A DNA stretch of 64,000 nucleotides from Lachnospiraceae bacterium. GTDB lineage: Bacteria; Bacillota; Clostridia; Lachnospirales; Lachnospiraceae. Position numbers and translations under genes: made by a program. Positions within the stretch are counted from its first letter, which is position 1. The number at the start of each line of letters is the position of its first letter. A model generated the notes under the pieces. It did not search any database. It saw nothing but the letters and a program-made list of their open reading frames with translations, and was not told the origin of the DNA. The stretch lies in the NCBI GenBank assembly GCA_017468395.1, contig JAFUIR010000015.1, positions 124,001 through 188,000 on the forward strand, given 5' to 3'. Below, one piece after another: positions 1-64,000 of this stretch.

Positions 1-334
1 TTTCTTTTGTCTTTTCGTCGCAAATAATGGCTCTGGGTTTCAGATTATCCAAAATCAAATCAATTCTGACTCTGGGCATTTCCTCGTCAATGGGCACATA
101 AAAATCTCCCGCTGCAATGACACCAAAGAACGCAACAATAGTCTTAGGGTGCTTGTTCATAAACACCACTACCGGCTCTTTATAAATTCCTTTCCCGGCA
201 AGAAATGTTGCAATAGCTTTATGCTGATTTTCTACATCTTTGAATGTCAGGGCTTCTGTCTCATTGGCAAACGCCGTTTTGTCAGGCACTCTTTTTACTG
301 TGTCTATTAAATAATCAAGTACATGATTTTGCAT
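1..334 (-). CDS. AMP-binding ligase/adenylation enzyme, N-terminal part (runs off window)
   Basis: The minus-strand frame starts at ATG 334 behind an AGAAAGG ribosome binding site and stays open to the window edge, so only the first 111 residues are visible. They read as the N-terminus of an ANL-superfamily adenylating enzyme: a short helix (QNHVLDYLIDTVKRVPDKTA), then FANETEALTFKDV, then GVIAAGDFYVPIDEEMPRVR, the usual 'G-x-x-Y-x-P-x-D' stretch of amino-acid adenylation and DltA-type D-alanine ligases. These enzymes activate a carboxylate with ATP and load it on a carrier protein. The ATP-binding core motifs lie outside the window, so substrate cannot be judged. It follows the racemase gene by 38 bp on the same strand, which suggests one transcript and perhaps a D-amino-acid substrate (inference). 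Confidence 0.8.
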   Translation of the reverse strand, partial: MQNHVLDYLIDTVKRVPDKTAFANETEALTFKDVENQHKAIATFLAGKGIYKEPVVVFMNKHPKTIVAFFGVIAAGDFYVPIDEEMPRVRIDLILDNLKPRAIICDEKTKE

Positions 335-372
335 TTCTTGTTGCCTTTCTTCTATCTTTGATAAATACTTTT

Positions 373-1080
373 TTACAAATTATCGTATTTTGCTCTCAGC
401 CTGCCGCACTGCTTTACGGCAGTTCTGGCCAAAACCTCCATAGCATCCAAATAATAGGGCTGTAATTCATAATCTCTTTTCACCATGGAAAGTTCCGTAC
501 AACCTAAAATAATCACCTCGGCACCTTTTTCCAAAAGTTCTCTTTCCACCTCGCCAAAGGCCTGCATGTCCACTTTGCAACCGGCTTTTACATTATCATA
601 AATAATGCCCATTACCTTCTTTTGGCTTTCCTTGGAAGGCAGAATAACCTCTATCCCGGCCTCTTCCAGTTCCTTTTGGAAGACCCCTACCTGCACGGTT
701 CCGTCCGTAGCCTCCAGCGCTGCTTTGCTTATCCCTTTTTCCTTTAAATAGAGTGCCACTTCTTTGATAGCGTGGATAATGGGAATTCCCACATCACCTT
801 GGATTTCCTCATGCATGGCATGAGCGGTAATACAGGGAATAGCCGCAATTTCAGCACCGTCTGCCGCCAGTTTACATCCGCACTGCGCAATCTGCGGTGC
901 CGGATTTTCTGCTGACAGACCCAGTAAATATTTTGTTCTGTCCGGTATCTGCGGACAGTTGTATATAATCATCGGAATGTGTTCCTGATCCGTTGCCGCA
1001 TCTGTCATTTCAATAACAAGTTGCATAAAATAGGCCGTTGCCATAGGACCAAGACCGCCGATTATTCCCAGCGTTTTCAT
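373..1080 (-). CDS. Aspartate/glutamate racemase family protein
   Basis: Cytosolic, PLP-independent racemase fold of about 235 residues. The N-terminus KTLGIIGGLGPMAT and YNCPQIPDRT are typical of the Asp/Glu racemase family. Both catalytic cysteines are present, in AIPCITAHAMHEE and in ILGCTELSM. Family members interconvert L- and D-aspartate or glutamate; which amino acid is used cannot be read from sequence. An in-frame GTG lies three codons upstream (1089), but ATG 1080 has the better spacing. A promoter is visible just upstream. The AMP-binding ligase gene follows directly, so the pair may make and activate a D-amino acid for an envelope polymer or small peptide (inference). Confidence 0.88.
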   Translation of the reverse strand: MKTLGIIGGLGPMATAYFMQLVIEMTDAATDQEHIPMIIYNCPQIPDRTKYLLGLSAENPAPQIAQCGCKLAADGAEIAAIPCITAHAMHEEIQGDVGIPIIHAIKEVALYLKEKGISKAALEATDGTVQVGVFQKELEEAGIEVILPSKESQKKVMGIIYDNVKAGCKVDMQAFGEVERELLEKGAEVIILGCTELSMVKRDYELQPYYLDAMEVLARTAVKQCGRLRAKYDNL

Positions 1081-1124
1081 CTTTTTCACTCTTTCAATTT
1101 GCCTTCTGCAAAAATGCCTTTACA

Positions 1125-1153
1125 ATATTAGCACACTTTTTTCTACATTACAA
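1125..1153 (-). promoter_or_regulatory. Probable sigma-A promoter of the racemase/ligase unit
   Basis: On the minus strand TTGTAA (1148-1153) and TAATAT (1125-1130) are separated by 17 bp and lie about 45 bp before the racemase start. It matches the housekeeping consensus well. No operator symmetry is evident. Confidence 0.6.
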
Positions 1154-1176
1154 GAACCGACCATCAAATGAAAATC

Positions 1177-3165
1177 CTAGTTAATTTCCGGATACAGGCT
1201 CTTATCGTAAATGTGGGTGTTCTTATGGCTCTCGGAATATTCCCGAAGTTGTTCATCCGTCCACATAAAGAACACTGTTTTATCTTTTCTGGGTGTGGCA
1301 TCAAAATGATACCAGCCGTCCCCGATATCCACCAAGTTCCAATAATGGGAAGGATTTACCGTAGACTTCACAATGTCCATGTTCGTAATTCCCGCTCTGG
1401 TAAGAAGCACCTTGGCAGTACATGCATAAACAAAGCAGTCTCCCTGCCTCTTTACCAGACCTTCATAGGCGCCTCGTACCCAGTCGCCCTTCTCCGAATG
1501 GCTGATATAACCGATTTTGCTGTGCACCCAATTATAAATCGCCTTGGTCTTTTCATAGAGTGTCATATTATCTTTCAAGATAGATGCCAGCACTTCATCT
1601 GCCTTTTCGTTTACCACATTTTCATCATAGTAAACAGGCTTTTCCGCCATTACAAAAACCTTGCCGGTTTTGCTGGTAAAATTACCTGCTGTGTCCGTCA
1701 CGGTGTAAACCACCTCATAGGTTCCCACCGTATTGGGGTCTACTTTTGAATTATCAATATCCAGTTTCAATTCTGCCTTGGTATCCGCATTGTCGGAGTA
1801 ACCTACCGCTTTCTTGTAGGACACTGCCTCACCGATAATAATATCAATGGTACTTAGAGAAACTTCCGGTGCCACTTTATCCTCTTTCAACTTAAAGGAC
1901 ACCGTCTGGCTGGAAGTGTTTCCCGCTGCGTCCGTAGCCACGATTTCAGCACTGCCGCTTCCCGCCGTATTCCAGTCCGGCTCCTGCACATAACTGTAAG
2001 TCACCGCTGTGGCATCCGTCATCTTTTTTACAAACGTTTCCGGCGCAATAGGTTTTAAAGTCCAGCCGTCCACATGTTTTACCGTAAACTGGGGAGCAAC
2101 CGTATCCAAAACCGTCAAGGTCGTGGTGCACTCTCTTCCGTCCAAAAGTACCGCAATTTCCTGACTGCCCGGGACGCTCATATCAATACTGCCGGGATCC
2201 GTAATATAATAAATTTCCGTATTTTCAAAGCCCGCAATATTATCCAGATAGTCTCTGGCTTCCGGCACCGGACTTCCCGCTTCCCTTGTAATCTCACTCA
2301 TAAGATTGGAAATATAAAGGGATGCTTTCACACGGGTTTTATTGTTCCCTTCATCCGTCAAAACCAGAATAATTTCCTGTAAGCCGCCTTTTTGGTAATC
2401 CGGACCTTGTTCAAAAGCAACGGAGACATCCGTACCGTCTATGATGCCGGACACAAAGTCTTCCTTTGCCAGTTCTTCGCCATATTTGCAAATCACCTCT
2501 TCACCGGTGGCAACGGGAGCAACCGTATCCTGCACAGTCACCTTTACTTTATGGGTAAAAGGTGCCATTTTCACCTTCACGGTATACTCGCCGGGAGTAC
2601 GGCTTTGTTCCGTAGTCAAATCCTCCAATATCAAAGGCGTTCCTTTGCCGTAAGAAAGCAGTTTCTCCGCCTGAATGGCAGTTCCTGCCTCCAAGGTGTA
2701 TGTTTTCTCAACTCTGCCATATAAATAAAAACCGATGCAAACCACTAAAAGCAGTAAAACGGCAATTACACCCAAACCCGAACTTCTTCTGCGTCTTCTC
2801 ACCGTTCTGCGCCTCGTACCTCCCCGGGCACCTGCTCGGGCCGCCTGCTGCCCTCCCCGGGCACTGCTTTGAGGCGGTCTGCTGCCGGACGTAGGTCTGC
2901 TGCCCTGCACCACTCTGCCGCTTTGAGCCGTCCTGCCACCGGACGCAGGTCTGCTGCCCTGCACTACTCTGCCGCTTTGAGCCGTCCTGCTGCCGGACGC
3001 GGGTCTGCTGCCGGATGCGGGTCTGCCGCTTTGCACCGTTCTTGCCCCTCTGCTAATATCAATCTGTTTTACTTCCGCTGCGGTGCCTGCTTTGACGCCA
3101 GTTTTGATACCCTGACCCATATCTCTTCTGAAGCCCTCTCTGCCGCTGTTTCTTATCTCTGCCAT
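1177..3165 (-). CDS. Membrane-anchored Ig-like/transglutaminase-like protein
   Basis: About 662 residues. A disordered Arg/Ser/Gly-rich N-terminus with an 18-residue tandem repeat (SGRVVQGSRPASGGRTAQ) ends in RRRTVRRRRR and is followed by one membrane segment at about residues 130-150. By the positive-inside rule the repeat tail is cytosolic and the rest outside. Several DUF5011-type Ig-like domains follow, the clearest ending GTYEVVYTVTDTAGN. The last 150 residues form a transglutaminase-like core with Cys (RQGDCFVYA), His (NPSHYWNLV) and Asp (YHFDATPRKD), so the triad is complete. Such domains can be peptidases or crosslinkers; the substrate is unknown. ATG 3165 was chosen because it follows the upstream stop and GGAAG; an in-frame start at 3204 would overlap the neighbour. 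Last gene of the five-gene operon. A paralogue lies at 24,716-25,771. Confidence 0.85.
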   Translation of the reverse strand: MAEIRNSGREGFRRDMGQGIKTGVKAGTAAEVKQIDISRGARTVQSGRPASGSRPASGSRTAQSGRVVQGSRPASGGRTAQSGRVVQGSRPTSGSRPPQSSARGGQQAARAGARGGTRRRTVRRRRRSSGLGVIAVLLLLVVCIGFYLYGRVEKTYTLEAGTAIQAEKLLSYGKGTPLILEDLTTEQSRTPGEYTVKVKMAPFTHKVKVTVQDTVAPVATGEEVICKYGEELAKEDFVSGIIDGTDVSVAFEQGPDYQKGGLQEIILVLTDEGNNKTRVKASLYISNLMSEITREAGSPVPEARDYLDNIAGFENTEIYYITDPGSIDMSVPGSQEIAVLLDGRECTTTLTVLDTVAPQFTVKHVDGWTLKPIAPETFVKKMTDATAVTYSYVQEPDWNTAGSGSAEIVATDAAGNTSSQTVSFKLKEDKVAPEVSLSTIDIIIGEAVSYKKAVGYSDNADTKAELKLDIDNSKVDPNTVGTYEVVYTVTDTAGNFTSKTGKVFVMAEKPVYYDENVVNEKADEVLASILKDNMTLYEKTKAIYNWVHSKIGYISHSEKGDWVRGAYEGLVKRQGDCFVYACTAKVLLTRAGITNMDIVKSTVNPSHYWNLVDIGDGWYHFDATPRKDKTVFFMWTDEQLREYSESHKNTHIYDKSLYPEIN
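2896..3003. repeat. 54-bp tandem repeat inside the transglutaminase gene
   Basis: Two near-identical 54-bp units begin at 2896 and 2950 and encode the 18-residue unit SGRVVQGSRPASGGRTAQ. Shorter partial copies (SGRPASGS) flank them. The period is a multiple of three, so copy-number change would keep the frame. Confidence 0.85.
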
Positions 3166-3178
3166 TTTCACACTTCCA

Positions 3179-4351
3179 CTAATTATTTCTCTCGTACCGC
3201 TCAATCAAATCCGCAATCTCGTCCTGATACTGCGGGTACAACGTTGCAATTTCTCTCACTTCACTGCTTGCCGTCTCTGCCACTTTCTGGTTGTAATCAA
3301 TCTGACTGCGCAAAGACTGTCTTCTCACAATAAGTCCATGTCTGATTTCAATCATTTCACGGTTATCAATGATGGCTGCCGCCTGATGAATCCATCTGTC
3401 GGGATCTTTGAGCTGGTATCTGCGCAAAATCTTCAGCATCTGTTCCTGACACTGTTCCAATTTCACTTCCAACTGTGCGAACTGTCTGCGATCCTCTTTT
3501 TCCTGCTTGTAAATTTCCCAAAGTTTTTCCAGTTTTGTGCCGTTTTCCACTTGATACTTCATATAAAGATAATCCAGCAACTGCACATTGTTTACATAAC
3601 GGATTTTCACTTTGTTTTGAAGCAAAATCAATTTGTTGGAAGCCTTTTCCACTCTGGTCATTTCATTTTGTGCATCCATATATTTTACATAAAGTACCGT
3701 AATGGCTACGGCCGCCACTCCTACGGATAAAAAAAAACCAATGGCCGTATCCAGTCCAAATCCGAACTGAAGCACCGCCAGCATTATCATGCACGCCAAA
3801 AGAGCCGTAAACCAAATAGTTGCCATGCCTTTCATATTCGCCATAATAGTGTTTAATTCCGTTTTTCTATACTGATAGGCCCCCCGCTCCCCATCAAGGC
3901 GGTTCAAATCCTGTTGTACCAATTTCCTGTATTTTTCCGCTTCCTTGATTTTGGCTATGCCTTCCTCAATTTCTTCTTCCTGCCCCTGAATCCTTCTGTA
4001 ATCCGAGTCACTCATACGGCTCTTTTTTTCAAAGAACGCCTGTACATCCTCTTCCAACGTCACAATTCTTCTGGCCGCAGTCTTTAACTGCGACGCCTCC
4101 TCCGAAGGAAGGGCTTCAATCTCCTCCATATCCGTCAAATAGGAAGTCACCAGATTGTATTCGCCTCTCAGCAAATCCAACTCTTTTTCCGCTTCCCCAA
4201 TCTGTTCCATGCAGTTGACCAGGTACCGGCCTCTCTCTACCTCATCGTGAAAATCTATGTTGTCACGCTCATAAACAAGAGTCTGCTCCTCTTCCACATA
4301 TTCCGGTTCTTCTATTTTCTTTTTGCCAAACAGCCATTTCAAAAAACCCAT
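3179..4351 (-). CDS. Coiled-coil protein with two central membrane segments, unknown function
   Basis: A 390-residue protein not recognised by name. The N-terminus MGFLKWLFGKKKIEEPEYVE is short and charged. A long Glu/Lys-rich heptad-like helix runs to about residue 165, then two adjacent membrane helices (MATIWFTALLACMIMLAVLQ and a second rich in GFFLSVGVAAVAITVLYV), then a second coiled coil to the end. The topology suggests both coiled coils face the cytosol. Start ATG 4351 has AAGGAG eight bases upstream. It lies 10 bp after its upstream neighbour and 13 bp before the transglutaminase start, so it is likely the membrane partner of the operon (inference). Confidence 0.75.
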   Translation of the reverse strand: MGFLKWLFGKKKIEEPEYVEEEQTLVYERDNIDFHDEVERGRYLVNCMEQIGEAEKELDLLRGEYNLVTSYLTDMEEIEALPSEEASQLKTAARRIVTLEEDVQAFFEKKSRMSDSDYRRIQGQEEEIEEGIAKIKEAEKYRKLVQQDLNRLDGERGAYQYRKTELNTIMANMKGMATIWFTALLACMIMLAVLQFGFGLDTAIGFFLSVGVAAVAITVLYVKYMDAQNEMTRVEKASNKLILLQNKVKIRYVNNVQLLDYLYMKYQVENGTKLEKLWEIYKQEKEDRRQFAQLEVKLEQCQEQMLKILRRYQLKDPDRWIHQAAAIIDNREMIEIRHGLIVRRQSLRSQIDYNQKVAETASSEVREIATLYPQYQDEIADLIERYERNN

Positions 4352-4361
4352 GGGTTACTCC

Positions 4362-5198
4362 TTATACTTCACTGATACAGTGACGGTACTTTTTCTTTAG
4401 TTCCTGTATCATACGTTCCGTTTCTTCATAGTACTTTGTAAAGTTTCCGTTTTCCTTCCACTCACATCTCTGTTCCAAACGTTGTTTATCCAAATACCCC
4501 TGCCAGCCTGCCGTTATTTCTTCCACCCGCTTTTCCAGTTCCAGGGAATCTTCATAAGCCTCGGGAATACTTGCCACAAAAGAAATGTAGTCGCTATCGC
4601 CCAGTGCCATTCTTTTGGCCGCCAGATATTCCACATACGTTTCCTGTAAAGGGTACATTTCATAGGACTGCAAAAAACATTGCGCCGCCTGTTCAAACAA
4701 AAACAGCCCCGTCATAGCCACTGCTTTATTATGTAACACCTTTGCGCTGAGTTCATTTTCCACCTGAGGTAAAATAGCCAGCAAATCGTCATACTCCGAC
4801 ATTGCCTGCACCAGTTTGCCGCCACCTACCATGTAATCAATCCTGGTTTTATATTTTTCGTAGGTACTCAGGCTTGCGCCCTGTTTCAGGAGTTTTTCCG
4901 TTTCGCTCAGTTCTTCCCTTGTATAGTGGCCCACATATTCCAAAATAGTCATTACAAAGGCACTGACTGTTCCCTTCTGGTGCACCAAAGGGTAAAGCGA
5001 TGCCGCAAGGGGATGCAACCCACATTCGATGTCAAGCCAGGATACCAGTCTTTTATCCATGACATCCACATCTAACAGGAACGCATTCTCCCGCAAGATG
5101 AAGCACAACTCCTCAATGTTATAAACCAGTACATCGGGATTGATAAAACGATATGGAGTTTTTGCATCATTGCCGCACAGCATTATGGCTCTACCCAT
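4362..5198 (-). CDS. Cytosolic protein with TPR-like C-terminal half, unknown function
   Basis: A 278-residue soluble protein without membrane segments or signal. The first 100 residues (MGRAIMLCGNDAKTPYRFI...) resemble no family I can name. Residues about 125-215 look like paired helices: KLVQAMSEYDDLLAILPQ, AKVLHNKAVAMTGLFLFEQA and CFLQSYEMYPLQETYVEYLA have the spacing of TPR repeats. The C-terminus is a charged helix. ATG 5198 is preceded by AAGGAG. It sits 9 bp after the actin/Hsp70-like gene and 10 bp before the coiled-coil membrane gene, so its products are probably made together. A scaffold role is an inference only. Confidence 0.72.
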   Translation of the reverse strand: MGRAIMLCGNDAKTPYRFINPDVLVYNIEELCFILRENAFLLDVDVMDKRLVSWLDIECGLHPLAASLYPLVHQKGTVSAFVMTILEYVGHYTREELSETEKLLKQGASLSTYEKYKTRIDYMVGGGKLVQAMSEYDDLLAILPQVENELSAKVLHNKAVAMTGLFLFEQAAQCFLQSYEMYPLQETYVEYLAAKRMALGDSDYISFVASIPEAYEDSLELEKRVEEITAGWQGYLDKQRLEQRCEWKENGNFTKYYEETERMIQELKKKYRHCISEV

Positions 5199-5207
5199 GA
5201 TATCTCC

Positions 5208-6521
5208 TTATATTTCCAAAATTTCTTTCCACTTTTGATGGGTGGCAGGATAAATCTCTCCAAATCCCAAATCTTCCACCCTGATTTGCACTTTATTTTC
5301 TCCAATCATATCCGCCCAAAGACGCAGTCTCGTAGTTCCCGCAGGCCTGTTTGGCAGTCCTTCCAGACTAATTTCCACCGCCCGCACCGTTTTGCCGTTC
5401 AAAGGCGTCACAATCACTTGAAAAGACGTTCCCGATTCCAGCAAAAAATCCACTTCGTTTTGGGCCTCAAACCAGTTGGTTCCCGCATCCAATATGGCAA
5501 AATAAGAGTCTTCTCCCCGGCGCAGCACTTTCATGCCGATATTTGCCTTTAATTTTTCATTGCCCAAAAAAACATGACTTTTACCGTTTTCGCTGGCAAA
5601 CTGTTTTTCCAGCATGCCGTAACAGGCACCTTTGCTGAACAGATTATTTCCTTGGAATACCCTGCGGTTTCTGCATAAATATTTTAAAGATTCCTGCATC
5701 CAGTCGCCGCCAAAGCCTTCCCCGAGCAAATACACCGCAGAAATCAGCCTGTCCTGACAATCCATTGTCACAATGTCCAAAAACTTACTGTCCATGTCCC
5801 TGTAGGCATCCACCCGCAGATAATCTTCCATAGGAATTGCCAAAGGGCTGCGGAACATGTGATTTTCCGTGTCAATAAATGCCACTATGGGAGTGGTCCG
5901 CTTGTTACATTCCATACGGTAACTTTTCATACCGTCTTCCCGGTATTCATACAAAAGCACCTGATGATTCCAAAGTTCCTGGGGCTGGTAAAGATTATAA
6001 TAATACACACTCTCCACATGGCTCTGGAAACAAATATTTTTGGTTTTCAATCCCAGACTCATGGTCACCTTACTTAAAACAGAAACCATGTCCTGTTCCA
6101 AATCATCACAGGTAAACATAAGCCCTGCAATTTTGTCCAAAGAACCGATAGGTGCAAGCAAAGCCAGACTTCTTCGGATAAACAGGGTTAAAAGAGCCAG
6201 CGGTTCAAATTCCTGCCCTTCTATCAGAATCTTCTCCCCGTCTTTTGCCAGACCCAGGAGATTGTCTATCAGGGTTCCTTCATTTTCCTCGGCGTATTTC
6301 AGAGCCTCTTTTCCGTAAAACCATTGGTTGACCCCTTTCCGCTTACAAAGCACCGTAGGAATATTATACTGCTCACTTCCTGCTATTTGGGAAATCGTCT
6401 CAGGAACGGTGGAATTGCAAAAGCAGTAACTGATTTGAGAATAACGGTTTCCCAAATCATATCCTACCACCACTTTGTCACTATTCACTTTTTCAAGAAA
6501 ATCTAATTTCCCGTTTAGCAA
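5208..6521 (-). CDS. Actin/Hsp70-fold-like protein (DUF5716-like)
   Basis: A 437-residue soluble protein starting at TTG 6521 behind AGAAAGG. Residues 18-32 (VVVGYDLGNRYSQIS) resemble the phosphate-1 loop D-x-G of the actin/Hsp70 ATPase fold. The stretch after GSEQYNIPTVLCKRKGVNQW resembles the 'PT-x-V' strand of Hsp70 relatives, and AVYLLGEGFGGDWM could be the adenosine/phosphate-2 loop. From memory this matches the DUF5716 family of Clostridia, which lies beside DUF5717. ATPase activity is not proved. It is 21 bp downstream of the giant first gene and 9 bp upstream of the TPR-like gene, the second gene of the five-gene operon. Confidence 0.7.
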   Translation of the reverse strand: MLNGKLDFLEKVNSDKVVVGYDLGNRYSQISYCFCNSTVPETISQIAGSEQYNIPTVLCKRKGVNQWFYGKEALKYAEENEGTLIDNLLGLAKDGEKILIEGQEFEPLALLTLFIRRSLALLAPIGSLDKIAGLMFTCDDLEQDMVSVLSKVTMSLGLKTKNICFQSHVESVYYYNLYQPQELWNHQVLLYEYREDGMKSYRMECNKRTTPIVAFIDTENHMFRSPLAIPMEDYLRVDAYRDMDSKFLDIVTMDCQDRLISAVYLLGEGFGGDWMQESLKYLCRNRRVFQGNNLFSKGACYGMLEKQFASENGKSHVFLGNEKLKANIGMKVLRRGEDSYFAILDAGTNWFEAQNEVDFLLESGTSFQVIVTPLNGKTVRAVEISLEGLPNRPAGTTRLRLWADMIGENKVQIRVEDLGFGEIYPATHQKWKEILEI

Positions 6522-6542
6522 AGTTTCTGTTTCCTTTCTGTC

Positions 6543-9500
6543 CTATAGTAGCCGGAACAATCTTTCACTCATATAACCTTTATAGTAATATTCCTCCAAC
6601 AAATGATCCACCGTGGTGTAATCCTGCAAGGTATTTCCGATTACCATATCGTTAATCATATAAAATTTGCCGTCACTGGCCATAGACTCAATATCACTTT
6701 TTTGGATGTTTCCGCTTTCCGTCAACTGTTCCTGTCCGTTTTGCTCTTCCACAATATAATATTGCAGACTTTCGCCAAAGAACAGCGGAAATGCCATAAA
6801 ATACACACCGCCATACACATGGCGCATTTCTTCTGTCACATACTGGGGCTCCTCATTGCCTTCCCCTTCAATGACATAATGAATAATGGCTTTTGCACCC
6901 GGATGGGCACGATATTCCACAATGGTTTTGTCCATGATTTTGCCCATCATAAGTTCATTGTCACAATACTCCTTCAAAAATTTCAGATAAATTCCGCCAT
7001 AAACCATTTCCACCGCAAACTGTTCCAATACCGGCATCATGTCTTCCCCTTTCTCATGGGGATTTTCCGCATAATACTTAAGGATAGCCAATTTTGACAC
7101 CTGCGGAAGCACGCCGTCCCTTTGGTAATTGTAAAACATTTTCTCAAAGACATAACCTTCCGTGATTTTATCTTTAACAAAATAGTCATACGCACACTGG
7201 GATAAAAATGCCGCCTCCACTTCCGGGTCTGCATCATTTCTGATGTAAGAATCAAATATCTGCATTTTTTCTCCCACGAACGCCCCGCTGTAAAGGGACT
7301 GTATCAAAATGCGCTCACACAAGGCGCGGGTATCTATCTGTAATTCCACAGAGGCTTTCCATATATCCCGAAGTTCCCGGGTCATTCCCTGATAATAATA
7401 TCCAAGATAGGTCAAAGTCCTCTGGTCATATTTCCCTTTGCGGAAAATAAAACTCAAAATGCCTGTCATCACAGGGTCCTGTTCCATCTGATTTTGCTGC
7501 AACAGCAAACTGCAAAGACGAAGAAGCACCTTAGGCTCCACATGATAATGCCCGAAACGCTGTACCATATCGTAAGCCTGCTGCAATTTTCCCCGTACAA
7601 TCAGATATTTTAAAATTTCTCCCTGACCTTTTCCCGAAATTTGACCATAATTTACCCATTCCAGATGGGCATCCAACTCATCCATCAGGTCATTTTCATA
7701 ATAATAATGCATCAGTTTCATGGCGATTTCATTTTTGAAACTTTCCTGAAGGGATTCATCTTCCAAAAGATACCGGAATCTGTCTGCATTATCCGCCGTT
7801 ACCTCTGTCAAATCTTTCCCATTCATGCACATATACACATTGTAGCCGGTAATATTTCCCACAAGGGGCGCAATATCTTTTGCTACTTTGCCGGGCAGCA
7901 TCATTTTTTCAGTAATGTAAGGAACACTGCTGCTGTAGCGGTTTTGTTCCCTATCCTCCAAAAGAACGGTATAGTCACTTCCAAACAAAGGCACATAAGC
8001 CTTGCCGTCCACCACAGGATAAATATGTTCTTTTCCTGCCATGGGCTGATATACTATTACCTGCCTGATGCCTTCCCGCTCTGTTTTTATCTGGTGCATA
8101 AACAAAAGCCTGCCCAGACTGTTTGCCACTTCCCCATTAATCATGCGGGGAACCAGCACATTCCGGTATAAATACGCCAAATCCTTATTGATGCGTTGCT
8201 TACAAATCTGGTCTGTCACAAACTGCTCAATAATGTTCCTGTAATTTTCGTATAATTCTGGATAATTTTCGCGGTTTTTGTGGACGTTGGCATAAAGATA
8301 CGCACTCCGCTCATAGTCCAGACTATTCTGATATGAAAAGTACATCATAATAATTTTGGGCAAAGGCTCTGCAGAGTTTAAATCCACAGACATCATATAA
8401 TATTCATACAACCTGGTAATACGTAAGTTACGCTCCACCCCTTTTGCATACCAAGGAAAATACTCTGCGCCCACTTTGCTGCCGCGTATCAACATGGCGC
8501 AAATCTCATTCAGCACATTATCTTCCCCGCCAAACTCATAACAAGCCTTCAAAAAGCGGTAAATCACACCGGAAAATTCCCGGTTCTTACTTATCAGATA
8601 CACTGCCTGGTCAATCATCTCCCTGCCAAGCCATTCTTTTTTGGCAGCATAGAGAAGTAACTGCTTTTCAAATTCACCCAGTTTCATAAGAAGAGCAGGA
8701 TTGCTATGTATCAGTGACAAGGCTTCAATGTAGAGCACCGGGCTGGTACATCCTCTTTCAAACTGCTCCTCCAAAAAGAGCAGTTTTTTTGCTGCACTTT
8801 TCCCGTATTCTTCCGACAAATACAAAAGAAGCCAGGCGATTCTCCACTCTTCCCTGTTTTTCTTATATATTTTTTCCACTTGGGATGTCACTTTATTTAC
8901 ATAGTTTTCATCCCTGCTAATCAAGGTAGACAAATACAAACAATAGGCCCACAGTACAGGCTCCTCTTCCCGTTCACATTCCAGCACGTCCTGCACCTGC
9001 TCCAAAATCCAAGCCGCTTCATTGTCCCTCTCCTGGGTAATGAGCATATGCGCCTGAAACAGTTTGCCTGCCATATCATTGTCTTCCATATCAGACATGC
9101 GTTCCACCAGTCTGCCTGTCTCTTTCAACCAAGTACCGGTGCTGATTTTTTTCATGCGGAAGGCCTGATAATACTCCATGAGTTGCACGGTTATCCGCCG
9201 TTTTTCCACACTGTACCTGCTTTGGCGGGAAGACATCCCCTTATATACGGTTACGGGAACCACAATCCGGTCATAAGCATTTTGCAAAATAACACTGCCA
9301 AGGTTTTTTCCTTCGTGTAAAAGTCCACCGTCTATGTACACCGGCAGTTTGCAATTATTCCCCAGAAAGTCATCATCTGTCAAAAAGTCCTTTTCGGTAT
9401 ACAAAAAGTCCCCTTCCGTCAGCACTTCCAAATTGACATAGCCCCAACCGTTTTTCACTATATCCATGTGATAAACCGCAATTTCCTCGGGGGCATCCAG

Positions 9501-10103
9501 ACGTACTTCCGCTTCTTCCGTAAGGTACTCTATTTTTTGCTTTTTATTTACACTAATCAGGAACTCTTCCATATTCTGGCGGTTACCCGGACATGCGGAA
9601 AGTCCCTCATAAATTTGCCGGTATTGTATTTCCGAACCTTTTAAAATCTTCCAAAAATCCGGTGAATAGAACAATTTCAGCGCCTCGTCCGGATAACCTT
9701 TCGCAAGGTTCGCAAAATGGAATAAGTTTTTTACACTTCCCAGAGAGGACTCTATCTGTGTATATCCCATACTTACTATAAAGGGTAGATAATATTCACC
9801 CTGATTACTGATTACACAAAATTCACCCTTTACCACTTCCCCTTCTCTCAGGCTTTCCCCATGAAAATAAAAACCGATTTCTTCCCCGTTACCTACGAAA
9901 GAATCAGTCAGACACTCCATCCTCATATCGGTGGAGTACACCCGGCCTTCCAGCATCTTTCCTTCGTCGCCGTATATGCCAAAAGAACCTTCTGCATCCT
10001 CACCGGGGCTTAGGGCTATTTCTATTTTTGAGCATGAAAAATCAAGAGAACCGTTATCATAATCAAAGTTCCCCTCCAATATCTGATCAATCACTCTTCT
10101 CAT
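6543..10103 (-). CDS. Giant helical-repeat protein of unknown function (DUF5717-like)
   Basis: Nearly 1,190 residues, soluble, with no signal peptide or membrane helix. The N-terminal 330 residues look like beta-rich segments (for example LEVLTEGDFLYTEKDFLTDD). From about residue 330 to 1,000 the protein is mostly alpha-helical with TPR/HEAT-like spacing (ERSAYLYANVHKNRENYPEL, LLRLCSLLLQQNQMEQ). The last 200 residues again look globular. From memory the length and neighbours match DUF5717 of Lachnospiraceae. GTG codons at 10115 and 10112 are in frame; ATG 10103 is preferred because AAGG touches the more distal codons. It opens the operon and has its own promoter, divergent from the GntR operon. 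Function unknown. Confidence 0.75.
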   Translation of the reverse strand: MRRVIDQILEGNFDYDNGSLDFSCSKIEIALSPGEDAEGSFGIYGDEGKMLEGRVYSTDMRMECLTDSFVGNGEEIGFYFHGESLREGEVVKGEFCVISNQGEYYLPFIVSMGYTQIESSLGSVKNLFHFANLAKGYPDEALKLFYSPDFWKILKGSEIQYRQIYEGLSACPGNRQNMEEFLISVNKKQKIEYLTEEAEVRLDAPEEIAVYHMDIVKNGWGYVNLEVLTEGDFLYTEKDFLTDDDFLGNNCKLPVYIDGGLLHEGKNLGSVILQNAYDRIVVPVTVYKGMSSRQSRYSVEKRRITVQLMEYYQAFRMKKISTGTWLKETGRLVERMSDMEDNDMAGKLFQAHMLITQERDNEAAWILEQVQDVLECEREEEPVLWAYCLYLSTLISRDENYVNKVTSQVEKIYKKNREEWRIAWLLLYLSEEYGKSAAKKLLFLEEQFERGCTSPVLYIEALSLIHSNPALLMKLGEFEKQLLLYAAKKEWLGREMIDQAVYLISKNREFSGVIYRFLKACYEFGGEDNVLNEICAMLIRGSKVGAEYFPWYAKGVERNLRITRLYEYYMMSVDLNSAEPLPKIIMMYFSYQNSLDYERSAYLYANVHKNRENYPELYENYRNIIEQFVTDQICKQRINKDLAYLYRNVLVPRMINGEVANSLGRLLFMHQIKTEREGIRQVIVYQPMAGKEHIYPVVDGKAYVPLFGSDYTVLLEDREQNRYSSSVPYITEKMMLPGKVAKDIAPLVGNITGYNVYMCMNGKDLTEVTADNADRFRYLLEDESLQESFKNEIAMKLMHYYYENDLMDELDAHLEWVNYGQISGKGQGEILKYLIVRGKLQQAYDMVQRFGHYHVEPKVLLRLCSLLLQQNQMEQDPVMTGILSFIFRKGKYDQRTLTYLGYYYQGMTRELRDIWKASVELQIDTRALCERILIQSLYSGAFVGEKMQIFDSYIRNDADPEVEAAFLSQCAYDYFVKDKITEGYVFEKMFYNYQRDGVLPQVSKLAILKYYAENPHEKGEDMMPVLEQFAVEMVYGGIYLKFLKEYCDNELMMGKIMDKTIVEYRAHPGAKAIIHYVIEGEGNEEPQYVTEEMRHVYGGVYFMAFPLFFGESLQYYIVEEQNGQEQLTESGNIQKSDIESMASDGKFYMINDMVIGNTLQDYTTVDHLLEEYYYKGYMSERLFRLL

Positions 10104-10133
10104 CACGCTCACCACACCTTACATTTGCACTTT

Positions 10134-10151
10134 GGTGCCTTTATGCGCACC
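10134..10151 (-). repeat. Small inverted repeat in the leader of the five-gene operon
   Basis: GGTGC (10134-10138) and GCACC (10147-10151) can pair around an eight-base loop. It lies between the promoter and the start of the giant gene, so it would be in the mRNA leader. Role unknown. Confidence 0.4.
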
Positions 10152-10157
10152 ATAAAT

Positions 10158-10187
10158 ATTATAACATTTCTATATGATATAAGGCAA
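10158..10187 (-). promoter_or_regulatory. Probable promoter of the five-gene unknown operon
   Basis: On the minus strand TTGCCT (10182-10187) and a perfect TATAAT (10158-10163) are 18 bp apart. The first start codon lies about 55 bp downstream. It faces away from the GntR promoter at 10245. Confidence 0.55.
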
Positions 10188-10244
10188 TTAGAAAATAGTA
10201 CTCTTCTACTTTTTGCCCCCTAAAAAATTTTTTTAAAAATAGTG

Positions 10245-10301
10245 TTGACATTTTCCCTTGATGGTGTATTATTGTATTAAGAGCGTAATACAGCAATACA
10301 A
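10245..10301 (+). promoter_or_regulatory. Promoter and YtrA-type operator of the GntR/ABC operon
   Basis: TTGACA (10245-10250), a 16-bp spacer and TATTAT (10267-10272) form a strong promoter. The start region overlaps two interlocked inverted repeats: TGTATTA (10273-10279) with TAATACA (10286-10292), and TTGTATT (10272-10278) with AATACAA (10295-10301). Such dyads at the transcription start are typical of autoregulating YtrA-subfamily GntR repressors. AAGGAGG (10303-10309) follows. Confidence 0.75.
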
Positions 10302-10315
10302 GAAGGAGGTACATT

Positions 10316-10681
10316 ATGGCTTGGATATTAGATTCCGACAGACCCATATACGCTCAGTTAGTTGAGCGTATTCAAATGCAAATTGTTTCCGGTCATTATC
10401 CGCCCGGTGCAAAATTGCCCAGTGTCCGCGAATTAGCCGCCGAGGCCGCGGTAAACCCAAATACCATGCAGAAAGCATTCTCAGAACTGGAACGAAGCGG
10501 ATTAATTATTACCCAGCGCACCAACGGGCGCATTGTAACGGAGGACACCGAAATGATTAATAACATCAGACAGAGTCTTGCAAAAGAACATTTGGACTTA
10601 TTTATCGCCAAAATGTTAGAACTCGGTTTCACAAAAGAACAGATTATTGCATTTATTGAAAAAGCAGTACAGGAGGGGTAA
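10316..10681 (+). CDS. GntR-family transcriptional regulator, YtrA subfamily
   Basis: A 121-residue DNA-binding protein. Residues 1-75 are the GntR winged helix: IYAQLVERIQMQIVSGHYPP, KLPSVRELA, NPNTMQKAFSELERSGLI and the wing TNGRIV. The short helical tail, with no large effector domain, is typical of the YtrA group. These proteins usually repress their own operon and the ABC transporter behind it until an envelope-active compound appears. The ABC ATPase gene starts three bases after its stop codon. ATG 10316 lies six bases after a perfect AAGGAGG. The palindromes in the promoter are the likely binding site. Confidence 0.93.
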   Translation: MAWILDSDRPIYAQLVERIQMQIVSGHYPPGAKLPSVRELAAEAAVNPNTMQKAFSELERSGLIITQRTNGRIVTEDTEMINNIRQSLAKEHLDLFIAKMLELGFTKEQIIAFIEKAVQEG

Positions 10682-10683
10682 CT

Positions 10684-11385
10684 ATGAATAATCTTGTTGA
10701 AATTCAAGGCTTGGTTAAAGCCTACGATGCCCGCACAATCGCCGTAAACAACTTAACCCTGACTATTCCCCAAGGAAAAATCATCGGTCTGCTTGGTCCT
10801 AACGGCAGCGGCAAAACCACATTGATTAAAATGATAAACGGACTTTTGGCTCCCACTCAGGGAAGCGTCCGCATCCGGGGCATGGAGCCCGGTCCCGAAA
10901 CAAAGGCTCTGATTTCTTATTTGCCGGAGCGCACTTATCTGGAAAACGGTTCTACCGTTCAGAGTATCGTAGAATTTTTTGCAGACTTTTATGCAGACTT
11001 TTCTACTGAAAAGGCATATTCCATGCTGGCAGCCTTGAACATCGACCCGAAAGCAAGACTGAAAACCTTATCCAAAGGTACCAAAGAAAAAGTACAACTG
11101 ATTCTGGTTATGAGCCGCAATGCGCAGTTGTATATTTTGGATGAACCTATCGCCGGTGTTGACCCTGCTGCAAGAGATTATATTTTAAAAACCATTATTA
11201 ACAATTACAATCCCGAAGGAACCATTTTACTGTCCACACATTTAATTACCGATATTGAAAATGTTTTGGACGAAGTTATTTTCCTTCGCTACGGACAACT
11301 GGTTCTCCAGACTTCCGTAGATGAAATCCGTGAAAAACACGGCAAATCCGTAGACGCATTTTTTAGGGAGGTATTCGCATGTTAG
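10684..11385 (+). CDS. ABC transporter ATP-binding protein
   Basis: A 233-residue cytosolic ATPase subunit. Walker A is GPNGSGKTTL (about residues 39-48), the signature is the variant LSKGTKEK, Walker B is LYILDEPIAGVDPAARD, and the switch His is in STHLITDIE. The variant signature and short length fit exporter ATPases of the YtrB/BcrA/CcmA group found behind GntR-YtrA regulators. It would power the membrane subunit encoded next, whose start overlaps its last codons by seven bases. The exported substrate, often a peptide antibiotic or lipid in this class, cannot be read from sequence. Confidence 0.93.
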   Translation: MNNLVEIQGLVKAYDARTIAVNNLTLTIPQGKIIGLLGPNGSGKTTLIKMINGLLAPTQGSVRIRGMEPGPETKALISYLPERTYLENGSTVQSIVEFFADFYADFSTEKAYSMLAALNIDPKARLKTLSKGTKEKVQLILVMSRNAQLYILDEPIAGVDPAARDYILKTIINNYNPEGTILLSTHLITDIENVLDEVIFLRYGQLVLQTSVDEIREKHGKSVDAFFREVFAC

Positions 11386-12275
11386 GAAAATTATTAAAAC
11401 ACGAATGGCGTTCCACTTGGAAACTGCCAACCGCACTCTCTGCTTTTACTATACTTATGACACTCCTTGGGGCACTTTCATTCAAAATGCCCATGTGGCA
11501 AAAACTGGTTGGAAATAATCCCAGTTCCGTGACTTTTGTTGATTTAGTGGCTGTGGCAATCCTGATTACCTACTTTATTACTATCGTTGTCAGTGCCTAT
11601 GCCATCATGATTTACTTCTCCGTCCGTTTCTACAAAAATTTGTATACAGACGAAGGTTATCTGATGCATACACTACCCACCACACCCAGAAATCTGATTT
11701 TCAGCAAAACAGTAATCAGTTCTTTTTGGAATGTTATCTCCACTACTTTGATGATGGCTTCCATGTTCTGGCTGTTTGATGTTTTCATGAAAACCCTGCT
11801 CACTGAGGCCGAATGGAAAGAAGTTTCCGCAGCCTTTGCCGGAATCTCTCCCTCAATTAACGAAATCTTCATTGAATACAGCGGTGTTTCCGTAGTTTTT
11901 GCCATCTTTGCCTACATCCTGACTTTGCTGGTAGGCAGCATCTACGGCATGTTACTGATTTACCTTTGCATTTGTATCGGTCAACTGTTCCGCAAACACA
12001 AAGTGGCCGCAGCTATTATTGCCTACCTGGTAGTAACCACTATCATCCAGACCATCACTTCCGTGGCAGTACTTCCTGCTACCTTTAACATGATGTTTAA
12101 AATGGAGGCCATGTCCGAAAGCCTTCTGATTGCTTCTCCCATGGAAGCCCTGGTTGCACCTTTTGCTACAATGATGCCTGTGATATATATCAGTTTGGCT
12201 CTTTCTGCAATATTAAGTATCGCAGCCTTCTTTGCCTGTGAATATATCACAAAACGGAAATTGAATCTGGACTAA
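11379..12275 (+). CDS. ABC transporter permease subunit
   Basis: A 298-residue membrane protein with about six hydrophobic segments, for example LPTALSAFTILMTLLGALSF, the long VDLVAVAILITYFITIVVSA, and segments near 180-215, 215-245 and 250-290. It begins with MLGKLLKHEWRSTWK, a common start of ABC-2-like permeases in GntR/YtrA operons. No extracytoplasmic binding domain is visible. Its start overlaps the ATPase gene, so translation is coupled. A strong intrinsic terminator follows within 12 bases, closing the three-gene operon. Confidence 0.9.
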   Translation: MLGKLLKHEWRSTWKLPTALSAFTILMTLLGALSFKMPMWQKLVGNNPSSVTFVDLVAVAILITYFITIVVSAYAIMIYFSVRFYKNLYTDEGYLMHTLPTTPRNLIFSKTVISSFWNVISTTLMMASMFWLFDVFMKTLLTEAEWKEVSAAFAGISPSINEIFIEYSGVSVVFAIFAYILTLLVGSIYGMLLIYLCICIGQLFRKHKVAAAIIAYLVVTTIIQTITSVAVLPATFNMMFKMEAMSESLLIASPMEALVAPFATMMPVIYISLALSAILSIAAFFACEYITKRKLNLD

Positions 12276-12286
12276 TCAAATAGTAC

Positions 12287-12333
12287 AAGACCTCTGCATA
12301 TATTACCTTAAGTAAATATGCAGAGGTCTTTTT
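12287..12333 (+). terminator. Intrinsic terminator of the GntR/ABC operon
   Basis: A perfect 15-bp stem (12287-12301 with 12316-12330) starting AAGACCTCTGCATAT, a 14-base loop and five T residues. The 3' arm contains AGAGG, seven bases before ATG 12334 of the next gene, so this terminator stem also holds the only visible ribosome binding site for that gene. Confidence 0.9.
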
Positions 12334-13032
12334 ATGCCCCAAAATGAATTACATGCCTCACAAACCGGAAACGACACCGGTGTTTTGCGCATTAACGTTA
12401 TCTCGGCTCTGGGAATGATTCCCGTAGCCGGCGCCACTATTACCATCGCCGACACTGCAAATCCCACCGAAATCATTGCCACTTTAACAACCGACGAATC
12501 CGGTCTGACAGAGGATATCCGGCTTTCCACACCGCCCTTAGCCCTTTCTTTGACCCCTTCTGACATACAGCCCTATGCGGAGTACAACATTGAAGTCGTG
12601 GCGGAAGGTTATGAACCGGTGCAAATTTTCGGTTCCCAACTTCTTGCCAATGAATTCTCTTTCCAGTCCGTCCGCATGAACCCTTTGGAAATCACGGAAG
12701 AAGACGAAAAAATTGTTGTCATCCCACCTCACACACTGTTTGGGGATTTCCCGCCTAAAATTCCCGAAGCGGAAATCAAACCCTTGCCCGAAAGCGGCGA
12801 AATCGTTTTAAGCCGGGTAGTAATCCCCGAATATATCATCGTCCACGACGGCGTTCCCAGCGACCGCAGCGCCCCCAATTACTGGGTAAAATACACGGAC
12901 TACATCAAGAATGTGGCATCCTCCGAAATCTATTCCACCTGGCCAGAAGCCACCATTTACGCAAACATATTGGCCATTATGTCCTTTACTTTGAATAGGG
13001 TGTTTACGGAGTGGTACCATCGTATCCATTGA
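12334..13032 (+). pseudogene. SpoIID-like/peptidoglycan-binding protein, 5' half (split by the mobile element)
   Basis: Residues 1-228 of a host protein. A carboxypeptidase-regulatory or Ig-like beta domain (RINVISALGMIPVAGATITI) is followed by a Pro/Glu-rich linker and the start of a SpoIID-like domain (YIKNVASSEIYSTWPEATIY, then AIMSFTLNRVFTEWY). The true sequence ends at GGTAC 13013-13017; the last four residues before the stop (HRIH) are from the element. Joining it at GGTAC to the 3' half at 21321 restores one frame (TEWY-RNQGYDF) of about 420 residues. SpoIID relatives cleave glycan strands during spore engulfment or wall remodelling. The truncated product lacks half of that domain and should be inactive. 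Confidence 0.88.
13013..13017. other. attL core GGTAC
   Basis: The left junction between host (…TTTACGGAGT) and element (CATCGTATCC…). The five bases GGTAC are identical at the right junction. The reconstructed element site has GGTACC with CGA and TCG close on either side, the partial dyad expected for a serine-integrase attP. Confidence 0.8.
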
Positions 13033-13110
13033 TTCATTGTTGTAGAAATCTCATTCTTAACAAATTGATTATACATATGACAGATGCATACAGAAAGGAT
13101 GAAATATACT

Positions 13111-15273
13111 ATGAATAGTACCGTTATTACTATATATCAGAACAATAATTCAAGAGGGCATGCGAACAATCCTAATGGCTTCACAACAGAATTCAATATC
13201 AAAAATGGAGATACTCATACTTTAGCCAAAGCAGTTCAATATGACAACTGTCCTGGTTTATACAAAAATGGGTATCGTAAAAGTGAAAATTTCATCAAAG
13301 CAAACTGTATCCTTGCAGATATTGATAATACACACAGTGAAAATCCTTCCGATTGGATTACACATGATGATGTAATCAACGCTTTACCTAATGTATCATT
13401 TTACTACTATCCTAGCAGAAACCATTTAAAAGAAAAGAACGGACAAGCACCACGTCCAAAAGAACACTATATTTTTCCAACATATACGATTCACGATGTG
13501 CATACATACACAAACACGATGAAAACTTTAATAAGAATGTTTCCACAATTGCATTTTGACACAGCGGTAAGCGGTGGGGCACAGTTAAATTTTGGTGTGG
13601 AAAATCCAACTGTTAGTTATGTGAATGGTACAATAGATTTGTCTGAATTTATAAAACAACATAACAATTCGGATGTTAATACTGAATCAAATATGGACAT
13701 AATCCCCCAAGGTAACAGGAATAATACTATGTTCAAATATGCACTAAAAATTTTGTCTGAGTATGGAGATTCCAATGTATCTCAATCTGCTTACATGAGA
13801 GAATCCCAAAAATGTAATCCGCCATTGGACGATAGCGAACTGTCCGCTATATGGAACAGTGCACTTTCATATTACCACAAAAATGCTCACTCTCGTTACA
13901 ATTATAGTGGACACAGTACGAACTGGGTCATCCCGCCCCAAAACCCTATTGCAGTGCAAAAATTATATGAGCCAGAGAAAAAGGACAGAAAGTTCAACAT
14001 TGCAACCGCAAAACTCATACTAAAAGCCATCAACGTTTCCATAAAACTTAACGATATGAATAGGCACGTTGAAGTTTTGGGGCTTCCTGATAAATATGCG
14101 AAAGATGATGCCTATAACATACTCATCACAATCGTTTCTGATATTGCAAATGATATGTGCTATAAAAGGTCAACTTCCCAAGTCGTCCAAGAAGTTTTAA
14201 ACGTTATAGCAAACGAAAATCACTATCATCCTGTTCTATCTCTTCTTCATCAGAAAAAATGGGACAAGATAGACCGCTTGGAAGAAATATATAACATGCT
14301 AGGGATTTCTGATCGTTTTTATAAAGTACTTATTCAAAAATGGGCTATACAAACAATTGCTCTGTTGTTCAATTCTGAAAGCAATCCAATTACACCCGAA
14401 GGTGTATTAGTTTTACAAGGAAAGCAGGGGGTCGGAAAAACACAATTTTTCAGTCATCTGGCAATCAAAGAAAACTTTTTTAAAGGTGGGGCAACATTGG
14501 ATATGTCAAACAAAGATAGTCTGATGTCTGCAACAAAGATATGGATATGTGAACTTGGAGAAATAGATAGCACTACTAAAAAAGAACAATCCGCCCTAAA
14601 AGCATTTTTGACCGAAAAAACCGACCGTTTCAGAGAACCATATGCTCGTTGTGAAACTATACGACCACGTCGTACTTCATTTTGTGGTACAGTAAATCCG
14701 AAAGGATACTTGCGAGACGAAACTGGAAATCGTCGCTACTGGACAATTCCTATTGACAAAATAAATCTCAAAAAAATATTTGAGTATGACCAAGAATGGT
14801 ACACACAGTTTTGGCGTCAAATCCTCGTAATATATCAAAGTAACCCAACCGGTTATCTGCTAACAGCCGAGGAAAAAGATTTTATAAACAAAAACAATAG
14901 CAACTATGAACTAGATGTATTTGGTCAAGATGAATTTATGACTACCTTTAATCTCACTTCATCAAGAACAGAATGGACATATAAAACTGCTGCTCAAATA
15001 GCAAATATTTTGAGCGAAAAATTTAAAAACCTCAAAATAACCAGTGTCCAAGTGGGAAAAATACTAAATCAAATTGAACAACGAGAAAACATTCAATTTG
15101 AAAGGAAAATCATTCACGGGAAACGGCTCATATTATGTCCTCCTATTTCAGAAAATAACAATATCTATCAATCAACGCCTATTGTTCCATATGTACCTCT
15201 TACGGAGCCTTTTGTACCAAACAACGCAGGACTTAACTTGTACGAAAATCAAAATGAGGTTGTTAATTTTTAG
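13111..15273 (+). CDS. Primase-helicase, VapE/virulence-associated E type
   Basis: About 720 residues. An archaeo-eukaryotic primase-like N-terminal domain has NCILADIDNTHSE (acidic pair), RPKEHYIFP and GGAQLNFG. A PriCT-like helical domain follows (GNRNNTMFKYALKILSEYGD to PPLDDSELSAIWNSA). The C-terminal half is a VapE-type SF3-like helicase: Walker A GKQGVGKTQFF, Walker B KIWICELGEI, and FCGTVNPKGYLRDETGNRRY. It would prime and unwind DNA to replicate the excised element. ATG 13111 is preferred, with AAAGGATGA upstream; an in-frame ATG at 13084 has no ribosome binding site. First gene after attL. AT-rich codon use differs from the host. Confidence 0.88.
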   Translation: MNSTVITIYQNNNSRGHANNPNGFTTEFNIKNGDTHTLAKAVQYDNCPGLYKNGYRKSENFIKANCILADIDNTHSENPSDWITHDDVINALPNVSFYYYPSRNHLKEKNGQAPRPKEHYIFPTYTIHDVHTYTNTMKTLIRMFPQLHFDTAVSGGAQLNFGVENPTVSYVNGTIDLSEFIKQHNNSDVNTESNMDIIPQGNRNNTMFKYALKILSEYGDSNVSQSAYMRESQKCNPPLDDSELSAIWNSALSYYHKNAHSRYNYSGHSTNWVIPPQNPIAVQKLYEPEKKDRKFNIATAKLILKAINVSIKLNDMNRHVEVLGLPDKYAKDDAYNILITIVSDIANDMCYKRSTSQVVQEVLNVIANENHYHPVLSLLHQKKWDKIDRLEEIYNMLGISDRFYKVLIQKWAIQTIALLFNSESNPITPEGVLVLQGKQGVGKTQFFSHLAIKENFFKGGATLDMSNKDSLMSATKIWICELGEIDSTTKKEQSALKAFLTEKTDRFREPYARCETIRPRRTSFCGTVNPKGYLRDETGNRRYWTIPIDKINLKKIFEYDQEWYTQFWRQILVIYQSNPTGYLLTAEEKDFINKNNSNYELDVFGQDEFMTTFNLTSSRTEWTYKTAAQIANILSEKFKNLKITSVQVGKILNQIEQRENIQFERKIIHGKRLILCPPISENNNIYQSTPIVPYVPLTEPFVPNNAGLNLYENQNEVVNF

Positions 15274-15374
15274 GTGTAAGGTGTAAGTACTTTTATATAT
15301 AATTGATAAAAAATAACATTATTATATAGTTTTCTCAATAAGTAACTTTACTCCACCCACACTCTTCATAAAGC

Positions 15375-15409
15375 AAAAGCCACCACTGTCAAACTCAGCG
15401 GTGGCTTTT
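15375..15409. terminator. Bidirectional intrinsic terminator
   Basis: AAAAGCCACC (15375-15384) pairs with GGTGGCTTTT (15400-15409), with CTG/CAG extending the stem inside. It has A and T runs on both sides and lies between the convergent primase-helicase gene and the 74-residue minus-strand gene. Confidence 0.85.
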
Positions 15410-15433
15410 ATCGTCAAACCTCACAGAATTACA

Positions 15434-15658
15434 TTACTCCTTTGTTTTTCCAACCATTAAATACTCACAGTCACCTATTGTAAACACAAAATTCCCCCTT
15501 GGCTCTGTGTTATAAAATATCTCTAGACCTTGTAATTCCTCAATAGTATTCAATAAGTCTAAAACTTCATCAGCAGTAAAAGTCATTTGTGCACACTGCC
15601 CTAATAATGTATCTATATATTGATTGGCTTCCATTGATGCTTTAATCATTCTTCTCAT
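15434..15658 (-). CDS. Small protein of unknown function (element cargo)
   Basis: A 74-residue acidic protein, not recognised. It is predicted helical at the N-terminus (RRMIKASMEANQYIDTLLGQ and FTADEVLDLLNTIEELQG) and ends in short strands (FVFTIGDCEYLMVGK). AGGAG nine bases before ATG 15658 supports translation. It shares the bidirectional terminator with the primase gene. It could be an immunity, anti-repressor or copy-control factor; nothing in the sequence decides this. Confidence 0.6.
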   Translation of the reverse strand: MRRMIKASMEANQYIDTLLGQCAQMTFTADEVLDLLNTIEELQGLEIFYNTEPRGNFVFTIGDCEYLMVGKTKE

Positions 15659-15925
15659 TCTTGTTTACTCCTAATAATAATATCAAGTACAACAGTTCTT
15701 ATGATTTAATTCATTTCAGTTAAATGTTTTTCTTGTCACATCATTTAATGACAGTTTCAAAAAATACGTGCCTTGAAAAAACAAACCACAAGAATGTTTT
15801 TTCTTTTCAATTATATTTAAGGTTTGGTGTAAATCTTAACATTATATATGTTTGCCTTTCAAATCTGGGTGAGATGAAAGTTTCTTTTCCAAGAGGTAAT
15901 ATTCTTCCATAAACACTCAAAATAA
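15659..15925. other. AT-rich gap within the element
   Basis: Between the small minus gene and the repressor terminator I see only AT-rich DNA. A 62-codon plus-strand frame inside has no ribosome binding site. The promoter of the 74-residue gene probably lies at its left end, but I cannot fix it. Confidence 0.4.
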
Positions 15926-15970
15926 AAAGATGAACCAAATATCACATAATAACTGATTTGGCTCATCTTT
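15926..15970 (-). terminator. Terminator of the element repressor gene
   Basis: Arms at 15926-15940 and 15956-15970 (AAAGATGA-x-CCAAAT type, one mismatch) flank a 15-base loop, with T residues following on the minus strand. It lies 27 bases after the repressor stop. Confidence 0.75.
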
Positions 15971-15997
15971 AAATTTAAATATTATAATCTATTGAAA

Positions 15998-16327
15998 CTA
16001 TACATTCTCTATCCCTAAAAGAACTTTTACTGCATGTTGCATGGATGTTCTTGTCCTATATTCCTTGATAACGCTCTTCTCCTCTGCTGTCAATTCATCA
16101 TCTGCCAACCTAATACCAAGCAACTCACTCGCCGAAACATTTAACGCTTCACAAATGTCAGCAATCATATCTGCTGGAGGATTATTTGCACCTTGCTCCC
16201 AGTTTGATATTCTACTGCTGCCTTCTACTCCAATTTTTTTTGCAAGTTGCGATTGAGTCAATCCGCTCTTCTCTCTGTACTTTCGTATATTGCCTCCAAC
16301 TTTGCCTTCCATGTTTTTGTCTTTCAT
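15998..16327 (-). CDS. XRE-family (CI-like) repressor of the element
   Basis: A 109-residue protein with an N-terminal helix-turn-helix: NIRKYREKSGLTQSQLAKKI, then GSSRISNWEQGANNPPADMI and CEALNVSASELLG. The C-terminal 35 residues are a short helix (LTAEEKSVIKEYRTR), with no LexA-like autocleavage domain. ATG 16327 has AAGGTGG seven bases upstream. It is divergent from the Cro-like gene across a 149-bp gap with three or four copies of one operator, a classic lysis/lysogeny-type switch. It probably represses the plus-strand element genes and itself. Confidence 0.88.
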   Translation of the reverse strand: MKDKNMEGKVGGNIRKYREKSGLTQSQLAKKIGVEGSSRISNWEQGANNPPADMIADICEALNVSASELLGIRLADDELTAEEKSVIKEYRTRTSMQHAVKVLLGIENV

Positions 16328-16357
16328 CACATCACCACCTTATTGCTTAAGTATACT

Positions 16358-16458
16358 CAAAATTCTGAAATATAGCAATCAAAATACAGATATTCTGGTT
16401 TTTTCTATTGACTTTACAGATATTCTGTCTTACCATCGAAGTAAATACAGAAATTCTG
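16358..16458. promoter_or_regulatory. Divergent switch region: three operators and two promoters
   Basis: TACAGATATTCTG at 16385-16397 and 16415-16427 and TACAGAAATTCTG at 16446-16458 share CAGA-N3-TCTG dyad symmetry and are 30 and 31 bp apart, three helical turns. A weaker half-site (TTCTGAAA) lies near 16363. The plus promoter is TTGACT (16408-16413), a 17-bp spacer and TACCAT (16431-16436), with the middle operator in its spacer. A minus promoter with TATACT near 16351 serves the repressor. Competition between the two XRE proteins here should set the state of the element. Confidence 0.8.
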
Positions 16459-16476
16459 CACGAAAGGAGTGGTTTT

Positions 16477-16689
16477 GTGCACGTATACGAAAAAGTGCGT
16501 GCTTATATCGAGCAACAAGGCTATAAGCAAATTGTAATAGCAAATAAGGCTGGCATACCTCCAACAACATTTAATGCCATCATGAACGGGAAAAGAACAA
16601 TGTATGCCGATGATTTGCGAGCCATTTGTTTGGCATTAAATGTCAGTCCTGAATTATTTATAGAAGTGCCGAAAAAAGTCGAATTATAG
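16477..16689 (+). CDS. XRE-family Cro-like regulator
   Basis: A 70-residue protein that is almost only a helix-turn-helix domain: VYEKVRAYIEQQGYKQIVIA, then IPPTTFNAIMNGKRTMYADD and ALNVSPELFIEVPKK. The start is GTG 16477, seven bases after AAAGGAG; a longer frame upstream would cross the operators and lacks a site. It is divergent from the CI-like gene, so it is the probable Cro counterpart. The start being GTG may keep its level low. Confidence 0.85.
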   Translation: MHVYEKVRAYIEQQGYKQIVIANKAGIPPTTFNAIMNGKRTMYADDLRAICLALNVSPELFIEVPKKVEL

Positions 16690-16803
16690 AAAGGGGGATT
16701 CACTCAAAATATTAAAGTACTTATAAATACTGTCTTATTTATAACAAAACAAAACTTCATAACTGTGCAAACAAAAATATGAAATATCAGAAAGGGAAAA
16801 AAT
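16690..16803. other. Short gap without recognised feature
   Basis: AT-rich DNA between the Cro-like gene and the 416-residue gene. It contains AGAAAGG before ATG 16804 as the ribosome binding site and no clear terminator, so read-through from the switch promoter is likely. Confidence 0.4.
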
Positions 16804-18054
16804 ATGGATAATTTTTATACAGACGCTGTTATTGCGAACATTAGAAACAGATTGAATTCCGACCACTTTGTACCGATATATGGGGGAAGCACATTCATGG
16901 AATGGGAACAGCGCGATAAAGTAAATGAATTAGAACTCCCCTATATACTTGTTAAAGACTCTATTGACTTCACTTTTGACCGCAAAGCATATCAAACCGT
17001 CAATAAAGAAGGGAATATTATTATACGACAATTCAGTACAGATATTATCCCCTTTAATCTCGAATTAAGAATGGAGATACATGCAAAATCTCAAGCACAA
17101 TGTGATGAGTTAACAAACTGCTTATTAGAATTGTACACTTCCCCCCAAGAGTTTATCGTCACCTTGCCCATGCACGAAAATGAAGAATTCCATTTTAGCA
17201 TTCATTATGATAAAGAAACCAGTGATAGCAAACAAAAAATTAGAGAGTTTAGAAATAAGCGTGTTATACAAGATGATAATATATGCATAAGTGAATTATG
17301 TTTTTACAGTATTCCTTGTGTATATTTCAATAACGAAGAAAACCGTGTTGATGTATCCAACAATCGTAGACTACAAATCAATTTATTGAAACTAGCTACA
17401 TTCTACGGAGAATGTTCAAAAAAATTATATGATTTAGACCTCACAAATTATACATGTTTAACACAAAACGGATCTTTATTCAATTTTCTGCTTCCTCAAG
17501 ATTTAAAAACACTAAAAAATTGTTATCAAAAAAATTTACCTCTTGATAAAGACTTATTTACAAAGGTGTTCAGTAAAATAATCGAATTTTATCCAAACAT
17601 ATATGATAAAGCCGTTCAAAGATGGTCTAAAAGGCAAGTCTGGGAAGACACAAGAAACTATTCTAAACTGTTTGACCAAAAGTGTAATGGAATATGCACA
17701 TTTTTGAATATACATTTTGAAGAACTAAAGGTTGTTTCGCCATCTTCTCCCGAAAACCTGCGTGCTTATATAGAATTGATGCAAACCGACAAAAACATGT
17801 CATTATCAGAAGCAATTGCAACTATAGAAGAAGAGATAATCGAGGAACGAATGAATGTAGAGATTGATACGTCAAACAGTGGTGGCGGAATTCTCAGCGG
17901 ATTAGCCCATCAAGCAATTGAAAGTCACAACATAAAAAATCATGCAGGCGATAGAACCAGACGTGATTTAATAGGGCTTTCCGGTTGTGCAAAAACACAA
18001 GGCGGCACTTGCTCAACTTGCAATCTACGTTTTAGTTGCTCAAGATATTTTTAA
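16804..18054 (+). CDS. Unrecognised 416-residue element protein with C-terminal Cys cluster
   Basis: Not assigned to any family. It is soluble and mixed alpha/beta, without a signal peptide or membrane helix. The N-terminal 200 residues are beta-rich (LPYILVKDSIDFTFDRKAY, FNLELRMEIHAKSQAQCDEL), and the middle is helical. A Ser/Gly linker (SNSGGGILSGLAHQ) leads to the last 23 residues, which hold four cysteines as C-x7-C-x2-C-x5-C (GCAKTQGGTCSTCNLRFSC). That spacing suggests bound zinc or an iron-sulfur cluster. It is the largest cargo gene apart from the replication and recombination genes, placed directly after the repressor switch, so it is the best candidate for the element's special function. 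Confidence 0.75.
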   Translation: MDNFYTDAVIANIRNRLNSDHFVPIYGGSTFMEWEQRDKVNELELPYILVKDSIDFTFDRKAYQTVNKEGNIIIRQFSTDIIPFNLELRMEIHAKSQAQCDELTNCLLELYTSPQEFIVTLPMHENEEFHFSIHYDKETSDSKQKIREFRNKRVIQDDNICISELCFYSIPCVYFNNEENRVDVSNNRRLQINLLKLATFYGECSKKLYDLDLTNYTCLTQNGSLFNFLLPQDLKTLKNCYQKNLPLDKDLFTKVFSKIIEFYPNIYDKAVQRWSKRQVWEDTRNYSKLFDQKCNGICTFLNIHFEELKVVSPSSPENLRAYIELMQTDKNMSLSEAIATIEEEIIEERMNVEIDTSNSGGGILSGLAHQAIESHNIKNHAGDRTRRDLIGLSGCAKTQGGTCSTCNLRFSCSRYF

Positions 18055-18099
18055 ACAATTCTTACACAAAAACAAACATCAATAAGGAGGTGAACTATA

Positions 18100-18237
18100 A
18101 TGGCGGTACAGAAACTATATCGTATTCAGCATTCACATGGTACAACCCACATCTATGCATATAACGAATATGATGCGGCTCAACAGTTCCAAAAAAAATA
18201 TCCTAACTATAGGATAAAAAGTATTGAAGAAGCATAA
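18100..18237 (+). CDS. 45-residue protein of unknown function
   Basis: ATG 18100 follows a perfect AAGGAGG by nine bases and the frame ends at TAA 18235-18237. The product starts MAVQKLYRIQHSHGTTHIYA and ends YPNYRIKSIEEA; it is basic with aromatic residues and no known motif. It lies 45 bp after the 416-residue gene and 69 bp before a terminator, so it is the last gene of that transcript. Codons 2-6 contain GGTACAGAAAC, identical to the host side of the attachment site. Confidence 0.7.
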   Translation: MAVQKLYRIQHSHGTTHIYAYNEYDAAQQFQKKYPNYRIKSIEEA

Positions 18238-18306
18238 TAACTATCGTCGCTCACATTGTATAAAAACAAACATCTCTTTTCATTTATTTTTATCAACAAA
18301 GATTTG

Positions 18307-18339
18307 CAGGCATAATCGCTTATGGTTATGCCTGTTTTT
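18307..18339 (+). terminator. Intrinsic terminator after the 45-residue gene
   Basis: CAGGCATAA (18307-18315) pairs with TTATGCCTG (18326-18334), followed by five T residues. Confidence 0.88.
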
Positions 18340-18363
18340 CATATAAAAATATAAAAGAAACAG

Positions 18364-18436
18364 TTTACGACCTTTCCTTTATATCATATAATATGCAATC
18401 ACACACGGAAAAAGGAAAGGAAGTCTATATGATATA
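18364..18436 (+). promoter_or_regulatory. Resolvase promoter with an 11-bp inverted repeat
   Basis: TTTACG (18364-18369), a 17-bp spacer and a perfect TATAAT (18387-18392) precede the resolvase gene. TATATCATATA (18380-18390) and its exact complement TATATGATATA (18426-18436) are 46 bp apart. One covers the -10 region and the other the start codon. They may be binding sites of the resolvase itself. Confidence 0.65.
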
Positions 18437-19019
18437 CGGATATGCAAGGTGTTCTACCAATGAAAAACTCCAAGACATAAACAGGCAAGTACGAGAACTA
18501 AAATTCAGTGGCGCTTGCGATACTTCTATTTATTTAGAATATGAAAGCGGAACAAATACAAATCGTGCCGAATTAAACAAGTTGCTTGGCATCGTACAAA
18601 AAGGTGACACTATCGTAGCCACGGAAGTAAGCCGAATCACACGTAGTACAAAACAACTATGCGACATCCTAGAATTAGCAAAGTCCAAGCAAATCAAATT
18701 GATACTAGGCACTTTTGTTGTCGATTGTTCAACAGAACTAGACCCTATGACAGAGGGTATGCTTAAAATGATGGGCGTTTTCAGCGAACTTGAAAGAAAC
18801 ATAATAAGCCAACGCGTAAAAAGCGGTATGCAAAACGCACAAAGTAAAGGCAAAAGCATTGGACGCCCCAAAACAAACACTGATACCATTCCTGCTATTT
18901 TCTACAAACACTATCCCAAATACAAGTCTGGACTAATCAATAAGAAAGAGTTTTCACGACTCTGTTCCCTCTCCTACCCCACCATCTATAAATACATAAA
19001 TTTGGTTGAGGAAAAATAA
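18429..19019 (+). CDS. Small serine recombinase (resolvase/invertase family)
   Basis: 196 residues. The catalytic domain starts MIYGYARCSTNEKLQD with the nucleophile Ser in ARCST. The family motifs EYESGTNTNRAELNKLLG, TIVATEVSRITRSTKQL and MMGVFSELERNIISQRVKSG (the E-helix) follow. A GRPK linker and a short Hin-like helix-turn-helix (FSRLCSLSYPTIYKYINL) end the protein. Such enzymes resolve dimers or invert short segments. ATG 18429 has AAAGGAAAGG upstream. It probably maintains the circular replicating form as a monomer, which fits the element's own primase-helicase (inference). Confidence 0.92.
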   Translation: MIYGYARCSTNEKLQDINRQVRELKFSGACDTSIYLEYESGTNTNRAELNKLLGIVQKGDTIVATEVSRITRSTKQLCDILELAKSKQIKLILGTFVVDCSTELDPMTEGMLKMMGVFSELERNIISQRVKSGMQNAQSKGKSIGRPKTNTDTIPAIFYKHYPKYKSGLINKKEFSRLCSLSYPTIYKYINLVEEK

Positions 19020-19070
19020 TATGAAAGTACTAATCACCTCAGCATTTATTTTTATAAAGAATTTCACACA

Positions 19071-19209
19071 TTTTTTGCTTCCACCCCTTTTTTACTCTTG
19101 TTAAAATGCACAATTTTTCAGGTTCCTTTTTGTTGCTTCTGCTATTTTTTATTAGGTTTACTATTTTTAGCCGTTTTTTGCAATTTTTTTAGTTTGTTCT
19201 GCATTTTTT
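19071..19209. repeat. Phased T-tract region, probably bent DNA
   Basis: Nine runs of five to seven T residues start at 19071, 19088, 19114, 19127, 19145, 19164, 19174, 19184 and 19204. The last four are spaced by 10, 10 and 20 bp, one or two helical turns, which favours intrinsic bending. The 360-bp gap 19020-19379 has no confident gene, so this could be an origin or recombination site. Confidence 0.5.
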
Positions 19210-19250
19210 CAACATTATATATGGGTACCAACTCAAGGAGGTATCTATAT

Positions 19251-19268
19251 ATGTATGACACAAGTTGA
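19251..19268 (+). other. Possible five-codon leader ORF
   Basis: A perfect AAGGAGG (19235-19241) lies nine bases before ATG, which opens a frame of only MYDTS before TGA. GTCTTTC and GAAAGAC downstream could pair before the next gene. It could be a leader peptide or the ruin of a gene start. Confidence 0.3.
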
Positions 19269-19379
19269 TTTTTACGAAACACAAAAGCGGAACATTTCAG
19301 ACTGTCTTTCTCCGTGCATTCTATATGCAAAATCTAAAGGCATCTAAATTTTGACTGAAAGACAAAGGATAAATGTGCC

Positions 19380-19628
19380 ATGAAAAAAACTGTACATACA
19401 AATGAATACGACAGAAATCAAACCAATAGAATGATTCTAAGAATACCTAGTATGGATTCCTATATGAATAATATCGAAAGTACAACTCCTTCACAAAAGA
19501 TGAATGTTGTTATACAGTTTCCCGAAACTTCTGAAACTTCTGATTACATCATTGATGAAGTAAAAGTTATTTTACTTGAGATATTTCAAAAAAATATGAA
19601 AGAACAATACAAAGGAGACAAATTATGA
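19380..19628 (+). CDS. 82-residue protein coupled to the integrase, unknown function
   Basis: Not recognised. The N-terminus is polar (MKKTVHTNEYDRNQTN); the rest contains VVIQFPETSET and an amphipathic helix DYIIDEVKVILLEIFQKNMK. Its stop overlaps the integrase start by four bases (ATGA), so translation is coupled. A small gene directly before a large serine recombinase is a plausible place for a recombination directionality factor, but sequence alone does not show this. Confidence 0.65.
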   Translation: MKKTVHTNEYDRNQTNRMILRIPSMDSYMNNIESTTPSQKMNVVIQFPETSETSDYIIDEVKVILLEIFQKNMKEQYKGDKL

Positions 19629-21337
19629 AACAAACAAACACTGATAAAAAAATAGCACGTATTCTTCTGCGTGTAAGTTCCAATCAGCAATTAGATGCTG
19701 ACGGGGATTTATCTACTCAAAGGCAAATTATTCTTGAACACATCAAACAACACGATGGTTGGATACTAGATGAAAAAGAATACTTTGAGGGTGGTGTCAG
19801 CGGATATAAGAATTCTGTTGCTGACAGAGATGTCCTTCAAGAAGCATTGCAAGACGCAAAAAACAATGAATATGACATTCTTGTAGTGTACAAAGATGAC
19901 CGTCTCGGTAGAAGAACGCTTGAAGTTCCTACTTACATACTCGAACTAAAACAAGCGGGTGTAGATATATATACCGTAAAAGACGGCTGGATATCTCCAA
20001 AAGGAGACGACACCTTTGCCATGGTAACTCTTGTAATGCGATATGCAAACGCAGAAAAAAGTAGCAGAGATACTGGCATGAGAGTAAAAGATACTGCCAA
20101 ACAACTAGTTAAGAAAGGGAAATTCATGGGCGGCAAAGCCCCCTACGGGTACGAGTTAGTCTATTCGGGCGAAACAAGCAAACACGGAAGACTACTTAAA
20201 CATCCTGTTATCATCCCCGAACAGGCCGAGGTTGTAAAGCATATTTTCCATTTATCTTATCATCAAGAATTTGGTTCATCTAAGATAGCCAGAATATTAA
20301 ACAACGACGAAGCATACAAAAACATGGCTCCCAATGATGTGTGGAGAGGTGGAACTATAACCAGTATTCTCACCAATCCGCTCTATGCAGGATATACATC
20401 ATACAATCGTAGAGAGCGAATCGGTGACAGAACTAACCGTTTAGACCACTCACAATGGATTCTTTCTGAGACCCCTAACCCAGCATTAGTAATAGTCCCC
20501 GAAGAACTTTGGCAAAAGGCACAGGAAAAAAGACTATTAAGGAAAGCGAAATATACCAAGTCCTTATCCAATCAAAATGTAACTGTGATTTCTCGTAACG
20601 ATGGCATGCTTTCTCTTGTTGATGTCATACACTGTGGTTATTGTGGCAGAAAAATGACAAACGGCACCAAATACAACTACTGGACTATTAAAGGTACTGG
20701 CGAACGACGTACTAGTAAAATTCCTACATACCGTTGTCCAAATGCATGGCAAGGAATTCCCCACGAAAAAAGCAAATCGCCTAGGGCGGACGAAATTGAA
20801 CCCATCATATATTCTTCCATTGCCGAATACATGGAAAAACTACAAAGCAGAGAAGATGCTTTTAATCAAATCATTATGAACAATATTGCAGAAAAGAAAC
20901 AACTGGAAACTGTTATACAATCAGAAATCAAAAAGCTCGAAAAAATACAACACCACATTTTTGTCATGGAAGATAAAATTCCAGAAGCGATTACTGGCGA
21001 GTATGCTCTTACTATCGACGAACTCAAAAGGCAAATTGATAGATATAAGGAAAAGGAATATGAACAAGAACAACTTATCTTACAGAAAAAAGAAGAACTT
21101 CAGAATGCAATTATATCAATTGCCGATTGGGAAGAAGTCAAAACAAATATCCCCACATGGCATGATATGCTTTTAAATGCCGATAATACAACCAAGCGAG
21201 TATTGGTAAACAAACTAATAGAACGAATAGATATAACCGACGAAACCGTTGTAATACGGTTTAAAATCAATTTGAATGATTTTTTTCCTCAAACCCGAAT
21301 CAGTGATGGCTTCGAGGTACAGAAACCAAGGCTATGA
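19625..21337 (+). CDS. Large serine recombinase (integrase); gene runs through attR
   Basis: 570 residues. The N-terminal catalytic domain has ARILLRVSSNQQLDADGDLS with the nucleophile in RVSS, and YKDDRLGRRTLEVPTYILEL. A recombinase domain follows (GKAPYGYELV, ITSILTNPLYAGY), then a zinc-ribbon (HCGYCGRKM and YRCPN) and a long coiled coil (about residues 400-500). These parts define the large serine integrases that join attP and attB. The last five residues, QKPRL, are encoded after the GGTAC core by host DNA. In the excised circle the frame would instead continue about 33 codons into the element's left end, ending DAYRKDEIYYE. Translation is coupled to the 82-residue gene. Confidence 0.95.
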   Translation: MKQTNTDKKIARILLRVSSNQQLDADGDLSTQRQIILEHIKQHDGWILDEKEYFEGGVSGYKNSVADRDVLQEALQDAKNNEYDILVVYKDDRLGRRTLEVPTYILELKQAGVDIYTVKDGWISPKGDDTFAMVTLVMRYANAEKSSRDTGMRVKDTAKQLVKKGKFMGGKAPYGYELVYSGETSKHGRLLKHPVIIPEQAEVVKHIFHLSYHQEFGSSKIARILNNDEAYKNMAPNDVWRGGTITSILTNPLYAGYTSYNRRERIGDRTNRLDHSQWILSETPNPALVIVPEELWQKAQEKRLLRKAKYTKSLSNQNVTVISRNDGMLSLVDVIHCGYCGRKMTNGTKYNYWTIKGTGERRTSKIPTYRCPNAWQGIPHEKSKSPRADEIEPIIYSSIAEYMEKLQSREDAFNQIIMNNIAEKKQLETVIQSEIKKLEKIQHHIFVMEDKIPEAITGEYALTIDELKRQIDRYKEKEYEQEQLILQKKEELQNAIISIADWEEVKTNIPTWHDMLLNADNTTKRVLVNKLIERIDITDETVVIRFKINLNDFFPQTRISDGFEVQKPRL

Positions 21338-21899
21338 TTTCACCATCACTTCCAGCACCGCCTACGACCAAAAATGGATTTACGGCAGAAACACCTACGA
21401 AAACATTGACGTATTAGTGGACAGTATTTTCAACAACTACCTGGCACGCCCCGGTGTGCGCCAGCCCATCTTTACTTCCTACTGCGACGGCAACCGCACC
21501 TCCTGCGACGGCTTAAGTCAGTGGGGCTCCAAATACCTTGGCGATGAGGGTTATTCCGCCATTGAAATCATCCGCTATTACTACGGCAATGATATGTATA
21601 TCGCCACTGCGGAGCAGATTTCCGGCGTTCCCTCCTCCTTCCCCGGCTACAATTTAACTGTTGGAGCCTCCGGAGACAAAGTGCGCCAAATGCAGCAGCA
21701 GTTAAACCGCATCGCAGAAAACTATCCTGCCATTCCTTCTCTTATAGCAGATGGAATTTATGGTTCACGGACAGCCGAAAGTGTGCGTACATTCCAGCGG
21801 ATTTTCGGTCTCCCCGTTACCGGCGTTGTAGATTTTGCCACCTGGTATGCCATTTCCCGCATTTATGTAGGTGTCAGCAGAATTGCGGAACCGGGCTAA
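21306..21899 (+). pseudogene. SpoIID-like/peptidoglycan-binding protein, 3' half
   Basis: The true host sequence starts after GGTAC (21316-21320) with RNQGYDFTITSS and continues the SpoIID-like domain (TYENIDVLVDSIFNNYLARP, CDGLSQWGSKYLGDEGYSA, IRYYYGND). A peptidoglycan-binding type 1 domain follows (LTVGASGDKVRQMQQQLNRI to DGIYGSRTAESVRTFQRIFG). ATG 21306, inside the integrase gene, gives MASRYRNQGYDF in this frame, but no good ribosome binding site is seen. The half has no frameshift or stop, which suggests recent insertion or selection for an excisable intact gene. Confidence 0.88.
21316..21320. other. attR core GGTAC
   Basis: The right junction between element (…GATGGCTTCGA) and host (AGAAACCAAGG…). 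It carries the same five bases as attL. The reconstructed host site is GAGTGGTACAGAAACC, in the SpoIID-like coding region. Confidence 0.8.
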
Positions 21900-21907
21900 A
21901 AAAATCC

Positions 21908-22059
21908 CTATCCGTTTATTTGCTGTAAAGAGTACAACTGTCATAGAACTTAGCGAAATAACCAAAATAAGGGCGACTTGCCACCGCATCGGAGCCCGTT
22001 TTTGGTTATTTTTGCTAATTCTATGGCGACATGTACATCAATAGCAAATAAACAGATAG
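21908..22059. repeat. Long imperfect palindrome (152 bp) between convergent genes
   Basis: A left arm of 60 bp (21908-21967, beginning CTATCCGTTTATTTGCT) pairs with 22000-22059 with few mismatches; the outer 17 bp differ at one base. The 32-base loop holds a further GGGC/GCCC stem. It separates the SpoIID-like 3' half from greA and may terminate both strands. The length and structure also fit a MITE-like element. Confidence 0.75.
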
Positions 22060-22065
22060 GAAGTT

Positions 22066-22569
22066 TTAGAAACTTCTCAGTTTATCCTGACTGTCATCAT
22101 CCGTCTTTTCAATTTTTACAATTTCCACATCATATCCTGCACCGGCACTTATTTCCACATGGACCCGGTCGCCTTCTTTGTGACCAAGAAGCGCCTTCCC
22201 AAGGGGAGAGACGTTGCTGATAAGCCCCTCCAAGGAGTTACCCCTGACAGTGGTCACTATGCGGTAGACCTCCACCGCGCCATCCTCTACGAATTTCACG
22301 GTTACCGTATTGTTTATCCCTACTTCATCGTCCTTGGAATCGTCCGAAATCACCTCTGCGGTTCGGATCATCCTCTCAAGATAGCGGATACGGCTTTCAT
22401 TCCGGTTTTTTGCTTTTTTAGCCGCATAATATTCAAAGTTTTCGCTCAAATCGCCATGGGACCTTGCTTCTTTTACATCCTCCAAAAGTCGCGGCCGTTC
22501 CACCAGTTTGCGGTGCTCGATTTCTTCCTCCATCTTTTTGATGTCGCTGGCTGTCAGTTGATTATTCAT
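22066..22569 (-). CDS. greA: Transcription elongation factor GreA family
   Basis: 167 residues. The N-terminal coiled coil (KKMEEEIEHRKLVERPRLLE, EARSHGDLSENFEYYAAKK) carries the acidic tip DLSEN that reaches the polymerase active site. The C-terminal FKBP-like domain contains SNVSPLGKALLGHKEGDRV. GreA helps arrested RNA polymerase cleave the transcript end and resume. ATG 22569 follows AAAGGAAC. It lies 11 bp after htpG on the same strand, so it may share the heat-shock transcript. The long palindrome follows its stop. Confidence 0.93.
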   Translation of the reverse strand: MNNQLTASDIKKMEEEIEHRKLVERPRLLEDVKEARSHGDLSENFEYYAAKKAKNRNESRIRYLERMIRTAEVISDDSKDDEVGINNTVTVKFVEDGAVEVYRIVTTVRGNSLEGLISNVSPLGKALLGHKEGDRVHVEISAGAGYDVEIVKIEKTDDDSQDKLRSF

Positions 22570-22580
22570 ATCCTGTTCCT

Positions 22581-24536
22581 TTAATCCTCTTTGGCAAGAA
22601 GCATCATTATATCATTGCTTCTCGCAATAAATTTAGTCATATCCTCTGCACTTAAAGGTGCATGCTGAATTTTTGCCAAATCATAAAGCTGCTCACAAAT
22701 CATCTGCACATTTTCGCTCTCCTGATGGCTGGTCACATACTCTACCAGCGGATGATTTGCATTCAGTACCAAAGTCTCTCCCTCAGCACCGAACATTCCC
22801 ATGTCCATTCCGTTTCCTGCATACATTTTCATCATGTCCTGCATGCGGCGGCTTTCTTCGGAAAGAGTAATCATTGCAGAAATTTTCTTATTTTTCAGTT
22901 TTTCCACTTTTACCTGAAGTTTTTCTTTTTTCAGGGTCTTTTTCATGATTTCGGAAATGGCTGCAGCCTGCTCTTCCATTTCTTTCTCTGCTTTTTTGGA
23001 TGTTTTTGCCTTGAAAACATCTGTCAAATCCGCATCAATTCTTTGGAACTTGATACCCTCGTTTTTTGCCTCCAACTGGGAAATGAAAGGCTGGTCAATG
23101 CTGTGAGTCAGCACCACTGCATCCATTTTTGCAGACTTAAACATATTCACATATTGGCTCTGCTGCTGCAAATCAGTTGCATAATAGATGGTTTTTTCGC
23201 TCTTTTCCTGCTCTGCATCTTCCTCGGCACCTGCATCCACTACCTGCGCTTCCACTTTATTACCGCTTTCGTCCGTAGCACTCTCTTCGGACACTTCATC
23301 AGGGTCAACCTTATTTACTTCCAGACACTCCGGCAAAGTCATGTAATTGCCGTCCAGATTTTTGAACAAAATATAATCTGTCATCTTCTCACAGAATTTA
23401 TCATCTTTCAGACAGCCATATTTAATAAAAGGACTGATATCATCCCAGTATTTCTCGTACTCTTCCTTCTCTGTCTTGCAAAGGCCGGACAATTTATCTG
23501 CCACTTTCTTGGTAATATAATCAGAGATTTTCTTTACAAATCCATCGTTTTGAAGGGCGCTTCTGGAAACGTTCAAAGGCAAATCAGGACAGTCAATGAC
23601 GCCCTTTAAGAGCATCAAAAATTCAGGGATTACCTCTTTAATGTTATCTGCAATAAACACCTGATTGTTGTAAAGTTTAATCACACCTTCAATGGACTCA
23701 TACTCCATATTAATCTTAGGGAAATACAAAATACCTTTTAAATTAAAAGGATAGTCCATATTCAAGTGAATCCAAAACAGAGGCTCTTTATAATCCTGAA
23801 ATACCTTGCGGTAAAACTCCAAATACTCTTCCCTTGTACACTCGCTGGGATTCTTGGTCCAAAGAGGTTTAGTTTCGTTCAAAACCTCAGGCTCTTTTTC
23901 CTCTCCTGCCTTGGAAAGATAAATTTCCGTAGGCATAAAGGAACAATACTTTTTAATTACCTCTCTTGCTTTATATTCATTGCAAAATTCCAGACAATCT
24001 TCGTTCAAAAACAGGGTAATGGTAGTTCCCACTTCCGCTTTTTCCCCATCTTCCATGGAAAATTCCGTGCCACCGTCACATTCCCAATGAACGGCCTTTG
24101 CGCCATCCTTATAGGAAAGTGTATCAATGTGCACCTCATCTGCCACCATAAATGCAGAATAAAATCCCAAACCGAAATGACCGATAATCTGGTCGGAATT
24201 ACTCTTGTCTTTATATTTTTCAATAAAGTCCGTAGCACCGGAAAAAGCAATCTGATTGATATACTCTTCCACCTCGTCTGCGGTCATACCAAGACCATTA
24301 TCTTTGAAAGTTAAAGTCTTTTCTTCCGGGTTTACAATAACGTCTACTCTTCCGTTAAATCCCTCCGGCAGAGTGTATTCACCCATCATGTCCAGTTTTT
24401 TCAATTTCGTAATGGCATCGCAGCCGTTGGAAATCAATTCTCTGTAAAAAATATCATGGTCGGAATACAACCACTTTTTAATAATGGGAAAAATATTTTC
24501 GCTGTTAATAGATAAACTACCTTTTTTCACTGACAT
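22581..24536 (-). CDS. htpG: Chaperone protein HtpG (Hsp90)
   Basis: 651 residues, normal length for bacterial Hsp90. The GHKL ATPase domain shows ELISNGCDAITKL, DNGLGMTADEV and GHFGLGFYSAFMVAD. The middle domain has the catalytic Arg region NVSRSALQND, and the dimerization domain ends LYDLAKIQHAPLSAEDM. The usual ELISNASDA is here ELISNGCDA, a mild variant. A charged insert (about residues 395-440, ATDESGNKVEAQVVDAGAEE) separates middle regions. A perfect CIRCE and a promoter lie upstream, so HrcA control is likely; in B. subtilis htpG lacks CIRCE, so this is a Clostridia-type arrangement. Confidence 0.96.
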   Translation of the reverse strand: MSVKKGSLSINSENIFPIIKKWLYSDHDIFYRELISNGCDAITKLKKLDMMGEYTLPEGFNGRVDVIVNPEEKTLTFKDNGLGMTADEVEEYINQIAFSGATDFIEKYKDKSNSDQIIGHFGLGFYSAFMVADEVHIDTLSYKDGAKAVHWECDGGTEFSMEDGEKAEVGTTITLFLNEDCLEFCNEYKAREVIKKYCSFMPTEIYLSKAGEEKEPEVLNETKPLWTKNPSECTREEYLEFYRKVFQDYKEPLFWIHLNMDYPFNLKGILYFPKINMEYESIEGVIKLYNNQVFIADNIKEVIPEFLMLLKGVIDCPDLPLNVSRSALQNDGFVKKISDYITKKVADKLSGLCKTEKEEYEKYWDDISPFIKYGCLKDDKFCEKMTDYILFKNLDGNYMTLPECLEVNKVDPDEVSEESATDESGNKVEAQVVDAGAEEDAEQEKSEKTIYYATDLQQQSQYVNMFKSAKMDAVVLTHSIDQPFISQLEAKNEGIKFQRIDADLTDVFKAKTSKKAEKEMEEQAAAISEIMKKTLKKEKLQVKVEKLKNKKISAMITLSEESRRMQDMMKMYAGNGMDMGMFGAEGETLVLNANHPLVEYVTSHQESENVQMICEQLYDLAKIQHAPLSAEDMTKFIARSNDIMMLLAKED

Positions 24537-24580
24537 CTAAAACACTTCCTTTTCTTTGATATATTTTTCATCTGATACTA

Positions 24581-24609
24581 AGTTTATCCCTGCCCCAAAT
24601 AAAAGTCAA
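24581..24609 (-). promoter_or_regulatory. htpG promoter
   Basis: On the minus strand TTGACT (24604-24609) and TAAACT (24581-24586) with a 17-bp spacer, just downstream of CIRCE. Confidence 0.75.
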
Positions 24610-24616
24610 TACAAAA

Positions 24617-24643
24617 TTAGCACTCGTAGCGTGCGAGTGCTAA
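24617..24643. promoter_or_regulatory. CIRCE operator (HrcA site)
   Basis: TTAGCACTC (24617-24625), nine bases, GAGTGCTAA (24635-24643): an exact match to the HrcA consensus. It ends eight bases upstream of the htpG -35 hexamer. Confidence 0.95.
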
Positions 24644-24715
24644 TAATTCTTCCCAAATCCGCTCCAGAAGCGGTTTTGAGCATTTCTAAACTTTTTCTAA
24701 ACTGAAATTTTTCTC

Positions 24716-25771
24716 CTAAGGCATGGAACTTTCCACAATAATTTCCGTTGCCCTTTCAGGATAAAGATCAGACTCAAAGTTAAAATAATTGGGATGATCC
24801 GGTACCAGTTCGTAATAAATATCCGAATATGCCGCAATTTGCGCATCCGTTTGCATAAAGCAGCGATATTTATGACCTATTTTTCTGGGACTTGTATCAC
24901 AGTGATACCAACCATCTCCTACGTTTACCAAATTCCACCAGTGGTTCGTGTTCCCGCCGATTCTGGTAACACACATATTGGGAATCCCCACTCTGGTAAG
25001 CAATACTTCATAGGTTGCATAGTAAGCGTAACAGTCGCCTCTTTTGTCATGCAGTCCCTCGTAAGCGCCAGCAAGCAAACCTCTGTCACCGGCGCTGTAA
25101 CTGTATTTAATCTGGTAATGGCACCAGTCCCACAGTACCTGCGCTTTCTCATAATCTGTCATATCTTCCGTAACAACAGATGCAATTACCGCATCCGCCA
25201 ACTGATATATTTCTTCCTCTGTCACTTCCGGGGCATTTACCACTGTCACTACAATGGTCTGGGCAGTTTCATTGCCCGCCTCGTCCGTTGCTTTATAAAC
25301 CACTTCGTAAGTTCCGATAGTGTTCAAATCCACTTCCGATGTGTCGATTTCCAGCGTGCATGAACCTCTGTCATCGTTTACCGTCACATCCTTCTTATAA
25401 GATATGTTACTGCCCACTTCCACGGTTAAGTTTTTTACCCCTTCCAAAGTGGGTGCCGTCACGTCCGGTTCCAACACGACCGGCTCCGTCTCTATAGGCT
25501 CTGTCTCTACAGGTTTTGTCTCTATAGGCTCTATTTCTACAGACTCCGTTTCTACAGGGCTTGTTTCCGCCACATTCCGGGTCTCTTCTGTTCCCGTTTC
25601 TTGGGTTTCCTTTGAAACATCGGAACCTGCTTGTTCCTCCTGCGTGCCCAAGGCACCATTTTGCGCCATATTGGCCGTTTCTTCTGCGCCGCACGCCGTC
25701 ATTCCTACCATTCCAACCAGCAATGCACCTGCAAGTACTTTTTTCCATCCGTTTATCTTCTGTCTTTTCAT
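24716..25771 (-). CDS. Lipoprotein with Ig-like and transglutaminase-like domains
   Basis: 351 residues. A signal peptide with lipobox GMTAC (Cys about residue 27) predicts a surface lipoprotein. An acidic linker of PVETEP/PIETEP repeats (about residues 70-100) leads to one DUF5011-type Ig-like domain (VTAPTLEGVKNLTVEVGSN to EVVYKATDEAGN). The transglutaminase-like core has Cys in KRGDCYAYYA, His in NTNHWWNLV and Asp in YHCDTSPRK, a complete triad. It is a paralogue of the C-terminal part of the 1,177-3,165 product (GDGWYH, VLLTRVGIPN). It lies 18 bp after mgsA. The substrate, perhaps wall peptide or surface protein, is unknown. Confidence 0.88.
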   Translation of the reverse strand: MKRQKINGWKKVLAGALLVGMVGMTACGAEETANMAQNGALGTQEEQAGSDVSKETQETGTEETRNVAETSPVETESVEIEPIETKPVETEPIETEPVVLEPDVTAPTLEGVKNLTVEVGSNISYKKDVTVNDDRGSCTLEIDTSEVDLNTIGTYEVVYKATDEAGNETAQTIVVTVVNAPEVTEEEIYQLADAVIASVVTEDMTDYEKAQVLWDWCHYQIKYSYSAGDRGLLAGAYEGLHDKRGDCYAYYATYEVLLTRVGIPNMCVTRIGGNTNHWWNLVNVGDGWYHCDTSPRKIGHKYRCFMQTDAQIAAYSDIYYELVPDHPNYFNFESDLYPERATEIIVESSMP

Positions 25772-25789
25772 AATCCTGTCACTGTCCGC

Positions 25790-26260
25790 TTACAAAGAAT
25801 GGGCTCTGTCCTCCACGTTTTTCTTGAAATTCTGCACTACATGGTCATATTCCTGCTCCATATATTTGGAGGTAATCAAAAAATCTGCAGTAGCCTTGTT
25901 ATTTGCAATAGGAATATCATATACCTGCGCAATACGGAGAAGTGCTTTTACATCCGGGTCGTGGGGCTGGGCTGTCAAAGGGTCTGAGAAAAAGATAATA
26001 AAATCCACCCTGCCTTCTACAATTTTGGCACCAATCTGCTGGTCGCCTCCCAAAGGACCGCTGTTGTACCCACGCACGGGAAGTCCCGTTTTATCGGAGA
26101 TCATCCTTGCCGTTGTCCCTGTTCCGCACAAAAAATGTTTTTTCAAAATTTCCTTATTATCATCGCACCATTTAATCAACTCAGGTTTCATATTATCATG
26201 CGCAATCAGCGCGATGTTTTTCTGTTTTCCGATGGTAAGTGTTATAAAATCCTCGCCCAT
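25790..26260 (-). CDS. mgsA: Methylglyoxal synthase
   Basis: 156 residues. It converts dihydroxyacetone phosphate to methylglyoxal and phosphate, a glycolytic bypass used under phosphate limitation. Family motifs are IALIAHDNMKPELIKW, the phosphate loop LCGTGTTARMI, GYNSGPLGGDQQIGAKI and FFSDPLTAQPHDPDVKALLR with the catalytic Asp residues. It lies 15 bp after the foldase lipoprotein gene and 18 bp before the transglutaminase lipoprotein gene, an unusual grouping. Confidence 0.95.
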   Translation of the reverse strand: MGEDFITLTIGKQKNIALIAHDNMKPELIKWCDDNKEILKKHFLCGTGTTARMISDKTGLPVRGYNSGPLGGDQQIGAKIVEGRVDFIIFFSDPLTAQPHDPDVKALLRIAQVYDIPIANNKATADFLITSKYMEQEYDHVVQNFKKNVEDRAHSL

Positions 26261-26275
26261 TTTTGTTCCTCCGCT

Positions 26276-27331
26276 CTAAGAAAAATATTTATCGTATATA
26301 TCAAAAAAGTTTGATGTGGTCACATTTTCATCATGGATAAACTCCACCTGCTGCCACAATTCATCATTCAATTTTCTCGTCAGGGTATTTACAAAAGCGT
26401 CATACTCCTGCCCGAAAACTTCCTTTTTCCGTTCTTCCACAATTTTTAACTTATTATTATCCGTTTCTTCCCGGTTAAAGGTATTCATACATTTGATGAT
26501 ATGGTAGCCGTTTCTGCTCTCCACAATACCGCTGATTTCACCATTTCCCAAATTAAAAGCCGCGCTTTCAAATGCCTGATCCATCTCCCCTTTACCAAAA
26601 GAATAAGTCAGCACTTCATCGTCACTATATTTTCCTGCCAGAGTTTCAAAACTCTGCTCACCGCTTGTAGCCAGTGCATGCACTTCTGCCGCCGTGGCAT
26701 ACGCGGTTTCCTTTGCATGCTCCGTAAATTCCACCTTCTGCCCTGTACCGTCTATAGTATATGTCTTTATCAAAATATGCTGTACGGTAATGGTTCTTGC
26801 TTCATCATCACTGATTTCCGGATTGATGTCCCTAATAATCTGTTTATATACTTTTTGCGCCAGTGCGTAGTCTTCATACAATCTTCTGACGTCCTCATGC
26901 TCAATGCCCATAAGCGCAATCTCCGTCTCGTTCAGAGATTGGAAATATTCATTTGCCGCCTGATCCGCCAACGCCAGTTCATATTCATCCAGCACCACTC
27001 CCTTGCTCTGCGCCAAAAGAGTCATACTTTTTACCTGCGCCATTCTGGCAAGCACAGTTTCTTTCACATTTTCTTCTAACGTCACACCGTCCAAATCTGT
27101 TTCCCAGATTTGCTGACCATACACATTTTCATACTGATTTTGGGTATTGGTCAGATAAATCATAATTTCCGGAAGGGTGCAGGAAACCTTTTCAATTTTA
27201 AAAACCTCATCTTTTTTAAACCCCGTCGTAAGTACCACAGTAGTGTCACCTTCGCCGCAAGCTGTCAGAAAAAGAAGCAGTGATGCAAAAATGCAGCACA
27301 GTTTTGTCCATATTTTCATTTTTGTTCTCAT
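26276..27331 (-). CDS. PpiC/PrsA-type peptidyl-prolyl isomerase lipoprotein
   Basis: 351 residues. The signal peptide ends with LFLTACG (lipobox Cys about residue 26). A helical SurA_N-like segment is followed by a parvulin domain from about residue 185 (TVQHILIKTY, FETLAGKYSDDE, SFGKGEMDQAFESAAFNLGN, SRNGYHIIKC). Such proteins help exported proteins fold outside the membrane. It is first of a three-gene unit with mgsA and the transglutaminase lipoprotein and could fold the latter (inference). A promoter with a 17-bp spacer lies 40 bp upstream. Confidence 0.9.
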   Translation of the reverse strand: MRTKMKIWTKLCCIFASLLLFLTACGEGDTTVVLTTGFKKDEVFKIEKVSCTLPEIMIYLTNTQNQYENVYGQQIWETDLDGVTLEENVKETVLARMAQVKSMTLLAQSKGVVLDEYELALADQAANEYFQSLNETEIALMGIEHEDVRRLYEDYALAQKVYKQIIRDINPEISDDEARTITVQHILIKTYTIDGTGQKVEFTEHAKETAYATAAEVHALATSGEQSFETLAGKYSDDEVLTYSFGKGEMDQAFESAAFNLGNGEISGIVESRNGYHIIKCMNTFNREETDNNKLKIVEERKKEVFGQEYDAFVNTLTRKLNDELWQQVEFIHDENVTTSNFFDIYDKYFS

Positions 27332-27371
27332 CTATAATTCATCCTTCCTCAAAAGGGAATACGCCTTTAGT

Positions 27372-27400
27372 ATCATAACAGAAAACCTTATTTTCTACAA
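27372..27400 (-). promoter_or_regulatory. Promoter of the foldase/mgsA/transglutaminase unit
   Basis: On the minus strand TTGTAG (27395-27400), 17 bp, TATGAT (27372-27377). Confidence 0.6.
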
Positions 27401-27415
27401 GAAAAAGAAATACCG

Positions 27416-30070
27416 TTAAAACAGTATTTCTTTCACTTTACTTCCCTGGCTGCTTCTCTCCACCACAATCTGATGGTCAATTCTCTCTCTCAATTCCTGC
27501 ACGTGGGATATAATACCAATCATACGGTTCCGCTCCACCAGACCTTGCAAAGTCTCGCAGGCCTGGTCTAAGGATTCACTGTCCAGCGCTCCGAAGCCTT
27601 CGTCCACAAACAGCGCCTCGACTTTAATACCGCCGTTTAGTGCCTGAATCACATCGCTTAATCCCAGCGCCAATGCCAAAGATGCCTTGAAGGACTCTCC
27701 GCCGGACAAAGTCTTTACCGAACGCATCTTTCCCGTGTAGTAGTCCATCACTTCAATTTCCAGACTGTTTTTCGTCCTGCCATCGGAAGTTTCCTCCATA
27801 CGGGACATTTCGTAACGTCCACCGGTCATATGGGAAAACCGCATATTGGCTGCCCGTAATATTTCGTCAAAATATCCGATGAGGACATATTGCTCAAAGA
27901 CCATTCTCTTTTTATTATTTCCCGAAGCCAGATTGTCCAAATCTTTCACATAGCCATATTCTGTGCTGATTTTTTCCAATTTTTCCTGTTTTTCTTTTAC
28001 ACCGGACAAAGTTCCCTTAATCCTATCCGCCAGACTGCTTATTTTTTCCTGCCGAAGCCGGATTTCTTCTTTCTTTTCTTTGGCGTCCCCAAGGGCTTTC
28101 TCTACTTCCGTTTCATCTACCCTTGTAAGTCCCTTCACTTCCTGCTCCAAATGTTCTTTTAATGCAATAATTCCCGCCAATTCTTCACGGTACTTTTGTT
28201 CCCTGCGCTCCATTTGGCTGCGCTCCGTTTCCGGCAAAAAGGCACTGTGAAATTCTTCTTCACTTTCAAAACCGCAGTTCCTCATGGTTTCCTCAAACTG
28301 CTCTTTAGCTTCTTTTACTTGAAGTTCCAGCCCTTTTCCTTCTTTTGCGGTTTCTTTCTGTTCCTCTGTCTTAGACTGTATAAGTCCCAATACGCGGTCA
28401 TATCTTGTAACATATTCCCGCACCTGCTTTGCAGAATCTTCCTCTATTTTTATATCTGCTGCAACGAACTCTTCCTCTTTCGTCCCGCACATTTTCGCAA
28501 GTTCCCTGTACTGCTTTTCCAGTTCTTCCTTTTGTCCGTTTAAATTTTGAACCTGTGTAAACAAACTTACCGTTTTTTCCTGACAAGATAAAAGAGCTTG
28601 TTCCTTTTCTTCCATATTGTCTTTCAGTTGACGGATTGCCTCTTCGGACAAAATTCCTACTGCAGGTTTTGCCGGAGCCGGATGCTCTGTGGAGCCGCAA
28701 ACAGGACAAGGCATCCCGGGCACAAGCATATTTGCAGCAAGTCCGATTGCCGCATGCCTGCGGGCTCTGTCAGCATTTTCATACTCACTTTTTACTTTCT
28801 CCCGCTCCAGTTCCAATGCCACATAAAGTTCTTGGGCATTTTGATGTTCCTTTTGCTTTTCTCTAAGGGCTTTGTCCTGCAGGGCAATTTTTTCCTGCAC
28901 AGCATTTTGTTGTTCCCGCAGTGCAAAATATTCCTCCAGTTTTTCCCGGCAGTCATAATATTTTTGCAGTGCTTTTTTCTCACTGCCAAGAATCTTTATT
29001 TCCTCTTCCAGCGACAAAAAGCGCCTGTTATTTTTTTCTTTTTGTAAATCCAACGCCCGCCAGACCTCTTCTTTACTCTTAACCTGTGCAGCACCTGCTG
29101 CTTTTTGCAAAATCCGGCGCATTTTCTCGATTTCTGAACTCTGACCAATTAAGTCAATGTGTTTTTTGCATGCCTCATCCCATTGGGAAATTTTACGGTT
29201 TTGTTCCTGAACCCTTGCAAGTTCTGCCGACAATTCATTGACTCCGGCATCTGTTTGCGCATAGTCCTTTTCATTGGCCTCTAAAAGTTGCCTTATAAGT
29301 TTTTGCCAATCAAAAAGACACTCTCGGATGGCTTCGTAATTCCAATTGTCTGTTTCAGTCAACAACTGTAACTGGTCTTTTTTTTGCGCGATAACATCTG
29401 TTGTGTATTCTGCATTGTCCAAAAGAAGCCTGATGTCCTCTTCCAGTTTGTGTCTCTGCTCCGCCGCTTTAACATACAAAGCATTAGAACGTTCTCTCAA
29501 ATTTCTTGCAAACTGCTCATAAACCCCGGTTCCGAATATTTCACGGAAAATACTGATTTTATCCCTGGCCGGAGCCGTCAGCATCTTTGAAAACTGTCCT
29601 TGTGCAATCATGGATATTTGCTTAAACTGTTCCTGCGCCAGAACCAAAATCTCCTGCATTTTAGCATTGACTTCTTTGGTTCCTTCAATGATCTTTCCAT
29701 CAGGCAGATAAATAACTGCATTTTCCTTTTCTTTTGTCCATTCACTGGTGCCACTTTTTTTCTTTTTAGGTCGCAGATACTCCGGATTTCTGCAAATACG
29801 GTACTCCTTGCCGCCATGGGTCATAGTAAGTTCCACAAACGTGGGAATATCCCCCGATGCAAAATCACTTCGTACGCTCCCTTTTTCTCTGGTGTCACCG
29901 CTCAGCGTGCCATAAAGTGCATAAGTAATAGCATCAAAAATAGTGGTCTTCCCTGCACCGGTAGAACCGGTAATCAAAAAAAGCCCTTTGCCCTGAAATT
30001 TCTTAAAATCTATCTCCACCTTATCCTTGTAAGGTCCCCACGCACTAATCACAAGATAATCCGGTCTCAT
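27416..30070 (-). CDS. sbcC: Exonuclease SbcCD subunit C (Rad50-like)
   Basis: 884 residues, an SMC-like ATPase. Walker A is GSTGAGKTTIFDAITYALYG near residue 34. Two long coiled coils flank a zinc hook at MPCPVCGSTEHP (about residue 455). The signature is LSGGESFKASLALALGLSDV and Walker B EALFVDEGFGALD near the C-terminus. With SbcD it opens hairpins and trims DNA ends. It is shorter than E. coli SbcC, mainly in the coiled coil. ATG 30070 has AAAAGGAG upstream, and the gene lies 21 bp after sbcD. Confidence 0.95.
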   Translation of the reverse strand: MRPDYLVISAWGPYKDKVEIDFKKFQGKGLFLITGSTGAGKTTIFDAITYALYGTLSGDTREKGSVRSDFASGDIPTFVELTMTHGGKEYRICRNPEYLRPKKKKSGTSEWTKEKENAVIYLPDGKIIEGTKEVNAKMQEILVLAQEQFKQISMIAQGQFSKMLTAPARDKISIFREIFGTGVYEQFARNLRERSNALYVKAAEQRHKLEEDIRLLLDNAEYTTDVIAQKKDQLQLLTETDNWNYEAIRECLFDWQKLIRQLLEANEKDYAQTDAGVNELSAELARVQEQNRKISQWDEACKKHIDLIGQSSEIEKMRRILQKAAGAAQVKSKEEVWRALDLQKEKNNRRFLSLEEEIKILGSEKKALQKYYDCREKLEEYFALREQQNAVQEKIALQDKALREKQKEHQNAQELYVALELEREKVKSEYENADRARRHAAIGLAANMLVPGMPCPVCGSTEHPAPAKPAVGILSEEAIRQLKDNMEEKEQALLSCQEKTVSLFTQVQNLNGQKEELEKQYRELAKMCGTKEEEFVAADIKIEEDSAKQVREYVTRYDRVLGLIQSKTEEQKETAKEGKGLELQVKEAKEQFEETMRNCGFESEEEFHSAFLPETERSQMERREQKYREELAGIIALKEHLEQEVKGLTRVDETEVEKALGDAKEKKEEIRLRQEKISSLADRIKGTLSGVKEKQEKLEKISTEYGYVKDLDNLASGNNKKRMVFEQYVLIGYFDEILRAANMRFSHMTGGRYEMSRMEETSDGRTKNSLEIEVMDYYTGKMRSVKTLSGGESFKASLALALGLSDVIQALNGGIKVEALFVDEGFGALDSESLDQACETLQGLVERNRMIGIISHVQELRERIDHQIVVERSSQGSKVKEILF

Positions 30071-30091
30071 ACCGCATCTCCTTTTCCCTTT

Positions 30092-31219
30092 CTACTCTTC
30101 TTTGGCCGCCTGCCTGATAATCTCCATACGGATTTCATCCGGTTTCTCACCCTTCAACATCTCATAAAAATCTGCGAATAATTCCTCCGTGCTTTTTTGC
30201 CCCAACTGTACGCGGATTTCTGAAACGTCACCTTGCTCTTTCAAATTCTTTTCCAGTACAATTTGCATAACATTAGGATAGACACTGCGCAAAGCCCCGA
30301 TAGGATCAAGTAATTCTACCTCATCTGTCAAAACTGCCTGAACATAGTCTTCACGGGCATTTGCCTCCTCTTCCTGTCCCATTGCCAGAAGCTGTGCCAA
30401 ACTGCCTTTTATCACCCGCATTTCACGAAGAGGTACCAACTCTTTCTTTTCCACCTGCACCTGCCCTTTTTCCTTTAAAGTGACTATATTCACATACTTA
30501 CTGCCCTTTACTTCAGAAAAAGAATATTTCAGCGGCGAACCCGCATAATATACTTCACTTTTTCCAATGCGCTGCGGTTTGTGAATGTGTCCCAAAGCCA
30601 CATAATCAAACATGTCAAACAAAGAGACCGGTACGTTATCCAAGCCTCCCACATTTACTTTTGTTTCCGAGTCGGAAAGTTCCGGCGCTTCGCCGCCTTC
30701 TCCTGTCACAAAAAAATGGGTAACCAGCACATTTCTCGTCCGCAAATCCATGGTCATGGGCACTCCTGACAAAATTCTTTCCACTGCCTCCGCACTGTTT
30801 TTTGCCTGTACCACTGCAGGTTTCACAAAAGGCAGACAGACAAAGTCCACCGGTCCGTAATCATCTTCCAATACTACTCGTTTTACCTCGCCTTCATCAC
30901 CGCCGGCAATGTATAACCCCTGCTTTTCCAAAATTCTATCTGCAAAAGCCACCCTCTCACCGCTGTCATGATTTCCGCTAATCATAATCACAGGGATTTG
31001 CTCCAATAAAAGTCCGGTTAAAAAAGAATCCAAAAGTTCAACCGCTTCCGTAGAAGGAATGGCTCTGTCATAAATATCTCCCGCTATTACCACCGCATCT
31101 ATTTTTTCTGTGACGGTAATGGTTTTTATCTGCTCTAAAATATACCTTTGGTCCTCCAGCATAGAAAATCCATTCACGCTTTTTCCGATATGTAAATCAC
31201 TTGTGTGCAAAAACTTCAT
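30092..31219 (-). CDS. sbcD: Exonuclease SbcCD subunit D (Mre11-like)
   Basis: 375 residues. The metallophosphoesterase motifs are ordered as expected: KFLHTSDLHIGKSVNGF, VVIAGDIYDRAIPS, MISGNHDSGERVAF, LVTHFFV and VALGHIHKPQ. They bind two metal ions for nuclease action. The C-terminal part (about 280-375) is the SbcC-binding cap. ATG 31219 follows AAAGGGC. TATAAT on the minus strand at 31270-31275 suggests the promoter. It forms an operon with sbcC. Confidence 0.95.
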   Translation of the reverse strand: MKFLHTSDLHIGKSVNGFSMLEDQRYILEQIKTITVTEKIDAVVIAGDIYDRAIPSTEAVELLDSFLTGLLLEQIPVIMISGNHDSGERVAFADRILEKQGLYIAGGDEGEVKRVVLEDDYGPVDFVCLPFVKPAVVQAKNSAEAVERILSGVPMTMDLRTRNVLVTHFFVTGEGGEAPELSDSETKVNVGGLDNVPVSLFDMFDYVALGHIHKPQRIGKSEVYYAGSPLKYSFSEVKGSKYVNIVTLKEKGQVQVEKKELVPLREMRVIKGSLAQLLAMGQEEEANAREDYVQAVLTDEVELLDPIGALRSVYPNVMQIVLEKNLKEQGDVSEIRVQLGQKSTEELFADFYEMLKGEKPDEIRMEIIRQAAKEE

Positions 31220-31313
31220 AAACTGCCCTTTCAGCCTCCTGTAGGCTCCCCTTCCAAACTATCTACTTTATTATAACAGATTTTAAACCCACAATCACAC
31301 TTCTTTTCTTTAT

Positions 31314-32258
31314 TTATACCCAGTACAAGTCCACCGCTTCACTGGCCTCAAAAAAATCCTTAGAGAATTTTTCCATCACTTCATTTATTGCGGTTTCCTT
31401 GGAAATTCCGAATTTCTGACATATTAAAACGCAGGCCTGTATTCCTTGCTGTATTCCACGTTCTTCAAAGGCTTCACTCCAATTACACATCTCTCTTACC
31501 TCCTCTTGCATTTCCTTAGACATCTTCATTCCATACATATTTTCTAATATTTCGATTTTCTTCTCTAAATCAATTTTATTTGAAAATAGGGTATTTAGCA
31601 TATGATGCAGACTTCTTTCCTCCATACTTGACTCTTCATCCAAGCAAACCATTATCAACGCCATCTTATCAAATTCACATTTTTTTGCCTCCATAACACC
31701 TTGCACTTTTTCCTGCGCCAACGCATATTTAGTAATTGCATTTCCCACCTTATGCGGCACATTCATGCATATCCATATACTGTACACTTTCTTTAGAGCA
31801 TCATATTTAGAATCTTCAAACTCAGTTCCCTGCTGTGTACTTACCATTCGTGCACAATAAAATATCCCTCTTGTCACCAAACTGTATTTTTCATGAAAAC
31901 TTTTTTGCGCCTCAATATTAATTAACATTTTAATGCTTTCATTTTGTTCCCTACAAGGAACGTATATGGAGAATCTCAAATCAAAAGTAATATACTCCTC
32001 TCCCGTTTCAAAAGATTCTGTATTATCGCCCACAATACGGGAACTTCGCCCCTGTAACAGTATGTTTGCAACCTGTATTTCCGGTTCAATATATCCCTTG
32101 ATTTCTTCCACGGAAAATCCTGCCAATTCTTCTACTGTTTCTTTTAAAATCCACGCCAAAATCTCCCGATGGCTCAGTATTCTTTTCACATGTCCATCAT
32201 ACTTTTCTTTTAATTCTGCCGCTTCCAATGTTGTACATAACGAAGTCTTTTGCTGCAT
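31314..32258 (-). CDS. Rpn-like PD-(D/E)XK nuclease-family protein
   Basis: 314 residues. It resembles the PD-(D/E)XK 'transposase/Rpn' proteins abundant in Lachnospiraceae: SHREILAWILKETVEELAGF, a catalytic Asp in EYITFDLRFSIYVP and E-x-Q in MLINIEAQKSFHEKYS. The C-terminal region (about 200-314) is helical and includes EERGIQQGIQACVLICQKFG. Rpn nucleases cut DNA with little specificity and promote recombination; this copy's activity is untested. AGGAGG precedes ATG 32258. It stands alone downstream of ilvE's terminator. Confidence 0.85.
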   Translation of the reverse strand: MQQKTSLCTTLEAAELKEKYDGHVKRILSHREILAWILKETVEELAGFSVEEIKGYIEPEIQVANILLQGRSSRIVGDNTESFETGEEYITFDLRFSIYVPCREQNESIKMLINIEAQKSFHEKYSLVTRGIFYCARMVSTQQGTEFEDSKYDALKKVYSIWICMNVPHKVGNAITKYALAQEKVQGVMEAKKCEFDKMALIMVCLDEESSMEERSLHHMLNTLFSNKIDLEKKIEILENMYGMKMSKEMQEEVREMCNWSEAFEERGIQQGIQACVLICQKFGISKETAINEVMEKFSKDFFEASEAVDLYWV

Positions 32259-32454
32259 AATACCTCCTATTAGGGCAGACAGACTCCTATGTTTTCCTTT
32301 TGCCAGCCTGCCAAATTCTTTAATGTCCTGAATCTCTGGCAGAAACTGCCGGAACGTGCGAATGCACTAATAATAGATTCTTTAGATATTCTTATTGTAA
32401 GTTCGGCGCAATGATTTGTCAAATACTTTATTTCGTTAATTCAAGCAATAAAAA

Positions 32455-32503
32455 GGGCTGCCGGAAAAATTTTTGATTGTCTATCAATTTTTTCCAACAG
32501 CCC
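32455..32503 (-). terminator. Terminator of ilvE
   Basis: On the minus strand GGGCTG-type arms (32455-32474 with 32485-32503, including GGAAAAAATT) form a long stem followed by TTTTTATT. Confidence 0.85.
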
Positions 32504-32518
32504 TGTTTAAATCAGTTC

Positions 32519-33544
32519 TTATTTAATCACATGAATCCAGCCCTTGGGTGCTTCGATGCGTCCCATCTGGATACCGGTAAGAGTATCGTACAATTTCTTG
32601 GTTGTAGGACCCATTTCAGTCATGCCGGCAGGCAGACAGATTTCTTTGCCATGGTCTACAATCTTTCCTACAGGAGAGATAACTGCCGCTGTACCGCAAA
32701 GACCGCACTCAGCCATATCACCAAGTTCAGACAAATAAACTTCTCTTTCTTCTACTTCCAGTCCCAAATATTCCTTTGCCACATAGAGCAGGGAACGTCT
32801 TGTGATAGAGGGCAGGATACTGTCAGACTTGGGAGTTACAACTTTGCCGTCTTTGGTAACAAACAAAAAGTTTGCTCCGCCGGTTTCCTCTACTTTTGTT
32901 CTTGTACCGGGGTCAAGATACATATTTTCATCATAACCTTCCGCATGGGCAGATACGATTGCATGCAAACTCATAGCATAGTTAAGACCGGCTTTAATGT
33001 GACCGGTACCATTTGGAGCTGCACGGTCAAAATCACTTACTCTGATAGTCAGAGGTTTTACGCCGCCTTTAAAGTAAGGACCAACAGGTGTGCAAAAAGC
33101 TCTAAACTGATACTCCGTAGCCGGTTTTACACCGATAACGGGATTCATGCCAAACATGTAGGGACGGATATAAAGAGTTGCTCCGCTACCGTAAGGAGGA
33201 ACATACGCTTCATTCGCCGCAACCACCTGAGAAATAGCCTCCACAAAACGTTCTTTAGGGAACACCGGCATCTCCAGTCTCTTTGCAGATGCTTCCATAC
33301 GTTCTGCATTTAAATCAGGACGGAAAGTAACAATATGTCCGTCTTCTGTTGTATATGCTTTAAGGCCTTCAAAAATGGTCTGTGCATACTGCAAAACTCC
33401 TGCACATTCACTCATGGTAATCATGGGGTCATCAATCAGTGCACCATTATCCCAAGCACCATCTTTAAAATTTGAAACATATCTCTTTTCGGTTTCTACA
33501 TAACCGAAGCCGAGATTGGACCAATCAATATTCTTTTTTTCCAT
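32519..33544 (-). CDS. ilvE: Branched-chain amino acid aminotransferase
   Basis: 341 residues starting at ATG 33544 (MEKKNIDWSNLGFGYVETEK). It is a PLP enzyme that transaminates Leu, Ile and Val. The PLP lysine is in GTGHIKAGLNYAMSL, and the family signature includes LYVAKEYLGLEVEEREV and MAECGLCGTAAVISPVG. A longer frame upstream (to 33634) crosses the promoter, so it was rejected. Its own promoter lies between folA and this gene, and a terminator follows, so it can be monocistronic. No T-box is visible. Confidence 0.95.
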   Translation of the reverse strand: MEKKNIDWSNLGFGYVETEKRYVSNFKDGAWDNGALIDDPMITMSECAGVLQYAQTIFEGLKAYTTEDGHIVTFRPDLNAERMEASAKRLEMPVFPKERFVEAISQVVAANEAYVPPYGSGATLYIRPYMFGMNPVIGVKPATEYQFRAFCTPVGPYFKGGVKPLTIRVSDFDRAAPNGTGHIKAGLNYAMSLHAIVSAHAEGYDENMYLDPGTRTKVEETGGANFLFVTKDGKVVTPKSDSILPSITRRSLLYVAKEYLGLEVEEREVYLSELGDMAECGLCGTAAVISPVGKIVDHGKEICLPAGMTEMGPTTKKLYDTLTGIQMGRIEAPKGWIHVIK

Positions 33545-33605
33545 TTTAATCCACCGACCTTTGCCTAATAAATATAGTAAATTGTGGCTTGTACCACTTT
33601 TAAAC

Positions 33606-33634
33606 ATTATCGTACTAATGTGATAAATTGTCAA
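33606..33634 (-). promoter_or_regulatory. ilvE promoter
   Basis: On the minus strand a perfect TTGACA (33629-33634), a 17-bp spacer and GATAAT (33606-33611). The leader is about 55 bases. Confidence 0.75.
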
Positions 33635-33642
33635 GATTTTAC

Positions 33643-34143
33643 TTATTGAACCTTATTTTTTCTCTCATACTTCACAAACTGATAGGTCAGGTCAAAATAA
33701 ACCTGCTCATCACTGTCCGCCGTAATTTCCCACTCCGGGTCTGCATCCAAATTTGGGAAATAACTGTCTGCCTCATAAGCATGATCAATCCTGGTTACAT
33801 GGGCCACATCACAATAGGGAAGCATCTGCTTGTAAATACTGTCTCCGCCAATAATGTAAATATCCTCCGTAGAATATTTTTTCAATTCTTCCAAAAGTTC
33901 ATCCACACTGTGAACCACAACCGCTCCATTTACTTCATAACTTTCATTTTTTGAAAGAATAATGTTAGTGCGGTTCTTTAAAGGCTGCCCCTGCGGAAAT
34001 GTTTCCAAAGTCTTTCTGCCAAGCACCACCACTTTTCCCGTGGTCAGTTCGCGGAACATTTTCATATCGTTAGGAATACTTACCAGCAACTTGTTTTTAT
34101 TGCCGATTGCCCAGTTTTCATCTACTGCCACAACTAAATTCAT
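33643..34143 (-). CDS. folA: Dihydrofolate reductase
   Basis: 166 residues from ATG 34143, eight bases after AAAGGAG. It reduces dihydrofolate to tetrahydrofolate with NADPH. Motifs are MNLVVAVDENWAIGNKNKLL, IPNDMKMFRELTTGKVVVLG, RKTLETFP and DIYIIGGDSIYKQMLP. A longer frame upstream lacks a start signal. It lies downstream of thyA on the same strand, the usual folate pairing, but a 228-bp gap with a long hairpin separates them. Confidence 0.96.
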   Translation of the reverse strand: MNLVVAVDENWAIGNKNKLLVSIPNDMKMFRELTTGKVVVLGRKTLETFPQGQPLKNRTNIILSKNESYEVNGAVVVHSVDELLEELKKYSTEDIYIIGGDSIYKQMLPYCDVAHVTRIDHAYEADSYFPNLDADPEWEITADSDEQVYFDLTYQFVKYERKNKVQ

Positions 34144-34200
34144 AAACCATTCTCCTTTTAGTATTTTTGACTGATTGCTACCAGGAATGTTACAGAGGGC

Positions 34201-34353
34201 ATAAAGGTAAATGAATTCTTTTGGCAATCCGTTTTGCCGAACATTCCATCGAGCCTCAATGCGCAAAAGCGTGTTCAGCAATGGCTTCCACGCTTTCTGA
34301 GTCTCGTCTCCATGGCAAAACCAATGATTTCCCAAAGAATTATTTACCTTTAT
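34201..34353. repeat. Long imperfect palindrome between thyA and folA
   Basis: The left arm 34201-34238 starts ATAAAGGTAAATGAATTC and ends near GTTTTGCC. It pairs with 34313-34353 with a few mismatches. In the thyA-folA mRNA it would fold into a large hairpin ending about 55 bases before folA's ribosome binding site. It could protect mRNA, attenuate folA, or be a MITE-like insert. Confidence 0.65.
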
Positions 34354-34371
34354 TCCACTTTAGCCATTCCC

Positions 34372-35220
34372 CTAAATCGCAATTGGTATATTTTCAATCT
34401 GGGGGCCGCATTCGTAGCCCTCCACTTTTACGTCATTTCTGGTAAACTGATAGAAATCTTTAATTTCGGGATTCAGCCAAAATTTCGGAGCGGGAAGGGG
34501 CTTTCTTTCAATCAGTTCTTTGATAATAGGAATATGTCTGTCGTAAATGTGGGCATCCGCAATAACATGCACAAGTTCTCCCACATTCATATCACACACT
34601 TGCGCCAGCATATGCACAAGCACGGAATACTGCACCACATTCCAGTTGTTTGCCGCCAAAATATCCTGTGAGCGCTGATTCAGCACTGCATTTAAGGTCA
34701 ATCTATCTTCGCCGGGCTTTTGGGTTACGTTAAAGGTCATGCTGTATGCACAAGGATACAAATTCATCTCGTGCAAATCCTGATGCACATAAATATTGGT
34801 CATAATTCTGCGGCTGAAAGGATTGTTTTTCAGGTCATAAATTACTCTGTCCACCTGATCCATCATGCCTTCTTTATATTGGTGTTTCACGCCCAACTGG
34901 TATCCGTAGGCCTTACCTATGGAACCGTCAGGATCCGCCCATTCATCCCAAATGTGACTGTGCAAATCATTAATATTATTGGACTTTTGCTGCCAAATCC
35001 ACAAAATCTCATCGGTAGCCGATTTCAGGGCAGTACGTCTCAGGGTCATAATAGGAAATTCTTTGGACAAATCATAACGATTTACCACGCCAAACTTTTT
35101 AATAGTGTACGCGGGTGTTCCATCTTCCCAGTGGGGCCGCACTTTCTCGCCCTCCGTGCTGGTACCGTTTTCCAAAATATCACGGCACATATCAATAAAA
35201 ACTTTATCAGCGTAACTCAT
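34372..35220 (-). CDS. thyA: Thymidylate synthase
   Basis: 282 residues from ATG 35220, with GAAGGAG upstream. It methylates dUMP to dTMP with methylene-tetrahydrofolate, producing dihydrofolate for FolA. Motifs are MSYADKVFIDMCRDILENGT, PIMTLRRTALKSATDEILW, the catalytic Cys in MNLYPCAYSMTFNV, and RSQDILAANNWNVVQY. It starts 13 bp after the beta-CASP gene, so they are probably co-transcribed. Confidence 0.96.
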   Translation of the reverse strand: MSYADKVFIDMCRDILENGTSTEGEKVRPHWEDGTPAYTIKKFGVVNRYDLSKEFPIMTLRRTALKSATDEILWIWQQKSNNINDLHSHIWDEWADPDGSIGKAYGYQLGVKHQYKEGMMDQVDRVIYDLKNNPFSRRIMTNIYVHQDLHEMNLYPCAYSMTFNVTQKPGEDRLTLNAVLNQRSQDILAANNWNVVQYSVLVHMLAQVCDMNVGELVHVIADAHIYDRHIPIIKELIERKPLPAPKFWLNPEIKDFYQFTRNDVKVEGYECGPQIENIPIAI

Positions 35221-35233
35221 GTTCCCTCTCCTT

Positions 35234-36838
35234 CTAATTGTCGTATTTATCACACAGCGCAATAATCTGGTCTGCAAATTTTGCCAAATCCTTGTTTGCG
35301 CCGCCTTCGTTCTTTTTGATAACCGCCAAAAGCCGGTTTCCGGCCGCAAGCAGGCGGGCAAATACACCGCTGGGTTCTCTTTCCTTTTTCTTAAGGGGCA
35401 TGGGCAGACCTTCATATTCCAGTTTACCGCTCTCCAAATTAAAGACCGTGCCGCTGTACGGCGCATAGGCTTTAATTCCATGCTCCACCATAAGACATTC
35501 CACGAATGCGGTACAAACATGATCCTCTCCGTGCACTACAAAAACTTTCCTCGGCTTTTCCTCAAAAGCTGTAATCCACTGAATAAGACCGTCCTTGTCC
35601 GCATGACCGCTAAGTCCCGTCATCCTTCTGATCTCGGCCCGCACTTCAATGGGCTCACCGAAAAGTTTTACTTCCGTGGCACCTTCCAGAATGATTCTGC
35701 CGAGCGTTCCTACGGACTGGTATCCTACAAACAAAATGGTAGATTCCGGTCTCCACAAATTATGCTTCAAGTGATGCCTGATTCGTCCCGCTTCACACAT
35801 ACCGGAGGCGGACAAAATCACCTTGGGCGTCTCATCAAAATTGATTGCCTTAGACTCCTCGCTGGTAATGGAAAGTCTAAGCCCCGGAAATACCAGCGGA
35901 TTGATTTTCTGTTTCACCATTTCCATGGCTTCTTCGTCAAAACACTCCCACTGGTTTTGATTATCCTGAAATATATTTGTAGCCCGGACTGCCATGGGAC
36001 TGTCCACATAAACCGGGAAATTATCGTGACCGCAAACCAAGCCTTCCTGCTTAATTTTACGGATGAAATACAACATTTCCTGGGTTCTTCCCACCGCAAA
36101 GGAAGGAATAATCACATTTCCTCCCCTGTCAAGCGTCTCCTGGATAATCTGTGCCAGTTCCCTCACATAATCCGGTCTTTCCGCGCCGTGCAGTCTGTCT
36201 CCGTAAGTGGATTCCATTACCACATAATCTGCCAAAGCTGTTGGAATCGGGTCACGAAGAAGGGGCTGGTTCTTATTTCCGATATCTCCGGAAAAAACAA
36301 TTTTTTTCGTCACATTCCCCTCTGTCAGCCAAACTTCAATACTGGCCGACCCAAGCAGATGACCAATGTCCGTAAAACGGATTCTTACACCATCACAGAC
36401 TTCAATTTCCTGATTATAATTACAGGGCACAATGCGTTTAATAATGCCCTCTGCATCTTCCATGGTAAATTCCGGCTCTACAAGTTGTTTCGCGGCACTT
36501 CTCTTTGCCTTGCGGTTCTTCCATTCCGCTTCCATCATCTGGATATGGGCACAGTCACGAAGCATGATATCACACAAATCCGCTGAAGCAACCGTAGTAA
36601 ATACCTGCCCTCTAAAGCCGCGTGCATACAACTTTGGAAGCATTCCCGAATGGTCCACATGAGCATGAGTAAGCAGCACATAATCTATTTGCGCCTCACT
36701 GACAGGCAAGGGAACATTCTCGAAAGTATTGACTCCCTGCTCCATCCCACAATCCACCAATAAATATTTGCCACCCACTTCCAGAAAATGACAACTACCT
36801 GTCACCTCATGGGCTGCTCCGATAAACGTCAGTTTCAT
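35234..36838 (-). CDS. MBL-fold/beta-CASP RNA-processing-type hydrolase
   Basis: 534 residues. The metallo-beta-lactamase motif is LTHAHVDHSGMLPKLYARGF with further metal ligands in IGHLLGSASIEVWL and FSGDIGNKNQPLL. The beta-CASP insert includes VIIPSFAVGRTQEMLYFIRK and VILSASGMCEAGRIRHHLKH, and GLSGHADKDGLIQWI is the RNA-specificity (RMMBL) motif. Relatives of this type cut RNA, but many bacterial ones are uncharacterised. It lacks the dimerization domain of RNase J, so RNase J identity is not claimed. It precedes thyA by 13 bp. Confidence 0.9.
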   Translation of the reverse strand: MKLTFIGAAHEVTGSCHFLEVGGKYLLVDCGMEQGVNTFENVPLPVSEAQIDYVLLTHAHVDHSGMLPKLYARGFRGQVFTTVASADLCDIMLRDCAHIQMMEAEWKNRKAKRSAAKQLVEPEFTMEDAEGIIKRIVPCNYNQEIEVCDGVRIRFTDIGHLLGSASIEVWLTEGNVTKKIVFSGDIGNKNQPLLRDPIPTALADYVVMESTYGDRLHGAERPDYVRELAQIIQETLDRGGNVIIPSFAVGRTQEMLYFIRKIKQEGLVCGHDNFPVYVDSPMAVRATNIFQDNQNQWECFDEEAMEMVKQKINPLVFPGLRLSITSEESKAINFDETPKVILSASGMCEAGRIRHHLKHNLWRPESTILFVGYQSVGTLGRIILEGATEVKLFGEPIEVRAEIRRMTGLSGHADKDGLIQWITAFEEKPRKVFVVHGEDHVCTAFVECLMVEHGIKAYAPYSGTVFNLESGKLEYEGLPMPLKKKEREPSGVFARLLAAGNRLLAVIKKNEGGANKDLAKFADQIIALCDKYDN

Positions 36839-36864
36839 ACTGATATCCTCCTTAAATAAATACT

Positions 36865-38625
36865 CTATTTCAGTGCATCTGCCATCTCATAAAAATGATA
36901 GTACATTCCTTTTTGTCTAAGCAACTGCTCATGATTTCCTTCTTCCACAATGCCTTCCTGGGTCAAAACCAAAATCCTGTCGGAATTTTTAATGGTAGAA
37001 AGTCTATGGGCTATCGTAAGCGTAGTACGCCCTTCGGACAGTCTTGCCAGGGATTTTGCCACCGCAAATTCACTTTCATTGTCCAGTGCCGAAGTGGCCT
37101 CATCCAAAATAATAATGGGCGGATTTTTAAGGAACACTCTGGCAATGCTGATACGCTGCTTTTGTCCGCCGGACAGTTTCACGCCCCGTTCTCCCACATA
37201 AGTATTATACCCGTCTTTTAACTGCATAATAAACTCATGGGCTCCCGCCTTTTTCGCGGCTTCCGTAACCTCTTCCAACGTTGCCCCCGGTTTACCATAT
37301 GAAATATTTTCAAAAACTGTTCCCGAAAACAAATACACATCCTGCTGCACGATACCGATATTGCTTCGCAGACTCTTTAACGTATAAGCTTTAATATCTT
37401 TTCCGTCCAGTGTAATGGAGCCGCCCGTTACATCGTAAAAGCGGGGAATCAGGTTACAAAGAGTGGTTTTTCCGCCACCGGAAGGTCCTACAATAGCCAG
37501 TTTTTCTCCGGCATTTATATGTAAATTCAAATTACGAAACACCTGATTATGGTCGTCAGCATACTCAAAACTCACATTCTCAAACACAATATTTCCCTCG
37601 GGATTTTCCAGTGTTACCGCATCCGGTTCATCAAAAATCTCGATGTCTGCGTCAATAATTTGCAAAAAACGTTCGATGCCGGTCATGCCACGCTGGAACT
37701 GCTCTGCAAACTCGATGATACGTCTGATGGTGGCAATCATGGTAGATACATACATCATATATGCCACCAAATCGCCGGGAGCAATCTTACCATAGACCAT
37801 AAAAATTCCGCCCGCTACCAAAACCACCAGATACATTAAACCGTCAAACATCTTTACCGTTGTATGGAAAGCTGCCATATAGCGATAGGTCAGCGTCTTA
37901 ATATCCAAAAAAGCCCGGTTATCCTTGGAAAATTTTTCATTCTCCACCTCTTCATTTGTAAAAGCCTTCACTACCTTGTGCCCCAGCAGACTGTCTTCAA
38001 TTCGGGCATTTAGCTCGCCGATTTGGTTTCTCTGCTTGCGAAACGCCCCACGCATGCGGAAATTCAGTTTCATGCAAATCAAAGTCATAAGAGGCACGCA
38101 AAGGAAAATCAGCACCGTCAGCCCTACATGGATTCTCGCCAGAATAATAAAAGAAATTACCGCCTTGATACCCGCAATAAAAAACTCCTCCGGACAGTGG
38201 TGTGCAAATTCTGTCACGTCAAAAAGGTCGTTGGTAATACGACCCATAATCTGTCCCACTTTTGTATTGTTATAGTAAGTGTTGGATAACTGCTGAAGAT
38301 GAGTATAGGCATCCCGTCTCATGTCCGTTTCGATTCCGGCACCCATAATATGTCCCATGCCCGCCATATAATAACTGGCAAGTCCGTCCACAATGCGAAG
38401 CGCCAGATACAAAAGTCCCAAACTACCGATAGTTTTTACAGACAGTGCTGCCAAATCGTTTATCCCCTGATTGGTAATATATCGCATGATAAGAGGCAGC
38501 ACCAACTCACATACTGTTGTCAGTGCTGCACAGAATAAATCCAAGAATAATGTTCCTTTATAGTTTTTAAAATACGGAAGAAACCGTCTGAGAAGTTCTT
38601 TCGTTGTGTACTGTTTTGCTTCCAT
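36865..38625 (-). CDS. ABC exporter, fused permease and ATPase (MsbA-like)
   Basis: 586 residues from ATG 38625 behind AAAGG. The first 310 residues hold six membrane helices of the type-1 exporter fold (for example YLALRIVDGLASYYMAGMG, FFIAGIKAVISFIILARIHV). The ATPase has Walker A GPSGGGKTTLCNLIP, signature LSGGQKQRISIARVFL, Walker B IIILDEATSALDNES and the His loop IAHRLSTI. It should work as a homodimer exporting a lipid, peptide or drug; nothing nearby fixes the substrate. Confidence 0.94.
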   Translation of the reverse strand: MEAKQYTTKELLRRFLPYFKNYKGTLFLDLFCAALTTVCELVLPLIMRYITNQGINDLAALSVKTIGSLGLLYLALRIVDGLASYYMAGMGHIMGAGIETDMRRDAYTHLQQLSNTYYNNTKVGQIMGRITNDLFDVTEFAHHCPEEFFIAGIKAVISFIILARIHVGLTVLIFLCVPLMTLICMKLNFRMRGAFRKQRNQIGELNARIEDSLLGHKVVKAFTNEEVENEKFSKDNRAFLDIKTLTYRYMAAFHTTVKMFDGLMYLVVLVAGGIFMVYGKIAPGDLVAYMMYVSTMIATIRRIIEFAEQFQRGMTGIERFLQIIDADIEIFDEPDAVTLENPEGNIVFENVSFEYADDHNQVFRNLNLHINAGEKLAIVGPSGGGKTTLCNLIPRFYDVTGGSITLDGKDIKAYTLKSLRSNIGIVQQDVYLFSGTVFENISYGKPGATLEEVTEAAKKAGAHEFIMQLKDGYNTYVGERGVKLSGGQKQRISIARVFLKNPPIIILDEATSALDNESEFAVAKSLARLSEGRTTLTIAHRLSTIKNSDRILVLTQEGIVEEGNHEQLLRQKGMYYHFYEMADALK

Positions 38626-38737
38626 AGTAAAACCTTTCTGCCTACGCAATCTCACTACTTCTATCTTACACAACTTAAGCCACTCTTGCAATCTTTTTAT
38701 GCCTCTTTCCTTTTCCGAAAGCGACCCTTTCGCCCCT

Positions 38738-39850
38738 TTAATTATCCGCGTTTTCCAAAGGGAATGTTACCCGCCAGGGACCTTCAACATGGGTTCCCGT
38801 TATCCACAAATGCGCCACTACGGTGTATTTTCCCAAATCCTCTTCGGCCACCTCAAATACAAATTCCTCATAATCCGTATAGGTACCATCTTCCTTCTCA
38901 TGATATGAAGCCTTATAAAGATAATCCACAACCTCCCCATTCTCGTCTATGAGCCAGAAATAGCCGTGATTATCATTGGCAAAAATATCTTCCGTCCGCT
39001 TCTGGATATGCAGTTTTCCCTCCGCATAAGCAATCCCCGAAATCTCCACGCCTTCTATAACAATTTCTTCTCCGTTCTCTCCCATAAGTTCAACGGGCGT
39101 TCCCTTGCCCGGCGGAAGCACTTTTATGTCCTCCCTTTGCACTTCCCCGTCGCTCACATCAAAACCTCTGCTCAAACCATTTATCCATTTACCCACAAAT
39201 TTTGCATCCCTGTCTGCGCTGTTTAAGTCAAGGGTAACCGGCAGATACTCATACTCGGTCTTTTGACTTATAAACTCCCTGACAGAGAAGGTCATTTTGC
39301 TTCCTGCAATTTTCGCATCATCCCATTGGCTGACGGTAATCAAAAACAGTACCTGCCCGGTTTCCTCGTCATACCCCACTCTCTGACAATGCCCCGTAGC
39401 CCCAAAAGGCTGGTGAATGGAATAACTGTCATACAAATCCGCCGTCTCATCAATGCGCTCTCCCTCCAAATCTTCCATGGAAATATAAATTTCCGCCACA
39501 TTGTCGTGAATATAAGCAGATAATACTTCCATGCGGATACCCGCATTTTCACTCACCTTTTTGACAGGCATAAAAAACTGCGCCGTCTTGGGACTGACCA
39601 AATAGAGCCATTCATAAACCTGCGGCACGCTCCCTGCCATAACCTGCATGGAAAAGACAAAGCAGACACAAAAAACACAAGCCATTACCGCCCCGCGGAA
39701 CACACCTCCTGCAAACTTCATTCCCCACTTTTGCCGATCTGCCTTTTTATCAGCCTGCCAGTACTCATATTCCCGCTGTTCCACCAACACATTCTCTATC
39801 AACTTCTCCGGGGCTTTTACCCGGCTTATCATCTGCGCATACTGATTCAT
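38738..39850 (-). CDS. DUF4179-type membrane protein, probable anti-sigma factor
   Basis: 370 residues. A short cytosolic N-terminus (MNQYAQMISRVKAPEKLIEN) is followed by one membrane helix at about residues 50-70 (GAVMACVFCVCFVFSMQVMA). The large outer part is beta-rich and matches the DUF4179 pattern (AGIRMEVLSAYIHDNVAEIY). Proteins of this layout directly behind an ECF sigma gene usually bind and hold that sigma factor. Its start lies three bases after the sigma gene's stop, so expression is coupled. Confidence 0.82.
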   Translation of the reverse strand: MNQYAQMISRVKAPEKLIENVLVEQREYEYWQADKKADRQKWGMKFAGGVFRGAVMACVFCVCFVFSMQVMAGSVPQVYEWLYLVSPKTAQFFMPVKKVSENAGIRMEVLSAYIHDNVAEIYISMEDLEGERIDETADLYDSYSIHQPFGATGHCQRVGYDEETGQVLFLITVSQWDDAKIAGSKMTFSVREFISQKTEYEYLPVTLDLNSADRDAKFVGKWINGLSRGFDVSDGEVQREDIKVLPPGKGTPVELMGENGEEIVIEGVEISGIAYAEGKLHIQKRTEDIFANDNHGYFWLIDENGEVVDYLYKASYHEKEDGTYTDYEEFVFEVAEEDLGKYTVVAHLWITGTHVEGPWRVTFPLENADN

Positions 39851-39853
39851 TCC

Positions 39854-40351
39854 CTACACCTCCTGTTCCAATATGTCCTTAAGTTGCCCCCTGGCTCTGG
39901 TAAGCCATGTCCTGATTGTAGAGGGCTTTTGTCGCAGCATCTTTCCCATCTCTTCCACCGAATAGCCTTCATAATAAAAAAGATGAATGACCATGCGGTA
40001 TTTGGGCTTTAACTTTTCCAGTTCCTGCCACAGTTCCATTTCACGGGGCGTATCGCATATTTGTTCCAAATAGGCCAAATGCTCTTCCAAACTTTCCGTC
40101 TTTCGAAACCACGCCGACGCCTGCAATTTCTTGGCACAGTTAAGAGTAACCCGGATTAGCCACGCTTTTTTGTGCTCTTCACTTTCAAACGGCTTTTTCT
40201 CCTGCAAGAATCTCAAAAAAACTTCCTGAAAAATATCGTCCGCATCACTTCTGCTACCGGTTCTTGCAAAGGCCAGCCGGTATACCATATCTGCGTATTT
40301 TCTGATGCTGCTTTCCGCGTCCCAAACTGCTTTTTCCTCTTTCGGTTCCAT
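39854..40351 (-). CDS. ECF-type RNA polymerase sigma factor
   Basis: 165 residues. Region 2 includes YADMVYRLAFARTGSRSDAD and DIFQEVFLRFLQEKKPFE, and region 4 is KPKYRMVIHLFYYEGYSVEE with MLRQKPSTIRTWLTRARGQL. No region 1 or 3 is present, as in extracytoplasmic-function sigma factors. GGAGGT precedes the start. The following DUF4179 gene probably encodes its membrane anti-sigma partner. The regulon cannot be told from this window. Confidence 0.92.
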   Translation of the reverse strand: MEPKEEKAVWDAESSIRKYADMVYRLAFARTGSRSDADDIFQEVFLRFLQEKKPFESEEHKKAWLIRVTLNCAKKLQASAWFRKTESLEEHLAYLEQICDTPREMELWQELEKLKPKYRMVIHLFYYEGYSVEEMGKMLRQKPSTIRTWLTRARGQLKDILEQEV

Positions 40352-40422
40352 CGCTTACCTCCTCCCTCTTCATAATAAATACCTTTTACCCTGCCAAAAG
40401 GCTACACTTTTATACAAAAAAA

Positions 40423-40454
40423 TCCTTAACAACTCTCCATCGAGCCATTAAGGA
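40423..40454 (-). terminator. Terminator of the DUF4190/DUF2752 unit
   Basis: On the minus strand TCCTTAA and TTAAGGA arms (40448-40454 with 40423-40429) flank an 18-base loop and lead into a run of seven T residues. Confidence 0.8.
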
Positions 40455-40482
40455 CTTTCTCATTCATTTTTCCCGGGTATCT

Positions 40483-40917
40483 TTACCCAAGGACATATGC
40501 TCCGCTTGCAAAAATCATTACGATCTTCACAAGCCACTGCACTACTATAATTGCAATCAGCAAATAACAGTAAATTGGCCGAAACAGCATTGCTTTGACT
40601 TTTCCCTTCGTAAAAATATTTAGCGTATGGGATATCATATAACAAGCCAAAACCACTGCTGTATAGGGAACTGCCGGATGATAAAGAAAACTGCTTACAA
40701 AATCGCCTTTCATCAAAGCCGCCATAGCCCTTGTACCGCCGCACCCCGGACAATACAGTCCATAGGTAGTAAGCAAAGAACAAGGATATGGATTTACTTT
40801 TGAAAAAGGAATGCCCATCAGTTCCAGCACAAAATATATACTAAAACCCACGGCACATATCCCTAAACATACATAATAACAACGCCTTGACAGACGAATC
40901 TCATATGTATCATCCAT
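40483..40917 (-). CDS. DUF2752 membrane protein
   Basis: 144 residues with three to four membrane helices. The family motif is present: YPCSLLTTYGLYCPGCGGTR followed by AMAALMKGDF. The Cys-Pro-x-Cys-Gly-Gly-Thr-Arg core lies at the membrane surface and may bind metal, but family function is unknown. It starts nine bases after the DUF4190 gene, with which it shares promoter and terminator. Confidence 0.85.
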   Translation of the reverse strand: MDDTYEIRLSRRCYYVCLGICAVGFSIYFVLELMGIPFSKVNPYPCSLLTTYGLYCPGCGGTRAMAALMKGDFVSSFLYHPAVPYTAVVLACYMISHTLNIFTKGKVKAMLFRPIYCYLLIAIIVVQWLVKIVMIFASGAYVLG

Positions 40918-40925
40918 ACGTTAAA

Positions 40926-41204
40926 TTACAGTCCTGCAGCGCTAATGAGTGCAGCACCACCAATGATTACTAAGATAGAAGGTATCAAACCGATAATACC
41001 ACAAACAAGACCTGCGATAGCCATTCCTTTGCCGCCCTGTTTCTTAGCCAGAGAAATTCCGCCCAAGATAACTGCAATCAGTGCAAGCAATACAGGAAGG
41101 TAAGGTACACAGCAAGACAATACAAGTGCAAGAATACCTAATACCATGGAAGCAATAGCCATACCCTTCTTCTGAGGTGCCTGATTCATTCCGTTCATAT
41201 CCAT
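40926..41204 (-). CDS. DUF4190 small membrane protein
   Basis: 92 residues. A short polar N-terminus (MDMNGMNQAPQKKG) is followed by two hydrophobic Gly/Ala/Ile-rich segments: AIASMVLGILALVLSCCVPY and MAIAGLVCGIIGLIPSIL. The repeated 'GMAIA' starts are typical of DUF4190. It is often found before DUF2752 genes, as here. Function unknown. Confidence 0.85.
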   Translation of the reverse strand: MDMNGMNQAPQKKGMAIASMVLGILALVLSCCVPYLPVLLALIAVILGGISLAKKQGGKGMAIAGLVCGIIGLIPSILVIIGGAALISAAGL

Positions 41205-41266
41205 TTTTAGTCTCCTCCTTATAAGATTTTTACAGATAAAATCTGCTAGTTTAAAACACAGTTTAT

Positions 41267-41295
41267 ATTATGCGTTATTGCAGACTTTTTGTCAA
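41267..41295 (-). promoter_or_regulatory. Promoter of the DUF4190/DUF2752 unit
   Basis: On the minus strand a perfect TTGACA (41290-41295), a 17-bp spacer and CATAAT (41267-41272). Confidence 0.75.
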
Positions 41296-41329
41296 TAAAT
41301 GTCGTTTATTTTTTCCTGCTCTTTTTTAC

Positions 41330-41896
41330 TTATAACTTGCGGTAAGCGCCTTCGTACATAATCCATGCAAAAACAAGCAGTGCAATGCATAAAATAATCA
41401 GCCCGTTTGCCAATGTCATGGGCATTTCCAGCCAAAACAGCAGTAAACAGATTACCCCAAAGAGCACTGCCGTACTCACTTTACCAAACCAAAGAGCTCC
41501 GGGCAGTTTCTTGTTTTGCTTCAGCATAAACCAGCCTCGGATAAGCATATATATTTCTTTAATCACCATAGTGGCAAATACTGCCCAAAGGAGAGTATAT
41601 TTACTTGCCAGGCAGCCAACCAATGCGCCGTGTGTAAGTTTATCTGCCAAGGGGTCAATACATTTTCCCAGTTCTGTTATCATTTGGAATTTACGGGCAA
41701 TCAGTCCATCAAAAAAATCCGTCAGCGTAGAGATAATCACAACTCCTCCCGCCTTGTAATAATCAATTTCTGTCTGCGCTGTCAGATACAGCCAACAGAA
41801 TATAGGAATCAAAGCGATTCTGAAATAACTCATAATATTCGGAATCGTCCAGATATCTTCCTTTTTGAATTTTAAGTTTGACAATGTGCCACTCAT
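41330..41896 (-). CDS. CDP-alcohol phosphatidyltransferase, PgsA-like
   Basis: 188 residues with about five membrane helices. The catalytic signature D-x2-D-G-x2-A-R…G-x3-D-x3-D is complete in TDFFDGLIARKF and LGKCIDPLADKLTHGALVG. The best guess is CDP-diacylglycerol-glycerol-3-phosphate transferase, making phosphatidylglycerol phosphate. Other CDP-alcohol enzymes share the motif, so the symbol is withheld. ATG 41896 has AGGAG nine bases upstream. Confidence 0.87.
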   Translation of the reverse strand: MSGTLSNLKFKKEDIWTIPNIMSYFRIALIPIFCWLYLTAQTEIDYYKAGGVVIISTLTDFFDGLIARKFQMITELGKCIDPLADKLTHGALVGCLASKYTLLWAVFATMVIKEIYMLIRGWFMLKQNKKLPGALWFGKVSTAVLFGVICLLLFWLEMPMTLANGLIILCIALLVFAWIMYEGAYRKL

Positions 41897-42064
41897 AATA
41901 CATTACTCCTATAGTACTTTATGTACTCAATCTTTCTTACTTGTACTATCATATACCATTTATCTACAAATTTCCATGCCTAAATCACACAAAAAGGAAA
42001 AATTTCATTAAATTTCTCTTTTTAAATTGTAAATAATTTTTGCAAAAAAAATACAATTTAAGTG

Positions 42065-42093
42065 TTGACAAACAAAAAACCTTATAGTATAGT
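42065..42093 (+). promoter_or_regulatory. tRNA-Gly promoter
   Basis: A perfect TTGACA (42065-42070), a 17-bp spacer and TATAGT (42088-42093), 28 bp before the tRNA. Confidence 0.85.
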
Positions 42094-42121
42094 AATACTT
42101 GTCTTTCAGAGAGAGACAAAT

Positions 42122-42193
<72 letters not shown>

Positions 42194-42199
42194 CTTTTA

Positions 42200-42227
42200 A
42201 TGCCACGAGTTTCGTGGCATTTTTTTA
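42200..42227 (+). terminator. tRNA-Gly terminator
   Basis: ATGCCACGA pairs with TCGTGGCAT around GTT, followed by seven T residues. Confidence 0.93.
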
Positions 42228-42382
42228 TGGGAAGCCTTGCAAACAGAGGACTTCCTTTTTTATTTGTTATTTTTTATTTTTACATTTTTATGTTTTTATA
42301 TCTTTATGAAGTTTGATTACACTTGATTACACTTTTTATGTCCAAAAGCGATTTCTATATCTTCCCACAAATACGTGGATGT

Positions 42383-42642
42383 ATTGGGCGTACATTGCAC
42401 ATAATAGTTTCTCGCGCCCAAAACAAAGGCTCTTTTTCGCTATTTCCCTCTCTTTTTCTTCCATTTTGGGCGTGAGCGCCTTTAATTGAATTCTACGCCC
42501 ACAAAATTGCAGAAATCGTGGGCGTAGAAATTTTTTTTAACCTTGTCCACGCCCAAAATCCTCTAAAAAACAAGAAAAATAGCACAATTACGCCAAAAAT
42601 TGGGCGTAGAAAGATCAAAACATCTCCATACGCCCAAAATTG
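42383..42642. repeat. Cluster of nine ACGCCCA/TGGGCGT motifs in both orientations
   Basis: The 460-bp gap between tRNA-Gly and the MCP gene has no supported gene. Motif copies lie near 42383, 42414, 42463, 42491, 42518, 42547, 42589, 42600 and 42629, around the core ATTTTGGGCGTAGAA on either strand; the copy near 42589 has one C fewer. Neighbouring copies face each other and can form several competing hairpins. The best is a perfect 12-bp pair, TTCTACGCCCAC (42491-42502) with GTGGGCGTAGAA (42518-42529), followed by eight T residues, which could terminate transcription. Confidence 0.75.
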
Positions 42643-42689
42643 AATTTATCCCCCCCAAGCAGGTTGTACCGACAACCCACAGAATAAAT

Positions 42690-44216
42690 TTATCCCTGCA
42701 CCACTTTGTTCAGTTGCTCAGATAATACTTTTATCTGCTCCACGATTTCTGCAAGGCTCTCTGCGCCGGCATTATTTTCCTGGGACGCAGCTGACACCTG
42801 TGAAGCAGCATTACAATTCAACTGGGTATTATTGCTAATCTGTTTCATGCTGTCAGAAACTTCGCTACTCTTCTCGCGGATGATTTCCGCCGCCTCATCT
42901 ATAGCATGAATCTGCTGCGCCAGTTCCTCGTTAGAAGAAGTAATAAGCACTGTTGACTCATTGGCTTTGCGGATACTTTCCATACCGCTTTGGGTATAAG
43001 TTACATTCTGATCCATGGCTGTCACGGCACTTTCTGTATTTTTTACCACTCCGTGCACAATCGTTCCGATATTTTCTACCGCTGTCTTGGTCTGCTCCGC
43101 AAGTTGCTGTATTTCCTCGGCAACCACTGCAAAACCTCTTCCGTGCTCGCCGGCTCTGGCCGCCTCAATGGTAGCATTCAGCGCCAGAATGTTTGTCTGG
43201 CTGGAAATGCCTGTAATAGTATGGACAATTCCGATAATCTCTTTAGATGCTTCCCCAAGGTTACCGATGATCTGCTTACACTCATTGGTACTCATATGTA
43301 TCTGCTCCATATTGGCAGTAACATCATCCATTCTCTTTTGGTTTTCCTGCGTATTCTCTCCGATACGGTCTGTCAGCAAAGCCGTTCTGTGATTCATTTT
43401 GCTAAGTCCCACAAGCTGCTCCGCAATATCTTCTATTCTTTGATCTGCCTTTTCCACCGCCGCAGTGTTTTCGGTAGAACTCACCAGTAAATTCTCCGAT
43501 TCCTGTGCAATCTGACGGTTAGCACGGAGAGAGGATTCCGTAATACCTGAAAGATCCGTTACCATCCGAAACAGTGTATCTGAAGAAGAGGCCGCACTGT
43601 CTTTCATCTCTTTCATCCGGTCCAACATCTCTTTTTGTTGCTCCGCACCCATGAGGTTTGAAAGAAGCGCTGCTGTTCTTGCACAAAGCATCGTGAAAAT
43701 CGTCGCAACTGCAATCAGCACCAGGGCACGCGGAATGACACCAAAAATAATTACCGACTTAAACTGGGTAAAGTTATCATCCTGCTGTGTCGGCAAATAA
43801 AAGGCCAGTACCTGTCCCACAGAGACCCCTACTACCGTAAGCGCCGTTGCCATAATATTCAGTTTCTTGGAAAAGAAAAGGCTTGCAATAGCTATGGGAT
43901 AAACATAGATTGCTACCACATGATAGGTCAGGGTAATGCTGAGCAGTGTCACGAAAACTGTCGCACAAATCACACTGACATACTTAACATACCACTGATC
44001 CTGTTTCAGTACATTCACCAGTAAGGTCGGCACTAAAAGCAACACGCCGCCTCCCACATAAGCAATGGTCATAACCGCAATATCCACCGTAAACAGCCCT
44101 ATCACATCCATAAGATAAATCAATGTGAAAATCACGAAGGTAATTCGCATAACTTTGGCAACAATTTTGTTTGCCTGTTTCTCGTTTTCTCTTAAGATTC
44201 CGTTTTCTCCTGCCAT
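42690..44216 (-). CDS. Methyl-accepting chemotaxis protein with multi-helix membrane sensor
   Basis: 508 residues. Residues about 25-185 form five or six membrane helices ([60 protein letters not shown]) and there is no outer ligand domain. The cytosolic part is the MCP signalling rod with the conserved tip [19 protein letters not shown]. There is no clear HAMP domain. It should dock CheW/CheA and bias motility. Its membrane module is about half identical to that of the adjacent HD-GYP protein, so both probably sense the same stimulus, inside the membrane or via a partner. It starts one base after the HD-GYP stop. Confidence 0.93.
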
Positions 44217-44217
44217 C

Positions 44218-45510
44218 TTACTTTCCTCCTACGTCTTCTTTGTTATTTATACTATGATGTACTTCTTCTACTTTTTCTCTGATATCCATAAAAATTTCCA
44301 CAAGTAGCGGGTCAAAATCCTGCCCGCTGCCTTCCAGAATAATCTCAAAGCACTTGTCCAGCGGCATAGCCTCCCGGTAGCACCGCTTTTCCGACAGTGC
44401 ATCAAACACATCGGCTATGGCCATAATTCTTGCACACAAAGGAATTTCTTTTCTTTTAAGCCCTTCCGGGTATCCTTTTCCGTTCCACTTTTCATGGTGA
44501 TAACGTGCTACCTCATAAGCCATCTTCGTATACTCTTCGTTTTCCAGATGACCAAAAGTTTCCCGTACAATCTCGCCGCCCCGCACAGAATGGGTTTTCA
44601 TGGTATCAAACTCTTCCGGCGTTAATTTCCCCGGCTTTTGCAGGATGACATCCGGTATGGATATCTTACCGATATCGTGCATAGGTGCTGCCATATAAAG
44701 ATTTCTCATATAATCTTTTGTAAGCACATCTTTGTAATACCCCCTGCGCTTTAACTCTTTCGCCAAGAGTTTTACATAGGCCGTAGTCCGTTTAATGTGG
44801 CCACCCGTACTACCATCCTTATTTTCCACCAGTGTAGCAAAGCCCATTACCATTTCCTCGTGATAATTGGACAACTCTCCCGCTGCCCGGGTCAAATTTG
44901 ACAGTAGCGACACCGTTCTGGAGCAAAGCATGGTGAAAATAATCGCAACCGCCGTCAAAACCATCGCCCTTGGAATGATGCCCCAAACAATCGTGTTGTA
45001 CAGTTCTACAAAATTATCGTCTTGTATGGTATCAAGATAAAATGCCAACAACTGTCCTACCGAAACTCCAACCACCGCCAATGCTGTTGCCACAATATTT
45101 AACTTCTTTGAAAAATAGAGGCTTGCAATGGCTATCGGATACACATAAATTACCACCACATGATAGGTCAAAGTTGCGCTAAGCAGTGTTACAAAAAGTG
45201 CAGCACTTAATACATTAAGATACTTTATGTACCCCTTATCAATTTTCAAAATAAACGTATGCACCATAGGAAGCAGGAGCAAACACGAACTGCCGATATA
45301 TGCCGTAGTCATAATGGAGTGTTTTATTACAAACACATCCAACAGATTAAGTATGTATACCAGTGTAAAAATCAGGAAGGTTGTTGCCATGACCTTTGCC
45401 ACCGTTCTGTTTGCCTGTTTCTCATTTTCCTTTAATATATCGCCGTGATGCAATATATTACCTTCTTCTAAACTTAGTACCTCTTTCAATATTTTATTCT
45501 TGTTCAACAT
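44218..45510 (-). CDS. HD-GYP phosphodiesterase with the same membrane sensor
   Basis: 430 residues from ATG 45510 (AAAGGAAAG upstream). Residues about 35-205 are the same membrane module as the neighbouring MCP ([40 protein letters not shown]). The HD-GYP domain has [20 protein letters not shown], the metal ligands in TGGHIKRT and [20 protein letters not shown], then [20 protein letters not shown]. Such enzymes degrade cyclic di-GMP or related dinucleotides. With the MCP it would link one signal to both chemotaxis and second-messenger level. No GGDEF protein is in this window. Confidence 0.93.
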
Positions 45511-45548
45511 AGTCTTTCCTTTCGTATCATACGAAATCAAGCCTATAC

Positions 45549-45575
45549 GGCTCTGCGTCTTTGCGTCCGGCTCTC
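45549..45575. repeat. 27-bp direct repeat, left copy
   Basis: Matches 49553-49579 at 26 of 27 bases (starts GGCTCTGCGTCT, ends TGCGTCCGGCTCTC). Read on the minus strand this copy encodes EPDAKTQS, the tail I recall for Cys-rich KTR proteins, but no other part of such a gene is here. Confidence 0.85.
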
Positions 45576-45586
45576 ATTCATTATTT

Positions 45587-46093
45587 TTATTGAAACTCAA
45601 GTACATATTTGGCAATCTTGGTTTGCTCTCCCTGATAGTTGCCTGTACCCTCGTACTCCTTTGTAAATCCGCATTTTTCCAGCACTCTCTTGGACGCTAC
45701 ATTCTCGGAAACACAAATGCCGTACACCTTATCAAGATTTTTGCCCGCCTTCATGTATTCCAAAAATGCACCCAGTCCTTCCGTTGCATATCCCTTTCCC
45801 GTAAATTTTTTTGCAATATGGTACCCAACCTCAAATCCATCATCTATGGGAATCAACTGGACATAACCGACGTTCGTACCATCTTTTAAAATCACCGGAT
45901 ATACAAAAGGTCCCTCTCCCGATTCGTAGCAACTCATCAGAAATTCTATGGTTTCCCGGGCCTCGTCCACGGTCTCAAAAACCTCGTCCGGCACAAAGCG
46001 TCTGTTGTCCTCATCTAAGGAGTTTTTGTGAACGCTTTCCGCCATGGACAAATCAAATTCTGTTATAGTCAAACGTTTTGTTTCAATTTTCAA
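45587..46093 (-). CDS. GNAT acetyltransferase (RimJ/RimL type)
   Basis: 168 residues. The GNAT core is visible: IETKRLTITEFDLSMAESVH, GYVQLIPIDDGFEVGYHIAK, then the acetyl-CoA loop KFTGKGYATEGLGAFLEYMK and NVASKRVLEKCGFTKEYEGT. This is the RimJ/RimL N-acetyltransferase pattern, which also includes antibiotic and peptide acetylases. The substrate is unknown. The start is TTG 46093 with AGGAG ten bases upstream. It opens the accessory block bounded by the direct repeat. Confidence 0.87.
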   Translation of the reverse strand: MKIETKRLTITEFDLSMAESVHKNSLDEDNRRFVPDEVFETVDEARETIEFLMSCYESGEGPFVYPVILKDGTNVGYVQLIPIDDGFEVGYHIAKKFTGKGYATEGLGAFLEYMKAGKNLDKVYGICVSENVASKRVLEKCGFTKEYEGTGNYQGEQTKIAKYVLEFQ

Positions 46094-46166
46094 ACCTTTA
46101 TCACTCCTATCATTTTCCTATTTTATTATGTATTTAATTCTAATTGCAACATTTCTTTTCACCTTC

Positions 46167-47123
46167 TTAAACCATGAGCTGATTGCGCATTACCTTTGTG
46201 GCAAATTTCGCCTGAGATAAATATTCATCTTTTTTATCTTCATCTGCACTTAAATATTGCGCATAGTAATCGCATACGCCAATTTGATAACAGTAAAGCC
46301 GCAGTAAATTATCCTTATCGTACTTGGTAAGCATTGCCTCGCTGCAATACCCCTCAACATAATCCCTGAACTGTGCTTCATTAATTTCCCCTTCTGCACA
46401 GGAATGCTCTGCCGAAAAGAAGGAACGGGTAATTTCCCAGATAACAGGATGCACGCATGCACTTGTCCAATCTATTACCGCATTAATTTTTTCTTTACCA
46501 CAAATAATTTGATTGACCGTATAATCTCCGTGGGAATTACTGTATGTCAGTTTTTCCAAGTCAAATTTCCAGTCAGCAATCTTCTCCTGAAAACGCAACC
46601 TGACCTCCAGGTCCTCAAGAATCCCCTCTTCGCCACGCCTTTGGGCTTCCTTATAAGAATGAAGGTAGGACTCTCTTGCTCTCTCAGGTGTCATATACTT
46701 AAAAAAATCCGGTCCTATTCCCATCGGCAGTTTTTTATAGCCGCCAAGTGCAGTATGTATTTTTCCAAGAAGAACCGGCGATTGCCGCATAAACCATTCA
46801 GGTGCCGAATTTGCCAAAAAAGTTTTGCCCTCAACGTAGTTTTGCAAGTGACTCACTCTTTTATCATCATAAGGTGTCACCAAACTGCCTGCCTTATTCT
46901 TTATAAATCTTGATACCGGAAGCCCTTTTTCAAACAAATAATTGCATATCTCCGGCTCCGTCTCTGGATGATTCATCTCGTTCGCATCTGCAATTTTATA
47001 CACAAATTTGCCTTGGGGAGTCTGCACCCCATAGGTTTCCCCGCCGACTCCCGCTGACATCCGGCGAACCTCCTGCACATCAAGCCCATATTCTTTCGTA
47101 AGAATCCTACGAAGTTTTTCCAT
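46167..47123 (-). CDS. APH/ChoK-type phosphotransferase
   Basis: 318 residues with the aminoglycoside-phosphotransferase/homoserine-kinase-II fold: GKFVYKIADANEMNHPETEP, the catalytic loop SHGDYTVNQIICGKEKINAV (H-G-D) and the Mg-binding IDWTSACVHPV. Members phosphorylate aminoglycosides, homoserine, choline or similar alcohols. The substrate is not evident. It is probably not homoserine, because the threonine operon is 10 kb away, but see the finding on the apgM-like gene. Its start lies 42 bp after the VOC gene. Confidence 0.85.
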   Translation of the reverse strand: MEKLRRILTKEYGLDVQEVRRMSAGVGGETYGVQTPQGKFVYKIADANEMNHPETEPEICNYLFEKGLPVSRFIKNKAGSLVTPYDDKRVSHLQNYVEGKTFLANSAPEWFMRQSPVLLGKIHTALGGYKKLPMGIGPDFFKYMTPERARESYLHSYKEAQRRGEEGILEDLEVRLRFQEKIADWKFDLEKLTYSNSHGDYTVNQIICGKEKINAVIDWTSACVHPVIWEITRSFFSAEHSCAEGEINEAQFRDYVEGYCSEAMLTKYDKDNLLRLYCYQIGVCDYYAQYLSADEDKKDEYLSQAKFATKVMRNQLMV

Positions 47124-47165
47124 GCATATCCCTCTCTCCTAATCATCGGTATCACAAATTCTAAT

Positions 47166-47567
47166 TTAGCGGTTAAAGGGTCTGTTGAAAGAACCTATTT
47201 CTATCAAATTCCCCTCCGGGTCGGCAATATAACAGGTTCTTTGTCCCCAAGGCTCCGTCTCCGGTTCCAAAACCGAAGTTGCTCCCTTGCTGACAGCCTT
47301 GGCATATTCTTCATCAACCTCTTCGTATGTATCCACATACAATGCAATTTCCGTATGTCCGTTAAGCCCTTTTACATATTCATATTTGCGGCTTGTCATT
47401 TTCTCAAAATCATTTCGTCCATAAAGAAGGAACAATGTACCATCTTTTACTAAATACACATTAGAAGTATCTTCCCCCTCCTTGATTTCAAAGCCTAATG
47501 CATCTCTATAAAACCGGATCATTTTAGCCATATCTTCCACGAATAATCCAAATCCATCAAGCCTCAT
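47166..47567 (-). CDS. VOC-superfamily (glyoxalase/bleomycin-resistance-like) protein
   Basis: 133 residues from ATG 47567, nine bases after GGAGG. It has the paired beta-alpha-beta modules MIRFYRDALGFEIKEGEDTS and HTEIALYVDTYEEVDEEYAK, with the family ending TCYIADPEGNLIEIGSF. The usual metal ligands are partly seen (H in GHTEIALYV, E in LIEIGSF). VOC proteins include glyoxalases and drug-binding proteins; the role here is unknown. A longer upstream frame was rejected on ribosome-site grounds. Confidence 0.83.
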   Translation of the reverse strand: MRLDGFGLFVEDMAKMIRFYRDALGFEIKEGEDTSNVYLVKDGTLFLLYGRNDFEKMTSRKYEYVKGLNGHTEIALYVDTYEEVDEEYAKAVSKGATSVLEPETEPWGQRTCYIADPEGNLIEIGSFNRPFNR

Positions 47568-47619
47568 CGCCTCTTGCCTCCATAATTCTGATTTCTCAAA
47601 CTCTGCAAATCGGGAGTTA

Positions 47620-47949
47620 TCACACAAAAGTTTCTGCAAAAATCTGTTTCAAAACTTCATATGGTACATCTTGTTTTAAATAGATTTGCACCATACCCTT
47701 AGGGGTTATTTTATAACCCGCTAATTCTTCCTTATGCTGAATTACCGCCTGTGCCTCAATATTAATATGGTCTTTAAATGGAATAAGCCTCACGACGGAT
47801 TCACCAACATAATAACTTGGTAATTTTGCCCACAGTGTTTCCTCCGGCTCACATGAAACGCTTTCAAAAATTGCCTTCCTTAAATTATTGTACATGTCAA
47901 TAATTTCACTTGGATACTTACCTATATACTCTTTCACTTGCTCATTCAT
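47620..47949 (-). CDS. DUF1801/YdhG-like protein
   Basis: 109 residues from ATG 47949 (GGAGG eight bases upstream; a second ATG at 47964 is less well placed). The family pattern is visible in YPSEIIDMYNNLRKAIFESV, EETLWAKLPSYYVGESVVRL and GYKITPKGMVQIYLKQDVPY. YdhG-like proteins have been called iron chaperones, but evidence is thin. It belongs to the string of small minus-strand genes. Confidence 0.75.
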   Translation of the reverse strand: MNEQVKEYIGKYPSEIIDMYNNLRKAIFESVSCEPEETLWAKLPSYYVGESVVRLIPFKDHINIEAQAVIQHKEELAGYKITPKGMVQIYLKQDVPYEVLKQIFAETFV

Positions 47950-47990
47950 TTGAACAGCCTCCATAACTTAACTCCTGCAAAATCATTCTG

Positions 47991-48344
47991 TCAATCCACC
48001 CTTGAATCCATATTAAAAACTAACTTCCACTCGTCCCCTGTCTTTTTCCAAGTGGATGTGATATGAAATGTCCCTTCCAAATCCTTGTTCCGCTCATCTG
48101 CTACGGTTGTGGTTATGACGTAGTGTACCTGGCACATATCCGCCGTCTCTGCCACCTTCTCAAATCCCGTAATCTCATACCCCGCCAAGTCAAAATCCTT
48201 GATTATTTCCCCATATTCAGCCCCGCTGCACCTAAAGCCGCCGCAAACCATTACAGCCTCTTTATCTACCACCGATAAGAAAGCTTCTACATCCCTGTTT
48301 TTCGCTGCTTCCCACATGCGCAGTTCATATTCTTTTATATCCAT
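47991..48344 (-). CDS. NTF2/SnoaL-like (DUF4440-type) protein
   Basis: 117 residues from ATG 48344 with AAGGAG upstream. The fold pattern is one long helix (KEYELRMWEAAKNRDVEAFL) followed by a curved sheet (AVMVCGGFRCSGAEYGEIIK, HITSTWKKTGDEWKLVFN). Members are small-molecule-binding or isomerase-like; the ligand is unknown. Confidence 0.75.
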   Translation of the reverse strand: MDIKEYELRMWEAAKNRDVEAFLSVVDKEAVMVCGGFRCSGAEYGEIIKDFDLAGYEITGFEKVAETADMCQVHYVITTTVADERNKDLEGTFHITSTWKKTGDEWKLVFNMDSRVD

Positions 48345-48402
48345 AACGCTCCTTCTCATTTTTGCAGAAACCGCAGCGCTTTAACTACGATTTCTGCATT
48401 TT

Positions 48403-48972
48403 TTACATACAATCAATATCCACCAAAATAGAAATGATTTGTGACGAAATAGTTTCCGTTCTGATTTTTTCCTGTTCCATCAAATACTTTACCTTACTTC
48501 TGGATATCCCCAGAACTTCTGCTATTTGTTTTTCCGGACGAATTTTCAGCCCGTAGGAATTATTTATTACAATTTCTACCCGTTCAGGTGTGCTCTCGGA
48601 TATCATCTCTTGTACTTTCCGGAATTGATACTCTATATTTTCAGAATCAACCTCAGCCTTATTCTTCTTAAAAAACTGAAAATTTCTCCCATATTCTTCT
48701 GCAAGTTCCTCATCATTGTTCAAAAAGCGCAAGTACTCTTCTTTGGGCACTGATTGGGTTTTCTGCCTTTCATAAACAGTAAGATTGAAAGTATGCTTAC
48801 ATTTTTCACATTGATAAATCAACCAGACATCCAATCTATTCCCGTTGGCATTGACCCGAAATCTTTTGGTGTTTATGTAACGTGCTTTTGCACCACAGCC
48901 TGAACAATTACGAATAATGGAAAAACTTTTCTCCGAAACAATCTCATATTCTATTTTCTTTAAATAGCTCAT
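48403..48972 (-). CDS. DUF1062 protein with zinc-ribbon and HTH-like end
   Basis: 189 residues from ATG 48972, six bases after AAGGAG. Two Cys pairs, RNCSGCGAKARY and YQCEKCKHTFNL, form a zinc ribbon at the N-terminus. The C-terminus KQIAEVLGISRSKVKYLMEQ looks like a helix-turn-helix. This layout matches DUF1062. A DNA-binding role is suggested but unproved. Confidence 0.8.
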   Translation of the reverse strand: MSYLKKIEYEIVSEKSFSIIRNCSGCGAKARYINTKRFRVNANGNRLDVWLIYQCEKCKHTFNLTVYERQKTQSVPKEEYLRFLNNDEELAEEYGRNFQFFKKNKAEVDSENIEYQFRKVQEMISESTPERVEIVINNSYGLKIRPEKQIAEVLGISRSKVKYLMEQEKIRTETISSQIISILVDIDCM

Positions 48973-48978
48973 TTGCAT

Positions 48979-49114
48979 CTCCTTCTTAATTTGCCTTTCG
49001 ATGCGTAAGCTATTACCTATTTACTTTTTATTTGCAATAGCCACGCTATGCAAAATAATTGGGTGTTGTCATAAAAATTTCCTCCTTTATAAAAAGTCAA
49101 ACCACCTATCTTCG
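48979..49114. other. Intergenic gap, nothing certain
   Basis: Contains the DUF1062 ribosome binding site and a loose inverted repeat (GCGT-x2-GCTATT at 49003-49014 with AATAGC-x-ACGC at 49036-49046). No clear promoter or terminator. Confidence 0.35.
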
Positions 49115-49501
49115 TTATATCACCTGCTCAAAGAGCATTGCCACTGCTGCGGCGTACAAAATACTCTTGCCCACCATGCTCCAAATGGATTTACTGATTA
49201 AATTCACCATCTGCTTAGGCTCTGCCGCAAAATCCGGCACCTTGGGCATTTTTCCAACTGTGATAGTACAAATATAAATCCGCACTGCCGCCATCACCGC
49301 CTGCACAAGCAGCACCGCCGCCAAAGGATAGCATCTAACGTTCCAGTCAATAACTCCCCCCACCACTAAAACAATAAACAACAACAAAAGACTGATATTC
49401 ACGATACTCTTTTCCCGTTTATGATAATCCATGACAATTATATTCCACACCAAAAACACTAACTCTACCACAACTAAAACAAATAAAATAGCATATTCCA
49501 T
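49115..49501 (-). CDS. Small four-helix membrane protein of unknown function
   Basis: 128 residues. Membrane segments are visible at about 1-23, 36-52, 57-80 and 100-128 (YAILFVLVVVELVFLVWNII, NISLLLLFIVLVVGGVID, YPLAAVLLVQAVMAAVRIYI). The loop contains VGKMPKVPDFAAEPKQMVN. GGGGAG lies six bases before ATG 49501. Not assigned to a family. Confidence 0.65.
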   Translation of the reverse strand: MEYAILFVLVVVELVFLVWNIIVMDYHKREKSIVNISLLLLFIVLVVGGVIDWNVRCYPLAAVLLVQAVMAAVRIYICTITVGKMPKVPDFAAEPKQMVNLISKSIWSMVGKSILYAAAVAMLFEQVI

Positions 49502-49552
49502 ATTTTTCTCCCCAAATTAAAAGCGCAAAGCAAACTATCTTCTGTGATAATT

Positions 49553-49579
49553 GGCTCTGCGTCTATGCGTCCGGCTCTC
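49553..49579. repeat. 27-bp direct repeat, right copy
   Basis: Pairs with 45549-45575 (one mismatch). It overlaps the end of the Cys-rich KTR gene; the mismatch turns a Lys codon into the TAG stop of that gene. Confidence 0.85.
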
Positions 49580-49739
49580 TAACTACTGTTACATAAAAAT
49601 CTTTGATTTCAACTAATGTTTCCTGCTTGCACTTGGGGCAAAACAGAGGAAACTTTTTCAGCACTGTATCTTCCCGTATTTTATTTCTCGTTTTATTTCC
49701 ACATACCGGGCATTTTACCCACTCTGTCTTCACTTCCAT
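49563..49739 (-). CDS. Cysteine-rich KTR-domain protein, shortened tail
   Basis: 58 residues from ATG 49739 with GGAAGG upstream. Two CPxC pairs (VKCPVCGNKTRNKIREDT and PLFCPKCKQETLVEIKDF) define the Cys_rich_KTR family often found beside tetracycline-resistance and Tn916-like modules. From memory, relatives end EPDAKTQSR; here TAG follows EPDA. The sequence after the stop would still read TQS, so a single A-to-T change probably shortened it. It is likely a leftover of a mobile element. Confidence 0.82.
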   Translation of the reverse strand: MEVKTEWVKCPVCGNKTRNKIREDTVLKKFPLFCPKCKQETLVEIKDFYVTVVREPDA

Positions 49740-49758
49740 AAAAATCACCTTCCTCCGA

Positions 49759-50232
49759 TTATTTACCGGTTCTTCTATCCAAAATCATTCCGTTCACGCT
49801 CTTTGTAAATCCCATTTTTTCATACATTGGTTTGCCCATGTCTGATGCATTGAGCATTATAACTTTGTATTCTTTTTTAAGGGCTGTCTCAACAACTTTA
49901 TTTAAAATTGCGGTTCCGATGCCTCGGCCTCTGTAATCCGGCTCAACATACATTCCGGTTATGTAAGCATTTTTCCCTGTGACATTAAATGCCGAGGGAA
50001 CAGAGTCATAATAAAATAAAATACCGGTACCGACGCATTCTCCCACAGTTTCTGCCAGCACCGCATCGCAGGTGTTATCAGCCAAAGCCTTTCTAAAATA
50101 TGTATAACAGTTGTCCCTTATGGTGTTATATGCGTCCACATTCCTGTTTTCTTTTCTGTCCATTTCCAGAAACCTAAGCCGCATAGCCACCAGCAAATCT
50201 ATATCTTCCAGGGTAGCCATCCTATACGTCAT
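49759..50232 (-). CDS. GNAT acetyltransferase
   Basis: 157 residues. YRMATLEDIDLLVAMRLRFL is the N-terminal strand and helix. The acetyl-CoA site is YVEPDYRGRGIGTAILNKVV, and LNASDMGKPMYEKMGFTKSV is the last strand and helix. The substrate is unknown. ATG 50232 follows GAGGTG and overlaps the TetR stop by eleven bases, so the regulator probably controls it. Confidence 0.88.
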   Translation of the reverse strand: MTYRMATLEDIDLLVAMRLRFLEMDRKENRNVDAYNTIRDNCYTYFRKALADNTCDAVLAETVGECVGTGILFYYDSVPSAFNVTGKNAYITGMYVEPDYRGRGIGTAILNKVVETALKKEYKVIMLNASDMGKPMYEKMGFTKSVNGMILDRRTGK

Positions 50233-50833
50233 TTTTCACCTCGTTTACAGGAGTGATTTTAAATGTTCCTGATTTTATCAACATCAAAGTTCCCTGAAAC
50301 TCTGCGCTCAGCATCTCCGATATTTCCTGAGGAGTAATTTGGCAAACCCTCCCTGCAACTAAAACGCAAATTGCAAAAGTATGCATCCACACCTGACGAA
50401 ACAGCAATTCCGCTTCCGGTCTGGTCAAAGAATAGTCCTTCTGCATAATATCAAGGCAGACACCCACGGTATCTCCCAGTTCCTCAATCAACATGGAATA
50501 AGTCTGCTTCACATCATGCTCCCGCATATATACAAGTTGAAATAACTTCGGCTCTTTCATGGCAAATTCTATCATTTTAAGACCCACATACTTAAAGGCC
50601 GGCGTGTAGTCCAGGGCATCTCGGACATATGATTCAAATTCCCTAAGCGCAACTTTTCTTACTTCTTTCTGCAACTCTTCCATATTTTTAAAGGCTGTAA
50701 AAATAGGAGAAGACGACGTTCCAAGTTCTTTTCCCAGTTCTCTTGCAACAACGGCGTCAATTCCCCTTTTTCTTGTCATCTCAAAAGCCTTATTAATAAT
50801 TTCTTCTCTTGTATACTTTGCTTTTGGTGGCAT
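50222..50833 (-). CDS. TetR/AcrR-family regulator
   Basis: 203 residues. The N-terminal HTH is TREEIINKAFEMTRKRGIDA and VVARELGKELGTSSSPIFTA with FKNMEELQKEV. The C-terminal ligand domain is helical and includes LFRQVWMHTFAICVLVAGRV. AGAGG precedes ATG 50833. An operator-like repeat region and promoter lie upstream, so autoregulation is likely. The overlapping GNAT gene is the probable target. Confidence 0.9.
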   Translation of the reverse strand: MPPKAKYTREEIINKAFEMTRKRGIDAVVARELGKELGTSSSPIFTAFKNMEELQKEVRKVALREFESYVRDALDYTPAFKYVGLKMIEFAMKEPKLFQLVYMREHDVKQTYSMLIEELGDTVGVCLDIMQKDYSLTRPEAELLFRQVWMHTFAICVLVAGRVCQITPQEISEMLSAEFQGTLMLIKSGTFKITPVNEVKNDV

Positions 50834-50869
50834 AAGCGACTACCTCTCAACCATCTTGTAACTTAGTCT

Positions 50870-50940
50870 CATAACATAGTTTCGTAACTCTGTTATGTAA
50901 CGTTTGTTTTATTATATTCCCAACGTTGCCTGTCTGTCAA
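50870..50940 (-). promoter_or_regulatory. TetR promoter and operator-like repeats
   Basis: On the minus strand TTGACA (50935-50940), an 18-bp spacer and perfect TATAAT (50911-50916). Downstream, CATAACA (50870-50876) and TGTTATG (50891-50897) form an inverted repeat with further GTTAC repeats between and around. This fits a TetR-family operator within the leader. Confidence 0.7.
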
Positions 50941-51046
50941 TATTTTTATATAGACAGGATGCACCTTGCGAATCCGTCTCTGTTGAGCGACCGGCAAATG
51001 TCCGTTCAAGCAAGTGCTATGGTCGCTTGCCTCCTCGCCATCACAA

Positions 51047-51079
51047 AAAATACTCTGCCCGGAAAGGGTAGAGTATTTT
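51047..51079 (-). terminator. Terminator of the AraC-type gene
   Basis: AAAATACTCT-x-CCC arms pair with GGG-x-AGAGTATTTT around GGAAA; on the minus strand the stem ends in TTTTTT. It lies 33 bp after the gene. Confidence 0.85.
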
Positions 51080-51111
51080 AAACTTTCAATAAATATCCGC
51101 TTTCAGTGTGA

Positions 51112-52080
51112 TTATATTTTCCGCACAGGTCTGATGTACTTCCAAAACCTCGTGCAATCATGGTAGAAATAAAAAACTCTTCCCTGCGTAGTGTCAAGGC
51201 AATAACCGGCACTTTCATAATCAAAGTCCTTCATAGCCGCCTCTATTTTTTCTTCCACGCTGCGGTTCTCTTTCTCAAAATCAAAGGGACCGTGTTCAAA
51301 AACAATATATTCCCCCTCGGGAACATCCATTAGAAGCATTTGCTTTGGCACCTCCCCGTTATAGTCCATGGGAAGCCGCACGCCGTAGCCTTCTGCAAGA
51401 GGAATCCCCCAACTGCAGATTCTTCCTGTGGGCTCGTTGATAAATGCCATAATCTGACCGCTGCCACTGTCGTTTTCGTCGCCGCCGTTATCATCCAATT
51501 TGCCCTTGATACTTCCCAGCAGTCCGCAAATTGTCTCGCAGTCCTGCCCCTGAATCAAACTCTGTTTTTGCCAAAAATCCCAATATCCAATGCTCTCATA
51601 GTTTCTGATGTGCAAAAACTTATGGGCAGGAATGGTTACAAAATAAACCTTTACATCCTCTGTACTTTTTTCCATACCAAACTCCTCTGTCTGTAACAAA
51701 TAGCAGTCAAAAGGCTTTATGATTGTGCGAAGTACCACCGGCACCGGATTTAAGCGGTATTCGCTGGGTGTCATACCGTAGGTTTCCTTAAATGCACGGG
51801 TAAAGGCCTCATGAGAGGAAAAACCGTACTCTAGGGCAATATCCAAAATGCCCCTTTCGGTATCCCTCACTTGTTTCAGAGCAAAGGCCAGTCTTCTAGC
51901 ACGCAGATAGTCTCTGAATTGCATACCGGAAATTTCTTTAAACTTCCTCGAAAAATAAAATTCGGAATACCCCATTTTCCCGGAAAGGCACTTTAAAGTC
52001 AACGCCTCATCATGATGATTTTTAATACATACATCAATTTCATCCACAATTTGCTGAACATTCCTTTGCCATTCGTACAT
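51112..52080 (-). CDS. AraC-family regulator with GyrI-like effector domain
   Basis: 322 residues from ATG 52080 (AAAGGTGG upstream). Residues 1-105 hold two HTH motifs (LTLKCLSGKMGYSEFYFSRK and GILDIALEYGFSSHEAFTRA, ending KETYGMTPSEYR). The C-terminal 180 residues resemble a GyrI-like/Rob-type ligand domain (FVTIPAHKFLHIRNYESIGY, VPEGEYIVFEHGPFDFEKEN). Such regulators sense small amphipathic compounds. The adjacent genes give no certain target. Confidence 0.88.
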   Translation of the reverse strand: MYEWQRNVQQIVDEIDVCIKNHHDEALTLKCLSGKMGYSEFYFSRKFKEISGMQFRDYLRARRLAFALKQVRDTERGILDIALEYGFSSHEAFTRAFKETYGMTPSEYRLNPVPVVLRTIIKPFDCYLLQTEEFGMEKSTEDVKVYFVTIPAHKFLHIRNYESIGYWDFWQKQSLIQGQDCETICGLLGSIKGKLDDNGGDENDSGSGQIMAFINEPTGRICSWGIPLAEGYGVRLPMDYNGEVPKQMLLMDVPEGEYIVFEHGPFDFEKENRSVEEKIEAAMKDFDYESAGYCLDTTQGRVFYFYHDCTRFWKYIRPVRKI

Positions 52081-52162
52081 CGCCCTACCACCTTTCAACT
52101 ACCCTCTAACCATTATAAAGAAACGGTGCCTAAATCGCTTGATTATACTTGCGCATTTTACG

Positions 52163-52205
52163 AAAAGGACTATCACAAACAGTTGTGTTTGATAACAGCC
52201 CTTTT
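52163..52205 (-). terminator. Terminator of the alpha-galactosidase unit
   Basis: On the minus strand AAAAGGGCTGTTATCAAACA pairs with TGTTTGTGATAGTCCTTTT around CAAC; a long stem with few mismatches. The T run is short. Confidence 0.7.
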
Positions 52206-52239
52206 CCATAATTCTTAATTCAGTTTTTCGATGGATGCC

Positions 52240-54447
52240 CTACGCCTTGGTTATCTCAAACAATCTCGCCATAACCGGTTTATCCAGCCATACCCGCAGC
52301 ACATCTTCCGCCAATTCATAAGTTACAGGTTCACTTGCAGGATACAAAAGTTTTACCTGCAGGCCTCCGTCTGCAAAAGGCAGGCTGCTTAAAGGAATTT
52401 CAAACAGATTTTCTTCATTGTCCGAAGTAGTCAGCGGAATACGGTTGTCCAATTTTCCTTCCATTTCACGTTTCCAAACCGCCAAATATGCCTTCTCTTT
52501 TGTCTGCAAACCACCGCAAAGCCACTTATCCTGATTGTCTGCCACATCTAAAGGCCAGAAAGGTACGGCTTTTTTAATGTCCTCGCGGATGTTTTTATAA
52601 ACTTTGATTCCCTCCGCTACCAGATTTCTGCGTTCCTCACCGATTTGAGCCAAATGTCCGCTCTGGTGGATACGCACCAGCATAGAGTTAATCATATTGT
52701 AAATAACTTCTTCTTTTCCTTCCTTGGCATTACACATAGGATAGGACCAGATAGCCCCCTGCTCCGGCGTAACACCTGCCGCAGCATTAACTGCAATAGT
52801 CGCATAGTTACGGTAATCCTCTTGGTCAGAAGTAGACTGGATGCTGTAGCGGGAAAGCAGGGCATAGTCAATGCGAAGTCCGCCGCTGGAACAGTTTTCA
52901 ATTACCAAATCAGGGTATTTTGTAAACACATCATCCAGCCATGCCAGATATGCTTTTTCATGCTCTAACATTCCCTGTCCCACGCTTTCGGCATAAAGTT
53001 CCGTACCGATGCCTGGCTCAATATTGTAATCCATTTTGATGTAACCAACACCATACTCATTTACTACACGGTCAACAACTTCATTGACATGGCCGATAAC
53101 CTCAGGATTACGGAAATCCAACTGGTATCTGCTTCGGTCAAACACTCTTTTACCATGTCTGATAAAGAACCAGTCATCAGGCACACGTTTTGCCTTTTCA
53201 CAATAAATGCCCATTACTTCCAGTTCCAGCCACACGCCGGGAATCATTCCCTTGCTGCGGATATAGTCTGTCACTTCCCTGATACCGCCGGGGAAACGCT
53301 CCCTGCACTCCTGCCACTCGCCAACGCTGTCCCACCATTCTCCGGGGGCATACCAGCCTGCATCAATCACATAGTACTCGCATCCGCAGGCAGCCGCCGC
53401 ATCAATCATGGGCAGTTCTTTTTCTGTGGTAGGATCGCCAAACAGGCAATTCATATAATCATTAAAAATAACCGGTAAGTTTTCATCATCTTTATTGGGT
53501 CTGCGGATCATACGGCGGTATCTTGTCAGTTCACCCACCGCTTTCTCAAAACTATCCTCTGTCACACCTACTGCCACCGGCACAGATGTAAAGGATTCTC
53601 CCGGCTTTAAGTCCTTAAACCAATGGGACTGTACTTCCGTAGGACCACTTACACATACATAAAAATGAGTGTGCTGGTCGCTGATTTCGTAATGCCAGGA
53701 ACCGTTGTGCTCTATCTGCCAAAACAGGGACGTGTGAGCCTGCGTATTCTCCACATATCCAAGAGGCAGATATTTCTTGGAAGACCAGTTACCGGTGTTA
53801 GTCACTTCCAGCACCTGTGAAGTTCTCTGGTACACTCCGGGCTGTGTCTGGGCAAGTCCCAATTCGGCAAAGGAATAATCCTTGATACTCATTTCCTTTT
53901 GCCAGCCGTTGTAAGGGATACGCACCCTCATCTTTGCATCGGAATTATCCTTTCCTTCTTTTTCCAAGCCAAAATAGCAGAAGGAAGAAATGTATTCCAA
54001 AGTCTGCATCTCGCTGCCCTCATTGTACACAGTGTTAAACATCCGCACAATAGAGGTACCCTTATAAAACTGCATGGTAGTTTCCACGCGGGTGTGGGTC
54101 ACTTCCTTATCTTCTTGGAAAATTACCAGTTTACGTCCAATTTCATTGACTGTATCTTCCATTCCGGCATAAGTAAACAAATATCCCGGTGCAGTCACAA
54201 TGTGCTTATTTCCGTGCTTTTCATAAGGGCGGTTGTAACCGGAAAGGTTTACCTGCACCAACTGGAATGCCTCATCAATAAACTGCTCTTTACGCACCAC
54301 ATCTTCTGCCTTACACTCGGGACCAAACTTGCATAAATCATTTTCATCAAATTCTGTATAAGAAAAATGCAGCAATTTCAGCTGCTTTTTCTCTGTAACT
54401 CCAAACACAATATGTATTCCGTTTTCGCAAATCTTAATGTACTCCAT
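52240..54447 (-). CDS. Alpha-galactosidase, GH36
   Basis: 735 residues, normal for GH36. The nucleophile is in YIKMDYNIEPG and the acid/base in STSDQEDYRNYATIA. Other family motifs are WYAPGEWWDSVGEWQ and VIENCSSGGLRIDYALLSRY. It removes terminal alpha-galactose from raffinose-type or galactomannan sugars. There is no signal peptide, so it acts inside the cell and needs an importer not seen here. The N-terminal beta domain and C-terminal domain are complete. It starts 11 bp after the GH3 gene. Confidence 0.95.
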   Translation of the reverse strand: MEYIKICENGIHIVFGVTEKKQLKLLHFSYTEFDENDLCKFGPECKAEDVVRKEQFIDEAFQLVQVNLSGYNRPYEKHGNKHIVTAPGYLFTYAGMEDTVNEIGRKLVIFQEDKEVTHTRVETTMQFYKGTSIVRMFNTVYNEGSEMQTLEYISSFCYFGLEKEGKDNSDAKMRVRIPYNGWQKEMSIKDYSFAELGLAQTQPGVYQRTSQVLEVTNTGNWSSKKYLPLGYVENTQAHTSLFWQIEHNGSWHYEISDQHTHFYVCVSGPTEVQSHWFKDLKPGESFTSVPVAVGVTEDSFEKAVGELTRYRRMIRRPNKDDENLPVIFNDYMNCLFGDPTTEKELPMIDAAAACGCEYYVIDAGWYAPGEWWDSVGEWQECRERFPGGIREVTDYIRSKGMIPGVWLELEVMGIYCEKAKRVPDDWFFIRHGKRVFDRSRYQLDFRNPEVIGHVNEVVDRVVNEYGVGYIKMDYNIEPGIGTELYAESVGQGMLEHEKAYLAWLDDVFTKYPDLVIENCSSGGLRIDYALLSRYSIQSTSDQEDYRNYATIAVNAAAGVTPEQGAIWSYPMCNAKEGKEEVIYNMINSMLVRIHQSGHLAQIGEERRNLVAEGIKVYKNIREDIKKAVPFWPLDVADNQDKWLCGGLQTKEKAYLAVWKREMEGKLDNRIPLTTSDNEENLFEIPLSSLPFADGGLQVKLLYPASEPVTYELAEDVLRVWLDKPVMARLFEITKA

Positions 54448-54458
54448 ACTTTACCTCT

Positions 54459-55793
54459 CTATTCCTCCGGCATCATGTCCGCATATTTTATTCTGTAAAT
54501 CCTCATGAGAGAGTCGTTGATGCGCTCTTCTGAGATAGTACCTTCTTTTACCGCCTGAAGCACCGCATTGTATGCCACTTTATAATCTTCCGGCATCAAA
54601 AGCATATCGCATCCCGCACGTAGCGCCAAAATCGCCGCATCATCCGCCCCGTTATAATCGGAGATTGCTTTCATATTCAGCGCATCTGTAATGATAACGC
54701 CATCATAGCCCAGTTCATTTCTAAGAATATCCGTCACAATAGTTTTGGAAAATGTGCAGGAAGTCTGGTCTCCGGTAAGTCCCGGTGCTGACATGTGGGT
54801 AATCATAATAAAGTCCACACCTGCCTCGATACCTGCCTCAAAAACTTTAAATTCGTTGGAACGGAAGTCCTCTGCCGTTCTGCCTGTGCTTGCCAGCCCG
54901 TCATGGGTATCCTCCGTACTGCTGCCGATTCCCGGAAAATGTTTTAAGCAGGAACTGACACCGTTTTCTTCCAGACCTTTTACCATAGACGAAACCATCT
55001 GCGCTACCACTTCCGGGTCGCTGCCGTAGGACCGATCTGCGATAATGCTTCCTTCTACATTATTCAAATCTGCTACCGGTGCCAAATCCAAGTTAAAACC
55101 GTAAGGGGTCAGATAATTTGCCATAAGTGTTCCGGCATTGTACGCATTAGCAGGGTCATTTGTGGCGCCTATGGTGGCCGGTACCCCTACATTGTCCGCC
55201 AGTCCTGCTTCCGCCACCCGGCTCACACGGCCGCCTTCTTCATCTACCGCCACGAAAAGCGGATACCGGCTGTATAATACCGAATTGCTAATCATCTCTG
55301 TAAGTTGCTCCGCAGACTGAATGTTTTTAGAAAAATAAATAAGTCCGCCCACAGGATTGGTATTCAAAGCATCCTTGGTGCTGTCGCCTGCTTTAACTGC
55401 CGTATCCACTCCGGTAATAGCCTCCGGTGTTACGATAAAAAGTCCCGCAACCTTATCTTCCAGCGGCATTACACTGATGGCCTCACTGATAATGGCGTCC
55501 AATTTTTCTTCCGGCGTAAGCTGCGGCACATAATCGGAAGGATCCGGCTCTGTAATCTCCGATTCTCCGAGCAACTCTTCCACCTGCTGGGACATATCCG
55601 TAACCACGTCCTCGCTTTCCACCGGTTGCTTGGGCACCAAACTGCTGATTCCCCAAATACCGCCTGCAACAAAAGCACCCACCAAAAGAACAATGGCCAC
55701 ATATGCCATTATCTGATTGCGGACACGGCGTTTGCGCCTGGCCTCTCTTTTTTTCATCTGTTCTTCTATATCAATAACATCCTTTTTTTCCAT
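54459..55793 (-). CDS. Membrane-anchored GH3 enzyme, NagZ-like
   Basis: 444 residues. A basic stretch (MKKREARRKRRVRNQ) and one membrane helix (IMAYVAIVLLVGAFVAGGIW) anchor the protein, with the enzyme outside. The GH3 barrel has FVAVDEEGGRVSRVAEAGLA, the His-Asp dyad typical of NagZ in KHFPGIGSSTEDTHDGLAST, and the nucleophile Asp in VIITDALNMKAI. It probably cleaves N-acetylglucosamine from wall fragments, though the exact substrate is not shown. It precedes the alpha-galactosidase by 11 bp. Confidence 0.92.
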   Translation of the reverse strand: MEKKDVIDIEEQMKKREARRKRRVRNQIMAYVAIVLLVGAFVAGGIWGISSLVPKQPVESEDVVTDMSQQVEELLGESEITEPDPSDYVPQLTPEEKLDAIISEAISVMPLEDKVAGLFIVTPEAITGVDTAVKAGDSTKDALNTNPVGGLIYFSKNIQSAEQLTEMISNSVLYSRYPLFVAVDEEGGRVSRVAEAGLADNVGVPATIGATNDPANAYNAGTLMANYLTPYGFNLDLAPVADLNNVEGSIIADRSYGSDPEVVAQMVSSMVKGLEENGVSSCLKHFPGIGSSTEDTHDGLASTGRTAEDFRSNEFKVFEAGIEAGVDFIMITHMSAPGLTGDQTSCTFSKTIVTDILRNELGYDGVIITDALNMKAISDYNGADDAAILALRAGCDMLLMPEDYKVAYNAVLQAVKEGTISEERINDSLMRIYRIKYADMMPEE

Positions 55794-55951
55794 TCCGCTC
55801 TCCGTAAATAAATATTTTCATAATTATGTATTTTTGTCTATCTAACACACTAGTATCATACCCTATTTCTTTTGATATTTCCACCGAAAATAATCTTCTT
55901 TTCTTAATTTTTTTGTGAACCCTCAAAGACTTCCTCTTTTCCTTTTCAGGC
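55794..55951. other. Leader region of the GH3/alpha-galactosidase unit
   Basis: AT-rich DNA. On the minus strand TATGAT near 55860 may be a -10 for the GH3 gene, but the -35 is poor. Confidence 0.35.
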
Positions 55952-55991
55952 AAAAAAATTGAGCACATCGATTTTTCTTCAATCAATGTGC
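55952..55991 (-). terminator. Terminator of the candidate small RNA
   Basis: On the minus strand GCACAT (55986-55991) pairs with ATGTGC (55963-55968), with GAT/ATC pairs inside, and is followed by seven T residues. Confidence 0.75.
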
Positions 55992-56305
55992 CCTTTCAGA
56001 CTATGCTATCCAATGGCTTTTTCCTCCGTATTCTCTTTATTTCAATGGTTTTCAGTTGTATCAATATCCATATTTTTCTTTTGTACTTTTCCACTTCTTC
56101 TTTTGTACGCATGTACTGTAACGTCAAATTTTATCTTTTGTGATTCGTTACCTTTTCTCGTGTACTTTAGTATCTGTTTTACTCCTTTGTTTCTTTATTC
56201 ATTTGTATTTTATATGGATATGCTTTGGGGTAGTACTTTAATGTTTAGGTGGACCGTACCTCTCTTTCTTTCGTATTTTTTATATTCGTTTATCTCTCTG
56301 TTTGT
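55952..56305 (-). ncRNA. Candidate small RNA or micro-peptide transcript (about 355 nt)
   Basis: It lies between a perfect minus-strand promoter (56312-56340) and a hairpin with seven T residues at 55952-55991 (GCACAT and ATGTGC arms). The RNA would be purine-rich and has several GTAC tetramers (GTACGG, AGTACT, AGTACA, CGTACA). It matches no RNA class I know: I see no tmRNA, RNase P or SRP signatures. Small frames exist (MNKETKE, and one of about 38 codons starting MRTKEEVEKYK and stopping just before the terminator), but neither has a proper ribosome binding site. AAAGGAG occurs in the middle without a normal start codon after it. Confidence 0.5.
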
Positions 56306-56311
56306 AAGTTC

Positions 56312-56340
56312 ATTATATCCCCCAAAATTACATTTGTCAA
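56312..56340 (-). promoter_or_regulatory. Perfect sigma-A promoter of the candidate small RNA
   Basis: TTGACA (56335-56340), 17 bp, TATAAT (56312-56317) on the minus strand: exact consensus at both hexamers and optimal spacing, unique in this window. Confidence 0.88.
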
Positions 56341-56460
56341 CACATTTTTTAAAATTTATTTATATTTTTTGTAAATTCTTCTATTTTCGACAAATTTTTG
56401 CATTATTTTCCATGTTATGACAATTAATTATACAGTACTTCTTTCTTTTCATTGCTATCG

Positions 56461-56516
56461 TGTTATAATAGTTTGCTTTTAGCACACAATAGTGTTATAC
56501 TTAACATACTATATGG
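56461..56516 (+). promoter_or_regulatory. Promoter and operator-like repeats of the toxin-antitoxin operon
   Basis: TTGCTT (56473-56478), 17 bp, TATACT (56496-56501). GTGTTATA occurs at 56460-56467 and again over the -10 region, followed by TTAACATACTAT, a partial inverted repeat. These are likely sites for the antitoxin. Confidence 0.6.
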
Positions 56517-56532
56517 AAAGGAGATGATTTAT

Positions 56533-56802
56533 ATGGCACTTGTTACTCTTACTGCGAGAGTAGATGCACACGACAAAATTGATTTTGACAATTTTTGTTC
56601 CACCGTAGGTTTAAACACATCCACCGCTATTAACCTTTTTGTAAAGGCAGTTCTGCGCGAGCAACGTATTCCTTTTGAGATTACTCCGAATCCCGACCCT
56701 TTCTACAGCGAAAGAAATCAGGCATACCTGAAAAAATCTCTTCAGGAATTACGTGACGGAAAAGGGCAGCCTCACGAATTAATGGAGGTGGCCGATGAGT
56801 GA
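56533..56802 (+). CDS. RelB/DinJ-family antitoxin
   Basis: 89 residues from ATG 56533, nine bases after AAAGGAG. The ribbon-helix-helix N-terminus is MALVTLTARVDAHDKIDFDN with TVGLNTSTAINLFVKAVLRE, and IPFEITPNPDPFYSERNQAY is the toxin-binding part. It should neutralise the toxin encoded next and repress the operon with it. A longer frame from 56452 was rejected because it lacks a ribosome site. Overlaps the toxin gene by eight bases. Confidence 0.92.
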   Translation: MALVTLTARVDAHDKIDFDNFCSTVGLNTSTAINLFVKAVLREQRIPFEITPNPDPFYSERNQAYLKKSLQELRDGKGQPHELMEVADE

Positions 56803-57064
56803 AATAATATGGTCTGAAGATGCTTGGGCTGACTATATATACTGGCAATCCCAAGACAAAAAAACGCTTAAAAGAATTAATCTGCTAATCAAAGATATTG
56901 AAAGAAACGGTTGTCTCACCGGAATCGGTGACCCCGAAGCACTAAAAGGTGACCTACACGGTGAGTTCAGCCGCAGAATCAACGAAAAAGATCGTCTAGT
57001 CTATCACATTCAAAATAATCGAATCTATATTGCTCAATGCAAAGGTCATTATTCCGACAAATAA
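56795..57064 (+). CDS. YoeB/Txe-family toxin (mRNA interferase)
   Basis: 89 residues. The family motifs are complete: IIWSEDAWADYIYWQSQDKK, GDPEALKGDLHGEFSRRINE, KDRLVYHIQNN and the C-terminal CKGHYSDK with the catalytic His-Tyr. YoeB cuts mRNA in the ribosomal A site. The RelB-like partner makes this a mixed RelB-YoeB pair. The operon is the only plus-strand protein-coding unit in a long minus-strand stretch. Confidence 0.93.
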   Translation: MSEIIWSEDAWADYIYWQSQDKKTLKRINLLIKDIERNGCLTGIGDPEALKGDLHGEFSRRINEKDRLVYHIQNNRIYIAQCKGHYSDK

Positions 57065-57094
57065 CCCTGTATACACAACTGAATATGAAACGAA

Positions 57095-57227
57095 AAGGAC
57101 TGTTGTAAATTAGTCGCATAAAAAAATTATTGTAAAAAGATTTCTGGCGCAGACCCTTGGAAAACGCGACTGCAAAGAAACTTTTTACAATAATTTTTTA
57201 TTTACTACTATTTACAACAGTTCTTTC
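57095..57227. repeat. Long imperfect palindrome between convergent yoeB-like and lysC genes
   Basis: The left arm near 57095-57146 (GGACTGTTGTAAAT…ATTATTGTAAAAAG) pairs with the right arm to 57227 (…TTTTTACAATAAT…ATTTACAACAGT). About 48 bp pair with gaps around a GC-richer loop. It probably terminates both strands. It resembles the element at 21,908 in size and position, not in sequence. Confidence 0.7.
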
Positions 57228-57240
57228 ATTCTTCTTGTTC

Positions 57241-58560
57241 TTACAACTGCGCCACCACAAAAATATCATAAATGGCTTTAATAGCTGTTTCAAAGTCCTC
57301 ATCTTTTACGCCGATGATGATGTTAAGTTCGGAAGAACCCTGGTCAATCATCTTAACGTTTACATTAGCGTGAGCCAGCGCTGCAAAGATTCTGCCTGCT
57401 GTACCTCTTGTGGACTTCATGCCGCGGCCTACAACCGCAATCAGCGCCAAATCGGACTCAATGTCAATAGAATCGGGATTTGCCAGTCTGTGAAGACCTG
57501 CTACTACCTTCTGCTCTTTGTGCATGAACTCATCCTGATGCACAAATACAGTCATGGTATCAATACCGGAAGGAACATGTTCAAAAGAAATACCGTTTTC
57601 TTCAAAAGACTGAAGAACTTTACGGCCGAAACCGATTTCGGAGTTCATCATATCCTTTTCAATGTTAATTGCGCAGAATCCTTTTTTACCTGCAATACCG
57701 GTAATTACATATTTGGATTTCTGGCAGGTACTTCCTACAATCCATGTACCGTTGTCGTCGGGTCGGTTGGTATTACGGATATTGATGGGAATACCTTGCT
57801 GGCGCACAGGGAAAATAGCGTCTTCATGCAAAACAGTAGCACCCATGTAAGCCAGTTCACGAAGTTCTCTGTAAGTAATCACTTCAATAGCCTGAGGATT
57901 TTCAATAATTCTGGGGTCTGCAATCAAAAATCCTGATACATCTGTCCAGTTTTCATATACATCTGCTTTGATAGCCTTTGCTACGATAGAGCCTGTAATG
58001 TCGGAACCGCCTCTGGAGAAAGTCTTTACTTTTCCGTTTGCATAAGCACCGTAAAAACCTGGAACTACCGCATTATTACATTTTGCCAATCTGTCGGAAA
58101 GTACCTGATTGGTCAATTCCGCATCAAATTCGCCCTCTTCATTAAAGAAAATCACTTCCGCCGCATCAATGAACTCGTAGCCCAAATACTTTGCCATGAT
58201 GATACCGTTTAAGTATTCTCCTCTGGATGCCGCATAGTTACTGCCTGCTTTTTCTTTAAAATTCTTTTCGATTACTTTAAACTCTTCTTCCAAAGAAAGT
58301 TCCAGTTTCAGTCCGTCGATAATCTCCTGGTAACGGTCTTTAATGGCCTTTAATTCTTTTTTGAAATCTTTGCCGGCTTCTGCCAAAGCATAGCAGCCGT
58401 AAAGCATATCTGTAACTTTTGTATCGCTGCTGTATCTTTTTCCCGGTGCGGAAGGAACTACAAACGCACGCTCTTTATCTGCACGGATAATGTTTCCCAC
58501 TTTGATAAACTGCTCGGCACTGGCAAGGGAACTACCACCGAATTTTACTACTTTTCTCAT
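57241..58560 (-). CDS. lysC: Aspartate kinase
   Basis: 439 residues. It phosphorylates aspartate, the first step to Lys, Thr and Met. The kinase domain begins VVKFGGSSLASAEQFIKVGN and has TFSRGGSDITGSIVAKAIKA and YENWTDVSGFLIADPRI. Two ACT domains follow from about residue 300 (CAINIEKDMMNSEIGFG, LIAVVGRGMKSTRGTAGRIF, MIDQGSSELNIIIGVKDEDF), implying feedback control. Last gene of the operon ACT-hom-apgM-like-lysC. No lysine riboswitch is visible in the 43-bp gap before it. Confidence 0.95.
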   Translation of the reverse strand: MRKVVKFGGSSLASAEQFIKVGNIIRADKERAFVVPSAPGKRYSSDTKVTDMLYGCYALAEAGKDFKKELKAIKDRYQEIIDGLKLELSLEEEFKVIEKNFKEKAGSNYAASRGEYLNGIIMAKYLGYEFIDAAEVIFFNEEGEFDAELTNQVLSDRLAKCNNAVVPGFYGAYANGKVKTFSRGGSDITGSIVAKAIKADVYENWTDVSGFLIADPRIIENPQAIEVITYRELRELAYMGATVLHEDAIFPVRQQGIPINIRNTNRPDDNGTWIVGSTCQKSKYVITGIAGKKGFCAINIEKDMMNSEIGFGRKVLQSFEENGISFEHVPSGIDTMTVFVHQDEFMHKEQKVVAGLHRLANPDSIDIESDLALIAVVGRGMKSTRGTAGRIFAALAHANVNVKMIDQGSSELNIIIGVKDEDFETAIKAIYDIFVVAQL

Positions 58561-58603
58561 TTCTTATCTCCTCGTTGCTTCTATAAAGATTATATTTCAG
58601 TGA

Positions 58604-59806
58604 TTATACTTCAAATAAATGATCAATCAGTTTGTGACCTTCCGCCACAAAATTGCCGCTTTCCCGGCCTTCCTCTTCGCTATAATTCCAAGTCTCGTTT
58701 TTGAGATTGGTGCTGTCATACAGCATGTAAGGAACATTTTCCGCCGTGTGGGTTCTGACTCTGATAGGTGTGGGATGGTCAGGCAGTACAAGCATTCTGA
58801 AATCTTCCCCTGCTGCCGCAAGTTTTTCAGCCACAGGTCCGATCACTCTTCCATCCAAATATTCGATAGCCTGTACTTTGCGCTCCACACTTCCCTGATG
58901 TCCCATTTCGTCAGGCGCTTCCACATGGATATACGCGAAATCGTAGCCATCCTCTGTAAGAGCCTTCACAGCCGCATCCACTTTTCCTTCATAGTTGGTG
59001 TGCAGACCGCCGTTTGCGCCTTCCACTTCGGCCACTGCCATACTTGCGCCCACAGCGATTCCTTTCAGCAAATCCACCGCAGAAATCATGATACCCTTTT
59101 TGCCGGTCTTTTCCTCAAAAGAAGAAAGCATGGGCTTGGTACCTGCTCCCCAAAACCAACAACAGTTTGCAGGATTTAATCCCTGTTCTTTTCGCTTTTG
59201 ATTTATGGGATGATTTACCAATATATCATAACTTTTTTTCATCATTTCATAAAACTTTTTATTTTCAGGCAAATACTGTCCGATTACCTGACCAAGCACA
59301 TCATGGGGCTGGGTCAGTTCAATCACTTCTCCCTTATCCCAAATCAGGCAATGTCTGTAACTGGTGCCTACATAGAACTGGAATTCTTCTGTGGCAAGCT
59401 GCTCTGCAACCGCCCTAAGCAGTACCGCACATTCCTCCGTACTAATTTCAGAAGAACTGTGGTCGATGATGGTCTTTTCTTCAAAGGGAACATCATCCTC
59501 GGAAATCGTTACAATATTGCAGCGAAGAGCCACATCCGTATCCTTCATGGTAACACCGATGCTCAGCGCTTCCAAAGGAGAACGGCCGGAATAATATTCT
59601 CTGGGGTTATAGCCGATTACAGACAAATTGGCTGTATCGGAACCGGGCTTCATGCCGTCCGGAATTGTATGTACCATTCCTACTTCTGATTTTTTACTAA
59701 GGGCATCCAAGGCAGGTGTTTTGGCATATTCCAAAGGAGTTTTGCCACCCAGACTCTCTATCGGTTCGTCTGCCATGCCGTCCCCGAGCACAATTACATA
59801 TTTCAT
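58604..59806 (-). CDS. Cofactor-independent phosphoglycerate mutase-like protein (ApgM family), possible homoserine kinase analogue
   Basis: 400 residues of the alkaline-phosphatase superfamily. Metal site residues are in VLGDGMADEPIESLGGKTPL, the nucleophile region is MKPGSDTANLSVIGYNPREY, and later ligands are in AYIHVEAPDEMGHQGSVERK and MLVLPDHPTPIRVRTHT. By sequence it is the archaeal-type ApgM, converting 3- to 2-phosphoglycerate. But it stands between hom and lysC, with no thrB in the window; genome-context work has proposed that such ApgM relatives replace homoserine kinase. Which role holds is undecided. Confidence 0.85.
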   Translation of the reverse strand: MKYVIVLGDGMADEPIESLGGKTPLEYAKTPALDALSKKSEVGMVHTIPDGMKPGSDTANLSVIGYNPREYYSGRSPLEALSIGVTMKDTDVALRCNIVTISEDDVPFEEKTIIDHSSSEISTEECAVLLRAVAEQLATEEFQFYVGTSYRHCLIWDKGEVIELTQPHDVLGQVIGQYLPENKKFYEMMKKSYDILVNHPINQKRKEQGLNPANCCWFWGAGTKPMLSSFEEKTGKKGIMISAVDLLKGIAVGASMAVAEVEGANGGLHTNYEGKVDAAVKALTEDGYDFAYIHVEAPDEMGHQGSVERKVQAIEYLDGRVIGPVAEKLAAAGEDFRMLVLPDHPTPIRVRTHTAENVPYMLYDSTNLKNETWNYSEEEGRESGNFVAEGHKLIDHLFEV

Positions 59807-59834
59807 TTATTTATCCTTCTTTCAAAACACTTTC

Positions 59835-61049
59835 TTATTCTTCCACACGGATGCGTCCCAGGGCGTAGTCACTAAGACATGCATATTTTTCCGCAAAATC
59901 TTTTTCCTTAAGTTTCGGTGTGATAAATGCAAATTCATCTTCAATCCATTCCACGCGGACAGGCTTAATGTCGCCAAACAATTCTTTTGCCTTATCCTCG
60001 CCTGCATTTTTCAGACGCACAAAGAATTTTCTGCTGGTTTCGTCAATGCTCACAAGCTGCGCTTCCTCCGCATCCCAGAAACACATAATCACTTTTCCGA
60101 GGTGTCTTGCACAGTCAATGACATCGGATACCACCGCACTGGCTGTAGGTAACTTTCCTGCACCTTTTCCGTAGTACATGGAATCGCCAAGCATGTTACC
60201 TCTTACGAACACTGCGTTGAATACGCCGTTTACCATTTTTAAAGGATGGTCAGCGCTAATCAGGCAAGGGGAAACCATTGCCATTGCTTTATTTTCATCT
60301 ACTTCTTTGCTCATAGCCAGCAGTTTAATGGACATGCCAAGTTTCTTTGCAAAGGTAAAATCGTTTGCTGTAATTTTAGTAATACCTTCTGTGTAAATCT
60401 TTTCAGAATCCACATTTTTTCCAAGCATCAGCGAAGACAAAATTGCGATTTTGCGGCATGCATCGTGACCTTCCACATCCGCTTCGGGATTGCGCTCCGC
60501 ATAACCTTTATCCTGCGCTTTTTTCAGTACGGAATCGAAATCCGCACCCTCGTTTTCCATCTTGGACAAAATATAGTTTGTAGTACCATTCAGGATACCG
60601 GTAATAGCTTCGATGCGCTCTGCTGTCAAAGAATAGTTCAGTGGACGGATAATGGGAATACCGCCGCCTACACTGGCTTCAAACAGGTAGTTACAGTTGT
60701 TTGCTTTTGCCAGTTTCAGAAGTTCGGGACCGTGCGCAGCCACCAGTTCTTTGTTGGAGGTACATACGCTCTTTCCTGCTTCCAGAGCCTGCTTTGTGAA
60801 AGCATAAGCAGCACCTACGCCGCCCATGGTTTCGCAGATAATCTTAACTTCCGGGTCATTTACGATTACGTTAAAATCGTGCACCACCTTAGCCTCGTAA
60901 GGGTCGCCGGGGAAATCGCGAAGGTCCAAAATATATTTTACATTCAACTCATCGCCGGATTTTTTGTTTACCATATCTTTATTTGTTTCGATAACTTCTA
61001 CCACACCGCTTCCTACAGTGCCGTATCCTAATACTGCTACATGAATCAT
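59835..61049 (-). CDS. hom: Homoserine dehydrogenase
   Basis: 404 residues. The N-terminal NAD(P)-binding site is AVLGYGTVGSGVVEVIETNK. The catalytic domain has VCTSNKELVAAHGPELLKLA, FEASVGGGIPIIRPLNYSL, GILNGTTNYILSKMENEGAD and KAQDKGYAERNPEADVEGHD. It reduces aspartate semialdehyde to homoserine. The C-terminal extension after about residue 320 is ACT-like (MCFWDAEEAQLVSIDETSRK). It lies 24 bp after the ACT-protein gene and 28 bp before the apgM-like gene. Confidence 0.95.
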   Translation of the reverse strand: MIHVAVLGYGTVGSGVVEVIETNKDMVNKKSGDELNVKYILDLRDFPGDPYEAKVVHDFNVIVNDPEVKIICETMGGVGAAYAFTKQALEAGKSVCTSNKELVAAHGPELLKLAKANNCNYLFEASVGGGIPIIRPLNYSLTAERIEAITGILNGTTNYILSKMENEGADFDSVLKKAQDKGYAERNPEADVEGHDACRKIAILSSLMLGKNVDSEKIYTEGITKITANDFTFAKKLGMSIKLLAMSKEVDENKAMAMVSPCLISADHPLKMVNGVFNAVFVRGNMLGDSMYYGKGAGKLPTASAVVSDVIDCARHLGKVIMCFWDAEEAQLVSIDETSRKFFVRLKNAGEDKAKELFGDIKPVRVEWIEDEFAFITPKLKEKDFAEKYACLSDYALGRIRVEE

Positions 61050-61073
61050 TTTCTTTTCCTCGCTGTTTTTTTA

Positions 61074-61517
61074 TTAATCTTTCGCTAAAACCTTGACGTG
61101 GTGTACACCTTTTTGTCTTTCCATGGATGCAATCATCTCTGATACATCCCCGGTAGTTTCCAATATCTGCACGCTGAGACTTAAAGAAGCCACACCGCTG
61201 ATAGGGATACTTTGATGAATGGTCAGGATATTGGCTCCGAAGTCTGCGATGATTTTCAGCACATCCGACAAAAGCCCCGGCTCATCGTCCATTTGGAAAG
61301 TCAGTGTAATGGTTGTTCCCTTTGCATTGTCGTGGAAAGGAAAGATGTCGTCCTTATATTTATAAAAGGAACCACGGCTGATGCCTACACGGTCTGCTGC
61401 CTCCTGTACTGTCAGGACTTTTCCCGACTCCAGAAGTTTCTTGGCCTCCACCACTTTCAAAAGCACTTCAGGAACCGCCTTTTGTTTTACCACAAAATAT
61501 ACGGTTGATTCTCCCAT
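61074..61517 (-). CDS. ACT-domain protein (UPF0735/PheB-like)
   Basis: 147 residues from ATG 61517. The N-terminal half holds an HTH-like segment (VLTVQEAADRVGISRGSFYK) and the C-terminal half one ACT domain (TITLTFQMDDEPGLLSDVLK, NILTIHQSIPISGVASLSLS). ACT domains bind amino acids, so it may sense threonine or a related product. It heads the threonine/aspartate operon and could regulate it (inference). A longer frame upstream crosses the promoter. Confidence 0.88.
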   Translation of the reverse strand: MGESTVYFVVKQKAVPEVLLKVVEAKKLLESGKVLTVQEAADRVGISRGSFYKYKDDIFPFHDNAKGTTITLTFQMDDEPGLLSDVLKIIADFGANILTIHQSIPISGVASLSLSVQILETTGDVSEMIASMERQKGVHHVKVLAKD

Positions 61518-61569
61518 ACTTAACCTCTTTTGTTCTTGTACGAAATACACTTGTATGTCACTGAAAGAC

Positions 61570-61598
61570 ATTTTAGCACATGAAAATATGAAAGGCAA
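61570..61598 (-). promoter_or_regulatory. Promoter of the ACT-hom-apgM-lysC operon
   Basis: On the minus strand TTGCCT (61593-61598), a 17-bp spacer and TAAAAT (61570-61575). The leader is about 45 bases, too short for a lysine riboswitch. Confidence 0.65.
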
Positions 61599-61667
61599 CA
61601 CATAAATTGTCTATAACCGATTAAAATTTCCCGGACATTTTGTATAAATTTACCAATACGAAAAAAA

Positions 61668-61696
61668 TCCGGCATCTGTATTAAACAAATGCCGGA
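61668..61696 (-). terminator. glyA terminator
   Basis: TCCGGCAT (61668-61675) and ATGCCGGA (61689-61696) form the stem; seven T residues follow on the minus strand. Confidence 0.92.
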
Positions 61697-61740
61697 CCTT
61701 TTCTCATTTCTTTTTTATATCATGGAACAGTTGTATGGAA

Positions 61741-62979
61741 TTAAATCAAAGGATATTTGTCAGTCAGCGCCTGTACGATTGCTCTAGCCTCAGGAACTTT
61801 TTCCTCGCCGCCCTTGATTACCATAGCGATTGCTTCTGCAATCTTGTCCATATCCTCAGTATTCATACCTCTGGATGTAACTGCAGGTGTACCAAGTCTT
61901 ACACCGCTTGTTACGAAAGGTGACTGGGGATCGTTGGGGATTGTATTTTTATTACATGTAATATGTGCAGCGTCCAAAAGTTTCTCCACTGCTTTACCTG
62001 TCAAGCCGTAGGTTGTCAAATCAACCAGCATCAGATGGTTGTCTGTACCATCGGAAACAATCTTGATTCCTCTGTTTTTCAGACCATTGCAAAGTGCCTG
62101 TGCATTGTCAACGATACCTTTCTGGTATGCTTTGAACTCATCGGAAAGAGCCTCTTTAAAGCAAACAGCCTTTGCAGCAATCACATGCATAAGAGGACCG
62201 CCCTGAATGCCGGGGAAAATTGCTTTGTTGAAATTAAATTTCTCTGCTGCTTCCTTATTGCAAAGAATCAGACCACCTCTGGGTCCACGCAGAGTCTTGT
62301 GGGTAGTTGTGGTAACTACATCTGCATAAGGAATGGGGCTGGGATGAAGTCCTGCTGCCACCAGACCTGCGATGTGAGCCATATCTACCATAAGTACTGC
62401 ACCAACTTCGTCTGCCACTTCACGGAATTTCTTGAAATCAATGGTTCTGGCATAAGCGGATGCACCTGCAATAATAAGTTTGGGTTTTGCTTCCAAAGCG
62501 ATTTCACGCAATTTATCATAATCGATGAAGCCGTCATCATTAACTCCGTAAGGAACAATTTTAAAATATTTACCGGACATATTTACCGGGCTTCCGTGTG
62601 TCAAATGTCCGCCATGGTCAAGGTTCATACCCATAATTGTGTCGCCAGGCTGGCAGATTGCAAACTGTACTGCCATGTTTGCCTGTGCGCCGGAGTGAGG
62701 CTGAACGTTTGCATAATCGCAACCAAACAATTCTTTTGCTCTCTCAATGGCAAGATTTTCTACCACATCCACGCAGTCACAACCGCCGTAATATCTCTTT
62801 CCGGGATAACCTTCCGCATATTTGTTTGTAAGAGGGCTTCCCATGGCAGCCATCACTGCCTTGCTTACCCAGTTTTCTGACGCAATCAGTTCAATATGGC
62901 TGTTCTGTCTCTCCTGCTCATCAATAATGGCCTGAGCAACTTCCATATCCACTGCTTTTACTTCATCTAATGAATACAT
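61741..62979 (-). CDS. glyA: Serine hydroxymethyltransferase
   Basis: 412 residues. It interconverts serine and glycine with tetrahydrofolate, feeding one-carbon units to thyA. The PLP lysine is in [20 protein letters not shown]. Other motifs are [36 protein letters not shown] and [14 protein letters not shown]. It is transcribed from its own promoter, divergent from the lipid kinase gene, and ends at a strong terminator. Confidence 0.97.
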
Positions 62980-63032
62980 ATCCTTCCTCCTAGTTGTTTT
63001 TGTACGTTAATGTATTAAAACATTTGTGTCTC

Positions 63033-63083
63033 ATTATACCATATTTTTCAACTATTGCAAGCCTTTGGTTTTATTGATAAAAT
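63033..63083. promoter_or_regulatory. Divergent promoters sharing one palindromic -35 hexamer
   Basis: TTGCAA (63055-63060) is its own complement. On the minus strand it pairs with TATAAT (63033-63038, 16-bp spacer) for glyA; on the plus strand it pairs with TAAAAT (63078-63083, 17-bp spacer) for the lipid kinase gene. The two polymerases could not bind together, so the genes may be expressed reciprocally. Confidence 0.6.
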
Positions 63084-63118
63084 AAGAAATCATACGCAAG
63101 AGACAGGAGTAAAATAGT

Positions 63119-64000
63119 ATGTATCATTTTATTGTCAATCCCGCCTCCCGTTCCGGAAAAGGCAAAAAATTATGGACCCAAACCCTTGAACCCGCCCTGA
63201 AAAGACGGGATATTTCATATAAAGTACATTTTTCCGCAAAACCCGGCGATTTAACCCGCATTGCCATGGAACTTTCCCAAAATGCGGACAGTCCAAACAC
63301 CCACATTGTAGTGGTGGGCGGTGATGGTACCGTAAACGAAACCCTGCAGGGTATTTTCTCAGATACAAATACAAACGCCGGTTCCAATGTAACCATCAGT
63401 TATATTCCCACAGGCTCCAGTAACGACCTTGCCAGGGACCTTGGTTTTTCCAAAAAACCTTTGGAAATCTTAGACCACATGCTGGAAGGTTCCCAACCGG
63501 AAAACATGGACGCAGGGGTTCTTAGTTCCTCCAACGGAAGCCGCATGTTTGCGGTAAGTTGCGGAATCGGTTTTGACGCCGCAGTCTGTCAGGAAGCAAA
63601 CCTTTCCAAAGTCAAAAAATTTTTCAACAAAATCGGTTTGGGCAAACTGACTTACCTGGGCATTGCCTTAAAGCAACTGTTTGCTGCAAAAGCAGTCTCC
63701 TGCGACATCTATTTGGACGATAACGAGCCCATTCACCTAAAAAAGTTCCTTTTTATTGCGGTCATGAACCACCGTTATGAAGGGGGCGGCTTTAAATTCT
63801 GCCCCGATGCAAAATCCGGCGACGGACTTCTTGACCTGTGCGTAGTGGGTAATTTACCCAAACTGCTGATTTTGTTTGCACTGCCTACCGCCTTTTTCGG
63901 AAAACATTATATTTTCCCCCGCATTGACTCTTATAAGGCAGCCCGCGTGCGTATCAAAACATCAGCCCCCTTATGGGTACACACCGATGGCGAAGTCATC
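63119..64000 (+). CDS. Diacylglycerol kinase-family lipid kinase (YegS/BmrU-like), 3' end missing
   Basis: The frame opens at ATG 63119 behind CAGGAG and runs off the window after 294 residues. MYHFIVNPASRSGKGKKLW is the usual beginning, and VVVGGDGTVNETLQGIF is the ATP-binding G-G-D-G-T motif. YIPTGSSNDLARDLGFSK and FAVSCGIGFDAAVCQEAN follow, then FKFCPDAKSGDGLLDLCVVG near the end of the catalytic core. Such enzymes phosphorylate diacylglycerol or related lipids to recycle them. Divergent from glyA. Confidence 0.92.
   Translation, partial: MYHFIVNPASRSGKGKKLWTQTLEPALKRRDISYKVHFSAKPGDLTRIAMELSQNADSPNTHIVVVGGDGTVNETLQGIFSDTNTNAGSNVTISYIPTGSSNDLARDLGFSKKPLEILDHMLEGSQPENMDAGVLSSSNGSRMFAVSCGIGFDAAVCQEANLSKVKKFFNKIGLGKLTYLGIALKQLFAAKAVSCDIYLDDNEPIHLKKFLFIAVMNHRYEGGGFKFCPDAKSGDGLLDLCVVGNLPKLLILFALPTAFFGKHYIFPRIDSYKAARVRIKTSAPLWVHTDGEVI

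Follow-up and report, generated by a model that had tools for sequence, protein, structure and literature searches.

A large serine integrase element splits a sleC homologue in a Lachnospiraceae bacterium at a codon to which its integrase family appears devoted

Does a mobile element that cuts a gene in two simply damage it, or could the element leave during development and repair the gene? This question is raised by the window (the whole stretch of 64,000 nucleotides that was analysed), in which an 8,303-bp element is inserted in one gene. The original prediction, that the element splits a single gene into two open halves that share GGTAC, was confirmed, and the ends of the element lie where they had been placed.

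An 8.3-kb element inside a spore cortex-lytic gene

The 5′ half of the gene is open for 228 codons up to a Tyr codon, with the stop of the interrupted frame at 13032, and the 3′ half is open for 192 codons. The split is far beyond chance, as judged from the left junctions of related elements (below) and from intact relatives. When the element was excised in silico the reading frame was restored exactly, as had been foreseen, and element-free relatives read through the same codon, so that 88 of 88 intact same-genus copies were uninterrupted at the junction (TAC in 56 and TAT in 32). These copies were picked for long open frames, and hence they reveal the appearance of the empty site and not its frequency. 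The prediction had staked itself on relatives that lack the element, and in these the joined gene is indeed present at the locus. The joined 16-mer had no match in the window's own assembly (G000, the only assembly searched for the excised form), hence only the integrated form was assembled. The features of the locus are as follows.

12297..12305, + strand: sigma-E/K-type -10 (CATATATTA), 37 bp upstream of the sleC start
12334..13017, + strand: 5′ half of sleC, 228 codons to the junction Tyr codon; the intact relative P0001 matches 9h68
13013..13017, + strand: attL core GGTAC; crossover inferred at TA, 13015-13016
13017..13118, + strand: far end of the element; if circularised, it would extend the integrase frame by a 33-aa tail, then stop
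13084..15273, + strand: primase/helicase with VapE-like domain and PriCT-1 (PF05272 2.9e-52, PF08708 3.7e-5, PHROG helicase/primase); start codon uncertain
15434..15658, - strand: 74-aa ORF with no significant family match
15998..16330, - strand: CI-like HTH repressor (PF01381 1.8e-15; phage repressor PHROGs)
16408..16689, + strand: Cro-like HTH protein (PF12844 2.3e-7, phrog_4583), divergent from the CI-like repressor
16804..18054, + strand: 416-aa protein with Cys-rich C terminus; weak PHROG match (9e-4, unknown function), no Pfam family
18393..19019, + strand: small serine resolvase/invertase, 208 aa (PF00239 2.3e-32; phrog_125)
19380..19628, + strand: 82-aa ORF, candidate recombination directionality factor; overlaps the integrase start and aligns with 29 ORFs preceding related integrases
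19625..21337, + strand: large serine integrase (PF00239, PF07508, PF13408; phrog_95 1.6e-79); last codons cross attR and are host-encoded
21316..21320, + strand: attR core GGTAC, shared with attL
21321..21899, + strand: 3′ half of sleC, 192 codons; C-terminal peptidoglycan-binding domain (PF01471 5.3e-17)

With its Resolvase, Recombinase and zinc-ribbon domains and the common core of attL and attR, this is a large serine integrase element, as proposed. No conjugation or capsid family was detected among its eight ORFs scanned against Pfam and PHROG, in agreement with the first reading of the sequence.

The interrupted gene had been called SpoIID-like, a likeness that holds in part and below the cut-offs, whereas the identity of the gene proved to be another. 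The candidate SpoIID identity was rejected, given that PF08486 (E=0.0027) reached 18.7 of 23 bits, TIGR02870 22.3 of 234.75, and TIGR02669 (5e-7) was also below its cut-off. Taken alone, the halves match PG_binding_1 together with weak SpoIID/LytB and SleB profiles. An intact relative (P0001, 421 aa, from L002), in contrast, aligned through residues 17-419 with residues 61-475 of PDB 9h68, which is entitled 'spore cortex-lytic enzyme pre-pro-form' (E=8e-139), and the aligned chain at the insertion point reads TLNRVFTEWYRNKGY. Judged by this full-length match, the split gene is a homologue of sleC, and since each half has a single match in G000, the interrupted copy is the only sleC detected there.

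Several observations bear on the place of this gene in sporulation. SpoIVA is present in the window's own genome, and the N-half of sleC was found in 102 of 111 genomes with SpoIVA versus 1 of 11 without it (Fisher p=7e-9, kinship not corrected; 122 genomes with completeness of 90% or more and contamination of 5% or less, with genomes that were not printed counted as having no match, in agreement with the printed totals). A sigma-K-type promoter motif (AC-N16/17-CATANNNT) precedes sleC in 34 of 62 loci, that is, of 71 loci after removal of duplicates (shuffle mean 2.1, maximum 5, 20 runs), and CATANNNT alone in 50 of 62 (shuffle mean 17, maximum 22). In the window, no AC was found at the 16/17-bp position before the -10. 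In C. difficile, sleC is assigned to the sigma-K regulon and described as essential for germination (PMC3789822). The best sigma-K match in G000 scored 277 bits, under the cut-off of 299, and so did the B. subtilis control fall below it.

An integrase family devoted to one codon

When the integrase alone was used as query, each of the 38 named loci adjoined half of sleC or of a paralogue (in L062 and L065 a sleC paralogue of about 48% identity), nearly all of them being titled Lachnospiraceae or genera placed nearby. In 196 relatives, all 11 integrase matches with 37% identity or more, that in the own genome among them, likewise adjoin sleC or, in G117, a paralogue. Eight weaker integrase loci (L042-L049, at most 33% identity) had no sleC within 1.5 kb, and a weaker match in G090 (31%) does adjoin the gene. 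Among 12 further family-level matches, of which at least three lie on contigs of the 38-locus set, 11 adjoin sleC or a paralogue and the exception has 29-30% identity; one of the 11, the element of L181, sits in a sleC paralogue. Three records of annotated phages matched the integrase at 26-28% identity, and no match was found when annotated plasmids were searched with it. As judged from these neighborhoods, elements with this integrase form a family dedicated to this sleC codon.

At the left junction, TGGTA plus one base was read in 34 of the 36 integrase-family loci in which that end was seen. The predicted GGTAC core holds for the window, but in some elements the core is longer and in others it consists of just GTA; the comparison of cores left out L001-L050, which are short loci, intact, refetched as L089-L100, or without sleC. 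Thirty elements with both ends seen ranged from 1,959 to 15,544 bp, 13 of them being shorter than 4.4 kb, and the integrase 3′ end lay within 60 bp of the junction in 41 of 51 loci. This 3′ end points toward the C-half (forward) in 37 of the 51 and toward the N-half (reverse) in 14 (duplicates L057, L070, L077, L109 and L175, and L102-L108, which are contig ends or other sites, were excluded). Since attP is a near-palindrome around GGTAC, we infer that the crossover dinucleotide is the TA within Tyr codon 228; being self-complementary, TA would not fix orientation, and both orientations are as expected.

The cargo varies, and includes CheC/CheD-like, secreted, DUF4160-like, retropepsin-like and HEPN/nucleotidyltransferase-like proteins (named from translations, not from family searches). 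At the lower limit, the 1,959-bp element of L181 holds little beyond a 51-aa relative of the small ORF and a 535-aa integrase.

The integrases have moved among hosts. The integrases of the window and G060 differ by a dS of 0.25, versus sleC halves near saturation, and the pairs L059/L060 and L066/L097 behave alike, which argues for recent transfer and indicates that the elements jump between species. L089 and L093, conversely, are close hosts with unrelated integrases.

The integrase tail and a candidate directionality factor

The C terminus of the window integrase (QKPRL) is read from host DNA beyond attR. When the two ends of the element were joined, as would occur in a circle, the same frame continued into the far end for another 33 residues. 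attP lies within the 3′-terminal part of the integrase gene, and integration would therefore swap the C-terminal tail for a few host-encoded residues. An approximate tail motif, LIxxCRxLIxNELxIxxxGKxxYxxEY, was read in frame in 11 of the 31 elements whose two ends were both analysed (these include the near-identical L060/L109 and the partial L054 and L068), and was also seen in L076, L098 and L101. Differences between tails at codon positions 1, 2 and 3 were 0.38, 0.17 and 0.64 (10 sequences, 13 codons). Because the sequences had been chosen by the first codons of the motif, the analysis was repeated on the following seven codons alone, with values of 0.37, 0.11 and 0.64 (pairs not independent). 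This codon-position pattern indicates that the tail is coding sequence. An uninterrupted long-form integrase is carried by L110, a viral contig of 145.7 kb that encodes tail, tape-measure and Dit proteins as well as a ligase and a ribonucleotide reductase; sleC is absent within 10 kb of this integrase. The remaining elements have either lost the tail or meet a stop earlier in the frame. The tail is thus confined to a subset, in which, on the sequences, integration splits sleC and the integrase gene together. As the motif could be read in frame in just 11 of the 31, the tail is not essential. The integrated, tail-trimmed integrase probably stays active.

Immediately upstream of the integrase is a small ORF. 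After exclusion of L055 and L060 from the 31 that were located, that of the window and 29 others could be aligned (consensus GMxVxLEFPx...EVKxIL), and some scanned elements gave no convincing small ORF. No Pfam family fits it. The position of this ORF, together with its retention in the minimal element, suggests that 19380-19628 is probably the recombination directionality factor (RDF).

A sporulation promoter for the small ORF and the integrase was considered and rejected, with no clear enrichment over shuffles. In this motif search, sigma-E-type promoter motifs preceded the small ORF in 4 of 35 loci (shuffle mean 1.2, maximum 4), one of them being the ATA-N16-CATAAAAT site of L181, and the sigma-K-type motif in 0 of 35; the window has neither type. 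CATAAAAT alone was found in 5 of 35 loci (shuffle mean 0.7, maximum 3); of these five, three are close relatives. Hence, as far as motifs go, the recombinase and RDF were not found under a sporulation sigma factor, as they might be in an intervening element of the skin, SP-beta or gin type, whereas the location inside a sporulation gene and the frame-restoring excision, the latter in silico, are those of such an element.

Proposed excision in the mother cell and its alternatives

The model that we propose is that of an active or recently active element. Its large serine integrase would recognise one sleC codon, and integration at the palindromic TA of Tyr codon 228 would split sleC and replace the C-terminal tail of the integrase. 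The integrase and the probable directionality factor would then excise the element, restoring both genes exactly. This exit would take place in the doomed mother cell, so that the spore inherits the element plus a working SleC; sleC probably being a late mother-cell gene, the element could be carried harmlessly if it is lost there. A target gene probably expressed late in the mother cell, exact repair, two open halves and a putative directionality factor are all in keeping with the mother-cell excision shown elsewhere, and by this analogy excision during sporulation is likely. Since no common sporulation promoter precedes the small ORF or the integrase, we regard the model as a whole as probable with moderate confidence, and leave considerable room for plain parasitism.

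Under plain parasitism, sleC would be just a conserved landing site that is inactivated by the insertion, and excision would be rare and untied to development; we judge this reading rather doubtful, though a serious contender. Carriers would survive because other cortex-lytic enzymes substitute or because sporulation is rarely selected, and the open state of the halves would merely reflect young insertions with rapid turnover. The recent transfer between hosts fits such a picture, as does the integrase operon without a sporulation promoter. G000 encodes three Hydrolase_2 (SleB/CwlJ-type) proteins, so that cortex lysis may be redundant and sleC dispensable. The integrases of L081 and L084 are each broken into two pieces, hence those elements cannot leave by their own integrase. 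Moreover, the interrupted copies are a minority: of the 112 same-genus genomes with an N-half match, at least 12 carry an insertion at this codon (both halves were found in 10, those of G066 lying on two contigs, and G090 and G114 were recognised from one side; G027 and G109, within the 112, have only weak N-half matches).

The condition of the halves bears on the same choice. Decay of either half had been named as evidence against a switch, and copies interrupted at codon 228 were free of frameshifts and stops in the N-half and the adjoining C-part, C-halves interrupted a second time excepted. Given frequent transfer, many insertions should be young, and open halves alone prove little. Median dN/dS values for the N- and C-halves were 0.140 (839 pairs) and 0.080 (1,199) between intact copies, 0.138 (280) and 0.094 (346) between intact and interrupted copies, and 0.127 (31) and 0.137 (38; paralogues included) between interrupted copies. 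These values indicate no clear relaxation, though the C-half is somewhat higher in the last class. What speaks against plain parasitism is the pair L069/L088, with a common element and second insert in a collinear locus (identity 91% in the host upstream region, 93-97% in the element and 97% in the second insert). Its sleC codons differ by 40 synonymous and 3 non-synonymous changes (35 and 3 in the N-half, 5 and 0 in the first 73 codons of the C-half). The integrase dS of this pair is lower than that of the N-half (0.17 versus 0.28), and hence the element may post-date the split of the two hosts and part of the constraint may precede insertion. As separate observations, the uninterrupted copy in L108 is frame-shifted, and the distant third piece of the L069 gene has one TGA in the matched stretch.

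A domesticated switch, inherited vertically and retained, like skin in sigK, because its timing serves the host, might be read from L069/L088 and from elements as small as 1.96-3.3 kb that carry hardly any cargo or none, but it is very improbable. The same element occurs in distant hosts (the three pairs that include window/G060) and unrelated integrases in close ones, orientation and cargo vary, and vertical domestication as the general case was rejected because integrase and host divergences disagree. An assembly artefact or chimera, conceivable for a 29-contig draft, is refuted for the family by the identical junction in dozens of independent assemblies, including the megabase scaffolds L054 and L076, and for the window is next to impossible.

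The mother-cell model finds parallels in known systems, and the likeness to elements in sporulation genes that had been drawn at the outset is supported, as the element lies inside a sporulation gene. Developmental excision in the mother cell has been shown for skinCd (PMC5025042), gin (PMC5595907) and SP-beta (PMC4191935). Closest is gin in gerE of Bacillus cereus, likewise a non-phage element in a sporulation gene with serine recombinases, a small partner protein (GirX), exact restoration and an unknown transfer route. It differs in host gene and bacterial class, and in having 31 genes, three recombinases and sporulation-timed expression (PMC5595907), whereas the sleC elements, known from sequence alone, span 2-15 kb, share one site-devoted integrase family in many genera and both orientations, and have a split integrase in a subset. 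In skinCd, in sigK of C. difficile, a large serine recombinase (CD1231) and a small RDF (CD1234) also restore a mother-cell gene, but that RDF is under sigma-E and SpoIIID (PMC5025042), while no such promoter was found for the candidate directly before our integrase. In C. botulinum, yin interrupts yabG, a sigma-K gene as sleC may be here, with circular and integrated forms coexisting; it was reported as unique to one strain (PMC10747680), in contrast to the family across Lachnospiraceae. The archaeal suicidal (SSV-type) integrases share with the window and the subset an att site inside their own gene that is broken by integration, but these belong to the tyrosine recombinases and are cut in two, with both parts considered inactive (PMC8371274), whereas here a serine integrase loses its tail only. 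According to this 2021 review, self-disrupting recombinases occur only in archaea (PMC8371274).

Elements in sporulation genes are thus already known, and it is sleC as a target and a self-trimmed bacterial serine integrase that appear to be new; among the matches listed in open-access literature (titles and abstract openings), there was no report of elements in sleC. The excisions in the cited papers are scattered over different genes, whereas here one gene and one codon are used by a whole integrase family in many gut Lachnospiraceae. This provides dozens of natural replicates for asking whether terminal mother cells select self-excising elements. If the model is true, these commensals need timely excision in order to germinate, and their integrase is a site-specific tool usable in either orientation, with a built-in difference between free and integrated forms. 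A broader reading, which we put forward tentatively as somewhat less likely than not, is that a gut-wide serine-integrase family, with elements down to 2 kb, uses sleC as a developmental refuge. The tail, which integration swaps for host codons, would mark the free form and tune directionality, and mother-cell excision would repair both genes, each spore getting the element plus SleC made from a repaired and then discarded gene.

Some phage satellites carry a VapE-type primase and a CI/Cro pair. When compared by genes alone, the window element is alike in gene content without capsid families, and the phage contig L110 bears the same integrase family as the window element.

Further interruption of the split sleC

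In several of the fetched loci the C-half of sleC, the part of this spore cortex-lytic enzyme gene that lies beyond the codon-228 junction, was cut again, either near its own codons 66-72 (loci L088, L069, L060 and L078) or near its codons 75-78 (L067 and L081). The remainder of the C-half was located further along the same contig in three genomes (61.5 kb away in G624, 66 kb in G617 and 57.8 kb in G605), and on a different contig in G598, G607, G614 and G623, so that sleC is in three pieces. Judged by eye, no obvious phage genes were seen in the fetched stretches of the second inserts of G624 and G617.

Arrangement of elements at codon 228

A single 11.3-kb insert between the sleC halves of L061 holds two integrases, with 59% and 40% identity to the large serine integrase of the window, which suggests that two elements were inserted in tandem at one site. 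In L075, L080, L084 and L094 the integrase lies at least 1.8 kb away from the junction toward which it points, and these are perhaps composite or nested elements.

The element in the window carries a second recombinase:
18393-19019, small resolvase-type serine recombinase
This enzyme perhaps serves multimer resolution. In the 3.3-kb element of L052, the sole cargo resembles, as read from its translation, the chemotaxis proteins CheC and CheD.

Another sleC site and a phage-borne integrase

Codon 228 is uninterrupted in G133 (L105/L188) and G153 (L106/L189), from two other families of the order, and sleC is instead interrupted after CPGWM by inserts of ~3.6 and ~4.7 kb. Each insert has a serine recombinase, and the two look alike and differ from that of the window; they may represent an independent family that uses a second sleC site. 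Finally, a 145.7-kb phage contig (L110) has an integrase of the window's family in the uninterrupted form, i.e., with its C-terminal coding tail, and the small sleC elements may have this phage as their helper or may descend from it.
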